A DNA stretch of 64,000 bases, taken from Phaseolus vulgaris (lineage: Eukaryota; Streptophyta; Magnoliopsida; Fabales; Fabaceae). Below, piece after piece: positions 1 through 64,000 of this stretch (position 1 is its first letter; the number at the start of each line of letters is the position of its first letter). The notes beneath the pieces were generated by a model. It was given only the letters and a program-made list of their open reading frames with translations. It was not told where the DNA came from and did no database searches. The stretch is from NCBI RefSeq assembly GCF_000499845.2, contig NC_023753.2, positions 8,695,791 to 8,759,790 on the forward strand, given 5' to 3'. The position numbers were made by a program, and so were the translations under genes.

Positions 1-22
1 AATTCCAAATTTTCTTGTAGTG
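1..22. mobile_element. End of a CACTA-type element, truncated by the window edge
   Basis: The first 22 bases end in TTTTCTTGTAGTG, the same terminus found at 12.9, 28.3 and 39.8 kb. Its reverse complement, CACTACAAGAAAA, is a typical CACTA-superfamily terminal inverted repeat. The rest of the element lies outside the window. Confidence 0.5.
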
Positions 23-2328
23 TATTATGTATCACTTTGGTATTATTATTTGTTAAATAATCATTCTTTAAAATTTCTGAGAGTTATGCCTTGAGTGGGT
101 TCATCTTTCTCTAAAGCATCTTATAGACTTGCCTTTCATTTATTTTAATATTGTTAAAGGGTGTAGAATGAAAAGTGAGATGTATTGAGAAGGAAAATTG
201 GTTTAATACTATTTTTTTTATCTTAATACTATTTTATTCCTTAATTTTTATTTTTTTTTCAATGTAATTTTTTTTTTAAATAACACAACTTAGTTCCTTT
301 TTGTTAAGGTCTTAGTCTAACTAACAATAAAACGAGACATGACATTTGTAGACCAGATGAATAAAATATTTTTATTTTGAATATTGAACAAAGAAGGAAT
401 TCAGGATTTTTGTGCGTAGAGTGTTTGCAAGACTTGGAGAGTGATTTTCTGTATTGTAGCGATGTTGACAATATTGATTAGGCTCGTGGTTTTGTTGTTA
501 CTAGTTCCTGCACTTAGGTGTTTTTCTATTGAATTTATGAAGTGAGTTGCACTTGTTGAATATTCGATTGTGGTTTCCAATGTTTGATTTAAGGTTTTAT
601 GGTGATAATTTATCTTTTAAGAAACACCAATAGAGACTATTCTAAAGACTAAAAACTACCAATACTACAATTGGTTGGTCCTATATGAAAAATATGTTTT
701 GTCCTTAAAAAGACTTCTTACACATTGGGCAAGCAAATTGTTATCTTAATGAAGGATTTTTTTTTGTGAGATGAAAGAATGAAAATTTGTTTCATGTGAT
801 GATGAAGTTGACAAAACTTTAGTTGAGAATTGTCTAGAAACAGCATCTCAAAGTCTCATCCATTACAACTACAAGATGATGAAGAGACATTAATAAGTAG
901 TGAAACAAATATATCAATCGAGCCAAAATAAAAAATAACAAAATCAAAACATGAAAAAAAACATGACCTAGACAACTATATAAAAAAAACAAACCTCATA
1001 TCATCGATTTTGATTTTATCAGTGTACTATTATTTTAAATGTAATTCTATATTTTAATTTTATTTTTCAAGTCATTACACCCATAAAACAACGACAAATC
1101 TAACAAAAGGATAAATTTGAGTTATTTTTTTTTAAATTGGGACATTCTAAAAAAATTAAAACTAACAAACCAAATTAATTTTTGACTATTTATATAAGAA
1201 TCAAAAGTGGTACTAAACCGACAAATTTAAAAATATTAAAGATACAATGGTCTCCGGTATTACTTAAATTTAAATTCAATAATTTGAGTTAAATTTTTAA
1301 AACATATACTTAATTTTTAATTTTTACTTAAATTTATTTGATTTGTATTGTTTTTTTTTTTTTAAAGTGAGGCAAAATGGTATGTTAGCCTTTGTTTGAA
1401 TAAAAGTGAGGTAAAATGAAAAGAAGAGAGAAAAAGAGTGGAAATGTTGTTTAGATCGAAGAAAAGTGACTAGGAACTAGTAGAAAAGTTGTACTGATTT
1501 TATTAATGTGACATAAAAAAATTGAATTAATAAGAAAATATAGGAAATTATAAAAATATCTTGAGTTATTTTTAATATAATTGGGTATCAAATAAGATTT
1601 AAAATTGATGAAATACAGTAATTAATTTATAAAAGTGAAAATAATATTTAAATTTCTTTTGTTGATAACATTTCATAAAAATACATGAATTTAAAGAATA
1701 ATTAAGTTTTTAATATAATTATACATTTCTATACAATTTTAGTTTATTTTGTTAATATTCATTTTACAAGTAAACAAAATTACTACTATCAAATTAAGTA
1801 GAGTGATTAAAAATTTTAAGATCAGTTTAAATCAGCAATGAAATATAATTAATGTGCATGTAATTATGAAAGACAATTAATTTCTAATAATAAAACTATC
1901 TTACAACCTTTAAATTGGTGTAATGAACAATTTAATTTTTTGTAATGATTTTTTTATTATAATTAGATTTAGTTACCTTAAATAATAAAATTGTACGTGT
2001 TATAAACATAGGATGCATATAAGATGCATAATCACCCTATATTTATGACATACAGGGGGAAAAATAAAAATTCACCTTGCTACTTAACTCTCTCCTCTTT
2101 TCTTCACTCATGCTCCTCCTCTTTCTTTTTCACCTTTTCTTCTCAGATTTCTAAATCCAAACATGAATAGTGCTTCATCTTTCTTAGCTCCTTTTCTTCT
2201 TCTAAAGTACATCTATATCAATCTAAACACATTCTAAGGCCAATTTAGGCTCGAGCCAAACAAAAATTTGTCTCATATAAACTTTTGAGTAGTGTTAGGT
2301 TCATATCATTAAAAGAATTATTCTTACT
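23..2328. other. AT-rich intergenic DNA, no gene seen
   Basis: No supportable coding region. The stretch is AT-rich with many homopolymer runs. Nothing resembling a transposase or reverse transcriptase was recognised. Confidence 0.6.
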
Positions 2329-2422
2329 TTACAACTCAATATATTATTATTTTAATCATATTTTTTTATATTTTAATATAAATTATTAATATATGTTGTT
2401 ATACTATTAAAATGGGTTGTAA
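2329..2422. mobile_element. Short MITE-like inverted repeat (TTACAAC...GTTGTAA)
   Basis: About 94 bp that begins TTACAACTCA and ends GGGTTGTAA, with AT-rich arms that are largely complementary (ATTATTATTTTAA near the left, ATTAAAATGGG near the right). A second copy with the same ends and size is at 35234-35328, so this is a dispersed miniature element. No target duplication could be fixed with confidence. Confidence 0.45.
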
Positions 2423-3693
2423 AGTGGAAGTATTTTGTCTTAATATAAATTATTTTTGTAAGCTTTTGAGTGATGTAAGGCTGATGATAGTTTGACAGTA
2501 TATTTTTCTCCCACATCCAAATTATAACTCAATATATTATCATTTTACTATAATATTTTATTTTTATTATTTTAATATAATATTTTATTATAAAAAACAG
2601 TTGTTAAATGAATATAGGAGAAATATAGAATGTAAAAAAGAGATATTTTCCTTGATGTAATATGTCAGACCAACTCACGCCAACCAATTTGACAACTCTA
2701 AAATGTAATGTTTGTTGTAAGATGTTGTATGTTTTCGGTTTTTAATTTGTAAAATGATTATTTTATTTGAGCCATGTTGTGGTGGTATAATATTTGGTGT
2801 AGGTAAGAGTGAAAAGATTATTGTATTTTTTATATCGTTCCAGGTAGATCATACATTGTTTGTCATCTTTTTAGTCGTATAAACATCTAAATTTTGGTTT
2901 GAAGTACACAACAGACTGTGAAGTCCTCAGCAATGTACTCTGGGGACCAGTGCTGTGTACGAGAGCGTGATGAAGATTTTTGGTCTTACAATATTTTGCT
3001 GAAATCAGACTAGGGATGTGCTACAATTGATATGGGAAAATGCTGGATATTGGTTTGAAAAAATTGGCAATGGTTGCAAAAGAAATTGATAAGGTGGCAA
3101 AATAATTTGGTGGGGTTATGTGGAGAATGCAATCTCACTACTCAAGGTACTGCGAATGATAAAGGAAATATTCAGGAAAGAGAGGAGATTGACAAGATTG
3201 GAGTTGAAGGAGATGTTGTTGAGGGAAACTAAAATGTTACTGCACAACAAATAGGCAGTAAGGAGGGTGTAGGTGACATGTTACTGCAAAAGGATGGGAA
3301 AATATGAGGTGGTTGTTGAAAATGTCAATGAATATGCAGTGTTCATTACTTGGTTTGAGCGCATAAGAAACCATGTAGGAGACAATATTTCACATTTATT
3401 CTTTCTAAACAAGATAAGTTAAATTGGTAATCTTTTGATCCAAACAAAAGTTGCTCTTATAAGGGCCATAACTTAATGGGTACACACATTCGTGTCCATG
3501 TCTTTCTCATGGATCAGTTTTCTTGCTTTCGAGTACTTGCAAAATTTTAGTTATTGATTCACCACATTCCACAACTTTCTAGTTTCCTTTAATATATGGA
3601 ATATGCAATGTACCGGTGTGATTAGTTTTATAAACATGCCCTCCAACAAAATGAGGAAGAAATTAGGACATTCATAAATTTCAAATGTGTAAG
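2423..3693. other. Intergenic DNA with possible decayed coding relic
   Basis: Mostly AT-rich. The interval at about 2930-3330 is less AT-rich and reads in short open stretches interrupted by stops on the + strand. It may be a decayed gene or transposon piece, but no family was recognised. The segment next to 3694 is likely the 3' flank/UTR of the reverse-strand CCB3-like gene. Confidence 0.4.
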
Positions 3694-6600
3694 CTAATTG
3701 AGTTGTTGGGAAAGGAGAACTAGTAATCCTTGTGGCCCTACTAATATTTCGTTAAGAAAACTGATGAATCCAAACCATACCACAGGAGTAACGTCCACAC
3801 CTGCAAGAGGAGGAATCACTTTGCGAGTAGGAATCAGCAGTGGCTCCGTGGGAGCATAGGCTATTACATATGGAAATTTTCCCACTGGGAGTTTTGGGTA
3901 CCAAGACATCACTATTCTCAAGATAAAGAGAAAACCAAACACTGAGAGGAAGGGACCTAGAAACCCAATGACCAACTTTGCAGTTGCAGGGTCCAGATCA
4001 GCAAGAACCAATCTTGTCATCAGATCTTTGGAAACATGTAAAGTTTCTGGTATGTTCAGCTTGAGAGTTTCCAAGTGTAGATCTGAATTAAGAGATATCT
4101 TCGTGGTACCTGCATCAAATAGTGATGATATTGCTGTGCCTGCAGATTCTCCAACTTCTATGTAATGTGAGCAACATTCCACGACTTGAGAATTGTCATT
4201 TCTTTTAGTGGGATACTTTGAACTTTTCTGCAACAATTAGAATCTCAAAATTAGGCTTACATAACATGATATTTCGCAGCGTGGAAGAAAATACATGCGT
4301 TTCATAGGGAAAGGGATCATTAAAATCTTGAGACACATTCAAATGTAGACAGTAGCCAATATAATCCGCCATTAGCTTCAATTAGGAGTGACAATCGGTA
4401 GATACCCTAATATTTTTCAACCAACTGACTCAAAACAGAAGAAACTACCCAAAATCTGAATCCTCAAATAACTTGAAATAAACTTATGTTTTCCCACTTA
4501 ATCCTAAATACTGGAAACATCCATTCAACAAGCTACTGTAATGGGAATTTGATTGCAATTCCAATTTTCTTCACTGACAGTAATAATACGTTCCATGATC
4601 TGTGTAAAACATAAAAGTGTGCAACAGAGAAATGACCAGACAGTAAACTGATCCACGTTATGATTATTGGAAATACTGTCATGTTGGTAGAGCATCATCA
4701 AACAAAGGTCTAATATGTTCAATCTTGTCCTTTGAACGGTAAAAACCAAACACTCTCTCTTTATGATTATTGAATAACTATGATCCAATTTTGGAAATAC
4801 TCTTATGTTGGTAGAGCATCATCAAACTAAGGCCTAATATGTTCAATCGTGTCCTCTGAACTTCAAAAATCAAATTCCTCGCTTTGCTTGTTATGCACAC
4901 CTTCAAAGTAAATACAAGATAACACAACATTTCAACGCTTCTTTCCAAACTCTTCAAAATATATCAATAATAACTGAAGGACCCCGACTACAAGATTATT
5001 TGTTGCTAAACCAATACACAAAACCAATCTACCATAACTGAAATACCAATATCCTATTACACGGCTTCTCTTGTGGTTCTTCTTACAAAGTGGTTTAGGC
5101 CTAATAACCCTACAAAACCGGTTTATAGGTGATGATTACTCTCACTTATATACTATATTTTGGTATTGTCTCTGTCAATCTGTCTCTAGTTGACATTGGA
5201 TTTGAGTTTTTTGAATAATTCTTTCCATTTTCAAGTAAAACACAATATGTAGATTTACACCTCAATTTCATCCACTTTTGATATCATTTAAAACAATCAT
5301 ATTTGTCACCAGGACCCTTAAATTGCTACTGCTATAATGAATGAATTCTAAGGAGCAGAATATTTCAGCCATTTGAACTGTATTTGTTCTATTCATGCTA
5401 TATTATCCTGAAGACACTTATCTACTGAATATTCATATGAAATATTATTTTCCCCTTATTTTTCCTACCATTCCTAGTTAAATCAGTTTGTATCATTCAT
5501 ATTGCACCACAAATCCACCCCAAAGGAGCTTTGCTAACACCACAAATTCATATTGCATCAATTTGTAGCACAATTGGAACAGCTCAGTCTCCAAGATTAC
5601 AAGGCCACAATGATGGTGTAGGTTTATCCTCCACTAACCCACTTATCCCTCTCCTTGTCTCAGGCGCTTCCACTTCAATGTACCAACTAAAGAAGGTTTT
5701 CTACTTATTCTAGACTCTTGACTTCGATTGAAGCTAAACATTGTTTTATTTATTTGGTTACTAAGCAGAGATAAAGAAAAACCACTTGAACTCACTACCT
5801 ATCCCTCCTTCCCTTCTATTATTACCACCAAACTAATCTTATATCCCCTCACAATATAATATATTTGGGCACGATTAATTCAACATTTCAAAGTGATATA
5901 GAAGAATCTTTCAATTTAATATATTGTCCTCAAATAGAAACGCTAAACAGAATTCCTAAATACCTCGAAATTCAAGAGATCTGAGCTCTCAGCCACATAA
6001 GCATCAATGTAAACACCCATTTTTTCCTTCCAATTTTGGCCACACTTACAGTTGGATTTTTTTTTAAAATTTTTTTGTTGTATTCAGTGTCATGTGTTGG
6101 TATAGTATACCATAAGGGATGAAGCGATTTGCTACAATAAGAAGCACAAAGAAGAACTCCTTAATTATTTACAATTGTTCAGATGATAAAACCACTGTTC
6201 TGCTTCTGCATGTTCTACAACTCCCCTGAAATCCTGGGCATGGCTGCGTTTCCTTTTTTTAAAAAAATTCAAGTAAACAGAGGCCAAAGTGAAATTAAAA
6301 CTGTAACAATAATCTAAGAATTCCAAGCTAGCTCTTTCACACATTGCATTTCCTCTTTCTTCATCATGGCCATCAAAATCACTAAACCATTTCTAAATTC
6401 TATACAGAAGGAAATATGAACATGAATTGAAGTAACAAACTCAGAAAAATCTCAAATGGGCATGGCAAACTTAGCCAATGAAAACATTCCCACGGGAAAT
6501 TTACATATAGTAATGCTTACCCAGACGCCAAAGCGAAAATTGTTTGGTTTGAATATAGAAGGTTTGCATTGGCGTCCTACAAAATTGGAAAATTGAAACA

Positions 6601-6720
6601 ACAAAAAGTGTGAAGCGGGCTTTGATAGATTGAAAAGCATACGAGAGTTGAATACTTACCTCTGATTCCAGCATGAACATGAAAAGTGTTCAGACTCAGA
6701 AGATAAGATTGCGTTGCCAT
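3694..6720 (-). CDS. CCB3: Chloroplast YGGT-family protein, CCB3-like
   Basis: Three exons on the minus strand: 6720-6660, 6576-6521 and 4227-3694. All introns are GT-AG, and the exons (61+56+534 bp) join in frame to give 216 residues. The N-terminus from MATQSYLLS is rich in Ser/Thr/Arg and looks like a transit peptide. The C-terminal half is a YGGT/YlmG domain with two hydrophobic segments (around FLGPFLSVFGFLFILRIV and VVWFGFISFLNEILVG) separated by SWYPKLP...PLLIPTRKVIPP. The family role is known from Arabidopsis CCB proteins, which assemble covalent heme c on cytochrome b6 in the thylakoid; the match to CCB3 rather than another YLMG member is from remembered sequence. In-frame upstream ATGs exist at 6792 and 6756. 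I chose 6720 because it gives the most plausible transit peptide. Intron 2 is long (2.3 kb) and holds a tandem duplication. Confidence 0.78.
4667..4911. repeat. Imperfect ~124-bp tandem duplication in CCB3 intron 2
   Basis: The text starting TTGGAAATACT at 4667 recurs at about 4791. Both copies share GTTGGTAGAGCATCATCAAA and the following AATATGTTCAATC. The copies differ by scattered substitutions and diverge towards the ends. The duplication lies within the second intron of the CCB3-like gene. Confidence 0.7.
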
Positions 6721-9071
6721 TGTGTCTCGCTGGAACGTCCTGAAAGTAAATCCACTCATTTGTATTTCTGAGTTTTTAAGCCACGTATTCATCTTTAATG
6801 CTTTACTATTACTTCATTTGTTACCCTTGAAAAAAGGTTTATATATTATTCAAATAAAACTAAAATTATTTTTAAAAAGTTTAGAATAACATGTATTTTA
6901 CTAATAGGTTTCTCTATGGCTCAATCCTATGGTGGATAAACATGTAGAGAGTTGTTCATTCCAAAATAAGAGATCTACTGATATAAGAAGAGTTTAATTC
7001 GTAAGTGCAGTAAGAATATTTTTTAAAATACTAATAATTAATAACAAAACATGATTAATATAGCATTGAAAATAATTATTATAAAATTTTTATGTATAAC
7101 ATTTCATTATTAGATGAAAATATAAAATTATTTACGGTATATATATATATATATATTATTTAGTCGTATTTAAATACAAATTTACTTGTGAGAATATGTT
7201 AGCACTTCTGTTTGGAAAACTATTTATATAAATTACTTCTTAATTACTTTTAAATGAAGAATTTGTTTTCAATATTGATAAAATTAATCTTGAATAAAAT
7301 TGATTTTGAAATTTATTTATGTTTAATTTTTTTTATTAAAAAACAAAGTTAATAAAGTTCAATTTAATTTTTTTAATCTACACAAAAACTACCTAAATTA
7401 TATATCCAACAAAATCAATTCTTCAATCATATAATCATATAATGTTTTTTTTTCAACTTATATACTATTTATGTAGAGGAATTTGAGCGAGGAAAGTGTG
7501 TTTGTATCCAATTATTTGAGTGGAAGTGTAGATGTGAAAGGGAGAGTTTATTTTGGCCATCCTTACTAGTGCAAATATGAAACTATCCTTATTTTATTTT
7601 TCTATGTAGGACAACTTTGGTGACTTTGATTCTGGAGGTTGGCATTGTTGGTTGGCTTTAGTAATCACGAAGGTCGTGTGGTGGTGGTTTGCTGAGAATG
7701 GACGATGTTATAGTAGTTTTCACCGCCAACAAATACGTACGAATCAACCATAATCAGTTTGTTCTAAGCCATACTTGAGTTCCACACAATAACAACTTAC
7801 AATATGAGGTTGTATGTTTTGAACCATAATCGATTATGGTTGTAGTTGAATGAACCATAATCGACTATGTACATGTGTTTTGGTTTTTTTTTGTGGTTGC
7901 AGTTGTTCATGTTCATGGTTTGATGATATGGTGTTTAATTGTTCCATGTGGTGGCTTGAAGCTTGGTCTCGGTGTGTATGTGGTGGTGCAAGGTGGTGAG
8001 GTAGAACAAAACTAGAAGTAATATGTTTTTTTTCACTTTTTAGTTTGTTTACCTGACAAAGTTGGAATATTATATTTTTATTAATTATTTTTTTTATTAA
8101 TTATACCTATCACATCACACATAAATTTTCACAAACTTTCTTCTCATTTCCCTTCACTTTTTATTCACGTTTCCTTAATTCAAACAATCTCAATTTCCAC
8201 TTACTTTTTCCTCAAATCCATTTATTTCCTCCCTCTTAAATCCATCTTCAAATCCAAACAAAACATTAAACTAACTAATATTTACTTAAAACCTAGTTTA
8301 ATTGTATTTCAATCAGAATAATTAAAATAATGGGGAAAACTAGAAAGAATCTCTTTCGTTGAACCTTTTAATTTTAAAAGTCGTCTTAATCTCTGTTCAC
8401 ATTTCTTTCTATTTCTTTATGAATTTTTATGAATAGAATAATTATCTTTTATGATTTTTTATAAATAGACTAAATATCTTTCTAAATTTCATTTATATAT
8501 ATATATATGGAAAGGTAATAACTTATGTTTTTGAGTTATTTTTCTTAAACATATTAATTATTTATTTTTGAATAGTCGATTATGTTATTTTCTCTATTTT
8601 TTTTACTAGTTATTTTATGAAGTTTGAACAAGTGATGTTTGAACTTTTTGGTTGTTTTTTATATAATTTTTATAACGAAAGATTGCTTTTATTTTTTTTC
8701 TCTTTGAACTTCTATAATAATTCATATATAGAAATTAGTTTTATCTTATAAAAAAATATGTTGTTCTCTCCTAAATTATGATCCATAAATAATAATAAGA
8801 AGAACAATTAATCAGGTTCGTGATTGATAATAATAAAGATTTCCATTCACTTATGTTTCACAATCATCTTTGAGAGTAAATTTTAAATATCCAAGCAAAA
8901 TTACAATTATTGCACTAGTTTTAATTTTGATTTAATTTTATTCTTTTGAAGAAAATAATAATAGTAATAATCCAATACGACACATTTTACATCAGCTCAC
9001 TAAAGTGTGACAACTCAGACTGACTTTTTTTCTCTTACATCACTCATCTCTTCACCTGACATTGATCGAAA
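6721..9071. other. Divergent intergenic region between CCB3-like and oxidoreductase genes
   Basis: Contains the promoters of two genes transcribed away from each other. It is AT-rich, with a TA microsatellite at about 7139-7156. The part at 7640-8000 has a few GAACCATAATCGA-like phrases repeated (7741, 7831, 7852), but no coding region was recognised. Confidence 0.5.
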
Positions 9072-11242
9072 ATGGCGGAAACTCTTATCCAGATCGGCAT
9101 TGTTGGCTGCGCCGACATAGCTCGGAAGGTCTCCCGCGCCATCAATCTCGCCCCCAACGCCGCCATATGCGCTGTCTCCAGCCGCTCCCACGACAAGGCC
9201 GCCGCATTCGCCGCCGCCAACGGCCTCCCTCTCTCGGCTAAAGTGTACGGCTCGTACGAGGCCGTTCTGGAGGATCCTGAGGTGGACGCCGTGTACATGC
9301 CACTCCCCACGAGTCTCCATCTGAAGTGGGCCGTGCTAGCGGCCCAGAACAAGAAGCACTTGCTACTGGAAAAGCCCGTGGCCCTCGACGTGGCCCAATT
9401 CGACTGCATTCTGGAGGCCTGTGAATCGAATGGGGTGCAGTTCATGGATAATACGATGTGGGTCCATAACCCCAGGACTGCGGCCATGGCCAACTTCCTC
9501 AACGATGCGCAGCGTTTTGGTAACCTCAAATCGGTATTCACTGCAACTGTTTTTCTTCAATTTTATTTTAATAATCTTCCTGGTTACAAAAAGAAAATGG
9601 TTAGAGACATTTATAACAAGGATGTTATTAAGAATCAATGTTTTGATGATTCAGCGAGTGAGTGAGGAACTCAATAATGGATTTTATATAGACATTTTTG
9701 GTCGGGGAATGCAGAGAAAAATAGAACTTTTATTTAAGAGAAGGTAGAGACAGATAGTGACTTAATTTCAATCTTAGTTTTTTTAAAAAAAATAAGATTG
9801 GTTCCTTATTTTTTTTAGAATTTTAGTCTTTTGGATTTAAAACAAATGTAGTTTTGGTGTATGTATTTTTTATATTTTGTTTTGGTTTTAATTGAATCAT
9901 AAACTTAACATATTCGTTAAAATTAATTTAACACATTAAAATATGAAAATAAAAAATAAACAGTAAAAATTGAATTTTTGACTATAATGCTAATTAAATT
10001 TTCTAAAATTTAGAGACTAAAATCATTAAAAAAGTACAAGATGTGAATGAGGATTTATACACTAAAGTTTTAAGAATTAAATTTTATTTAATATAACTTT
10101 TAGAGTGTATTTCATGATACATGTATCCTTAGCTACTTTTTATGTTGTTTTCAACCAGAATTAAAAGTCCATTAACTTATGTTACTAACTCATGTCAACT
10201 TTATTCCACGACTTTACCATAATTAAACCATGTGTGTGCATATATTTATGTATATAACCTTTCCTCTTGCTTTTAGCAGACAAATTTCAAGTTTTGCTGA
10301 TAAAAAAGGCACCACAGGTAAAATCTACATTTTTCTCAAATGGAGCAAACTAATGAACAAATGGAGTTCTGGTGCCACCCATTTGTTCTATATCCAGTTT
10401 CGAGAGTCATGACAAATATAAATTGAGTTTCGTTAAAGTTTTGAGCACCAGTTGGAGGAGTTGTTTCTGTATTTTGACTATAATATTTGCTTGGCTTAAC
10501 TCCCAGTAGGAGCTGTTGAGTTCATTCGTGAGAATGGCCATTTGTTTTTCGTATTTTCAGTGGAGGAGATGTATGTTTTCACAGATTGATGACTACTGTT
10601 GTTGTGTTCCGAATTGTACAGGTTCGCACCTGCTTCACATCTGCAGCCGATTCAGATTATCTGAACAGAAACATTCGTGTAAAGCCTGATCTTGATGCTC
10701 TTGGTTCCCTAGGCGATCATGGGTGGTATTGCATTAGAGCAATCCTGTTGGCTGCCAACTATGAATTGCCTAAAACAGTGGTTGCTTCATATGAACCTGT
10801 GCTCAACAAAGATGGAGTGATATTAGAATGTGGAGCTTCTCTGTACTGGGAAGATGGGAAGGTAGCAACCTTCCATTGCTCTTTCTTGGCAAACTTAACA
10901 ATGGACATAACAGCTATTGGGACAAGAGGAACTCTACATGTGCATGACTTCATCATCCCTTATCATGAGAAGGAGTCTTCATTTGTGGCTGGTACAGAAA
11001 CCAGCTTTGATGATCTTGTCACAGGGTGGGCTAAACAACCAATCAAGCATACAATAAGCACTGATCTCCCTCAGGAAGCGCTTTTGGTTAGAGAATTTGC
11101 CCGCTTGGTTGCAGAAATCAAATTCAAAAACTCCAAACCTGACAAGAAGTGGCCAACAATTAGTAGGAAAACCCAACTGGTATTGGATGCTGTTAAGGCT
11201 TCCATTCAGAGGGGTTTTGAGCCTGTTCAGATTCAGGAGTAA
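9072..11242 (+). CDS. Gfo/Idh/MocA-type NAD(P)-dependent oxidoreductase
   Basis: Two exons, 9072-9533 and 10622-11242, separated by a 1088-bp GT-AG intron. They join in frame (...FGNLKS + VRTCFTSAAD...) to give 360 residues, a usual length for this plant family. The N-terminal Rossmann fold has the nucleotide-binding run GIVGCADIARK (residues 9-19). The family signature EKPVA is at residues 100-104, followed by MWVHNPR. The C-terminal domain contains GDHGWYCIRA and the ALLVREFARLV helix. The protein strongly resembles the Arabidopsis protein annotated as uncharacterised oxidoreductase At4g09670; related enzymes act on sugars or dihydrodiols, but the substrate here is unknown. It is probably cytosolic, since no signal peptide is seen. 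Exon 1 is markedly GC-rich while exon 2 is AT-richer. Reading through the donor site gives a false extension to 9665. Confidence 0.88.
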
Positions 11243-12584
11243 ACAAGTTTTATCTGTTGTGCATTCCAAATCAAAAATCCATTATGCATTTGTGAGCTGT
11301 CCATTTCTCTGAAATAACTTTTCTAATTATTAATTTCATTTCTTTAGATGATGGTAATTGGTGAATGAACAGAATAAAATTGTCTTAATGGGAACACGAA
11401 GGATTGGAATAGCTGATCCTTAGTGTTCATCTTCAAATAAATGTTGGGTTATCTTCAATTAAAGATCATACTATGAGGTTTATTTTACTTTATGAAAATC
11501 TCATTTTGTTCTATTAGTTTTAATTTTTTTTTATAACTTTTGTTATAATGTAAGGGTTTGCAACTTTTGCTATAATGTAAATATCTTCGATGGTTTAAAT
11601 ATGTAAGTATCTTTCCATGGTTTAAATATGTTTTTAGTTTTTTAAATTAGCTAACACTTTTTTTTCCTTCCTCGAATACAAATTTGTATCTTTTAATTTT
11701 TAGATTTTACGAAATGTGATTTTCGAAGTTGGGCGTGTCAGGAGTATAATGAATTATGCATCCTTTATGTAACATTAAATTATTGAAGAAAAATTATGCA
11801 TCCTTTATGTAACATTAAATTATTGAAGAAAAATTATGCTAATTAAATTTACAATCAATCTAAAGAAACATCAAGAGTTTATATGAATTAAACTTTTACA
11901 TTTTATTCTTAGTTTACGTTAAGAACTCATGGGTTATAGATGCACACTAATAACCTCTTATATTTAAATAATAATATTTTTCTTTCTCTTGAAGTTTATA
12001 GTAATATATATATATATATATATAAATAAAAATCTATATGAGTAGTTGTTAAATAACAATCATAATTTATAAAAAAATATTTTAATTGATGTACACATTT
12101 TTTAAAAAATTTACCGTCTACCTCAACCTTTTTTCACATAAAAAAATTATTACTTGCATAATTGTATACAATATCTCTCACACTTTATCTAAACAAATAA
12201 TTTTTTACTTTTTTTTACCAGGAAAATAACTAAATAAAAAATAATGTGTTATCTCAACACTTTATAAATGTTATATGAAAAAAAACTAATCATCAAAATA
12301 AAAATTAACATTAAATTATAATTTATTCAAATAATATATTATGAACATTTATTTATTTAAGTATATATTTCATATTCATATTTACGTTTAATTATATTTT
12401 AAAGTTAAAATATTTTGAATATTTTAATTATCTTATGCTTACGTAGTAAATGATAATAAAGAATAATAGATAAATAGTTTCACAGCTATTTTACTTTTCT
12501 TTTGTCATCAATCTTTATTTTGAATATATTAATAAAGAAGAGTAAAATTTGTAACATTTTAACCATATTTTTAGAAATTATTAT
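11243..12584. other. Intergenic DNA, AT-rich
   Basis: 3' flank of the oxidoreductase gene followed by AT-rich sequence with an AT microsatellite (12004-12023). No gene seen. Confidence 0.55.
11752..11831. repeat. Exact 40-bp tandem duplication
   Basis: The unit beginning AATTATGCATCCTTTATG occurs at 11752 and again at 11792 with no mismatch seen. It lies in non-coding DNA. Confidence 0.85.
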
Positions 12585-12915
12585 CGGTACAATAAAATCA
12601 TTAAATAAAACAATTTTTTAGAAAACAAAATAATTAGTCGTAATAGTAACTAAATTAGATAATATTTTTAGAAACTAAACAAAATTTTGGTTTCTAAATT
12701 AGTTTATATTTAAATAATTTTTAAATTAGTATCTAATTAGCTATCAAGGTTTTAACTACCAATTATTTAGTTTCTCAATTTGGTAGAAAAAACATTGATT
12801 GCTAATTAGATACCAATTTAGAAGTCATTAGTTCCTAAAATGGTATATAATATTATAACAACTAATTATTTTTTGACTCTAAAATTGATTTTTATTTCAT
12901 GATTTTCTTGTAGTG
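12585..12915. mobile_element. CACTA-type non-autonomous element (decayed left end)
   Basis: The right end reads TTTCATGATTTTCTTGTAGTG. The left end is a degraded CACTACAAGAAAATCATG match. The interior has the family's self-complementary core, where phrases such as TAGATACCAATTTAGAA mirror the left half. It is about 330 bp with no coding capacity. Related copies are at 24.2/28.2, 39.4, 48.9 and probably 59.7 kb. Confidence 0.65.
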
Positions 12916-14673
12916 TATGTTATCAAAATCTTGTTATATCATCTGAAAATATTTAATTTCATGTTTAATGTTTTTTTTTTTGTTTGAAGATCTTGTATTC
13001 ATTATAAATAGTTATTATAAAGTGTGTTAAAAATCTTATATTCTCTAAAAAAAATTAAAATTATAATATATAAGTAAAGTTCAATTATTATCTTATAAAT
13101 CAATTTTCTTACAAATCAATTTTAATGAGATGAAATTTTAGATTTAGTTCAATACATACTCTCTCTTTATATATTAAGTCTTTTATGCAAACTTTAAAAA
13201 GGTGTAAATTTAGACTTGATAATTAATTGGTGTATAGTTTTTGTTAACAACATAAATGATTTATTAACTATGTTAATACATTTCTTTATAATTATGAAAA
13301 CTGTTTTTAATAAATGGAAACCTAACTTGTAATGAGATTTTTTTTTATTTAAAACGAGCAATACGTATTTAAATATTTAATTATGTTTAGTTTTTAACAC
13401 AAGAGTACTTTAATTATTTTTTTAATACATCTACATACACCAATTAAATCATTTACATTTTTTTAAACTTTTTTTTCTTAATTTAAATATGTTCACCTTG
13501 TAGTGTTTTTTTCTCTCTATTTTCTAGTTAAGGCAAATAATAAATTAATTTAGAACTCTTAAAAAAAGAATTAGAATTATCTCTATTCCAGAAAAATCGT
13601 ACATTAATTTATAACATCTAAACAAAACGGTTGAATTGTCACGTCAGAAGAAGTGGTGTTTTTGGTTCATTGACATTTCTGGAATGATCTTAGTGTATAA
13701 TTGGGTTCGAACAAAAAGTCATGTAGGGCATAGTTAATGCTCATCTCTGCTTTACAAGGTTAAAATTATAATATTGCTTTTAGTAATTTACCACGCACCA
13801 TCATACACCTAAAAAATAATTCTTTGGACCTTTCTTTTTTAGCCTTTTTATTATGATTGTTTATTTATCTTAACATATATTATCCCCTTTTAAAGTTCTT
13901 TTCATCAAAAACAGGTTAGGCATATAAATATACATAAAGCATTAAGTTGAACGAAGTTAATGAGGTATTGGTTTAAACATTTACCATCACATAATTAAAT
14001 AAAGTAATCCATAAACAACTTTAAATAAGTTTACAAAGCGAATCTTATCATGATCTTAGGTAAGGTTTAGGTAAGGCAGTGAAAATGGTTCAAGTAATCC
14101 ATCTTACGTTTTAAAATTTATATATACAAAGTTAGGAATATGTCCCTTTCAGTTATTTGAATATTGATTTTAACTTAATTCATAACATGATAATACTAAA
14201 TAAATCCTAGAAAATAAAAACTATCATATTCTGATCCATTCATACACTCCACCACTTTTATCTTTATATTCTTTTACTTAAATGCGATATTCATAAAGTC
14301 AATGAGAAGGATGTAAAGATATCTACATTCATAACACTTTAAATATCGAGTTCATTTAAAAAAAAAATCTATTTAATTAATGAATTAATATTTCATAACG
14401 ATGAGTATAATAATTGTTTATTTTATGAGGAAAAGTAACGATGTTTTAAATCTTCCAAGCTATTTAAAATCTTAAAAATATGAATATTATTTTATTAAAA
14501 TATAAATATCTATTTTAATACTGTAAAAATATATAAATGTAATTTAGCATAATCTAAAAGATGCAATTTTTCTTTTATTTTTAATATATAGGATATCCCC
14601 CACAGAACACGGTCCTTCTATACTTAGTAGGTTTTTGAATCACGTCACGAGGCAAAACCCAGTAAATTTCATC
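12916..14673. other. AT-rich intergenic/promoter region upstream of the P450 gene
   Basis: No coding region seen. The last few hundred bases presumably contain the P450 promoter, but no specific element is called. Confidence 0.5.
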
Positions 14674-16919
14674 ATGGACCTTCTCATCTTCCTGTTACTC
14701 CTCACACTGTTCCTCGTCACGACCCGGTTCATTCTCAACCGCCGTGTAACTAAAAACCTACCCCCCGGTCCAACCGGCTTCCCTATAATCGGAAACCTCC
14801 ACCAACTGGGCCCCAAGCCACATTGCGCCCTCTCCTCTCTGGCCCAAACCTACGGCCCAATCATGTCCCTCCGTCTGGGTTCAGTTACCGTGGCAGTGGC
14901 CTCTTCTCCAGCCGCGGCCCAAGAAATCCTCCAAAAGAACGACCAAGCTTTCGCCAACCGCCCCATCCCGGAATCCGTGGCGGCCCAGCCCAACCTGGGC
15001 GACACCCTAGCCTGGGCCCCAGCAGACCAACGGTGGCGCAACCGTCGCCGCGTCTGCGCAACTCAGATCTTCACCGCCCAACGCCTGGACCTTCTACAAC
15101 ACCTCCGGCACCGCAAAGTGCAGGAACTGGTTCACCACCTTCGCAAGCAAGCTTCGAATGGAAAAGCCGTTGCCATTGGAGATCTGGCATTCGCGACGAT
15201 GCTGAACCTGGTATCGAACACGGTGTTTTCGGAGGATTTGGTGGACCCGGAGTTCGAGAGTGCAGGGGAGTTCAAGGAGGTGGTGTGGAGGATCATGGAG
15301 GACGCAGGGAGGGTTAACTTCTCCGACTACTTCCCGTTGCTGAAGCCGTTTGACTTGCAGGGCGTGAAACGACACGTGGCGGTTTCATACGTCAGGTTGC
15401 ATAATATTTTCGATGGCTTGATTCGGAAACGTGTTGCCGAGAGAGAGGGTCCGCGTGTCGTGAAGGGGGATTTCTTGGATGTGTTGCTTGATCAGTGTGA
15501 ACAAGGTGAGGCGTCCGATTTCACCGTTGAAAGCATCAAGCCGTTGATTCTGGTAACATCATTATTATGTTTAAGTATGATCTTGGTTGATAATTGATTT
15601 TAATTTTAATCAACTTTTATTCTTTTATTACGAATTTTACTTTGGTTCTTTTTTCTAAACTATTTTTCATAACAGATCATCCGAACTAATACTGATCATA
15701 TTTCTAAAATTTCGATGACAAATAAGCGAAAAGTAATAATAAATTGTAAATTTTACAAAATAATAATAGTTGTCTGTTATTTGTAATTAAATTATAGATA
15801 AAAGAGTACCCTTTAGTCATTATTAAAACACATTTGTGTCATTATTCAGATTAGTAAACACACATTTATGTATCCACTTTTTTTTATGATAATAGAAAAA
15901 AATAGATATTATAATAATTATTAAAAGAAAAAGGTACTATAGAAAGAAAAATTACAAAATAATTTTTTTATTATGTTATAACTACAATGTTATAAAATAA
16001 TTACAACTAATCTTTTAACTATAGAATACTAGCAGATATTTTTTTTTATCTATTGTAGATACTTTTTTTTATAAATAAGAAAATTAACAGAATAATTACA
16101 CTAAACAAGTCAAAATTGGTAATATAACGTACATACTAAAGAAATTAAAAAATTTAGATTTTCTTTATTAATAGTTATAAATTACAAATATCATTTAAAA
16201 ATGCATATACTAAAATAAATTAAAAAATCAAAATCCTATTTATTAATAATTATAGTTATAAAAGCACTTTCCATTGAATAGAATTGATGAGTATTGGTTA
16301 TTGGAAGCAGGATTTGTTCATTGCGGGGAGCGACACTTCAGGATCAACAACAGAGTGGGCAATGGCAGAACTTCTACGCAACCCAGAAGTAATGCAGAAA
16401 GCAAGAGAGGAAGTGATCCAAGTGATTGGGTCCTCCAGTGTTGAAATAACAGAAACAGACATCCCTAGACTTCCATACATCCAAGCAATAGTGAAAGAGA
16501 CCCTTCGGCTGCATCCACCAGTACCCCTTCTCTTGCCCTACGTTGCAGGACACGATGTTGAAGTAAGTGGGTACACCATTCACAAAGGGAACCAAGTCCT
16601 CATCAATGCATGGTCCATTGGGAGGAACCCCCAGTTTTGGGATGAACCATTGTTGTTTCAGCCCCAAAGGTTTCTCAGATCCAACATAGATTTCAAAGGC
16701 AGGGATTTCGAGTATTTGCCTTTTGGTGGTGGTAGGAGAATTTGCCCTGGTTTGCCACTTGCGATTCGGATGATTACTTTAATGTTGGCTGCGCTTCTTC
16801 ACTCTTTTCAGTGGGAGCTTCCTCAGGGTGTCACTCCTCACACCCTTGACATGACTGAGCAGTATGGAATAACGTTGAAGAAGCTTTCTCCTCTTTCTGC
16901 CATACCCATTTCACTCTGA
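14674..16919 (+). CDS. Cytochrome P450, CYP76-type monooxygenase
   Basis: Two exons, 14674-15552 and 16311-16919, with a 758-bp AT-rich GT-AG intron. They join ...KPLIL + DLFIAG... to give 495 residues, the normal size for an A-type plant P450. The start at 14674 (MDLLIFLLLL) gives a clean N-terminal membrane anchor, followed by the proline hinge LPPGPTGFPIIGN (residues 29-41); an in-frame ATG 39 bp upstream is less likely. Motifs are I-helix AGSDTS (298-303), ExxR as ETLR (356-359), the PERF-equivalent PQRF (411-414) and heme loop FGGGRRICPG with ligand Cys438. The intron position just before the I-helix is typical of the A-type clan. The sequence resembles CYP76 enzymes, which hydroxylate monoterpenols and other small molecules at the ER membrane. 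The exact subfamily and substrate cannot be told. Exon 1 is strongly GC-rich. Confidence 0.88.
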
Positions 16920-17186
16920 ACTTTCCATGCAAATATCAAAACTTTCCCTGTAAGAACATTCCTCATTAATATTGCATAATAATATTTACTTCACTTACTA
17001 GAATTTCATCCTAGTTAAAAATTTAGAATAATATCATTTCACAACTACATTTTTTTAAATAATTATTTGACAACTCTTTTTAATAATTAATATAAATAAA
17101 TTTTTAAAAATAAAATAGTAATCTAAATCGTTATATATAATCAAAAAATCAATAGATTAAGTTTTCTAGATTTCAAATTTATATTT

Positions 17187-18061
17187 GGATTTTTTACTAT
17201 AATGAAGTTGTTTTTTTTTGCTTTTTACCAAAATGGGATTCGTTTAAAAAAAATTACAAATTTAGGCAAGTCGTACCTATTTGACACGACTTCATATGCA
17301 CAAATCGTCTCAACTTGGCACGACTTGAAGCCTTGTCATACTGAAGTCGTGTCAACTTGGCACGACTTCTGCCCTGTCATAATGAAGTCGTGCCAACTTG
17401 GCACGACTTCTGCCACGTCATAATGAATCTTTATTTTTTTAATTTTATTGTTTATATATTGGGTAGTAAGTTATGTAATGTTAAAAATTAGTTTGATACA
17501 TAATTTTCTAAGAGTGTTAGTTTTAAGGAACAAAAAATTGGATAATCATGTATTAATCACGTTTGACGGTAATGTAATACAATAACTTGATTATTTGATT
17601 AATTAAAAAATGAAGAAAATTGTTATTGAATTTTGGAAATAAATAGATAAATGAAAATTTATTGTATTTGGAAAATAAATAGAGAATTATTGTTGTGAAT
17701 TTGCAAAATAAATAGCTTAAGAAGTAATGATTTTACGGAACACGTAATGATGAGAAGAGATTAATTAGAATTAAACAAATTAGTAAGATTCATTACAAGA
17801 TATAAAAAAAAAATATAAAAGATTCATTATGACGTGACAGAAGTCGTGTCAAGTTGGCACAACTTCAGTATGACAGGACAGAAGTCGTGCCAAGTTGACA
17901 CAACTTTAGTATGACAAGGCAGAAGTTGTGCCTAATTGAGACGATTTGTGCATATGAAGTCGTGTCGAATTGACACGACTTGCCTAAATTTGTAATTTTT
18001 TTAAATGGATCCCATTTTGGTAAAAAGCAAAAAAAAAATAATCCCATGATGGTAAAAAACC
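17187..18061. mobile_element. Non-autonomous Mutator-like element with long hairpin-repeat TIRs
   Basis: An 875-bp element beginning GG and ending CC, flanked by a perfect 10-bp direct repeat ATTTATATTT (17177-17186 and 18062-18071), as expected for a Mutator-like insertion. The terminal inverted repeats are about 240 bp each (17187 to about 17430, and about 17820 to 18061). Both contain TTTGCTTTTTACCAAAATGG and TTACAAATTTAGGCAAGTCGT. Within each TIR a unit of about 41 bp containing AAGTCGTG...CACGACTT is repeated three times. There is no transposase, so movement would need an enzyme encoded elsewhere. Open frames at 17202 and 17865 are artefacts of the repeat. Confidence 0.85.
17300..17425. 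repeat. Tandem 41-42-bp units, each a near-perfect palindrome
   Basis: CAACTTGGCACGACTT recurs at about 17311, 17353 and 17394. The copy at 17385-17409 is a perfect palindrome with 12-bp arms (AAGTCGTGCCAA) around a single C. The same array, with more substitutions, lies inverted in the other TIR (about 17830-17960). Confidence 0.8.
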
Positions 18062-18071
18062 ATTTATATTT

Positions 18072-18691
18072 TTCACAGCTTAAGTTCATATTTTTATCCA
18101 TTTTTTTAAATTAAATTTTTGCTAGTTGAATATTGATACTAAATCTGCCAGAAAACATTCGTTTTTATTTGTTTACTTCATTTATTAATTTAATGATATA
18201 AAAATATATTTTCGTGGTCTCTGCTCGCGAAAACTCTAGCATCTCTCTTGCCACTACCAGCTTGCAGTGATATTTGTCCTCGCACCAATGTCGGATAAGT
18301 AGCAGCAGAGTTCTAATACCATAATACCATGTTGCTGTCAATCACGAAGCGGAAGATCACTGTGAGAAAGAAAACGAAAGTGAAAAGCAATCTTAAACCA
18401 ATGTCAAGTGCTTTGCTGAATGGATTTGCTATATTATTTTCCTTAAACCTTTTCAATCTTAAAGTTACCGTGTTAAGTGATATCTTGATCCAATAGTGTT
18501 TTTGCCATAAAGCAATGAAATTGCTTCTTCAAAGGAAGGAAATACATCTAAATTAGAAATCACTTTTCAACGTTCTTCACCAAGTTTTCTTGATATCAAA
18601 TAACTACAATAAGTGCAAAAGAAACATCAAATCATGTACAAATCACTGTATACATTGTAGCTCCCACTACGCTAGCATATGATGGTACTTT
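18072..18691. other. Intergenic region next to NLR remnants
   Basis: No intact gene. It lies where the body of the truncated NLR relic ending at 18692 should continue on the minus strand, but I saw no NB-ARC or LRR motif. Confidence 0.4.
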
Positions 18692-18839
18692 AGTATCAGC
18701 TTGTCTTCACCTTTTGAAGCAAGCAACTTTTCAGGCTTCTCTTCTCGGATCAAGTTCACAACCTCAGGGCAGGCCAATCTGTTGAAAAGAACGTTAAAGA
18801 AAGCAGCAAGCGAGCACCACCTACCACAGCTAATGCCAT
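18692..18839 (-). pseudogene. 5' fragment of a second CC-NBS-LRR gene
   Basis: On the minus strand this begins ATGGCATTAGCTGTGGTAGG at 18839 and follows the first ~50 codons of the intact NLR gene (22963 downward). Matching phrases include GGTGGTGC at the start, CGTTCTTTT, and a run encoding the equivalent of CPEVVNLIREEKPEKLL. A one-base length difference after the first eight codons puts it out of frame. Similarity stops near 18692, so the NB-ARC and LRR parts are gone. It is a relic of a tandem duplicate, not a working gene. Confidence 0.75.
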
Positions 18840-18911
18840 GATCTCAACAACAAACAATGTTTTTAATCAATACATCTAAGTCTAATCTCATCACAGCAGT
18901 TAACCTGTCGA

Positions 18912-19031
18912 AATGAAAGAGCAGGAAGTTATCTACTCATTCAGAGAGCTTGTGTCACGAGTTTCTTTCAAACTTGGATTTGCTCAACTTCTCCCAACCC
19001 CACATTATTTGATCATATTATCTTTGGTAGT
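18912..19031. repeat. NLR 3'-flank repeat, copy 1 of 2
   Basis: From AATGAAAGAGCAGGAAGTTAT to ATCATATTATCTTTGGTAGT. It matches 23869-23984 with scattered substitutions and small indels. Copy 1 lies in the 3' flank of the intact NLR gene. Confidence 0.75.
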
Positions 19032-19225
19032 CTCAATGAAAATGACACGAATGCTCAATAAAATATATACACACAAAAAGTTAGGTTTTTTAACACTTGC
19101 AATTCCAGTCCAGTGTCAAACCGAAGAATTATGTAATTGAAGACATTTAATTGAATGCAATATCTTATTAGATGTTGATGACGTTAGTGAAAGAATGAGA
19201 ATTACCTGCTCATCATCCTTCTTCG

Positions 19226-22200
19226 TTAAACCCATCTACCATCAATCTGTATCCCACGGACATGGCACATTTTAGCCCAAATTTCACTGTCCTTTCTGTG
19301 GCATCGTTTTTGCAGCAAGGGAGATCCCTCTATTATTAATTTTATTAGAGAGACCGGCAGCCTTTCTCCCCCGATATTCTTCAGCTTTAAGCAATAGTTA
19401 ATGCGCAATTCTTGTAGCGACGTTAGATGGAGAAGGCCCTTGCACTCCAACGTCTCCAGACTTGACAATCCACTCAGATACAGAGACGTGAGGAAGCGAG
19501 GCAGCAATCCTTCCTTTGGGAAGGAGTTGATGCCATCACATGGACCGTAGATATTGAGATAGGTAATCATGTCAATGGACATCCATGCTTGGTTCACTAG
19601 TTTCTCACAATTCTGGATCTCAACTGTTCTCAAGTTAGGTGGCATATTCCCTCCTGGAAATGACTCAATTTGTTGGCAGTTCGATATCACAAGATATTCC
19701 ATCTTTGGGAGAAGAGTAGACATCTGATCGGGCAATGCCTTCAACTTCTCACAATCATAAACATCTAACCTATTCAAATTGGGCGCAGACAATCCTTCTC
19801 CCGGGAATGATACGAAGTTGGGACAGTTCATAATACGAATAGAACTCAGTCTCTTAAACGACTCTGACCCTACGACCGAAAGAGATTCCATACTTTCACA
19901 ATTTATGATTTCAAGACTAATGAGATTTGGAAAGGTATCCAATGGAAGAGACGTTAGCCAATCACAACAATTATATATTGACAATGATTCCAGTAATTCG
20001 TGTTTGTGTTGCATCGAGAATTTCAGTTTCTTTAAATCACTGATGTTAAGAATTGTCAGCGATGCTGGGAGACAATCACCTGGAAAAGATATGGCTGACG
20101 AACAATCATTTAATGACAAGGAACGGAGGCAAGTAGGTTGGATGTTAGTCATGGCCTCCATCATGGACTCCACTATTGGGCTTCCTTCTATGCGTATATT
20201 TTCCACCAAAAGAGGAAACACATGAAACGCTACTTTGCTGCTTTTGCTTATCTCTAATCTTTGAAGGGTGGGAGCCCTTGGGATGGAAGAGACAAGAAGC
20301 TCGCAATTTCTAATCGTGAGTACTTGCAGAGCAGGAAGGTGATTTGGCAAGTCTCCCTTTAGTTTGGAACAACTTTCTATAAAAAGACTCTGAAGCACAG
20401 GAAAAGCTTCTGATTCGATTGAACTCCACACCTCCCAACAAGGCATATCATCAATGCGTAGAGATTGAAGGGAGGGAAAGGGCGTCACAGATGAACAATC
20501 TTCCTTCTTATAAAATCCTGCATCAATAGTCTTCACAGAATTCATGTTTGAAATTTGGAGGCTCTTGAGAGATGGTAGTTGCCCAAGTGAAGGAAGTGTG
20601 CAACAGTTGTTACAATCTTTTAAAAACAGATGTGTTATATTTTGATAGGAAACATTCTCAACCCATTCAGGAAATCTGGTTCCTTTATAACCTCTGATTG
20701 ACAGCGATTTCAGGTCTTGGTGAGGGTGTAAGTTTCTGAGTACATCTAATTCAATTTCGAAGTCGATGTCATTGTCTTTACCCATAGACCATTCCAAGAT
20801 TAGATGATTAATGTGCTTCTTATCCATTATCCTGGCCTCTAATGCTTCTTCACTTTTGGTAACATTCTCCAATTTCTTAATAGAAAAATCACCGTGGAGA
20901 TTTGAAAGTCCTCCTACTTCTTTGATGCTATTCTCTTTATGTTTGCCCACAATATAGACATCCAACTTCTGTAATTGATTTAGTTTCCCCATTCTTTTAG
21001 GCATCCCTTTTATGGATGTTCGAAGAATTTCAAGATGACGCAAGTTTACGAGATTTTGTATGGCACTAGGCAACTTAGTCAGATTCAAGCAAGAATACAA
21101 CTTCAAAGTTTGTAGATTATGCAAATTGCACAATGACTCCGGCAGTGCTTCAATACTTGTATAAGAGATATTTAAATAACGCAAATGGATCAGTTCACCA
21201 ATTGAATCAAGCAGAGGAAGCTTACTTTGGAACCTACAAAATGATAAAACTCTCAAGTACTTCAGCATCGACACTATAATAAGTGGTGCCTTTTTATTGT
21301 TGAATGGAGAATCTTTATAATTGATCAGCAAGAAAGTTCTTGGAAACTTTACTGTTTCGAAAACTTCAATATCCGAGACTGGATCACTGAATCTTGTAAA
21401 AGACAAATGACGAGTCTTTCTATCAATTCTGGTTTCTTTTCCAAGGTCATCTGCTCTAAAATAGAATTCCCCGCCAATGAATGTTGCTAGATCATGCATC
21501 AAGTCATGCATTACAAAACGATTTCCCCATATTTGATTACTTTGAAAAAACGATCGGGAAACCAAATCATCGAAATACTCCTGACCAACTTCTTCTAAAG
21601 TCTTTCCTTTTTTTGGTGCTTTTACAAGATCTTCAGCCATCCACAGCTGGATCAGTTCATCTTTGTGCAATTCATAATCCTTGGGATACAGTGAGCAATA
21701 TACAAAACACCGTTTTAAATTTGGAGGGAGATAATTATAACTAATTCTGAGTGCTGGAATAATTTTACACTGACTTTCAGGAAGTTCCCAAATTTCACTT
21801 TCAAGTACATTATTCCAATCCCTAATAGCGTGCTTTCTTCTCAACATTCCTCCAAGTGACTGTGCAGCTAAAGGCAACCCATTACACTTTTTAACAATTT
21901 CCTTTCCAATCTTTTCTAGAGTTCCTCTATTCTCACTGCCTTCTGAGAGAGGAAAAGCATGGTTTGCAAACACCAACCAACAATCTTCATTTGACAATTT
22001 GTTTAATTGATATACTTTAACAGTTTGAAAAGGAACTACAGCCGCAACATTTTCATTGCGGGTTGTCACCAGAACCTTACTTCCCCTAATCCCACCTAGA
22101 AATGGTTTTGTAAGACTACTCCAAGTGTCAGAATCCTCTATCCAAACATCATCCAATACAATCACGAATCTTTTACCTTTCAGTTTTTCCATCAAGTAAA

Positions 22201-22963
22201 GTTGAAGGGCATTTAGATCACTCAATTTACAAGGCTTCTGGGTAATTTCCTCTATCATAGTTTTTGTGACCTTCACAATATCAAAGATATCAGAAACACA
22301 AACCCATGCCTTTAAATCAAAATTCTGCTGCTTCAATTTGCCATCGTTGAACACAGATCTTGCCAAAGTGGTTTTTCCAACCCCACCCATGCCTACAATA
22401 GGGATCACGGACACCTCTTCATCATCACTGGTATCCTCTAACACCAACTTCATTATGACCTCCTTATCTTTATCTCTGCCATACATAACATATCTATCTT
22501 CCAGAGATGTTGGCTGAGCTTTCCATGACTGGTTGCTCTCCACTGGAATCTCCTTCAAATCAAGACACTCCTTTTGTTTTAAAATGTCATCTAATCTTTC
22601 AACTAAGTCTTCCAACTTACTAATACTAACAATCTTCTTCCTCTTGAAAAGGCCAGAAAAGGAATCGCTTACCTCCTTTTGAGTAGCAGCTTTAGTAGAG
22701 ACTTCATCAACTAAGTCGTCAACCTCGTAGACAACATCTCTGAGAACATCGAGCCACTTTTTGACATTGGAGTCTGAGATTTGTCGATTCTCAGCATCAG
22801 CAAGCACAACTCTAACCACTATCAGCTGGTTCTCCACCTTTCGTAGCAACTTGTCAGGCTTCTTTCCACGGATGAAGTTGAGAAGCTCAGGGGAAGCTAG
22901 CCTTTCAAAAAGAACGTCAAGGAAAGCAGAGAGAAGTGCACCACCTACCACGGCTAAAGCCAT
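19226..22963 (-). CDS. CC-NBS-LRR disease-resistance protein (RPP13-like 1 / R13L type)
   Basis: A single uninterrupted frame of 1245 residues, full length for a coiled-coil NLR. The N-terminal Rx-type coiled coil (about 1-130) includes WLDVLRDVVYEVDDLVDE, the position of the EDVID-like motif. NB-ARC motifs are P-loop GMGGVGKTT (191-199), kinase-2 VIVLDDVW (267-274), RNBS-B KVLVTTR (296-302), GLPLAA (362-367), CFVYCSLYP (419-427) and MHD (485-487). From about residue 560 to the end there are many leucine-rich repeats of the LxxLxxLxL type, expected to set recognition specificity. The Asp after kinase-2 Asp and the following Trp are typical of the CNL class. Such proteins are cytoplasmic or nuclear immune receptors that trigger cell death on sensing a pathogen effector. 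All key motifs are intact. A possible 3'-UTR splice donor (CAGGTAATT) lies just after the stop. The pathogen recognised cannot be inferred. Confidence 0.95.
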   Translation of the reverse strand: MALAVVGGALLSAFLDVLFERLASPELLNFIRGKKPDKLLRKVENQLIVVRVVLADAENRQISDSNVKKWLDVLRDVVYEVDDLVDEVSTKAATQKEVSDSFSGLFKRKKIVSISKLEDLVERLDDILKQKECLDLKEIPVESNQSWKAQPTSLEDRYVMYGRDKDKEVIMKLVLEDTSDDEEVSVIPIVGMGGVGKTTLARSVFNDGKLKQQNFDLKAWVCVSDIFDIVKVTKTMIEEITQKPCKLSDLNALQLYLMEKLKGKRFVIVLDDVWIEDSDTWSSLTKPFLGGIRGSKVLVTTRNENVAAVVPFQTVKVYQLNKLSNEDCWLVFANHAFPLSEGSENRGTLEKIGKEIVKKCNGLPLAAQSLGGMLRRKHAIRDWNNVLESEIWELPESQCKIIPALRISYNYLPPNLKRCFVYCSLYPKDYELHKDELIQLWMAEDLVKAPKKGKTLEEVGQEYFDDLVSRSFFQSNQIWGNRFVMHDLMHDLATFIGGEFYFRADDLGKETRIDRKTRHLSFTRFSDPVSDIEVFETVKFPRTFLLINYKDSPFNNKKAPLIIVSMLKYLRVLSFCRFQSKLPLLDSIGELIHLRYLNISYTSIEALPESLCNLHNLQTLKLYSCLNLTKLPSAIQNLVNLRHLEILRTSIKGMPKRMGKLNQLQKLDVYIVGKHKENSIKEVGGLSNLHGDFSIKKLENVTKSEEALEARIMDKKHINHLILEWSMGKDNDIDFEIELDVLRNLHPHQDLKSLSIRGYKGTRFPEWVENVSYQNITHLFLKDCNNCCTLPSLGQLPSLKSLQISNMNSVKTIDAGFYKKEDCSSVTPFPSLQSLRIDDMPCWEVWSSIESEAFPVLQSLFIESCSKLKGDLPNHLPALQVLTIRNCELLVSSIPRAPTLQRLEISKSSKVAFHVFPLLVENIRIEGSPIVESMMEAMTNIQPTCLRSLSLNDCSSAISFPGDCLPASLTILNISDLKKLKFSMQHKHELLESLSIYNCCDWLTSLPLDTFPNLISLEIINCESMESLSVVGSESFKRLSSIRIMNCPNFVSFPGEGLSAPNLNRLDVYDCEKLKALPDQMSTLLPKMEYLVISNCQQIESFPGGNMPPNLRTVEIQNCEKLVNQAWMSIDMITYLNIYGPCDGINSFPKEGLLPRFLTSLYLSGLSSLETLECKGLLHLTSLQELRINYCLKLKNIGGERLPVSLIKLIIEGSPLLQKRCHRKDSEIWAKMCHVRGIQIDGRWV

Positions 22964-23868
22964 GATCTCATCAAAGGAACAAACAAAAACGTAAAAGGAA
23001 TTGGCTGCAAGAGACTATGGTGCTTCTAAATGAGGCCAACTTTTGTGAGGAGATTTGGATTGCTTCAACTCTCTTCACTTCAACTTTCTATTCTCTGTCC
23101 CTACTTGCCATCAAAATGAATCGTTGGATATATATTTAGAATTTTGATGGTTGAGATTGAAGATGCTTAGTTGAAAAAGTGTAGTGGTATGTCCTTTTCA
23201 AAGACAAGGATGTCGGATGCTTTTTGAAAATTTAGCATAGATATCTTAATTAAAAATTCAATAGATAAGAATCAAGACTTCATGAGTGAAATACTAGTTT
23301 TTCATTTTGTATAAGTACTTCTAATCTATATTTTTCTTCAGCGTAAGGGATATAAATTGATTTTACCTAAAGTTTTTCTTATTTCCTTTCCCATAAGTAT
23401 ATATAGAAACAGAGCCAAATTGTAATTGAGCCTGTTGCAAGTATGGTTAATGATGTAATACATGTGGTCATAGTTGACTAAAGATGTGAAAGGCAGCAAT
23501 TAAATCTGATATGGGAATAATAGAACTTGCATAATTCATGTTCAAATCAAGCATCCATGATCTCTTTGGGTGATTTTGCAATAGTATGCCCATTTACTTT
23601 AAGATACCATCTTGGCACAGCACGGTCCTTGTGGACATAATCAATCAAAGGATAAATTCTGATGTATACATTATGACTTGTATCAGTTGTATGCTTTCTG
23701 GGACTGCTTTTGAGTTTTTTCAAATCCGGCATTAGATTTATGGTTTATCGTGTCTAGCAATAAATTTCAAGGACTGAATTTAGCTGTAAAAATGCTTTGC
23801 TCTTTGACTGGTTCTTTTTTATTCATCACTTTATTACTTAATGTGAGTATTAAATTTTCTTCAAGTAT
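22964..23868. other. NLR promoter region and intergenic DNA
   Basis: 5' flank of the NLR gene. A 61-codon reverse-strand frame at 23547-23732 resembles no family I recognise, and there is no support for expression. It may be a small decayed exon. Confidence 0.45.
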
Positions 23869-23984
23869 AATGAAAGAGCATGAAGTTATTTGCTTATTTT
23901 GAAGGAACTTGTGTCATGAGTTTCTCTTAAAATTTGATATTCTGAACTCTCCCAGTAGTATTTTATCATATTATCTTTGGTAGT
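23869..23984. repeat. NLR 3'-flank repeat, copy 2 of 2
   Basis: A diverged copy of 18912-19031 in the same orientation, ending in the shared ATCATATTATCTTTGGTAGT. No NLR coding sequence follows on the higher-coordinate side, so the gene body that belonged to this flank is missing. Confidence 0.7.
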
Positions 23985-24184
23985 GATATAAGAGTAAAGT
24001 CAACTCAGAGATTGCAGTTTGTATAGAGGGAATGTAATGACTATTTACATTAGTATCATGGTGTTTTCAGACCCTTTTTTTTGTGTCTGAGTTTTCAGGA
24101 CAGATTGTCATATATGTAAACTTGCGCTCTTCAGGATAATGACCATCAATATATATAGCATTAATCCAAGCCAAGAATTTCACT

Positions 24185-27100
24185 CACTAGGAATTTAACT
24201 ACCAATTATTTAGTTTCTAAATTTAGTCTCTAAAACTTTGGTTGATAATTAGATACCAATTTAGAAACTATTTAACAATAATAGAAACTAATTTAGAAAC
24301 CTATTACAAAATAGAACAGAAATGAACAAAAGAGAACAGAGATAAACAAAAGAGTAAACTGAAGACAAAGGATATGAGAATGAATATATCTTCTTTCTTG
24401 TTATTCAAATCAAAACACAAATGGTCTGAATATATACAAGTAGTACACTCATTCTAGGTTTAACTAAAGAGGGAAAAAATCAATAATTAAATACTAGAAT
24501 CATAACACACACAGGACAAAATAAAGGTTATTCACCTCTATAAAGAAAAACAACTGATAATTAGAAAAGACACTCAATTAATATTAGGATCCTTCTGTAA
24601 CTTTGGTATCTGTATCCTTTAATACCCCGCCACAAGCTGGGAAGCAAATATTGATGAGACCCAGCTTGGAACAAATATTCTTAAAAGATTGAGGACTTAA
24701 AGTTTTTGTATAAATATCAACCAGTTGCTCTATGGTGGAAATGAGAAGCAAATGGATGAGACCCTTCTTTAATTTTTCCCGGACCACGCGACAATCTATT
24801 TCTATAAGTTTTGTACGCTCGTGAAACACTGGATTTGCTACAATGTATCTTGCTGAGTCATTGCCACAGTATAAAAAAGATGGTTGCTCAAAAGGAACTT
24901 TGAAATCTTATAGAAGATAAGTTAGCCATTGAATTTCACATGTAACAGTGGTCATTGCCCTGTATTCAGCTTCACAAGAACTCTTTGATATTGTTCCTTG
25001 CTTCTTTGATTTCCAAGATATGAGAGAATTCCCAAGATACACACTAAAACCAGTCACTGATTGTCTTGAATCACAACAGGTGCCCCAATCACTATCACAA
25101 AAGGCTTTCAGATGAACAGAGGTAGTGGAAGAGAAAAATAGACCAAGACTTGGAGCCCCTTTGATATATCTGAGAATTTTAATCGCTGCATTATAGTGAG
25201 CAATTGTAGGCTTAGCAAGAAATTGAGAAAGTTGTTGCACAGAAAATGTTATGTCAGGTCGGGTATTAGTGAGATACATAAGTCTTCCAATCAATCAATC
25301 TTCTGTAGGCTTGAATATCTGTGAAAGGAACGTAGAAGAGAATTTCTCATGATTGTCGATAGGAGTGGGAGCAGGTTTGCAGGCTAAAAGACCTGCATGT
25401 GTTAATAATTCCAATGCATATTTCCTTTGATTTACCATTATTCATGTCTTACTTCTTGCTACTTCTAGACCAAGAAAATATCTTAAATTTCCAAGATCTT
25501 TAATCTTGAATGTCTGATTCAAGGCTTGTTTGATTCGAGCAATCTCTTCTTTATCATTTCCTGTCAATATTATATCATCCACATATACCAATAATGTTGT
25601 AAAAGATCCTTCAAAAGAATTAATGAACAAGGAATGATCATTCATAGATTGAGTATATCCCATAGAAAGCAAAAATGATGACAGTTTGGCAAACCATTCT
25701 CTGCTAGCTTGCTTAAGACCATATAAAGCCTTTTTTAGTTTACAAACTTTTCCTGGTGGAATAGAAGTCAATCCAGGAGGAGCAACCATGTATACATCTT
25801 CTTTCAAATCTCCATGTAAAAAGGCATTGTTTATGTCTAATTGTTTCAATTCCCAATTATAAATAGAAGCTAAAGAAAGAAGCAACCTTATGGTGGTCAT
25901 CTTTGCTACTGGAGAGAAAGTATCAAGGTAGTCAATGCCTTCTGTTTGTGTATATCCCTTTGCCACTAACCTTGCTTTATACCTTTCAATTGTCCCATCA
26001 ACCCTATATTTTATTTTGAATACCCATTTGCAACCTATGGCAGCTTTGTTCTTAGGCAGAAGAGCAGTCTCCCAAGTTTGATTTGACTCTAAAGCAGATA
26101 TCTCACATTGTATAGCTTTTCTCCAACAGTCATGTTTCACAGCTTTAGAATAAGTGTTTGGCTCAACATGTGAAGAAAGAGACATAACAAAAGATTTGTA
26201 AGAAGGTGATAAATTGCTATAAGACAAAACAAAATTCAAAGGATATTTAACTCTTGAAGATGTACTGAAAACGTTAAGATTACAATGATAATCCTTTAAA
26301 TACTCGGGTGATCTTTTTATTCTTGTGCTCATTCGGACAGATGGATCTGATTCAAAACTTTGTTCTATATCATGATTTTCATTGAGGTTTTGGTCTATAT
26401 GGGAACAATCTACATCTGAAACCTCAATTTGTGACTCACAATTATTATTACTGTTATTTTCAACATTATCACAAGGTGTATTATCACAAGGTGCAAGAAT
26501 GACTTGTGATGGCTGACTTAAGATAGATTGATCTTCAGCAAACAAAATTTGATCATCAATATCGGGGCTGTTAGTTTCATTACTAGTATCTTGAACCCTT
26601 TGGTATGGAAAAACATGTTCATAAAAGACAACATCCCTAGACACAAAAATTTCTCTTGATCGAATATTCAACAAAAATATATCCTTTTGTCCACCTTGGA
26701 CAACCAATAAAAATACATTTTGATGTTATTGGATCAAATTTTCTTCTATTTGTTGACAAAGTGCTAGCATAACATAAAGAACCAAACACTTTTAATCCAT
26801 TAAAATCTGCATCAGTTTTGAAAAGCATTTCATGAGGGGAAGAATATGTTAAAACAGGTGTGGGAAGCATGTTTATAATATGCGCAGCATGTATCACAAA
26901 ATATGACCAATAAATTTTGGGTAAATGAGATTGTATCATAAGAGCTCTTGCTACATCTAATAAATGACCATGTTTCCTTTCAACTATACTATTTTGTTGT
27001 GGAGTATTGACACATGATGTTTGATGTATTATTCCTTTACTGACAAAAAAATTAGTCATGACAAACTCAGTTCCATTATCACTTCTTATTATTTTTATTG

Positions 27101-28271
27101 TTGTCTCAAACTCTGTTTGAACAAAAATAACAAAGTGTTCCAAAACCTTAACAACTTCAGATTTTTGTTTCAAAAGAAAAATCCATGTGTACCTCGAATA
27201 GTCATCAACTATGGTCAAGAAATATTTATGGTCATGAATTGATGGTATTGAGTATGGTCCCCAAATATCTACATGAATCAAATCAAAACATTTTTTCGAT
27301 TTAGATGTACTAATAGGAAAAGAAAGTTTTTTTTGCTTTGCAAAATGACAAACATCACAAACAAAAGATTTGTTATATTTAACAAAAGGAAATTTATTCT
27401 TGATAACATCAATACATTTATTTGAAATATGACCTAATCGAAAATGCCAAAGGGTTTCTAGATCACTAGCACTGGCATTAACAGTATTGATGATGTGTGT
27501 AGATTCAAGGGGTTTAATTTGAAATTTCTGGTAAGATGGGATCCTGAGTATATAAAGTCTATCTTGCATCTTAGCATAACCAATTATTTTCAAGGAGTTT
27601 TTGTCTTGAATGTGACAACCATTAGAATCAAAGGTAAGAACACAAGATAGTCTATCAACCAATTTTGTTACTGAAAGAAGATTAAAAGTGAAGCAAAGAA
27701 TATACAAAACATTGTTTATGACATGATTTTGATTGAGAAAAACACTTCCAAAATAATTGGCAATGACTTGATTTCCATTTGGTAATTTGACATAAATAGG
27801 ATCAATTTGATGATACGAAGTGAAGTAAGTTAAGGATGAACAAATGTGATCAGTAGCACCACTATCAATAATCCAAGAACTAGAAGAAAAAATAGAGTTA
27901 TTACTAGTTTGTGTTGTCATGTTGGAAGGAATAACAGAGACTTGACTTTAAACATTGTCACTGGATTTGACCTGTTGTAAAAGAGCTAACAATATTTGAT
28001 ACTGCTCAGGAGTAAAACCAATTTGTTGAGACTCCACTTCTGACTTTGAACCTTCATGATTATGCTCATTATTGTTAAAATTTGTATTATGAAAGGTTGC
28101 ATGACTTTGATGATGGTTTTGATTTTTAAATTTGAAATAAGGTGGAAAATCATGTTTTTTATAGCATGATTCTGCTTTTAGTTTTCAAAATGGTCTCTAA
28201 TTTAGTTACTATTGCAACTAATTATTTTGATCTCTAAAAATTGGTTTCTATTTCATGATTTTCTTGTAGTG
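24185..28271. mobile_element. CACTA-type element arms enclosing a copia fragment
   Basis: The left arm (about 24193-24306) and the right arm (about 28184-28271, ending TTTCTATTTCATGATTTTCTTGTAGTG) match the two halves of the CACTA-type element at 39386-39791. In that copy the phrases ACTAATTTAGAAACC and TAGTTTCTAAAATGGTCTC are a few bases apart. Here they are separated by about 3.9 kb of copia sequence. The left arm has lost its outer part. The outer boundaries are approximate. Confidence 0.65.
24306..28183 (-). mobile_element. Broken Ty1/copia retrotransposon, truncated at the 5' side
   Basis: Gene order on the minus strand is end of gag, protease, integrase, reverse transcriptase, RNase H, which is copia order. 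Visible motifs are protease DSGATDH (about 27860), the pre-integrase H...CDVC finger, integrase DIWGPY and RSDNGTE, reverse transcriptase GCKWVFKIKY and LLVYVDDIIL (near 25580), and RNase H DSDWGTC and SSCEAEYRA. The frame is interrupted at about 26640-26700 (frame change), near 25440, between 24907 and 24830, and by a stop in the gag part at about 27950, so it cannot encode a working polyprotein. A purine-rich tract (GGCGGGG) followed by TATTAAAGG at 24624 suggests a 3' LTR (24624 to about 24306). No 5' LTR, primer-binding site or most of gag is present; sequence stops inside gag at 28183. Confidence 0.85.
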
Positions 28272-29614
28272 ATGCTTAACTCGTAAAATAAAAGATATTG
28301 AGTAAATTAATGGGAAAAAATAGAAAATAAATCAAATTAACTCCTACAGACTTATATGAAACATAACACCTGCAACAACGTTCCATGTCTTCTATGCCCA
28401 ATATCAATTTTCATGATATAAATTAGGCCTCACAAATTTGCAGAGGAAACATGCTAAGGAAAACGGGACTTTCTTCTAAAGACCTAAGAGTTTAGGAATT
28501 TACAGAATACCTTCTCGATTATAGGTGTCATCTAGATTTAAAAAATGAGTTTATAGGTAATTCAACCTCATAAATTCCTCGTAAGTTTCACACTTCATTC
28601 TCTTTCAAAAAAAATCCTACAAATTACCACAAATCACGTAAACCAAATACATACAATTATCGGATATTATCTCAAATCAATCTTCTTAAATCTCACAAAT
28701 AATAAATAATATTTACTAAAAAATTGTATTAAAAGGGAGAACATGACTTGTTGGTGGGATATCTTTCTCATATGTGCAGAGGACGATAATAGATATAGGA
28801 TTGCAGAAAACCAATATAATTTTTTCTTTTGTTTTTTGTTTTCTTTAAAAAAAATGCCTTAATTAAATAGATGTTAATTCAATATATAATTGACATAATA
28901 TATATAGGTGTCTGTAAGTGATTTGTTGATAATGGGGATAGTTTCTTTAAGAAGTATAAATTTAACATTATCAATTAAGTTAATGAATATTTAATTATAA
29001 TAAAGTAGTTAATTAAATCATATATAAAAAATAATATTATCTTTTCCAAACTTATGCAGATATATACAGTAAAGTTTTTTTATGAGCAAAGAATATACAA
29101 GACAAGTAAAATACAAGTATGAAAAGTCAGAATTGAAAAAACAAATGAAGCTAATAATCAAAAGTCTTATTTTGATTAAGCAATCTTAACTATTCGGAGG
29201 AAGGAATCATAATTCTAAAGTTAGCAATTCATTGTGGGTTTTTAAGTAAAGTTGTTGCTGCAGTGTTTTCGAAGAGGGTACAATCTGTATCTGGTTCACC
29301 AAATAAAGCAGTTTCCAATTAATATATAAGCTACCTTCAACTCAAATTGCTTCACAAATTCCTCTTTAACATCTTTTACAATTTTCTTATAATGAATTAA
29401 ATGCTTAGATTGACGTATTGGCTTATACTTTATTGATCAACATGTGACAGTGAGGCCACACCAATTTTTGAAGAATATAACTAAGAATGCACCTCAAATC
29501 TATCTCTGTTCAAATCTCTTGTTCTAAGATATAAAACTCCCACATAAAACTTTTTCCTATATATAACCCTAACTATTAGCAATACATTATAGTAAGAGTT
29601 GCATAACATCTTTC
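28272..29614. promoter_or_regulatory. Intergenic DNA and upstream region of laccase 1
   Basis: The proximal ~500 bp (about 29120-29614) resembles, in the same orientation relative to the gene, the region upstream of laccase 2. Shared phrases include AAAAGTCAGAATT, TTATTTTGATTAA, ATCTTAACTATT, GGGTTTTTAAG, GCAGTGTTTTC and GTGACAGTGAGG. The duplicated laccases therefore kept their promoter. Nothing is recognised in the distal part. Confidence 0.6.
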
Positions 29615-32348
29615 ATGAAAATGTTGTGCAGCAAGAATATTTTCCTCCAAATTCTGTGGTGTTTTTCCTTGATCACTCTTAGTTCCCAAACACAGAATCA
29701 TTACAGTTTTGTTGTGAGTCCCATCACATAATATTTCATTTCCAAACATGGTGAAATGTTATATGCGCCATGCCGTTCATGAATATACTTTTCTTTCTTT
29801 TGTTTAGTTTTCCTTTCTTGAAGTTTATATGACAGATATAATAATAATAACTTGGATAGTGGCCTGAGGCGCGTAACAGTATATTATTGAGTATCTTTGA
29901 TACATAAAAAGTACAGGGATAATATTTTTTTTAACAAATGCATCATTTTTTTATAAATTTATCATAAAATATATTCATGAGTATTTTAGTAAAAGTTTGG
30001 TTAATTTTTGAAGCACGGGAAATTAAATAATTTGATTAATCTTGCAGGTTAGAGAAGCTCAGTATACAAGACTTTGTTCAACAAAAAGTATATTGACTGT
30101 GAATGGAAACTTTCCAGGACCAACTATCAGAGTCAACAGAGGAGACACAATCTACGTTGATGTTTACAACGAGGGCAACTACAATATTACTATACACTGG
30201 TATTCAGTTTTCTATCTTAAGCAATTAACCTATGAATGAATGAAAATGAACCAAAGCCTGATTAATATAAGTGATTTATGGACAGGCATGGAGTGAAGCA
30301 GCCAAGGAATCCATGGACAGATGGCCCATCATACATCACTCAGTGCCCCATCCAACCTGGAAGAAAATTCAGACAAAAGTTGGTTTTTTCTTTCGAGGAA
30401 GGGACCATATGGTGGCATGCTCATAGTGAATGGATAAGAGCCACTGTCTATGGTGCTATCTATGTTTATCCAACAAAGAATACTCCCTACCCCTTTCCTC
30501 AACCCGATGCTGAGATTCCCATCATTTTTGGTATGAAAAAGTCCCTTAAAATTTTGTTCTCTGCCTCCTTGTTGTGATTCACCGAAGATAGAGTGTTTGA
30601 CAGAGTGGAGAATTTTTACTCTTTATTATCAAAATGTGTTGTTTTTTAAACTTGGGAAAGTCATAATAACGGACATGATTTCATTATGAAAAAGTTGTGA
30701 CCAAACCGGGACTTTAGTTTGAATTGATTATAATGAAGAATCTCATTTTAACCTATTTTAGTTGAAGCGTAAAAATTCTCCCAATTTCGTCAAAAGACCC
30801 CAAATATAGCTAGAACATTATTGATAAAAGCACGAGTAAAAATGCAACGTTTTATTTATTTATGGATATGCAGGAGAGTGGTGGATGAATGATGTCAACG
30901 AGGTCTTCAGACAGTCTTTTGAAACTGGAGGAGCTCCAAACATATCTGATGCTCTCACTATAAATGGTCAACCCGGGGATCTCTTCCCTTGCTCAATGCC
31001 AGGTCTGCATCAATGTTTAAACTTTATGAAGTTAATGATCAATCTAAATATTTTACATTCAACTAATTGCTATATTCTAATTAGATTCATGGTTTCAACT
31101 TTCAACTATAACTACCTTTCTTTCTTCAAAACATTTGTCTCTTTGAGGTTAAGCTCTAAACGCCACACTCTCTTTTAATTTTCAGAAACGTTCAAGTTAA
31201 ATGTAGAACAAGGAAGGACTTATCATCTCCGAGTTATTAACGCCGCAATGAATCTCATTCTCTTCTTCTCGGTTTCCCAACATAACCTCACTGTTGTTGG
31301 TGCTGATGCTGTTTACACCAAGCCATTCACAAGGGATTACATTTGCATATCACCCGGCCAAGCAATGGATGTGTTGTTGCATGCCAACCAAGAACCTAAT
31401 CATTATTATCTAGCTGCAAGGGCATACTCAACTGGTGTTGGTGTTGCCTTTGATAACACCACAACCACTGCTAGAATAGAGTACAGTGGCAATTATACTC
31501 CACCTTCATCTCCTTCATTACCAAACCTCCCCAACTTTAATGATACACAAGCAGCTTTGGATTTCATTACAAATTTGAGAGGCTTACCTGAGAGATACCC
31601 CAATCCAGTCCCAACAAACATCACCACTCAAATAGTGACCACTATTTCTGTCAACACTTTGCCATGCCCTAATGGCAGAAACGACTGCCAGGGACCAAAT
31701 GGAACCCTTTTCTCTGCTAGCATGAACAACATAAGTTTTCAAACCCCCAACATTGACATTCTAAAAGCCTACTATAACAATATCAATGGGGTATACGAAA
31801 CGGGATTTCCCAGATTCCCACCTTTTATGTTCAACTTCACTGCAGACTTTTTGCCTCTAACATTGAATATACCACAGAAAGGGACTAGGGTTAATGTGCT
31901 GAACTATGGTTCAACAGTTGAAATTGTGTTCCAAGGGACAAACGTTGTTGGAGGGGTAGACCATCCTATCCATCTCCATGGGTTCAGTTTCCATGTTATT
32001 GGATATGGATTAGGCAATTTTAACCAAAGTACAGATCCCATGAATTTCAATCTCGTTGATCCTCCATACTTGAACACTGTGATTGTGCCAATAAATGGCT
32101 GGGCTGCCATTCGATTCGTGGCTGTGAATCCTGGTATGTAACACGAAATGCGAGTTTATATTTAACTCTTGTTTTCAATTTTTAAATGGAGAGCTTATTT
32201 AATATTTTCAATTGCAGGAGTATGGTTTATGCACTGCCATCTTGAACGGCACCAATCTTGGGGCATGCAGACAGTTTTTATTGTGAAGAATGGAAACTCT
32301 TCGAAACAAATATTGCCACCGCCGCCGCCAGACATGCCTCCATGCTGA
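29615..32348 (+). CDS. Laccase 1 (secreted multicopper oxidase, LAC14-like)
   Basis: Six exons: 29615-29713, 30048-30199, 30286-30530, 30874-31002, 31186-32133, 32218-32348. All introns are GT-AG and the 1704 bp join in frame to 567 residues. The first exon encodes a signal peptide ([15 protein letters not shown]). The four copper-binding regions are present: HWHG at the exon 2/3 junction, WWHAHSEW in exon 3, [14 protein letters not shown] in exon 5, and [12 protein letters not shown] in exon 6, with the trinuclear histidines, the type-1 Cys-His pair and axial Met. The protein ends DMPPC, as plant laccases do. The enzyme should oxidise phenolics such as monolignols or flavonoids in the cell wall using O2. 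The LAC14-like placement is from general resemblance and is uncertain. It pairs tail-to-tail with laccase 2. Confidence 0.92.
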
Positions 32349-33400
32349 AGAATATTCTGGACTTTCCCTGTTTAGAGAACTTTACATTGAGAACAATAAG
32401 TTACATGTTTGTTTTACCTTACCTTTCAAGAAGGCATTTATTCCAAATTGAAGAAATGAGTTTTCCGAGTGCATTGCTATTTGTAATAATCTTGTTCTTT
32501 TATTATTTTTGGCCAAATGTATGGTAGGGCTTTCCATCAGCATCTGAGATTTACTGTATTAAACCGTCTTTCAATTAAGATTTTCTTTGGGCTATTGGTG
32601 TGTAGTCTTTGGTCATCGCCAAGTCATATATATAACGAAAGGCTCAAACATTATTGATATTGCTACATGGATAGAGCAATTTTATCAAACAATTTGCACG
32701 ACTATTAGAAACAAAGTGGAATATAATTGTTGAAATTGTATTGGATGGGTCAGAAAGAGAAAAATACTTTGTCACCCTGCTTAAGTTATTCAACTGATTA
32801 AAAAATAAAGCAGCACATGTAATGTAGCAGAGAAAATTTACCACCTTACCCACTTACCAAATCTGTTTTTAATATGCCATATCATATGTCACTCCTTCAT
32901 CTTGAGGAGTGATAAAGAGAGATTGAGGATTAAATTGATCTATGTTTTGATCGTATTATTTTTTATATTTTTTTCTTTTTCTTTTACGCTTATATATATA
33001 TATATTAGTACATCAAATGTATTTTAAAAACTGGAATCTTTCTCTCATTTCTATTTCTTCTTGGACAATCTTCGTCCAAACTTATTTTTTAATTTTCTCT
33101 TCAAAGTGTTTTAGTTTCACAATATAATAATTATATTTTCTATAAATCACTAAAACTCTTATTTTTTTTGGAGTTAAGTTCGGAGATTAGAGATTTGTGG
33201 TTGAAAGACTTGGATAAGAGTGAGGAACTTAGTCTATTTAGGTAGAGTTAATTCTTCATTTTTGCTTTTATCATTCTCTCATTTTTGCTTTTTCTGCTTA
33301 TCAATTCCAAAAAACTTTCTCATCAAATATACAACTCAACTGATTATTTTTTTTTTATAAGTTGCTTAGTTTATAGTACTTTAAAATAATGAAACTATAA
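32349..33400. other. 3' flank of laccase 1, no gene
   Basis: Laccase 1 3' UTR, then AT-rich DNA with an AT run near 32993-33004. No gene recognised. Confidence 0.5.
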
Positions 33401-35080
33401 TCAATAAAAGATGCATCACTCATTTGATTTTTCGAATTTTGTTCTATTCGATTTTGAAACTTTAACATAATAAAAACATCCAAAAATTTTAAGATATTTC
33501 AATGAAAAAATTCTCACTCTATGTTTTAAATGAGGCCATGTTCCAAATAGTATTTGTTCTACATATATTCAAAAGGTAGATGGTTGTATTAACAACTTTT
33601 AGCCAAAACTTATTAGGCATTCCTCTCTCAAATAATATGGGTTTTGTCATTTCCATCACATAGGACAAGAGAATCATTAAATACAAATTTTTCTTGTATA
33701 ATCAATTGTTATTTGTCTTGGTACTCCTTTATCTTCACAACATTTTTTGAATTTATTGAGGGTATACTTTATTGGGGTCAGTTTCTCTACAAGTATTTTT
33801 AAACTTTTTAATTAAATCAAATACTTCATATCTTTTTCTCATCAAATAAAATCATGTCATGCATGTCAATTCATCAATAAATAAATATAAAGTACCTATT
33901 TTAAAAAATGATAAATTATATTTATAGAACCATGTACATCTGTGTGCACCATTTCTAACATGAGAAATGGTTGTAGATAATGTTTGTTAAGCATGCTTAC
34001 ACACTTTATTTTTCTTCCCAATTTTGTTAGTCAAAACACCATACTCTTTTAACTAAGCAACTTAAGACCATTGTATTTTAAGTGAACAAGTCTTTTGTGC
34101 TATAATCAAGAGTTTTTTTTCTCATGATCACAAGTTGAATTTTCTCTCATAATTAAGAGAAAGTGAAAAACTTATGTTATTTGTCATTCTCACCACAACA
34201 ACAATCTATTCCTTTTGAATAAAAAATTTTACACTTTTGATAGAAAAATAGTGCTCCTAAAGTTGTGAGATACTAAAAAAAGTTGTGAGTACCATGAATC
34301 ATCTTAATTACTTGCTTTGTCATAATTATGAACTTTCCTTTTCCTTTTACTTCAACATTCGATACATTGCTTAGTTTAATTTTGAGACAAATCAACAATC
34401 CATGTTAACAAATACTTTTCTATTGTAAATGTTGAAATATCACACATTTTAAATTGTCTTTTAACAAACAAGGAACAAGTTTCCTTCACATGTTGTGTTT
34501 TTCTTCAAGAATGAATTATGTCGTTGATTGTCAAAATATTGAGCATGCTCAAACTTTTTATAATTATAACATTGTTGTTTGCCTTTATTCCAACAATATC
34601 TTTTTAATTCTTCTTCTTACATATTTCACACCATGTGTTTGATCCTCCATTATTTCTTCTTTCGTCAAAGTAGTCTTTTCCTCTTTCAAATCTGTCACAT
34701 ATAGAACACTCACAAATATTTGTTGATTCTTCTTTTTGAGGTGATACAATAAGTTTAGATTGAAACACACTTTCAACTAAATTTTTAACACGATAACAAT
34801 AGGATCTAAGTGATTCAATCAACGCTTCAATTATCAATTGTATCCAGATGATTCACCAATCAAAACAATGTATTGAAATATCCATTCAAACTTTCTTTTT
34901 CTATATTTTTTTTCATTTTCAATAATCGTTTGAGAAATTAAAGTTTGATTGTTTCACCTTTTACTTTCAAACTTTTGTTTGATTGTCTTTAATATCATGA
35001 CCATTAAGTATGATTAAAGAGACTTCTCTTTGAACCATCTCAAGAACATCTAAAATTTCTTTACTATTGCATGTTGTGCA
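33401..35080 (-). mobile_element. Heavily decayed Ty1/copia relic between the laccases
   Basis: Read on the minus strand with frame changes. A zinc-knuckle-like piece (WCEICKKK, near 34640) is preceded by gag-like LIESLRSYCYRVKNLVES. A pre-integrase/integrase start (MLEMVHTDVHGSI, near 33930) matches the family pattern LELVHTDVCGP. Further on are an integrase segment (NKFKKCCEDKGVPRQ, near 33750) and ERGMPNKFWLKVVNTTIY (near 33600), which matches the integrase C-terminal pattern. Stops and shifts are frequent. Reverse transcriptase and LTRs were not seen. Confidence 0.72.
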
Positions 35081-35233
35081 AATGTAAACCACATAAGCCA
35101 CAGATCAGGTTTAAAAGGAAGTGAGGAGAGAGAATAAACTTCCATGAGATAAGGAGATAAAGGGATGAACACAATTTACGATTAGTAGGTCCTGTGTAAC
35201 ATTTTCACATCCACCAAATAAAAAATACTTATT

Positions 35234-35328
35234 TTACAACTCAAAATAATAATATTTTAATAATATTTGCTTTATTTTTTAATTTAAAATTCTAATATAA
35301 ATTTTGATATTATTAAAGTGGGTTGTAA
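35234..35328. mobile_element. Second copy of the TTACAAC...GTTGTAA MITE-like repeat
   Basis: Begins TTACAACTCA and ends GGGTTGTAA, is about 95 bp, and matches 2329-2422 in its ends and AT-rich arms. Confidence 0.45.
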
Positions 35329-35751
35329 GTTGATGTAATTTTTTGAAGGAGCGTGAAAGTATTATTTTACATTTGTAGCTTAGAAACTCACTTGGAAGGT
35401 CTTGGAGGTTGTGCATAGAATCATTGTTTGACTTTGAGCTTTCTTTTAACTTGGATTTGTATATGCTGAGATGTTCATGCAAGATTAAGACTAGGCACCT
35501 AATTAAAGGATACTATCAATGTCAGAAGTTTATGAAGAACTCAACATGCCAAAAATAATAACACAACCAACTAAACGAGACAAATTGCAAATCAAGAACA
35601 ATCTTTTTCTCCGAATTTCTAATACATGCCTTCTTGAAATATAAGGTAAAACAAAGTGTAACTTACTGTTTCTCAAAGTATCAAAGGTAACTAAACACAG
35701 AATAAATCAAAGCAAAAAATATCCCTAAACAGAAAATGTCTAGAATATTCT

Positions 35752-38286
35752 TCAACATGGGGGCATGTCTGGTGGTGGTGCTGGTAATGTTTCATTTGAA
35801 GCCTTTCCATTCTTCACAATAAACACTGTCTCCATGCCCCAAGCTTGGTGGCGTTCTAGATGGCAGTGCATGAACCATACTCCTGTAATTTAAAGGGCAC
35901 ATGCAGTTCATGCAACAAAAGTAAGTATCCACTGATAAAATTAAAAATGGAAACTAAGAATTATATATAAACACACAAACAAAAGTAGTGTCCCATGCCA
36001 CATACCAGGGTTGCTAGCCACAAACCTAACAGCAGCCCAGCCATTTACAGGCACAATCACCGTATTCAAATAAGGAGGATCAATGAGATTGAAATTCATG
36101 GGGTCCTTGCTTTGGTTGAAATTGCCTAACCCATATCCAACGACATGGAAACTGAACCCATGGAGATGCATGGGATGGTCTATCCCTGCAACAACGTTTG
36201 TTCCTTGGAATACAATTTCAACCGTTGCACCATAGTTCAGCACGTTAACCCTGGTCCCTTGCTTTGGTATATTCAATGTTAAAGGCAAAAAGTCTGCAGT
36301 GAAGTTAAACATAAAGGGAGGGAATCTGGGAAATCCCGTTTGGTATACCCCATTGATATGATAGTAATAGGCTTCTAGTATGTTAATGTTGGGGGTGTCA
36401 AAACTTATGTTGTTCATGCTAGCAGCAAAAATGGTTCCATTTGGTCCCTGGCAGGTTCTGTCATCAGGGCATGGCAAAGTGTTAACAGAAATAGTGGTCA
36501 CTATTTGAGTTGTGGTGTTTGTTGGGACCTGGCGAGGGTATCTCTCAGGTAAGCCTCTCAAGCGTGTAATGAAGTCAAAAGCTGCGCCTGTGTCATTAAA
36601 GTTGGGAAGGTAAGGTAGTGAAAGAGATGAAGGTGGAGTGTAGTTTCCACTGTATTCCACTCTAGCAGTGGTTGTGGTGTTATCAAAAGCAACACCAACC
36701 CCACTAGAATATGCCCTTGCCGCCAGATAATAATGATTAGGTTCTTCATTGGCTTGCAACAATACATCCATTGTTTGTCCGGGTGATATGCAAATGTAAT
36801 CCCTTGTCAATGGCTTGGTGAACAAGCCATCGGCACCAACAACAGTGAGATTGTGCTGGGAAACAGAAAAGAACAGAATGAGATTCATTGCCGCGTTAAC
36901 AACACGGAGATGGTAAGTCATGCCTTGCTCTACTTTTAGCTTGAACGTTTCTGCAAATTAAAAGAAAGTATGGCGTTTAAAGCCTAACCTCAAAGATACA
37001 AATATTTGAAAGAAGAAATAGTTGACACTACCTGTCATGGAGCAAGGGAAGAGATCCCCGGGTTGACCATTTATAGTGAGAGCATCAGATATATTTGGAG
37101 CTCCTCCAGTTTCAATAGACTGAGTGAAGACCTCATTGACATCAGTATTCCACCATTCTCCTGCATATGAATGAATAAGTATATATTTGTTACATTTTCA
37201 ACCATTTTCTATCAATATGTTCTAGAAATCAAAAGGAGGTAGAACAATCTTTTCATACCAAATATAATTGGAATCTCTGCATGAGGTTGGGGAAAAGGGT
37301 AGGGAGTATTCTTGGTTGGATAAACAAAGATAGCCCCATGGACAGTGGCTCTTGCCCAGTCACTATGAGCATGCCACCATATAGTCCCTTCTTCGGAAGA
37401 AAAAACCAACTTTTGTCTGAATTTTCTTCCAGGTTGGATGGGGCACTGAGTAATGTATGCAGGACCATCTGTCCATGGATTCCTTGGTTGTTTCACTCCA
37501 TGCCTGTCCATAAATCAGTTACAGTTAGCTATGCATTTGATTAAAAGTTTCATCCATTGTGCTGTTTTCCATAGGTCATAAAAATGGTTAAGATTGGAAA
37601 TTCAATACCAGTGTAAAGTGATATTGTAGTTGCCCTTGTTATAAACATTAACAAAGATTGTTTCTCCTCTGTGGACTCTGATAGTTGGTCCTGGAAAATT
37701 TCCATTCACAGTCAATACGCTTTTTGTGGAACACAGTCTTGTGTACTGGGCCTCTCTCACCTGCAAGTTAATCAAACTCATTAGTTAATAGTGGTTTAAC
37801 AATTTGTTGGTTATTTATTAAGATTTATTTGTGAATAAATATGTGCTCAATGTATAAATATTCCAAATTATAAATTTTAAAAAATGCAATAACACCCCCA
37901 TGAAAAAAAAATGTTATGCCTAAATAAATTGTACAATAAAAAAATAAAAATATATTATTAGCATAATTTTTAAAGGTAAAAAATATATTCTATAATTAGA
38001 AAATTGTGCATTACATGTATTATTTATTAAAAATATTCACCATTTCTTTTAACTCATTAATCATCTATTTATGTTATTAATTATCATATAGTTATTTAAT
38101 TATCAAAGTATTATTTTCAAAAATATAACAGCACTTCACCAATTTCTGCAACAGTAATAGGAAATTATAGGATGTAACTGTACTCACAACAAAACTGTAA
38201 GGACTCCGTGTTTGGGAACTAAGATCTATGAAGGAGAAACACCACAGAACTTGGAGGAACAGTTTCTTGCCAAAAGACATTTTCAT
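35752..38286 (-). CDS. Laccase 2 (secreted multicopper oxidase, LAC14-like)
   Basis: Six exons on the minus strand: 38286-38188, 37760-37609, 37503-37259, 37160-37032, 36950-36006, 35882-35752. The lengths 99/152/245/129/945/131 equal those of laccase 1 except for one codon less in exon 5, giving 566 residues. Features are signal peptide [53 protein letters not shown] and the terminal DMPPC. All copper ligands are intact. The role should match laccase 1: cell-wall or vacuolar oxidation of phenolics. The first exon start overlaps the duplicated promoter unit described separately. Being convergent with laccase 1, the pair arose by inverted duplication, or by tandem duplication followed by inversion. 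Confidence 0.92.
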
Positions 38287-39120
38287 GAAAGAAAATGCTA
38301 ACTATGCTAACAGTTTTTGTTTATATATATTGAACTTTTCTGTGGGAAGGGTTTTGTATTTTGTAGGCAAGACTTAAATAGAGTTAAACCTTCAAATATT
38401 GGTGCAACCTCACTGTCACGTGTAAAGAAACTTAAGAAGATTCGTGAGGGAATTTGAGCTGTATGCCTTATTTACTGAGTTCTTGAAAACACTGCAACAA
38501 CAACTCCCTTAAAAACCCATAATGAATTACTAATTTAGATCAACTAAATTATAGATCATGCTAACCACTAATAGTTAAGATGGTTTAATCAAAATAAGTG
38601 TTGCCTTTTTGTCATTATTTTTAATTCTGACTTTTCATCATATATATTATGATGTGTACTCTGTATATACTTACATGTAGAGAGTAAATGCTAACTATGC
38701 CAAAAGACATTTTCATGAAAGAAAATGCTAACTATGCTAACAGTTTTTGTTTATATATATTGAACTTTTCTGTGGGAAGGGTTTTGTATTTTGTAGGCAA
38801 GACTTAAATAGAGTTAAACCTTCAAATATTGGTGCAACCTCACTGTCACGTGTAAAGAAACTTAAGAAGATTCGTGAGGGAATTTGAGCTGTATGCCTTA
38901 TTTACTGAGTTCTTGAAAACACTGCAACAACAACTCCCTTAAAAACCCATAATGAATTACTAATTTAGATCAACTAAATTATAGATCATGCTAACCACTA
39001 ATAGTTAAGATGGTTTAATCAAAATAAGTGTTGCCTTTTTGTCATTATTTTTAATTCTGACTTTTCATCATATATATTATGATGTGTACTCTGTATATAC
39101 TTACATGTAGAGAGTAAATG
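38269..39120. repeat. Exact tandem duplication of the laccase 2 promoter and start codon
   Basis: A unit of about 422 bp occurs at 38269-38690 and again at 38699-39120, offset 430 bp, with no mismatch found on a line-by-line comparison. It covers the laccase 2 start codon and first four codons, 5' UTR and proximal promoter, including GTGACAGTGAGG. An extra CTAACTATGC lies at the junction (38691-38700) and is identical to sequence inside the unit (near 38299). The upstream copy thus contains a second ATG followed by four laccase codons, then unrelated sequence. Confidence 0.93.
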
Positions 39121-39260
39121 ATTCAATTATTTCTCAATTGTTCAAGTTTTATTTGTTAATTACTTGTTAAATTAATTAATAAATAAATTTAAACTTTTGA
39201 TAAGTTTAAGTCAAGTTTAAATTTTTTAAAAAAATTACTTTAAGGATTAATAAATAGGTT

Positions 39261-39299
<39 letters not shown>

Positions 39300-39385
39300 T
39301 GCAAAGTATCATAATTTATGTTTTATTGGTACACCCATTTTAACTTTCAAGTTTTAATATTAATATTGAGTCGGATTTGCATAAA
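39121..39385. other. AT-rich DNA with TA microsatellite
   Basis: Contains a pure TA repeat of about 31 bp (39264-39294). Nothing else recognised. Confidence 0.6.
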
Positions 39386-39791
39386 TACTATGAAAAAAAT
39401 CATGAAATAGAAACTAATTTGTAGAAATCAAAATAATTAGTTGCAATAGTAACTAAATTAGAAATCATTTTAGAAACTACAAAGAAATTTGGTTTCTAAA
39501 TTAGTTTATATTATTTTTTATTATTGTTAAATAATTTCTAAATTGGTATCTAATTAGCAACCAAGGTTTTTGCTACCAAATTTAGAAACTAAATAATTGG
39601 TAGTTAAAACCTTAGTTGCTAATTAGACACCAATTTAGAAACTATTTAACAATAATAGAAAATAATATAAACTAATTTAGAAACCATTTTTTTTTTAGTT
39701 TCTAAAATGGTCTCTATTTTAGTTCCTATTGTAACTAATTATTTTGGTCTCTAAAAATTGATTTCTATTTCATGATGATTTTCTTGTAGTG
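39386..39791. mobile_element. CACTA-type non-autonomous element, complete copy
   Basis: The right end TTTTCTTGTAGTG and the decayed left end (TACTATG followed by an A run and TCATGAAATAGAAACTAATTT) are inverted. The two halves are largely complementary over the core (TAGAAACTAAATAATTGGTAG and its mirror). It is about 405 bp, non-coding. AAA on both sides would fit the 3-bp target duplication of the CACTA superfamily, but in AT-rich DNA this is weak. Confidence 0.75.
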
Positions 39792-42700
39792 AAAGTACTA
39801 ACTTTTTTTAATGTATAAATAACTTTTCTAAGAAAAATAAAATTTATAAATATTTATATTTGTAGATTAGTATTAAAATAATTTTAAGATGGTGTATTCA
39901 TAAAATTTTCAAAATAATTTAATTTTTTTATAAAATTAGTTAAATTGTGAAAGGAATAAAAAATCAAAATTAAGTTTAATATTTTTTAAATGGTCAAATT
40001 TAAACTTCTAGTTAAACTAGATTGAATAAATAAATCAAGTTTAAATCATTATTTTTTTTATAAATCTAAACTTCGAGAAATTGAATTGCCTATATCATTT
40101 ACTCCCCTATCCACTCGATTGCAGTGATAGGCTTTGTTTTATGTTTTGATACATCTTGAAAATATTTATATACTAAACTAACTTTTTTCTCACTAAAACT
40201 TAAAGTTTTATAAAAACCTTATATTATTCTTATCGTTTGATAAAAAATAAGTATACTATTTTACTCATTAATTTTTAAAAAAAATTATAAATATTTATAA
40301 TTAATCAATCATAATTATAAGGATGGATTATTTTTTTTTAATGATTTTTTTTTTGTCAAACACGCCCGTAAATTAAATTAATACAAATATGCATTAAGAT
40401 GAGTTGTTATTTACTCAAACAATCATAACAATTTATAGAGTGCTCACAATCATGATATATATAACACAAAACAATATTTAAAATAATTTTATATATTAAT
40501 TAAGAAATTGTTATTACACTTTCTATTTATAAAAAGTTTGATTTAAAAAATGTGGTTTTTACTCTTATTTTTGGGTGGTGATTAGGAGAGTCATGATAAT
40601 AAGAACAATGACAATTTAACTAATGACTCATGGTGGTGAATAACGAATTAACGGTGACGAAGTGAGAGTTGAAGGAAAATGAGTGTTTTAACAAAGACCT
40701 AAGGTTAAATATCATTCACTCTAGTATTTCTCGTGCTCCGTCTTTCGTTTGGCCTTCTCTCGATCTTTTATATTTTTTTTTTACCTAGAAATATGCTCTT
40801 GGTCTTCTTGTTTCGATCTTCTTGAAACACAAGACAATAACGGATTTATAAAAGTATTTTGATGTTTAAGTCAAAATGAGTAAATTATTAATGTTTTTTA
40901 TTGGATGCTATTTATATTTATCTTTGATAAATTTGGTGATGGATTTTGTACGTGTTAGATTTTCTATGAATTTGAATATTTCTTTTGATCCATATAATTT
41001 AATTTTTAAATTGTATTTATAAATAATAATATTTATTGAACACATTTTACAAAATAAACCCGAGTTTTATGAGATCGACAGATCGAGATAGTTGCGGATC
41101 GATTGACCGTACATGAAGTACTTCCAATTACGTGCTAAGCCGATAAACTAAGAGATGGATAACAAAGAGAATAAAAAATAGTTGAGCATAGAAAGAACTT
41201 TTTCATGTGGAATCGACAAAGAAAATCTGCTATATTTATAAATAGGAGAATAAATATTTAATGACCTTGTAACCTCCAAAAGAACCTAACATAGTTTACT
41301 TATTTATTACACAAAGTGTAGGACAACCAAAAACTAATATGAGAAAAACCAGCCACAAAAAACAGCATTTCCACCCTCTGCTTTGTCTGTTTGTACTGAA
41401 TGTGGTTGTTTCTATCTGTCACCTCTTTCTTAGTGACCTGAGAGACTTAACAGTACACTCAATAATTCTCCACCCTTTCATTATTATAATCACTTATCGT
41501 CATATTCTGCTCTTTTCCATAAACTCCTTGGATGAAGGAAAGTGCTGCCATTATTCCTTCGTGACAAATTGCAGGCCATTGTACAGACAAAAACACAGAG
41601 CATGTTGTGCAAAGCGTTTTTTCCAAGCACACTTAAGATCTTTACATTACAAGTAAAGTAAGGGTTAATCACTTCAATGAATACATCACACATTTGATAG
41701 TGCCACCAATAATACACGGCAGAGGTAGCTTGTGTCCAAGTTGCCACCCTCCACCCTCTTGTGTAGACCTTCTTCCACTGATATCCCATTTATCATTTCA
41801 ATATGATCATGAACTTTCCCTAATTCTGCATCACAAATCATGGGTTATTTTTTATCAGAAAAAAAACGAATAATGGATATCTCATTCATTCAATACATGA
41901 GATTTACCACTATATCTTCCTCCCTACATTACCTACTCTATCATTCACTACAAATGTTTCATTCATGCGTCTTTAAAACTCTCTCTCTATCTCTATGTTA
42001 ACTTACGGAGTCAACATATCTCTATTTCTATGCACTAGTCATACTAGAAAATAAATTAACTTATTTATAAAATCTTTTTATAAAATAATAGTTATCTTTA
42101 TTTATATACTATAAATTAATTTAATTTTTAGCCTATTAGAGATATCTAACTGAATAAATAAGAATCCCTTCCCAAAACTCATTTTATTAACATTATATTT
42201 CATGATAACAACAAAAGAGGTTTTACTTTCTCATTTTCATCCTCAAAGTAAAAAAATGTATTCTCATCCTCATATTCATACTCAATAGTTATGTAATTTT
42301 TATTTCATCTTCATTACCATTAAATAACAAGTATACATGTACTCACTCTCTTACTCTTTCAAGTGTTAATTAAATACTTTTTATAAAAAAATAAAAATTA
42401 CAACAAAAGAAACAATAACATTATTAATAAAATATTTAATTTCAAAAGGATACACATATTTCTTCCTCAAATGTCAAATTTAAAATATATATATATATAT
42501 AATTGCATAAATCTCATATTTAAATGTCAAATAACAATTAGATAAATGATCAAATAATAATAAATCAAAATTATATCCTAAAATAAGTTATGAAGTAAAA
42601 ACTAAATAAAAGTAATATAATTTTTTTAAGTTAGTTAATAAACTAAAAATATTTTAGTAATATAAAAAAAGAGGTTAACAAGGACGAGAACAAAATCAAT

Positions 42701-43950
42701 ATGTAAATATTCTTCTTCATTACTTAATTTAAAAATCAAATATTACTCATACTTAAACTAATATTCAATTAATACAATGACTAAATTGAAATAATTTTAT
42801 ACAATATTAATAGGAATAGATTCATTTTTCTAATTTGAAAAATATTTTTTATCAGAATCACAACAACTCTATGAATAGTATGGGTTTTCTTTTTGTTATA
42901 TTTTAGTTTTAATCCGAACTTAAATATGTTGAAGTTATTCTAAATATAACTGTCTGTTTTAACTCTTAGTGCTTTTTAATTTACGATTAATTATAGTTAA
43001 TTTAATGCTAATAATTAAATTAGATATTAATTGAGATAAAACAAATTATTTTAAATTGACATAGTTAAATTATATTTTTAGATGTGTAACTCAGTTAAAT
43101 AATGTATTTATTTTGTTATATAAATAAGATAATACCTTATAATTTATAAAAATAATTATTATAAACAATGATTTTAGTTTTGCTTTTGAAATTGTTCTTT
43201 ATTTCAATTTAATAACTTGTTTTTAACATTGTGATATTTTAAATATATAAGTATTAAATACATTTATATTTTTAAAATATTAATCCTAATATGTTAAAAT
43301 TATATGTGATATCAAATAATTATTATTTCATTTTTTTTCTATGATAATTTAAAACAATATAAAATTAATTTTATTCTAGAATTCTTTTAGTAGTGCTTTT
43401 TTACATACAAGATGACAAATAGATATTAGTTACGTTATAGTGTAATCACTATAACAAAACAAATTTTTAGCATATCGTTCATTTTTTTTATGGGCCAAAA
43501 AGTCCACTCTGCAAAGTTTAATGCAACAACTATTTTCTTCTATCAATGGAACATATGCTATTAGAGTCAGTAAAACGTAAAAGTATTTAGTAATACAATT
43601 TTAGAGTGGGTTTGACTGACTCTAATCGAAGAAAAATAAAAAGAAAGTGAACATTAGGTAGGCTTGATAGACTCTAACATGAAAAAACAACTTTGCATGA
43701 TGTGATCCACACTAAAATGGATTAAAAAAAATCAAAGTAAATAAAGTATCCTATATATTTTTTATTTTTAACATTTTATCAATAAGAAAAAATAAATAAA
43801 TGTGAACCCGTGATTCAACTCTTATATATATTGGGTTAAAAGTTCCCAATATTTTAAATTAAAGTAGCAATCTCTCCCAAACATCAGAAAAATAACTACC
43901 CAACCAAAGACAAATCACTTGTTTTAATTGAAAACATGCAAATCAAAGGA
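39792..43950. other. Long gene-free AT-rich region
   Basis: No gene supported. Two overlapping open frames at 41339-41789 on opposite strands match no family and are likely chance. There is an AT microsatellite near 42486-42501. The 41040-41300 part is less AT-rich but unrecognised. Confidence 0.5.
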
Positions 43951-44235
43951 TCAAGACTCCAATTTGAAAATGAAAAACAAGCATAAGAAACTTTGGAAGT
44001 AACCCAAGACCAAACCTTCAATTTGAGTCAAGAAGAAAATTTCAAAATGATCAATCACTCTTCCCTTAAAAATATGCTTATTCCGATTACGCCAAATCTC
44101 ACTCACCAAAGCAATCCAGATATTTCCAAAAACTAAATAAACGGCAGTGGGAGCACCAAACAATGTAAAATGCAAGAAATGTGAGGTAGGCTCAAGAAAG
44201 AATATAATTTTAATAAAATACGAATATAATTTCAA
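43951..44235 (-). pseudogene. LINE-type reverse transcriptase C-terminal relic
   Basis: The minus-strand reading FGNIWIALVSEIWRNRNKHIF...TQIEGLVLG resembles the zf-RVT/C-terminal tail of plant non-LTR retrotransposon polymerases (pattern W..A...IWR.RN..IF). Only about 95 codons are open. No reverse transcriptase core, endonuclease or poly-A tail was identified nearby, so this is a fragment. Confidence 0.5.
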
Positions 44236-47200
44236 TGAACAAAGGAACCAACAACAACAGCAAAGTAACCAACATCAACAAAGTGCTAATAGAAAGTGTC
44301 TACCCCTAAACCCTAAATCCTGACCAACATGAAGGATCGTCTAACCTAGCATCTAGGGTAACCTAGCATCTAGGGTGGACTTCTAGTCATAGGATCAAAC
44401 ATCTAATGTCAGAGCAAAAGAAAATCCTGGAATCTTTCGCATGCAGCATTCCCACACCACTCAATCACCAATTTCAACATTAAACAAATAATAAAAAAAA
44501 ACTCTATCAAAGTATAAAGTGCAACTCATAACTCACCTGTAGGCCAATAATGATAATATGTTCTTCCTTGCCTCCTCATCGCCATGTTTCATCTTCCACT
44601 TTAAGATGGGATCTTTCAATTCAAGTTTAATTTGTCTTTTCTACATTATAGGGTTTGTCAAACCACTACTCCCTAATAAAAAATAGTAAAAGTATCCATG
44701 ATTACTTACCATGAATGCAAGCCAGCCCTAAATTAGGGAGATAAAGGAAACCAAGAACCTCCACATAAAACACATGCACACAACAAAAAAGGAAAAATCA
44801 AGAAAGAAGAAACTAAGAACAAAAATAAGAAATAAGGAAAAAGTGAACCTCTCTTATCATTCTTCTTTTCTTCATATTATATTCAAAAGCATTGATCAAA
44901 CGTTATCTTTTTAACAAATAAAAGCATCCTAAAAACCAACACGCTATATTATTGAAATATTAGTAATTTTTATGTGGACTAATTCTGTTATAATTTTTAA
45001 TTTTTTCTTTAAATTAATATATTTAAATTAGTCTTTATATAGACTAGACGAACGTTGTGTTTATATTATTTAGTAACATTTATTTAATATCTACTTTTAT
45101 GTTTCGATACTAATAAATTCTTTATTATATTTTATTTTTTTAATTTTTTGTGTTACCTTAGTGTTTACGTAGCTCACTCAATGTTTCATATTTAATTACT
45201 GTCTCATTAGATTGGGTTTGACTCACTTTAGTAGCGTCTCCCATTTATTTTATTTTTAATGAATAAAAAATTTATTTATTTATTTATTAAAATTAATTAT
45301 TATTTAATAAAAAATAATATAAAAATACTGTTTTATAATCAAAATAAATTATATTTAAGAATTTGGAAATTAAAATCAATTCAATTATTTTAATTTAAAA
45401 TATCATTTATTATTGTAATTAATATTTTCATCATGTTCTATATTTTAGTTAATGAAAAAATTAAAAAAGGAAGAGAATTAAATAAAGTATTAAGACTCTA
45501 TAACAAAATCACCCGAATAGAAAATCATTTTATAAAAAAAATATCTGTTATATTAATTAAATTAAATATTATTTTAGATAAAAAAATATATTAATGTTTA
45601 AATTAATTTATATTATTGATAAATAGTTTTTAAATTTACATCTAATTACTGATTTAAAAACTATTTATCAATAATAAAAATTAAAATATATATATCAATA
45701 AATTTTCTTAAATAATATTTAATTTAGTTAATATAAAATTAATTATTTTTTATTATTAATAATTAGTTAATAATAAAATTATTTATAACTCACTAGAGTC
45801 CAATTTTCCCAAGATTTCTACTCATAGGAATCCAACAGCTTCTAGGTTCCAATAACACGAATGATGGGCTGAACCTCTTTTAAGTCATCCAAATAGTTAT
45901 ATAATATTAATATTGTATATTTTTTAATTTCTAATTATTATCTTAAAAAAAAATCATCGTCATCAAGTGTATGGTTCATGCATACTGTGATTGATTCTTC
46001 CATACTGGGCAATATTTCTTCGTGAGATGCATTTGTTTACCTCCCTGCATAACTCAGAAAATTTTTTCCAAATATATCAGCAAAGAATAAAAATTAATTA
46101 GATGGAATCTTCAAAGGTATCTGAACCTTTATACAAAGCCAAAAACCACTTAAACAGGTCTCTGAACTACACAAAATACAGAAACCTGCACCCGCAAACA
46201 CCCTGCAAAAAGAAAAACCACCAACAGCTTCTAAAAGGCCAGCTCCTCAACACCAAAGTGTGCTCACCGACTAGTGTTAACAACCTTGTTTATGTCTATG
46301 CTAATAACGATAAACATAGCAATCACCTCAACTTTTTGCAAGAATCAACATCATTTTATTATTGTTTCATCACTTATAATAATTCAACCAAAATAAGTAG
46401 CTACGGTTGTTGTCCCTCCATCAGCTATGTACCTTGTACAATTCAAAATTAAATCAATCAATGTACATCTTAACGTTGCATTTTATAAACTAATATGTGT
46501 CATTTTCAGCTGTTAGAAGAAATTGGCTAGTTGATGTATTCATTTCATTCATATAGAAATTTGTATTATTATTTTTAGTTGGAATCGATAACAGATCACA
46601 TAAATACATATTATGATTATTATTAATTTTATAATTCTTATTATTATTAATATGAATAAGAATAATATTAATAATCATATCAATAATATTGTTAATATTA
46701 CTTTTAATATTATTAACTTTTGTTATTAATATTAATATTTTAGTAATAATATTAATATTATTAAAATTCATATGTAAAGTGTAATGCATGATTTTATTTA
46801 CTTATTTTACGAATAATATTTTTTAAAAGAAATCGTTTCAATACACTTAAAATTATGTATGAATTTTGCTTACAAATTATTAATAAATTATTATTGTCAA
46901 ACTACTACTATTATGTACCAAAAGATTAGTAAATAACTTAATTTATCTATAGGTAATAATTCATACATAAAAAAAATTCTTAATTTATCTAAAAATCTAA
47001 ATAAATAATCATGAATATGTAATAATAAATTTTCTTATAGGTTGAATTTCTTTCTTTCTTGAAGGAGTGTTTATAACTACCGTATCAATTGTAGGCGTCT
47101 AATCTTCTTTACTTTAAAGGAGAATAGTTTAATTGTAAGATTATGAGGCGTGGTTTATATTAAACAAAATCTAACTTTTATGTGCACGAATGGCTCATTG

Positions 47201-47460
47201 ATAGACAAATCTAACTCCTCGGATCAATGAAACAAATAATGGACTACATTTGCATTGGGTGAGAAAGCAGAGAACGGTTTGGATATATTAATTAACAAGT
47301 TAGTGAGCAATAACACTATGATTATCATATAATTGAACTTGGCAGAATGGTATAAAACTATTATTAGCAACAAGAACCATTAATCATGAAATCTTGATAT
47401 AAAGTAAATCAGTTTATATAAAAACATATAAGCTATTAAAAATATACACATCTTAGGTAG

Positions 47461-47514
<54 letters not shown>

Positions 47515-47709
47515 GATTGGACTACAGCATATTACTACTGTCTCACCCCTGAACAACTCAATTTTCCAATATAAAAGATATAAAATACATTATTTTTTCT
47601 GCCTGCCAAAGAAGTCATGATCCACTTTTGAAAAAAAAAAGTTTTAACTTTCCACAAACATAAACCACAAAATCATGCAGACATAACAAAAAGATCCTCT
47701 TCTATTTTT

Positions 47710-47744
<35 letters not shown>

Positions 47745-48203
47745 CAACAAGGTGGAACAGTTTTAATTAACCAGCTTTTCTTAAAAAAACTAAGTATAAT
47801 TAATTCTTCATCAGTCAAACTAGCAAGAAGGAATAGAGAGAGATTAATTGGCCAAAGGTGGCAATAAAATCAGCATTTGCCATGATTTACGCATAATGCT
47901 GACCCTAATCATATCAGATGCGAGAAACAGGGAAATGAATGAGAAGAAACAGCCATTAGAGAAACAAAAGAGCGAGCAGTTGTATATTATATATTCCATG
48001 ATACCTATATATTCTTCTTACCTGCCCCACTCCACCCAATATTTTATCATATAAACACATTATCTTCTTTCTTCTACCATCCTTCACTGTTCCACTTCCA
48101 CATACTTACACTGGAACTTGGACTACACATCAATTTCATCAATTTAACTATACCCTTCTCAATCATCTTATTTATATATATGTAAACTAAACTGCATCTT
48201 TCT
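44236..48203. other. Gene-free region with simple repeats
   Basis: Includes a short imperfect duplicate of ACCTAGCATCTAGGGT (about 44344-44378) and one CCCTAAACCCTAAA, too short to be a telomeric array. There is a dense AT/TTA tract at 46600-46770 and two TA microsatellites listed separately. An open frame at 46102-46452 matches nothing known. The last ~300 bp presumably carry the ERF promoter. Confidence 0.5.
47463..47510. repeat. TA dinucleotide microsatellite (about 48 bp)
   Basis: Uninterrupted AT alternation. A further run of about 29 bp is at 47713-47741, and others are at 49318-49346 and 54001-54029. Confidence 0.95.
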
Positions 48204-48650
48204 ATGTCTCAAACAGAGAATCCAATGGAAAATCTTCCGGCATTGATTTACAAAAACCCCATTAGGAGAAGTTCTAGACGATCTACAATGTATCTTGGCG
48301 TGAGAAAAAGGCCATGGGGAAGATATGCTGCTGAGATTAGAAACCCTTATACCAAAGAGAGACACTGGCTAGGCACATTTGACACTGCTGAAGAAGCTGC
48401 TATTGCCTATGATCTTTCATCTATCAAGATTTGTGGCATTAATGCTCGAACTAATTTTCATTACCCTTTTGTGTCTCTTCCACCACCTCCTATGGCGTTG
48501 CCTCCTCCACCGCTACCACCTACCCAGGAGTTGGATCAAAGTGTCGGAGTTTGTCCAGAGATGAATGCTGCTTTCGATGGCGATGATGAATCTCTGGTTA
48601 TTGCTTCCATTTTGCAAAGCTTTTCTAGCTCTGGTAACTGCTCTTTTTAG
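48204..48650 (+). CDS. AP2/ERF transcription factor, LEP/ERF086-090-like
   Basis: A single-exon gene of 148 residues with one AP2 domain at residues about 30-87 ([19 protein letters not shown] ... [16 protein letters not shown]). The Ala and Asp at the B-group (ERF) positions indicate binding to GCC-box-like DNA in the nucleus. An Arg-rich stretch (RRSSRRS, 21-27) before the domain could serve for nuclear import. The region after the domain is proline-rich ([14 protein letters not shown]), and the C-terminus ends in the short motif [14 protein letters not shown], possibly a functional tail. The turn to the last helix, [17 protein letters not shown], departs from the usual YDRAARSLRGxxARTNF. 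The small size and RYAAEIR...[16 protein letters not shown] resemble the LEAFY PETIOLE group, but orthology is unproved. The start at 48204 was chosen as the first ATG; 48225 is an alternative. Confidence 0.88.
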
Positions 48651-48868
48651 TTTTTGGTTCCAATGAGACCTAAAAGGCCTTCCCCTTATCAATTGTAGGA
48701 CCAATAATTCCAATTTATTTTTTCTCCTTCCTAAATTCACCAATAGTTACTTCATGGCTTCTACCTTCATGTAAATAAAATTATGTTTTTTTTTATATTG
48801 CTCGTTGAATTTCAAGAGGTTTCTTAATATTGGTATAAAATGGTTTACTAGCTATAGATTTGAATTAT

Positions 48869-49237
48869 CACTACAAGAAAATCATGAAATGGAAACTAAT
48901 TTTTAGACACCAAAATAATTAGTTGCAATAGTAACTAAATTAGATATCAGTTTAAAAACTAAAAAAAATGGTTTCTAAATTAGTTTATATTATTGTTAAA
49001 TATTTTCAAAATTAGTATCTAATTAGCAACCAAAGTTTTTGCTACCAAATTTAGAAACTAAATAATTGGTAGTTAAAATCTTGATTGCTATAATTAGATA
49101 CCAATTTAGAAACTATTTAACAATAATATAAATTAATTTTTTTTTTAATTTTTAAAATGGTCTCTAATTTAGTTACTATTGTAACTAATTATTTTGGTAT
49201 CTAAAAAATAATTTCTATTTCATGATTTTCTTGTATG
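48869..49237. mobile_element. CACTA-type non-autonomous element
   Basis: The left end is the intact CACTACAAGAAAATCATGAA. The right end TTTCATGATTTTCTTGTATG has lost one base of the terminus. It is about 370 bp with the same self-complementary core as the 39.4-kb copy, non-coding. It sits about 220 bp past the ERF stop codon, possibly within its 3' flank. Confidence 0.8.
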
Positions 49238-49313
49238 TTGATTCTTGATTCTGCTCAATGAATATTCATTAGAAAATTATGCTTAGAGTTATTTACAATC
49301 TTTAATATCATGA

Positions 49314-49351
<38 letters not shown>

Positions 49352-51951
49352 AATTTATAATTAAATGATATAAAAAAATATTAAAACAATAGGATTTTGG
49401 ACCGTAGAGTAAATGTAAAAAGAAGTTAGTTGGCAACGTATCGAGTTCTTTAGGTAATGGAAGAAAAGAAAATGGTAGCTACTACTTACTTACATTTCCT
49501 AATTACATGAAATAATTTGATGGAATTTAATTGGAAATTTAAATTTAACTTCTATAGTCCTATCAATGTAAACGTAAATGATAGGGACTATAAAAGAAAT
49601 TAAAATGGCAAGGAGAATTAAAATCTTACATCTAAGAAAATGAATGGTTCTTATTTAGAAAAACGAAAAAGTAAATTTGTATGACTATAGTAATTAACCG
49701 AGTGATTAAACCTAATTACTTTTTTCATATTATTATTTGTTATTTTTTATTGTTTTAGGTCACCGTTAGATATTGTGCGTAATATTGATGACTCCTTACA
49801 TATCAGATATGTCATATTTGCATAATTAAATTAAAAACATAGTTATTGAAATTGATAACAAAAAATGATAGTTTTGTAAATAATAAAAAAATAAAAATAA
49901 TACATTTATGGAGATTTGAACAAAAAGTAACATTTAAAAAACAATGATAACTATTGGCCAATAATTTAAGGATTTGGAACAATATGAGAAACACAAACCG
50001 GATTTTAAGTAGAAAAGGAAAAAAAAAATCAAATACTATTGTAACTTTTCAGCAATGATTAGCATTGCTATAGTTAGATAAGATGAAAAAATAGATAAAT
50101 TAGATTAATGATAAAATAAAAGCAATTAAAGCTAAACACAATTCTATGCTTAAATATTTTTTTGTAAACATTATTTATTTTAGTTTTTGTAAATATATTA
50201 TTTTATTTATTAATCTCTATAAATACATTATTTTTATTTTAGTCCCCATAATTATATTATTTTTAGTTTTTGTGTATATTATTTTTTTAATTTATTAGTG
50301 TGACGCTTTTTATGCCATTTGTTTATTTTGATATTTTTTAAGACATAGTATGTGATTATCATGAGGTTATTAAGATGCTATCACCATTAAAATTAACTGA
50401 AAAATTTAATAATAGTTAGTAAAATAAAAAATTGATGAAGATTAAATTAAAATACTTCTGTTTTATGGAATAAATATATAATTAAACCTAAAATATACTA
50501 TCCAAATAAAGAGGAGTACTAATAATACACGTTTATCCTAGTGACTAAAATTTATTAAAACTACAAAATTAAGAGGAAAACCGTTAAATAAATTATAAAA
50601 CCTGACAGATTTTATATCTTCTAATAAATTTTAACTGATAGGAGAGGATATATTAAAACGAATTTCTAACATTTATCTATAGTGAGAGAGAACTGGTTTT
50701 ATTACAGTATTATAACAACGAAATAATTGATTGTTGTTTCTTAATTTAGACGCTAAAAAAATTGAAATACTGAACCAAAATGCTAATTAAAATCCTTAAA
50801 AAAATGATACTCTTCAAATAAAATAAAAACATAATATGTCCCATGCCGTGGACCATGATCCACCTCCTGATCCGACACACCACCTTGCTGACATCTCAGA
50901 CATCGTATCGTCTTCTGTTTAGCCTCTCCTTTTTATCGGAAAATAAATGGTGGATATATAAGATGAATAAAGATTTTTTATATCACTTGAAAAAGTATTG
51001 TCACGTCGAAAGAATATAAAAAACTAAAGAAGTGTGAAAGTATCGAGATTTTTAATAATATAGTATAATATTTTTATCTCTTAAATTATCAAAAGAATTA
51101 AATATGTTTTTGAATTGATTTTTCTCTTTGGTATGATTATTTTTAATAAAAAAATTAAAATAAGTTATTATTAGTTTTTTATATATATATAAATAAATCG
51201 ATTTCATGTTGAAAATTCATTTATTATGTTAAAATATAAATATTTTCTTTAAATGTATAGGAGTTTAAAGTTTAGATTTGGATAAAACTCAGTTTCGTAA
51301 AGATAAAGTATATTTAATCTTTATTAAAATAAGTAAAATTTAAAATATATATATATATATATACATATCATATAAAATAAATTTTAACTCAAATTGTATT
51401 AAGGTTATCCATTTTAATAATATTTAAAAAATTCACACGTTTTATTAATTAAAAGATAAAATTATACTAAGTTGACTCCAAAGAAGATATATGGTACTAC
51501 AATGCTAAAATTAAAATGTCTTGCAGGCGCTGTCTGATGCTGAAAATTGACAGGAAGAAGCCAGAAATTAAATGCTGACATTAATTTACTGGTGAGAGAC
51601 CTTCTGAATATTTGGACCAACATTTAATTCCCACACACGTACAGTACAACTCTATCTCAAAAGGGTAAAGTAGATGCAAGATGAATAAATAGGTAGAGAA
51701 AGCAAATTTATGACAACTTGCTTCTGTTTAGCTAAACACTGAGAAGGAAAGTCTGCATAATTTCTTATTTATTCTGAAGGCCTGATCCTAGAGTAAGCCC
51801 TTAAAAGTTCCTGCAGAAAAAGTAATTCCGTTGGTGATTAACCTGATCTACTATAGTTAAAAATGCAAAGATTTTGATATCTAGAAAAGAAAAAAAGTTT
51901 GAGATTTGATAACAGGGAGAAGCTTACTAACATACAAAGTCATGGCATATA
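49238..51951. other. AT-rich intergenic DNA
   Basis: No gene recognised. A short GC-richer stretch at about 50830-50930 shows no supported reading frame. Confidence 0.5.
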
Positions 51952-52725
51952 TTAATCATGCTGAGGGCCAGATCCGTGGCTAACTGTAGACCTTCTACCA
52001 CTCCTTGCTATTAAACTCGTACTCTGCACAACGTATTTTAAGATTTTGGTCACTGATACAAAAAATTAATGGGGTTTGTGTTTTGGATTATCACTAGTAT
52101 ACTAATGTTTTCATGCTCCTTGTCTTCATCTATCTACTAGACACAGTGCCACAACTGGCTTCAGTTCTGGTGGAGTGGTAATGCCCAATATTGATGATAA
52201 AAATCATTTTATATGCAAAATAGTTTTTGGTTTCACAGGAAACAAAAGTAAGGTTTTGTCTATATGGTTCCAAACAACATTATCTTTAAAAAGGGAAACT
52301 GAAAATGTTGAACAAGTGTTTCATAATCTTCAAAGCAAAACGGTCCACTCCTATATATGATCTATATAAAAGTATTGTGTACTATGTACATGGAACTGGT
52401 TCTTGTTTTGGTGATAAAAACACAAACACATGTATTTAGAGAGAGAGAGACATACAATGGTGCGATCTGTCACGGATGGTGGACCTGCAGCACCTAGCGA
52501 GGTTGTGTGAGTGTTGGTTGGAGAGCTTATAGTAGGATCTGCAGCAGCATGAGTTTGTGGCAGTGAGCTTCTCTCTTGTTTTGCCTCTGAAGACATTGAG
52601 GTTCCAGACTCAATACCTAGACACCTCAAAAGGGTCCTCAGTGCTTCTTGAAGAAAATGGCATGGATGGTACACATAGAATGTGGCTGTTCTCTCTTCTT
52701 CATGCCATGGTGATGATTCTTCCAT
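51952..52725 (-). CDS. Plant elicitor peptide precursor (PROPEP)
   Basis: Two exons on the minus strand: 52725-52456 (90 codons) and 52023-51952 (23 codons plus TAA), with a 432-bp GT-AG intron in phase 0. The product is 113 residues. The N-terminal part has the conserved amphipathic helix FLQEALRTLLRCLG (24-37) after an aromatic YVYHP segment, as in known PROPEPs, which have no signal peptide and stay in the cytosol or at the tonoplast. The middle is Ser/Thr-rich and poorly conserved. Exon 2 encodes the C-terminal peptide STSLIARSGRRSTVSHGSGPQHD minus nothing; its core SHGSGPQH matches the legume Pep consensus as I recall it. In this family metacaspases cut the precursor after damage and the freed ~23-residue peptide binds PEPR receptor kinases at the surface to start immune signalling. 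The odd point is the last residue, Asp, where Asn is the rule. Arg88, three residues before the exon junction, is a plausible cleavage site (inference). Confidence 0.85.
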
Positions 52726-53995
52726 TCTCTTTTCCCTTAACTTCTTATGCGTTTTCTCAATTAATCTTACCCTTTAAGTGCTTTTAAGTGCTTTGTTTGC
52801 TTCTGTCAGCTATCACTACTCGCTTATAAATTAAATGCAGTCCCTTTCAAAAACTTATAATCTTAGATAAGTGAAACAATATAAGAAATATGTGTACTGA
52901 TATCTGTGGAGTTGAGAGCTCCATTATCCTTTAAAAAACGTATTAGTAACTTAAGGATGGAAATATTGTTTTTAAGAGATTTCTCAGTGGATTATAACTG
53001 AGAAAAATGTATATAAATTGTAATTACTTATTAGAGATACAGGAACACGTAACCTTCTCCTAAATGAAAAAAAAATTAATACAAGCAAATGAAATACAGA
53101 ATTACTTCACCCTCTTTCTCTAACCAAATCATCTAAATTATTTTTTTTTATCTTTCCTTTCTTCACCACCAAAACATTAGAAGAGAAGTTGTCCATAAAT
53201 AATTTTCCTTTAAATATAGCATTGCAGCAGAGATGGGAGTGTAACAGCAGAATAGTTGGTATTAAAAGATTTAAAAAATTGCTGCAACTTCAATGTTTAT
53301 TACCTTCTGAGGAAGCAGCTGAAAGTGTGTGGATTAATGGTGGTGCAGAATGGCATAGAAAATTAATTGCAGAGTTGTAAAAAGCACAGTATACCGAGTG
53401 AAACCCACTGTGTGTATCTATCTTCTTGTCCTTATTGCACCTAATCCTCTGATATAAAAGACTGGTCATACAAAGTTATAGGCCCACATCGATCCACGTG
53501 ATTAAGTCTCCTTTCATCTCACAACACGATCATATGCTGTGCCAACTTCAAAGATAACCAAGTGTAGTTTCGTAAAACTTCTTTTCTACTTTTAACAACG
53601 TCTTCACTAATACAGTTACTAAATATCGGAATCACCTGATTTATAAATACTACTGAAAATACACGCACTTATTTACATGTATATTTACTTTTTTTCTTAT
53701 GAAAACAAATAATTTTTGAAATAAATATTTTTTTCTATTACAAGTTTTCGTAACAAATACTTTTTTAATAAGTTTATTCTAGATTTTTTTTTAGTTTGTT
53801 GGTGATCTTTATTATTAAAAGTAGTTATTTAAATTTAAAAGAATAATTACTTAAATCATAAAATAATAAAAACTTGTATACAATAGTTAAAATTTCTTTT
53901 TAATATTATAAATATGGCCTTCATTAACCATTTAATATATTAAAATAATTAATATTCAAGATACTTAAGAGATATTTTAGAAAAAGATACCACCA

Positions 53996-54033
<38 letters not shown>

Positions 54034-54187
54034 TGTAATAAACTATAAAATAGTTTTAGAGTAGAACATAATTAAAGTGATACATGATATTTTATTATTA
54101 AAATAAAAATTGTATAAAAATATAAAAATTAGTTATTTAAGTTTCATTTTAATATAATTACCATCTCTCTAAAATTATTGTTTTCCT
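52726..54187. other. Upstream region of PROPEP and intergenic DNA
   Basis: Presumably holds the PROPEP promoter. No further gene. The 63-codon frame at 53189-53380 resembles nothing known. An AT microsatellite is at about 54001-54029. Confidence 0.5.
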
Positions 54188-56110
54188 AATCTATTTTCTT
54201 TCTAAGATTTTGACCATCTCTTTCATCGGATTGACGATGATCGAATGCCATGGGTTTCTCTTAATAGTAAGTTCATTTTTTTTCTTATTTTTCTTTGAGT
54301 CAGATTTGAGTTTTTAGGTTTATTTAGTCAAGATATGTTTGCATGTGATGTTTATAGCCTCAAGGTTAGTCCATGTTAGTTCATAGTCCCAATTATATGT
54401 TTGGGATCATTGATCGGAACTTTGTGGTGCAAGTTAAGTTGTTTATGTGTTCTTTAGGAGTTGAAGTTCTTTGTGAGTAGCCTACTTCTACTTAGGTAAG
54501 GGAAACTAGTTTTACTCTTCAAAAAAACCCTAAGTTAGAAGATTTGAATGTGAAGGTGATGTGAAACTTTAAATTTTCTCGCAAGATTTGTTGTTGAGTA
54601 AATTAGTGTATTTTGATTTAAATTGAAAGTGAAAATATTGAGATGAAAGATATTGTTGATTTGGTAAGTTTACGAGTTAATTGTAATGTGAACAAATTTC
54701 TTGCAATGTGTTTGAATGGTATTATGAATCATTTAAAATGTAAACATTGAGAATATTTTTTGTTTGAATTTGGATGTTGAAATTGAATGAATTTGATTTT
54801 GGAAACCATGAGTGTATAGATATATAGGTTGACACGAGAGTTCATGTAGAATAATTGTCCAACTTTGAGCAAGATGGTATCAATTTTTGGTTTGATATGT
54901 TTTGTGAAAATATCAATTTTGTATTAATTTTTTTAGTGAAAGCTTGAAAGATATCAATTTTATGTTATGTATGTTAATTTCACTTTAGAGAGATATTTTA
55001 TCTTTAGCGAAATATCCTCTTTCAAGCTAGATTAGGATAGTAAAACTCACCTTCCTCTTGAGTCCATTTTCACTCAAGCGATAGGATTCTCGCTCAAGCA
55101 AAAATGGGATGGAAATTTGGGTTGTTGTCGGGTTTATTTTCATTCAAGTGAGACGATTCTCAGACCAACAAAAATAGCACTAGAAGTGAGCTTGCTCTCA
55201 GCCTCATATTCGCTCAAGCGACGAGATTTTTGCTCAAGTGAGATCAATTTTTATTCAAGCTATAAAAAACTTAAACTTTAGATTTTTCTTCTGAAATAAT
55301 GTTTTATAATTGTTTATTGTTTTAATTAAATTTTATGTAAATTTTTATTTATATATGTAATTGAAAATAATGTTTTATAATTTTTATTTACCTTTTTTTA
55401 TTTTTGGATTGTTTAATGATCTAAACTTTTGTGTGATTGAATGACGTATTTATGTATGATATGAAATATGAAATAATGTGAGAATGTGATGAGACATGGT
55501 ATTTTCAGGAAATGAAATAACATGTTGAGATTGTTAGGATGTTCGTTGACTGGGGATTCATCTAGAATGAGGTATCCTGATTTTACGTGATATATTGGAA
55601 TCATATAGATGGAGATTATCAGGTGATGAGAGTTGAAGGAGATTCATATGAATGAGTTTGCAATTTAAAGATATTTGGACTGACCTATTATATGAATTAA
55701 CCATATAATATGGGATTATTTAATACTGAGATTAATATTTGCATAGTTGCGTTGATTTCAAAGTGGGGTAGTATGACAAATGTAGATATCTAAGTTTAAG
55801 TCAATGCATGAGTCTTCTAAAAGTAGAGTCAAATGTGTGTGTATGTTGGTCAATGAATTTCTCACATGAGAAATATTGAGTATGAATTATTTATAGACAC
55901 TTGATTGCTTTGATAAAATGTAATGTATGAACAATGATGAAATATATGTTTATGATTTAAAGTCACATTTATATTAGAAGTTTTAAAAATTGTTACTTTA
56001 CCCTATTGTTTGTGTTGTGTTCATTTTTCCTTATCCATGATGATCATGTATTATACAGAAACATATGATGATGTTATATGTTGTTGCATTTTCTTTTAAC
56101 TTTTTGTTTC
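54188..56110. repeat. Unclassified dispersed-repeat-like segment with CTCAAGCGA motifs
   Basis: A roughly 1.9-kb stretch that differs in texture from its surroundings: T-rich, G-containing, with few open frames. At 55070-55260, phrases of the form CTCAAGCGA / TTCAAGTGA recur six times, often 20-30 bp apart with GATTCTC or GAGATTTT between. This recalls untranslated parts of legume LTR elements, but no coding domain, LTR pair or target duplication was found. Boundaries are rough. Confidence 0.35.
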
Positions 56111-57120
56111 TTATATATAGATATTAAATTGCTTAGGAATATATATTTTGAGATTATGTATGAATGATTACATATACTTATACATTTTAATTACATATTT
56201 ACATAATAATATAGTATTAAATTGATACAATTAGAGATGTTACATTATTCATAACAAAATATATCTAAGGTTTATAACCTTTTTCGTTTAAGTAAATTTG
56301 ATAATTTTATATATAATCTTAAATAATAATAAAAATATTTTGCTGATCCGTAAAACACTTTTTTTTGTTTTTTATTATTTAAAAACATTAATTAATTGAT
56401 AACATTTTTTAAGTGAATTGATGAAGTGTTTATTAAATGATACATTGACTATTAACTAAAACTTATATCTATAATTTTTATCTTTAGATTTTTAATAAAT
56501 TTTTACATGGTTTTCAAAAAGAAAATCATTTTAATCTTCCATAAAAAAATCTCTATATATTAAATTAATATTAAATAAAAAATATTCAATTTGATGAAAA
56601 TATTGTTATTATTTTATTTTTCATTTTTTAAATTTTATGCTCAGATAGAGAATATTGAAAAAAGAATGTAAACTTTAACTAAAGGGTTGTGAATAAACGG
56701 TAGGATCATAATAGAAATAAAAAATATTATTAAAAACTAAAACAAAATTAAGTCTATATTAAATTAGAAAATGTATGAAGTTGGAAAAATCTTAAAAAAA
56801 ATACTGTTGGAAATTCTGAAATTAATTTGGGATAACATTCTTTCCAAAAGAGAAAAAAAAAGTGGTAAAAAATTAATCATAAATTTTAAATTTTTAAATA
56901 CATTAAAATTGTTTCTTTTAAGGCTGATATCCCGAGCACACTGTAAACGTAGTAATTTTGGAAAAGCTTAAACATAAAGGATTAAAAAATGTTGTTATTT
57001 TTCTACGAGTTGTTAAAATAAACACAATTATTAAAGATACCAAATGTCTAGTTTTTCTTCTGAATATCACCCACAGAAACGCATTTCTAAAGGGGAGCGT
57101 GAAAAGATCAAATAAAAAAA
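56111..57120. other. AT-rich intergenic DNA
   Basis: No gene recognised. The short open frames at 56771-57170 are lysine-rich products of A-rich sequence. Confidence 0.5.
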
Positions 57121-57269
57121 GGCAGATTCTTCATGCACCAAATCATTTTATATACATAAGAAAAAATTAAAATACCTTATGATTTTTTAAAATGTGCACC
57201 CAACCCCCATCCAACTCGCCCAATCCAACAACATTGCACTCTTTTTGCTGTGATCACTGTGAGGAGGCA

Positions 57270-57440
57270 GCACGGAGAAGGATTGAAGCCGCTGGAGAAG
57301 GATTGAAGCCGTCGGAGAAGGAGAGGAAACTACCAGAGAAGGATTGAAGCTGCCGAAGAAGAAGACTAAGCCGTCGGAGAAGAAGACGAAGCCACCGGAG
57401 AAGGATTGAAGCCGCCAGAAAATGATTAAAGCCACAGGTA
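57270..57440. repeat. Degenerate ~21-bp tandem repeats (GATTGAAGCCGCCGGAGAAG)
   Basis: Variants of GGAGAAGGATTGAAGCCG recur about eight times in the element at 57121-57980. The Ser/Leu-rich open frames on the minus strand here are products of the repeat, not evidence of a gene. Confidence 0.75.
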
Positions 57441-57570
57441 GTTGGTAAAAAGGTTCTGTGACATATAGGTAGAGTTGACAGCCAATATGAATAAATATGC
57501 AACTTTTACCCAATTTTTATTGACGGTGTAAAATTAATATTGGAACCATTATCACAACTACAACTAGTGA

Positions 57571-57811
57571 AGGGGAAAACATTGAGGTGCGATTAATTAA
57601 AGACTGGGACACTCTCTTTCTCTGTGTACAGGAAGAAGAAAAAGAAGAATCACATATTCGAAACCCACCTAGAAGCAAATCCGAAAACCCTTCATTTATT
57701 AGCACTGGTAGTCAAGGCAATAGAGGAGATACATAGCACGGAATTTAAGGGGAAAACATTGAGGTGCGATTAATGAAAGACAGGGACACTGGAGAAAATA
57801 AGGGTTATGCC
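57571..57811 (+). pseudogene. Captured fragments of an RRM RNA-binding protein gene (hnRNP Q/R-like)
   Basis: At 57712-57767 the + strand reads VKAIEEIHSTEFKGKTLRC, and overlapping it from 57764 in the next frame reads VRLMKDRDTGENKGYA. Both match parts of one RRM domain in plant hnRNP Q/R-like (LIF2-type) proteins as I recall them, but in those proteins the RLMKDRDTGENKGYA segment comes before the EEL...FKGKTLRC segment. The same late-to-early junction (GGGGAAAACATTGAGGTGCG) occurs earlier at 57572-57616 with more changes (VRLIKDWDT). Neither copy has an open frame through, so these are non-coding gene fragments inside the transposon. Confidence 0.7.
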
Positions 57812-58017
57812 TCCTTACAATCACAGAAAAAAAATGTGCAATGCTGCAGGGTTGGGTTGAGTGTGAGTTGGGTGCACATTTTAAAAAATCCTAATTTTCA
57901 TTTTATTAAAGATATTTTAGTCTTTTTCTTTATGTATATTGGGTGCAGTTCAAAATGATCTGGTGCAGGAAGAATCTGCCAAAAAAAAAGGTTGGTTATG
58001 ACAGCCCATTCTAAATG

Positions 58018-58315
58018 GGCCAATCACTTCCTACACCATATAGTTACATCCAATTTTACTCTTAAAGAAAATGAGAAAAACACATTCCGAATTACATTTA
58101 CCGGAATATGTTTTGAGATTTTTTTTTGGAACGAAGTTTTTTTATTGTTGATTTTTTTATCTAGAATGAGATTTTGATTTTTGTTTTAAGATTTTTATTT
58201 TAAAATATATTGTTTTCAATTTTAGATTTTCATTTCAAAAAAGAATGATATTTTCGAAATTTTAAAACTATGTAGAGTGCAGGCTCAAAAAGAATGGGTG
58301 TAGAAAGAATTTGCC
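58018..58315. mobile_element. Small inverted-repeat element related to the 57.1-kb element
   Basis: About 298 bp with ends GGCCAATCACTTCCTACACC (left) and GGTGTAGAAAGAATTTGCC (right), which are imperfect inverted repeats resembling the GGCAGATTCTTC...GCACC ends of the neighbour. Flanks TCTAAATG and TCTAAAGG could be an 8-bp target duplication with one change. No coding sequence. Confidence 0.5.
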
Positions 58316-59678
58316 TCTAAAGGGTCTACAAAGCCGTCTTCGGGTTTCTAAGTTTGTTTGTACTAAAAACTTAGGGCTCTTTCTTCCTGAACCGCATAAT
58401 TTTTAGTTGCACGACTATAATTTTAAAATAACTATGTATTCTAGAAATCTTCTGCAGCAAGGATCTTAGAATTTTCAGAAGATGATTTTTACATTTCGAG
58501 TGAGCTTTTGGGAATAAGCTTTTTCAAACAGAATTTCCAAACACAAAATTTTCGAAACATACATAATATCTTCCAGAATAAGTTTTCTAAAATATATGAA
58601 ATATATTTCAGAATAAATTTTCCAAAATATTTATATTCCAAAACCAGCATTCTAGAAATAACTTTTTTCATAACAAGTTTTCTTCTTTTTCTTCCTCTTA
58701 AAGAGTGATGCATATCATTACATATTTTTTTTATATATATATTTAGGTGAAGAGAAAATTGTCATAAATGGCCATTTTCGATTAGTACCGGTGCAGTTAG
58801 TAATATTGGGATGCAGGAAGAAAGAACGTAAACTTAGACTTGAGCCACACTACATGGTCTTGGCCCATTTTCTAGTTATGAAGCCCAATGTAAAAACATA
58901 TCTTATTTTAAACTTCGTCCATATTAAAAAAAAGGTCAACCTTTTTAAGGTTGTAACTGTACGACAATTTTTTTCAGTACAAAACTGCAATTTTTTATTT
59001 TCAGCAGAAAAATGAGATAAATTTTATGACCAAAAAGTAAGCCTGAGTAATTTAAGGATAATTATTTCCCCAAGAAGCTGTGGCTAATAAAAAATGAATG
59101 GTGTAAAAGTTTGTTAATGTAAAGAATAAGAAAAAATGCAGAGACAGGTGTGAAGGTATGATGAGGGGTTTGGGTTAGGCCCAAAGATTGAAATATTGAA
59201 AAGGCAAAAGGCTTTTGATGGGCCCCTCAGACGAATGTGTGGTGAATGCGACCATTTGGTTTTTTGTATAGAAGAGAACATTATTTATTTGGAATGCATG
59301 AAGTTCCAAAGGAAAAAGAAAATTTAAAAAACTGACACACGTGGGACTGGGAAAGTACCTCTCTACCAAATCAACCACTTTCATAAAACTCCAAAATTAG
59401 TGGGTTTCGATATTATTATTTGCTTTGGAATTAAATTGGATGGTGTTATACAAAAATTGATGGATGTAACTATGAAAATGTCTCTTTCTTTCAATACCAT
59501 AAACTTTTCCCCCTTTCTCTTTGTCCTCATGCTTCCATGCAACTCATAACAACACATTTATATCTTCTTTATTCATTTTTTTCATTCTTAAGTCCCTAAT
59601 ATTTAATTTATCCACACCTTCTATAATTAAATTAATAAATTTTATTATCATGTTAAACAAAATCAAGTACAAAACATT
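58316..59678. other. Intergenic DNA, no gene recognised
   Basis: Includes repeated TTCCAAAATAT/TTCTAGAA-type phrases around 58440-58690 that read open on both strands by chance. No protein family is seen. Confidence 0.5.
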
Positions 59679-60095
59679 CACTATTAAAAAATAATTAAAT
59701 AGAAATTAATTTTAAAAATAAAAAACAATTAATTATTATATTGACTAAATTAGATATATTTTAAAGATTAAAAAAATTAATATCTAAACTAATTTATATT
59801 ATTGATAAATATAGTTTAAATTATATCTAATTAGTTAATAATGTTTTAATTTTATTTCTTTATCAACAATAAACAATAAATAAATATGAATCAGTTGAAG
59901 GGTGATTAATTCTTATACACGTAAATACAACATTTAACTTTTGCAAACTCTCAAATATTAAATATTAATTATTAATTATTTAGATTTTAAAGTTAGTAGT
60001 TAAAACTTTAATAGCTAATTAAATATTAATTTAGAAATTATAATTTAATTAATATTATAATTAATTATTTTTTATTTTTAAATTGATTTCTGTTT
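59679..60095. mobile_element. Decayed CACTA-type relic
   Basis: The left end CACTATTAAAAAATAATT and interior phrases (ATTAATTATTATATTGACTAAATTAG, then the mirrored TTAGTAGTTAAAACTTTAATAGCTAATTAAATA and TTGATTTCTGTTT) follow the family seen at 39.4 and 48.9 kb. It has many substitutions, an inserted segment near 59870-59950 and no recognisable right terminus. Confidence 0.4.
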
Positions 60096-61330
60096 AGAGA
60101 AACTTACAAAATAATTATTCGCAATTATATTAATATTAAAGTTTTTAAAATTTGAGTGTAATCTTAGTTGGGCAATTTATAAAAGGAAAAGTAGTCACTC
60201 TCCATTAATTAATTATTGATTAATGTATCTTAATAATGGGTTTTATTGGTAATGTTTTGGTGTTGTTGCCATCAAGGTTGTCTTAAACTAACAGCTCTCT
60301 CCCCTCTAAGAAAAGTACTTCTGCAATCATTAATGTCATTGCAATCCAACATCATACTCCATCTCAATTTTTTTAATATTTTTATTTCTTGTTTGTCAAT
60401 TTAAACTTTATTAAGATTTGTAGCTGATGGGTCATTTAAACTAAATTTTAAGTCTCATATTGTTTGCATAATTACTAAATTTTGAAAAGCTCAATATAAA
60501 ATATTTAGATAACTGTAACTATAAAAGGGACAAAGAAAATTACAAATATTATATAATACATCTTATTTACAAATGTATGTGTAGTTTAATGTTGAATATT
60601 TATAAAATTACATGTTTATTACTTTATTTAATTTTATGAAGTTATAATATTATATTTCTTTAATAATTTATATATTATTATTTTATTAACAGTGATAAGA
60701 TCAGAGATACACTATTAAATATTGACTTATTACCTTAATTGATTAAATAATTGATCCAATTTTAAAGACAGCGTGGAAGAGTATTGATATATGTCAGTCT
60801 CATTGTGGGGTTTTAGCTGTCGACTAACATCATAATGTTTTTAGAGTTTTATGATTTAATAGTGAAAATATATTATTATTATTATCTAATTAATAATATT
60901 TATATATAATTTTAAATCTTTGAGTTAATTTTCATAAAAATTAAAATTTTTGTCCTAGTATTGCTCATACATTCTTCTTTTAAAAGATGCTTAATATTGA
61001 GTTATTTCTCTTACACAAAATAAGTATTTTTCTCTCCATTATTTAAGATTGTGTCAGAAAGGAATAAAGAAGAATAGAAAGATGGTGTTAAAATAAAAAG
61101 ATTACCATTACCCTCATACGTTTGTCATTGTTCTTATGGACATTAATGTTTTTTTAATAAACATATACTCTATTCTTATGCATAGAAACAACCACATATC
61201 ATTCTAGAGTCTTGATTAAAATATAAAATCTTAAGAGAATATATTATCATATATACTATCGTAGGTTAGTTTTTTTTATGATTTCATTATCATATCTCTT
61301 ATTTTTTTATTTTTTTTATTTATTTTTTGT
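60096..61330. other. AT-rich intergenic DNA
   Basis: No gene recognised and no copy of the LTR-like sequence that begins at 62787. Confidence 0.5.
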
Positions 61331-63060
61331 TATGGAGTCTTCAACAATAGAAAATGAAACTCGGTCAATTATAAATTGTCTTTTGAATCCCTCTAACCCA
61401 TATGCTACTTGTATTTGGAGAGTGTCGAACTTATTTTAGTCTCATTTTCTTTCAATTGAACTAACTACCACTCTTGGAGCATAACCATGAGGGAGACTCT
61501 TATCTCAAAAAAACTAACTGAAGTTCATAGACAAAGCTATTAAGATTCTCGAGCATGAAGATTCTACCTTTGAGGTCTGGGAAAGATCCAACGTGATGGT
61601 ACTTTTGTGGATCACTTGTACTTTGTCTCCTCAAATTGTTGAAAGTATTGTTTACATTAACATTGCAAAATATCTTTAAGGAGATTTAAAAGAAAGGTTT
61701 TCAAAGGGTGATTATTTTAAAATTTCTATTTTGATACAAGAAATACATTCAATGAAGCGGGGAGAAAGAAATGTGACTCAATTTTACACTGTTCTCAAAA
61801 CTCTTTAGGAATAGCTTAAATCTTTAAGGCTTATACCAAATTGTATTTTTTATCTTTCGTGCAACTATGCCTTATCTAGAACTACTCCAAAATACATAGA
61901 ATTGGAGTATGTAATGTGCTTCTTGAAAGGTCTTAGAGAAGTGTATAGCAGTATCAAGACTCAAGTTCTTCTTATGGAATCGCTTCCCAACATCAATTGA
62001 TCACTTTCTTTAATTAAGCAACAGAAAAGACAACTTACAGGTAACACTTTACATGAGACTAAAGTTGTGGTTAATGTTGCGAAAAAACATTAACATAAAG
62101 GCTTTTATATCTCATTAATACCCAACTTGATATTTATCATCATGTTGCTCAACATGTTCTTCACTATATTAAGTCCAACCCTTCACAATGATTATTCTTT
62201 GCCTTAAAAAAAGACATACGGATAAAGGGTTTTAACGAATCAAAATACTCGTAGGTAAAGCATAGGGTACAACATATTTATAGGATTATCATTTACTTCA
62301 TGGAAGTCTAAGGAGCAAACCACAATTTCTCGTTCTTCTTATGGGGTAGAATATCGTGCTGTAACTACTACTACTTGTGAGTTACAATGGATCCATTATC
62401 TTATCTGATATCTCCACATTCAACATGATGCTCTTATTGTCTTATGTTGTGTCAATCAAAAGACTTGTAATATAGCTCATAATATTATGTTTATGAGCAT
62501 ATCAAACATATTGACATTGATTGTCATGTCTTATTGTCTTATGTTGTGTCAATCAAAAGACTTGTAATATAGCTCATAATATTATGTTTATGAGCATATC
62601 AAACATATTGACATTGATTGTCATGTGGCATGTGATAAACTTCAAGCTAATCTTTTTTCAATTTTGACCTATACGTTCATTTGACCAACTTGTGGACATA
62701 TTTATAAAGTTTCTTAAACATTGTTTAAAAAAATATTGTTAACAGGCTTGGAATAATGATTATATATTATCCAACTTGAGGAGGGGTGATAAGTTTCCTA
62801 GTTTTTTATTTTCTGTTAATACTAATTTTATATCAGTATATCATTTTTTACAAGCTTCCTATGAACAAGAGATCTTATGTTTGTTTTGTTAAGTTTTTTT
62901 AGAGTATAACTCAATCATTTTATCTTATTCTTTCTCTTATTTTGGTTATGCATACTCGACTTATAGACACATAAAACCATCATCTATTATACTACATTAT
63001 TGACTAAAATTAAGAATCTTAAAATCATGTATTACAATATTCAATAAAGCACCAGCTATT
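61331..63060 (+). mobile_element. Ty1/copia relic with gag joined to RNase H
   Basis: On the + strand with stops and shifts. A copia gag (UBN2-type) region at about 61540-62080 reads VWERSNVMVLLWITCTLSPQI ... FLKGLREVYSSIKTQVLLMESLP. After a gap with no protease, integrase or most of reverse transcriptase, RNase H follows at 62290-62680: SWKSKEQTTISRSSYGVEYRAVTTTTCELQWI, then HIKHIDIDCHV-like sequence. A polypurine tract GAGGAGGGG at 62778-62786 is followed by TGATAAG, a likely 3' LTR start at 62787; the LTR end is not fixed. Most of pol has been deleted. Confidence 0.75.
62432..62625. repeat. Exact 97-bp tandem duplication in the copia RNase H region
   Basis: The unit starting TCTTATTGTCTTATG occurs at 62432 and 62529 with no difference seen. 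It duplicates part of the RNase H coding relic. Confidence 0.9.
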
Positions 63061-64000
63061 TCTATGACCTTCATTTTCTCTCATGCATGTCATGGATGTC
63101 GTAGGAGACTACGCTACAAGCGACCTTCTGGATGCTGAACAGGGACACTTTTACTTTGTGTATGTAATCCATCTCTCCAACAATCATTACAAGTATCAAT
63201 TGAATCTTGTCATATTTTTTTTGCAAATATGAAAAATAAGATAATAAGAAGATGGGAGAGGTTGTTTATAATGTGGTATGAGAGGTTCGATTTATTAATT
63301 TTACCTAAAAAAGGAGGAAGAACAAGGTCAATATGTGAACAAAAATGAAGAATAAAAGTTATGATCAACTATTACTACTTTTGTTTTCAATTATAAGATT
63401 AGCAGATTTTTACAAGATTAGTGTAGTTTCCATATTTTTATAATCAATTTTTAAATTATATTTTTTTTTTACATAAGTTATTATTTTTCTAGCTCATTTT
63501 CTATTGATAAGATGTTTTCTTTTAAAGTATGGGATTTCAAAAAAAAAAAGTATATTATAATTTAATTAATTTGAGTTTATGTGAGTAAAATAAAGAAAGA
63601 TATTCTTGATGTGATTTAGGTATAAATATTTTGATGTGCAATAATTATTAAAATTTTGTTGTTGTTTCCTATTTGAATATTACATTTTAAATATTACATT
63701 CGCATATAGATAGAGAATTTGAATCAATTGGACTAAAATAAGTTTATTTTGAGTTAAATTTAAGACAAAGAGTTGTTGTTTTGAAACAAGTTAGTTTTAA
63801 TTTAAATGAATGATAATCTTGAATTAATGCTTTCAAAATATATTGCTCAAACAAGTAGCAACATTTGTAAAGACTATTACTTAAACATTCACTTAATCAC
63901 TCAAGTAATAATACTAAAATTTCAAGTGTCTCATATGACAATTTGAACGAGAGATAAGTGTTAAACTATGATATTTCTTTTCTTCTATAGGTTTGGTTGA
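63061..64000. other. Intergenic DNA to window end
   Basis: No gene recognised. Confidence 0.5.

What the first reader, a model, noticed from the sequence alone, without database searches (positions are those of the whole stretch)
51952..52725. Hidden two-exon plant elicitor peptide precursor with an Asp terminus
Seen: exon 1 (90 codons) carries the amphipathic FLQEALRTLLRCLG helix; a 23-codon second exon after a clean GT-AG intron supplies the C-terminal SGRRSTVSHGSGPQHD and a stop. Known: Pep peptides of plants are released from the C-terminus of PROPEPs, and their last residue, nearly always Asn, contacts the PEPR receptor. Here it is Asp. Either this copy has altered receptor affinity, or it is a natural antagonist or decaying paralogue, or the receptor in this lineage tolerates Asp. 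Ordinary ORF calling would miss exon 2, the functional part.
Basis: partly seen in the sequence, partly recalled or inferred. Interest (0 to 1): 0.82.

Follow-up and report, generated by a model that had tools for sequence, protein, structure and literature searches.

The report
Common bean's wound-signal peptide gene PvPROPEP1
This is an ordinary, already annotated common bean gene for a plant defence peptide (PvPep1) that has already been synthesised and used in published work; its one oddity is a last amino acid, aspartate, where its relatives have asparagine.

Summary
The observation and gene model are right. The spliced 113-aa protein is identical to the public Phaseolus vulgaris model PHAVU_007G086700, matches Pfam Pep1_7 (42.9 bits, cut-off 26.2), and shares its intron position and SHGSGPQH-type tail with soybean. 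So it is a PROPEP, but not hidden: a 2026 paper names the exact 23-mer, final Asp included, PvPep1 and used it at 1 uM as an elicitor on bean leaves. That speaks against decay or antagonism. Not remarked on in what I read: in this sample the terminal Asp is confined to P. vulgaris. Of 11 legume precursors with a complete tail, 10 end in Asn, including P. coccineus of the same genus. Three PEPR-like loci of the same genome keep Tyr395, Asp441 and Arg487, positions in or near the reported Asn23 pocket, so no matching receptor change shows there. Most likely: a working elicitor precursor with a recent N-to-D change tolerated by the receptor at the dose used; any affinity loss is untested. Already known; modest interest.

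The parts
52456..52725 (-). Exon 1 of PvPROPEP1 (codons 1-90), precursor region
   Evidence: ATG to GT donor; Pfam Pep1_7 match at residues 9-53, 42.9 bits; identical to P0001
52615..52656 (-). Conserved amphipathic segment FLQEALRTLLRCLG (residues 24-37)
   Evidence: sequence; F24, L25, A28, C35, L36, G37 invariant among the six proteins
52024..52455 (-). Intron, 432 nt, GTATGT..TGTGCAG
   Evidence: same position in soybean, from spliced models P0006/P0018 against read-through models P0009/P0015
51952..52023 (-). Exon 2: 23 codons plus TAA, encoding the peptide PvPep1 STSLIARSGRRSTVSHGSGPQHD
   Evidence: exact 23-mer named PvPep1 in PMC13048380
51955..51957 (-). GAT codon: terminal Asp where the other 10 of 11 complete legume tails have Asn

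Best explanation
PvPROPEP1 is the common bean precursor of a plant elicitor peptide. Shown here: gene structure, family membership, and homology to soybean and Phaseolus coccineus PROPEPs. Shown in print: use of the Asp-ended 23-mer as an elicitor of leaf ethylene. Inferred from the family: the precursor, which in this family has no secretion signal (PMC10421127, passage), is cut on damage to free the last ~23 residues, which bind the LRR receptor kinase PEPR with a BAK1-type co-receptor and amplify defence. The terminal Asp is a recent substitution (one A-to-G transition if the ancestral codon was AAT), arisen after the split from P. coccineus if that species' Asn is ancestral, and tolerated by a receptor unchanged at the pocket positions examined, at micromolar dose, perhaps with some loss of affinity.
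For: Exact public gene model; Pep1_7 above cut-off; related tails in P. coccineus, soybean, Vigna and other legumes; published synthesis of the exact 23-mer and the statement that the bean response to it was unaffected by the inr-2 allele; three Pep1_7 loci above cut-off in the genome, only this one seen with a Pep tail; bean PEPR-like loci at C5, C7 and C11 keep Tyr395, Asp441 and Arg487.
Against: In AtPep1, deleting Asn23 nearly abolishes activity (PMC4526913), and PEPR1 Asp441 is reported to hydrogen-bond Asn23 (PMC6668560); an Asp ligand facing Asp441 would be expected to bind less well, and bean keeps that Asp441. I could not see the paper's Fig. 3B, only its text and legend. No RNA reads were available; splicing rests on annotation and homology. 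Only one bean genome was examined.
Confidence: 0.87

Rival explanations
1. The Asp is a damaging change: PvPep1 is a weakened ligand (or partial antagonist) and the gene is drifting.
For: The terminal Asn is critical in AtPep1; Asp441 of the receptor is reported to contact it and is unchanged in bean; the other 10 complete legume tails end in Asn; the bean tail is also two residues shorter than that of P. coccineus before SHGSG.
Against: The Asp peptide was used as a working elicitor at 1 uM; the open frame, splice sites and remaining motif are intact; His-ended ZmPep1 shows that a non-Asn end can serve in its own family (PMC4526913).
Confidence: 0.3
2. The Asp is an allele of one line, or a sequence error, not a property of the species.
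For: Only one bean assembly was examined; P0001 has a single member sequence.
Against: The paper has the same letters, but took them from the Phytozome annotation, presumably the same line, so this does not decide it.
Confidence: 0.2
3. Bean PEPR co-evolved to prefer an Asp-ended ligand.
For: PROPEP-PEPR co-evolution between plant families is described (PMC4526913, abstract start, passages).
Against: Tyr395, Asp441 and Arg487 are unchanged in the three bean PEPR-like loci and in 10 of 10 further PEPR-like proteins picked for alignment; other pocket residues were not examined.
Confidence: 0.08
4. Chance ORF, no gene.
For: None found.
Against: Family score, related proteins, conserved intron position, public model.
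Confidence: 0.01

Closest known systems
PvPep1 / Phvul.007G086700 (PHAVU_007G086700), PMC13048380
   Same: The very gene and the very 23-mer, terminal Asp included.
   Different: Nothing; the passages and sections I read do not comment on the Asp.
Soybean PROPEPs on chromosomes 20 and 10 (P0006, P0018)
   Same: Same splice junction, same helix region, tails SRISHGSGPQHN and SKISDGSGPQHN.
   Different: End in Asn.
Phaseolus coccineus VNO80_16420 (P0002)
   Same: 84% identical protein in the same genus.
   Different: Tail STISHGSGPHHN: Asn end, and two more residues before SHGSG.
Arabidopsis AtPep1 with PEPR1 (PDB 5gr8)
   Same: Family archetype; SxG motif and C-terminal ~23-mer.
   Different: Ends in Asn23; deleting it loses activity.
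Maize ZmPep1
   Same: Another Pep that departs from terminal Asn (His; PMC4526913).
   Different: Grass family, different residue.

Membership tests
PROPEP / Pep (Pfam PF17232 Pep1_7) | Precursor matches the Pep1_7 profile above its cut-off | tested here: met
   42.9 bits against 26.2; 42 bits in the genome search
PROPEP / Pep (Pfam PF17232 Pep1_7) | C-terminal ~23-residue peptide with SxG motif | tested here: met
   ...STVSHGSGPQHD, SHG at positions 15-17 of the 23-mer
PROPEP / Pep (Pfam PF17232 Pep1_7) | Terminal Asn (SxGxxxxxN, strict in the eight AtPeps) | tested here: not met
   Asp in bean. The rule defines the Arabidopsis set, not the whole family: ZmPep1 ends in His, so membership is not lost
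PROPEP / Pep (Pfam PF17232 Pep1_7) | Homology to other PROPEPs with shared intron position | tested here: met
PROPEP / Pep (Pfam PF17232 Pep1_7) | Peptide elicits an immune output in its own species | not testable with these tools
   Reported in print: text of PMC13048380; the figure was not seen
PROPEP / Pep (Pfam PF17232 Pep1_7) | Perception through PEPR | not testable with these tools
   PEPR-like loci exist in the genome; binding not tested

The most novel reading that the evidence does not exclude
Common bean is a natural exception to the Asn23 rule: an Asp-ended Pep is a full agonist of a PEPR whose Asn-reading residues (Asp441, Arg487) are unchanged, which would mean that the contact of the Asn side chain with Asp441 is dispensable and that the free C-terminal carboxylate with Arg487 does the work.
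Probability: 0.3. Interest if true: 0.45.

Novelty: already known. Interest (0 to 1): 0.27.

Why it matters
The gene itself is known. The use of the case is as a clean natural variant: two species of one genus differ at the one ligand residue held to be essential, while the receptor positions examined in bean are the usual ones, so a two-peptide dose experiment would test the structural model of Pep perception. Users of PvPep1 as a standard elicitor may also wish to know that it departs from the Asn end of its relatives.

Tried and rejected
Chance ORF: rejected. Further Pep tails in the window: none found by motif scan. Tail-bearing paralogue in the bean genome: the 23-mer finds only itself at E up to 10; soybean P0006 finds the window gene's two exons plus C2 and C9; Pep1_7 gives 11 matches, 3 above cut-off. 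The two others above cut-off (C9, C2) look like last exons that stop about 20 residues after the helix. A loose tail pattern over 9.5 kb at each gave no hit at C2 and 5 at C9 (one of them downstream on the gene's strand); none looked Pep-like by eye, nor did the frames within 3.5 kb downstream. The 8 matches below cut-off (L012-L019, about 3.1 kb each) gave no PROPEP-like exon and one loose tail hit (L016) that I judged not Pep-like. AtPep1 letters against PDB chains: no hit. The crystal-structure paper (PMC4650589) is not held, so pocket contacts are taken from passages of two other papers. Bacterial-type promoter scan upstream: not informative for a plant gene; one W-box-like and one G-box site in 1.5 kb upstream, not tested against chance. 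tRNA and Rfam scans of the window: none. Literature searches; only (and again 81) listed the PvPep1 paper. PMC9718524 had none of the Pep terms sought.

Rows dropped before counts. Of the 42 proteins, read, 18 end in intron read-through or a truncated or run-on model (one of them, P0003, is the window itself), 1 (P0042) is not a PROPEP though it met my tail pattern, 12 are precursors from outside the Fabaceae (P0029-P0034, P0036-P0041; their last letter is N in all 12, in P0038-P0040 outside the usual motif); 11 legume tails remain (P0001, P0002, P0006, P0011, P0014, P0016-P0019, P0023, P0024), of which P0023 (..GSPPQTN) did not meet the pattern and was added by eye. In one search, 10 PEPR-like proteins were picked by hand from the 120 listed of 2108; five are legume proteins from four species, two of them near-duplicates from Vicia villosa. 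In one search, 3 of the 6 receptor loci gave residues; L023 was scanned only on the strand opposite to its match and gave no frame, L024 and L025 were not examined; a second segment of L022 (L022_1) read R/Y/R, and I set it aside as LRR repeats aligned out of register (33% identity).

Full report
What is there. On the minus strand, 52725..52456 is a 90-codon first exon and 52023..51952 a 23-codon second exon with TAA, parted by a 432-nt GT-AG intron. Reading through the intron gives a stop after 124 residues. The spliced product has 113 residues and ends SGRRSTVSHGSGPQHD. The window is G000:C7:8695791-8759790 of a 537.7-Mb assembly; the best protein match is the identical Phaseolus vulgaris protein PHAVU_007G086700. 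That this is the bean reference line is an inference: the longest contig listed for P0001 is 40.0 Mb, and I recall that size for chromosome 7 of the reference.

Family. Pfam Pep1_7 matches residues 9-53 with 42.9 bits against a cut-off of 26.2; the match does not cover the tail. The tail is judged by relatives: P. coccineus ...STISHGSGPHHN, soybean ...SRISHGSGPQHN and ...SKISDGSGPQHN, Vigna angularis and V. radiata ...SPITHGPGPQHN, and others. Spliced and read-through soybean models share exon 1 up to NQTI and then part (P0006 against P0009, P0018 against P0015, apart from differences within exon 1), which puts the soybean junction where the bean one is (RTI/STS). A motif scan of the window finds the Pep-type tail once, against 2 hits in all in 60 Markov replicates.

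Already in print. PMC13048380 (PLoS One 2026; abstract and outline, section 7, section 11, passages, the second part of the reference list; figures not seen) says that PvPep1, STSLIARSGRRSTVSHGSGPQHD, was synthesised from Phvul.007G086700 and applied at 1 uM to bean leaves for ethylene, and that the response to it was not affected by the inr-2 allele in near-isogenic lines with G19833 as recurrent parent. This is the exact peptide of the finding. It served as a comparison elicitor there; the text read does not discuss the terminal Asp or an Asn version.

The Asp. Of the 42 proteins found with the four-sequence profile, 11 are legume precursors with a complete tail (rows dropped are told under Tried and rejected): 10 end in Asn, only the bean one in Asp. 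P. coccineus, of the same genus, has Asn, so the change most likely arose on the P. vulgaris line; the codon is GAT, one transition from AAT (the P. coccineus codon itself was not available). In AtPep1, deletion of Asn23 nearly abolishes activity (PMC4526913, passages, section 15). A review reports that Asn23 and the C-terminal carboxyl bond an arginine in LRR 18 and that deleting the Asn loses binding (PMC6749341, passages); a modelling paper reports that Asp441 bonds Asn23 and Tyr395 bonds Gln21 (PMC6668560, passages). That the LRR 18 arginine is Arg487 is from recall. On that model an Asp ligand should bind less well, unless the carboxylate-arginine contact dominates.

The receptor. Searching the genome with a Vicia PEPR-like protein gives 43 matches; the best three, at 59-68% identity, are at C5 (uninterrupted), C7 and C11 (stop codons inside the match, where introns are not excluded); the rest lie at 34-42%. 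These three keep Tyr395, Asp441 and Arg487, as do 10 of 10 PEPR-like proteins picked from other plants, five of them from legumes. So bean shows no compensating change at these three positions; other pocket residues were not compared, and expression or function of the three loci was not tested.

Paralogues. Pep1_7 gives 11 matches in the genome, 3 above cut-off: this gene, C9:21077079 and C2:43584417. The latter two look like last exons carrying an HPC..F..A..FLKC helix and stopping without a Pep tail. Within these limits this is the only Pep1_7-recognised bean gene seen with a Pep tail; a divergent PROPEP below detection is not excluded. A lone gene whose peptide works as an elicitor is a poor candidate for a decaying duplicate.

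Mechanism. Shown: gene, family, homology, and (in print) use as an elicitor. Inferred from the family: damage-triggered cleavage to the 23-mer, binding to PEPR with a BAK1-type co-receptor, amplification of ethylene, ROS and Ca2+ signals. Open: relative potency of Asp and Asn ends, whether the Asp is fixed in the species, and the mature C-terminus in the plant.

Verdict. Observation confirmed; interpretation partly supported; gene and peptide already known; the residual point, an Asp end read by a pocket unchanged at the positions examined, is a small, testable structure-activity question.

Noticed in passing
L008/L010 (C9:21077079-21077204 +) and L007/L011 (C2:43584417-43584566 -): Two bean loci match Pfam Pep1_7 above cut-off but look like last exons that end shortly after an HPC..F..A..FLKC helix, with no Pep tail found: a PROPEP-like precursor domain without the peptide. 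A weaker match with a stop lies about 4 kb further on C9 (L013, below cut-off).
   Followed up: partly
L020 (C5:40814251 +), L021 (C7:21607819 +), L022 (C11:47050857 +): Three PEPR-like receptor loci in bean, two with stop codons inside the match (introns not excluded; [quoted passage not shown]
   Followed up: partly
window 19226-22963 (-): Uninterrupted 1245-aa Rx_N/NB-ARC/LRR disease-resistance-type gene.
   Followed up: no
window 24908-27920 (-): Copia-type retrotransposon pieces: integrase core and gag pre-integrase by Pfam on 26637-27920; neighbouring frames look reverse-transcriptase-like by eye only.
   Followed up: no
window 31248-32141 (+) and 35941-36921 (-): Two similar multicopper oxidase gene pieces in opposite orientation.
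   Followed up: no
window 48204-48650 (+): Small AP2-domain gene about 3.3 kb from the PROPEP.
   Followed up: no
C7, PROPEP at about 8.75 Mb: The inceptin receptor locus INR of the PvPep1 paper lies at Chr07 7.41 Mb, about 1.3 Mb away if C7 is that chromosome in the same coordinates; lines introgressed for inr-2 may carry the donor's PvPROPEP1 allele too.
   Followed up: no
PMC4526913, introduction: The passages seen print 'asp23' three times where asparagine 23 is meant, which could mislead a reader about Asp-ended Peps.
   Followed up: no
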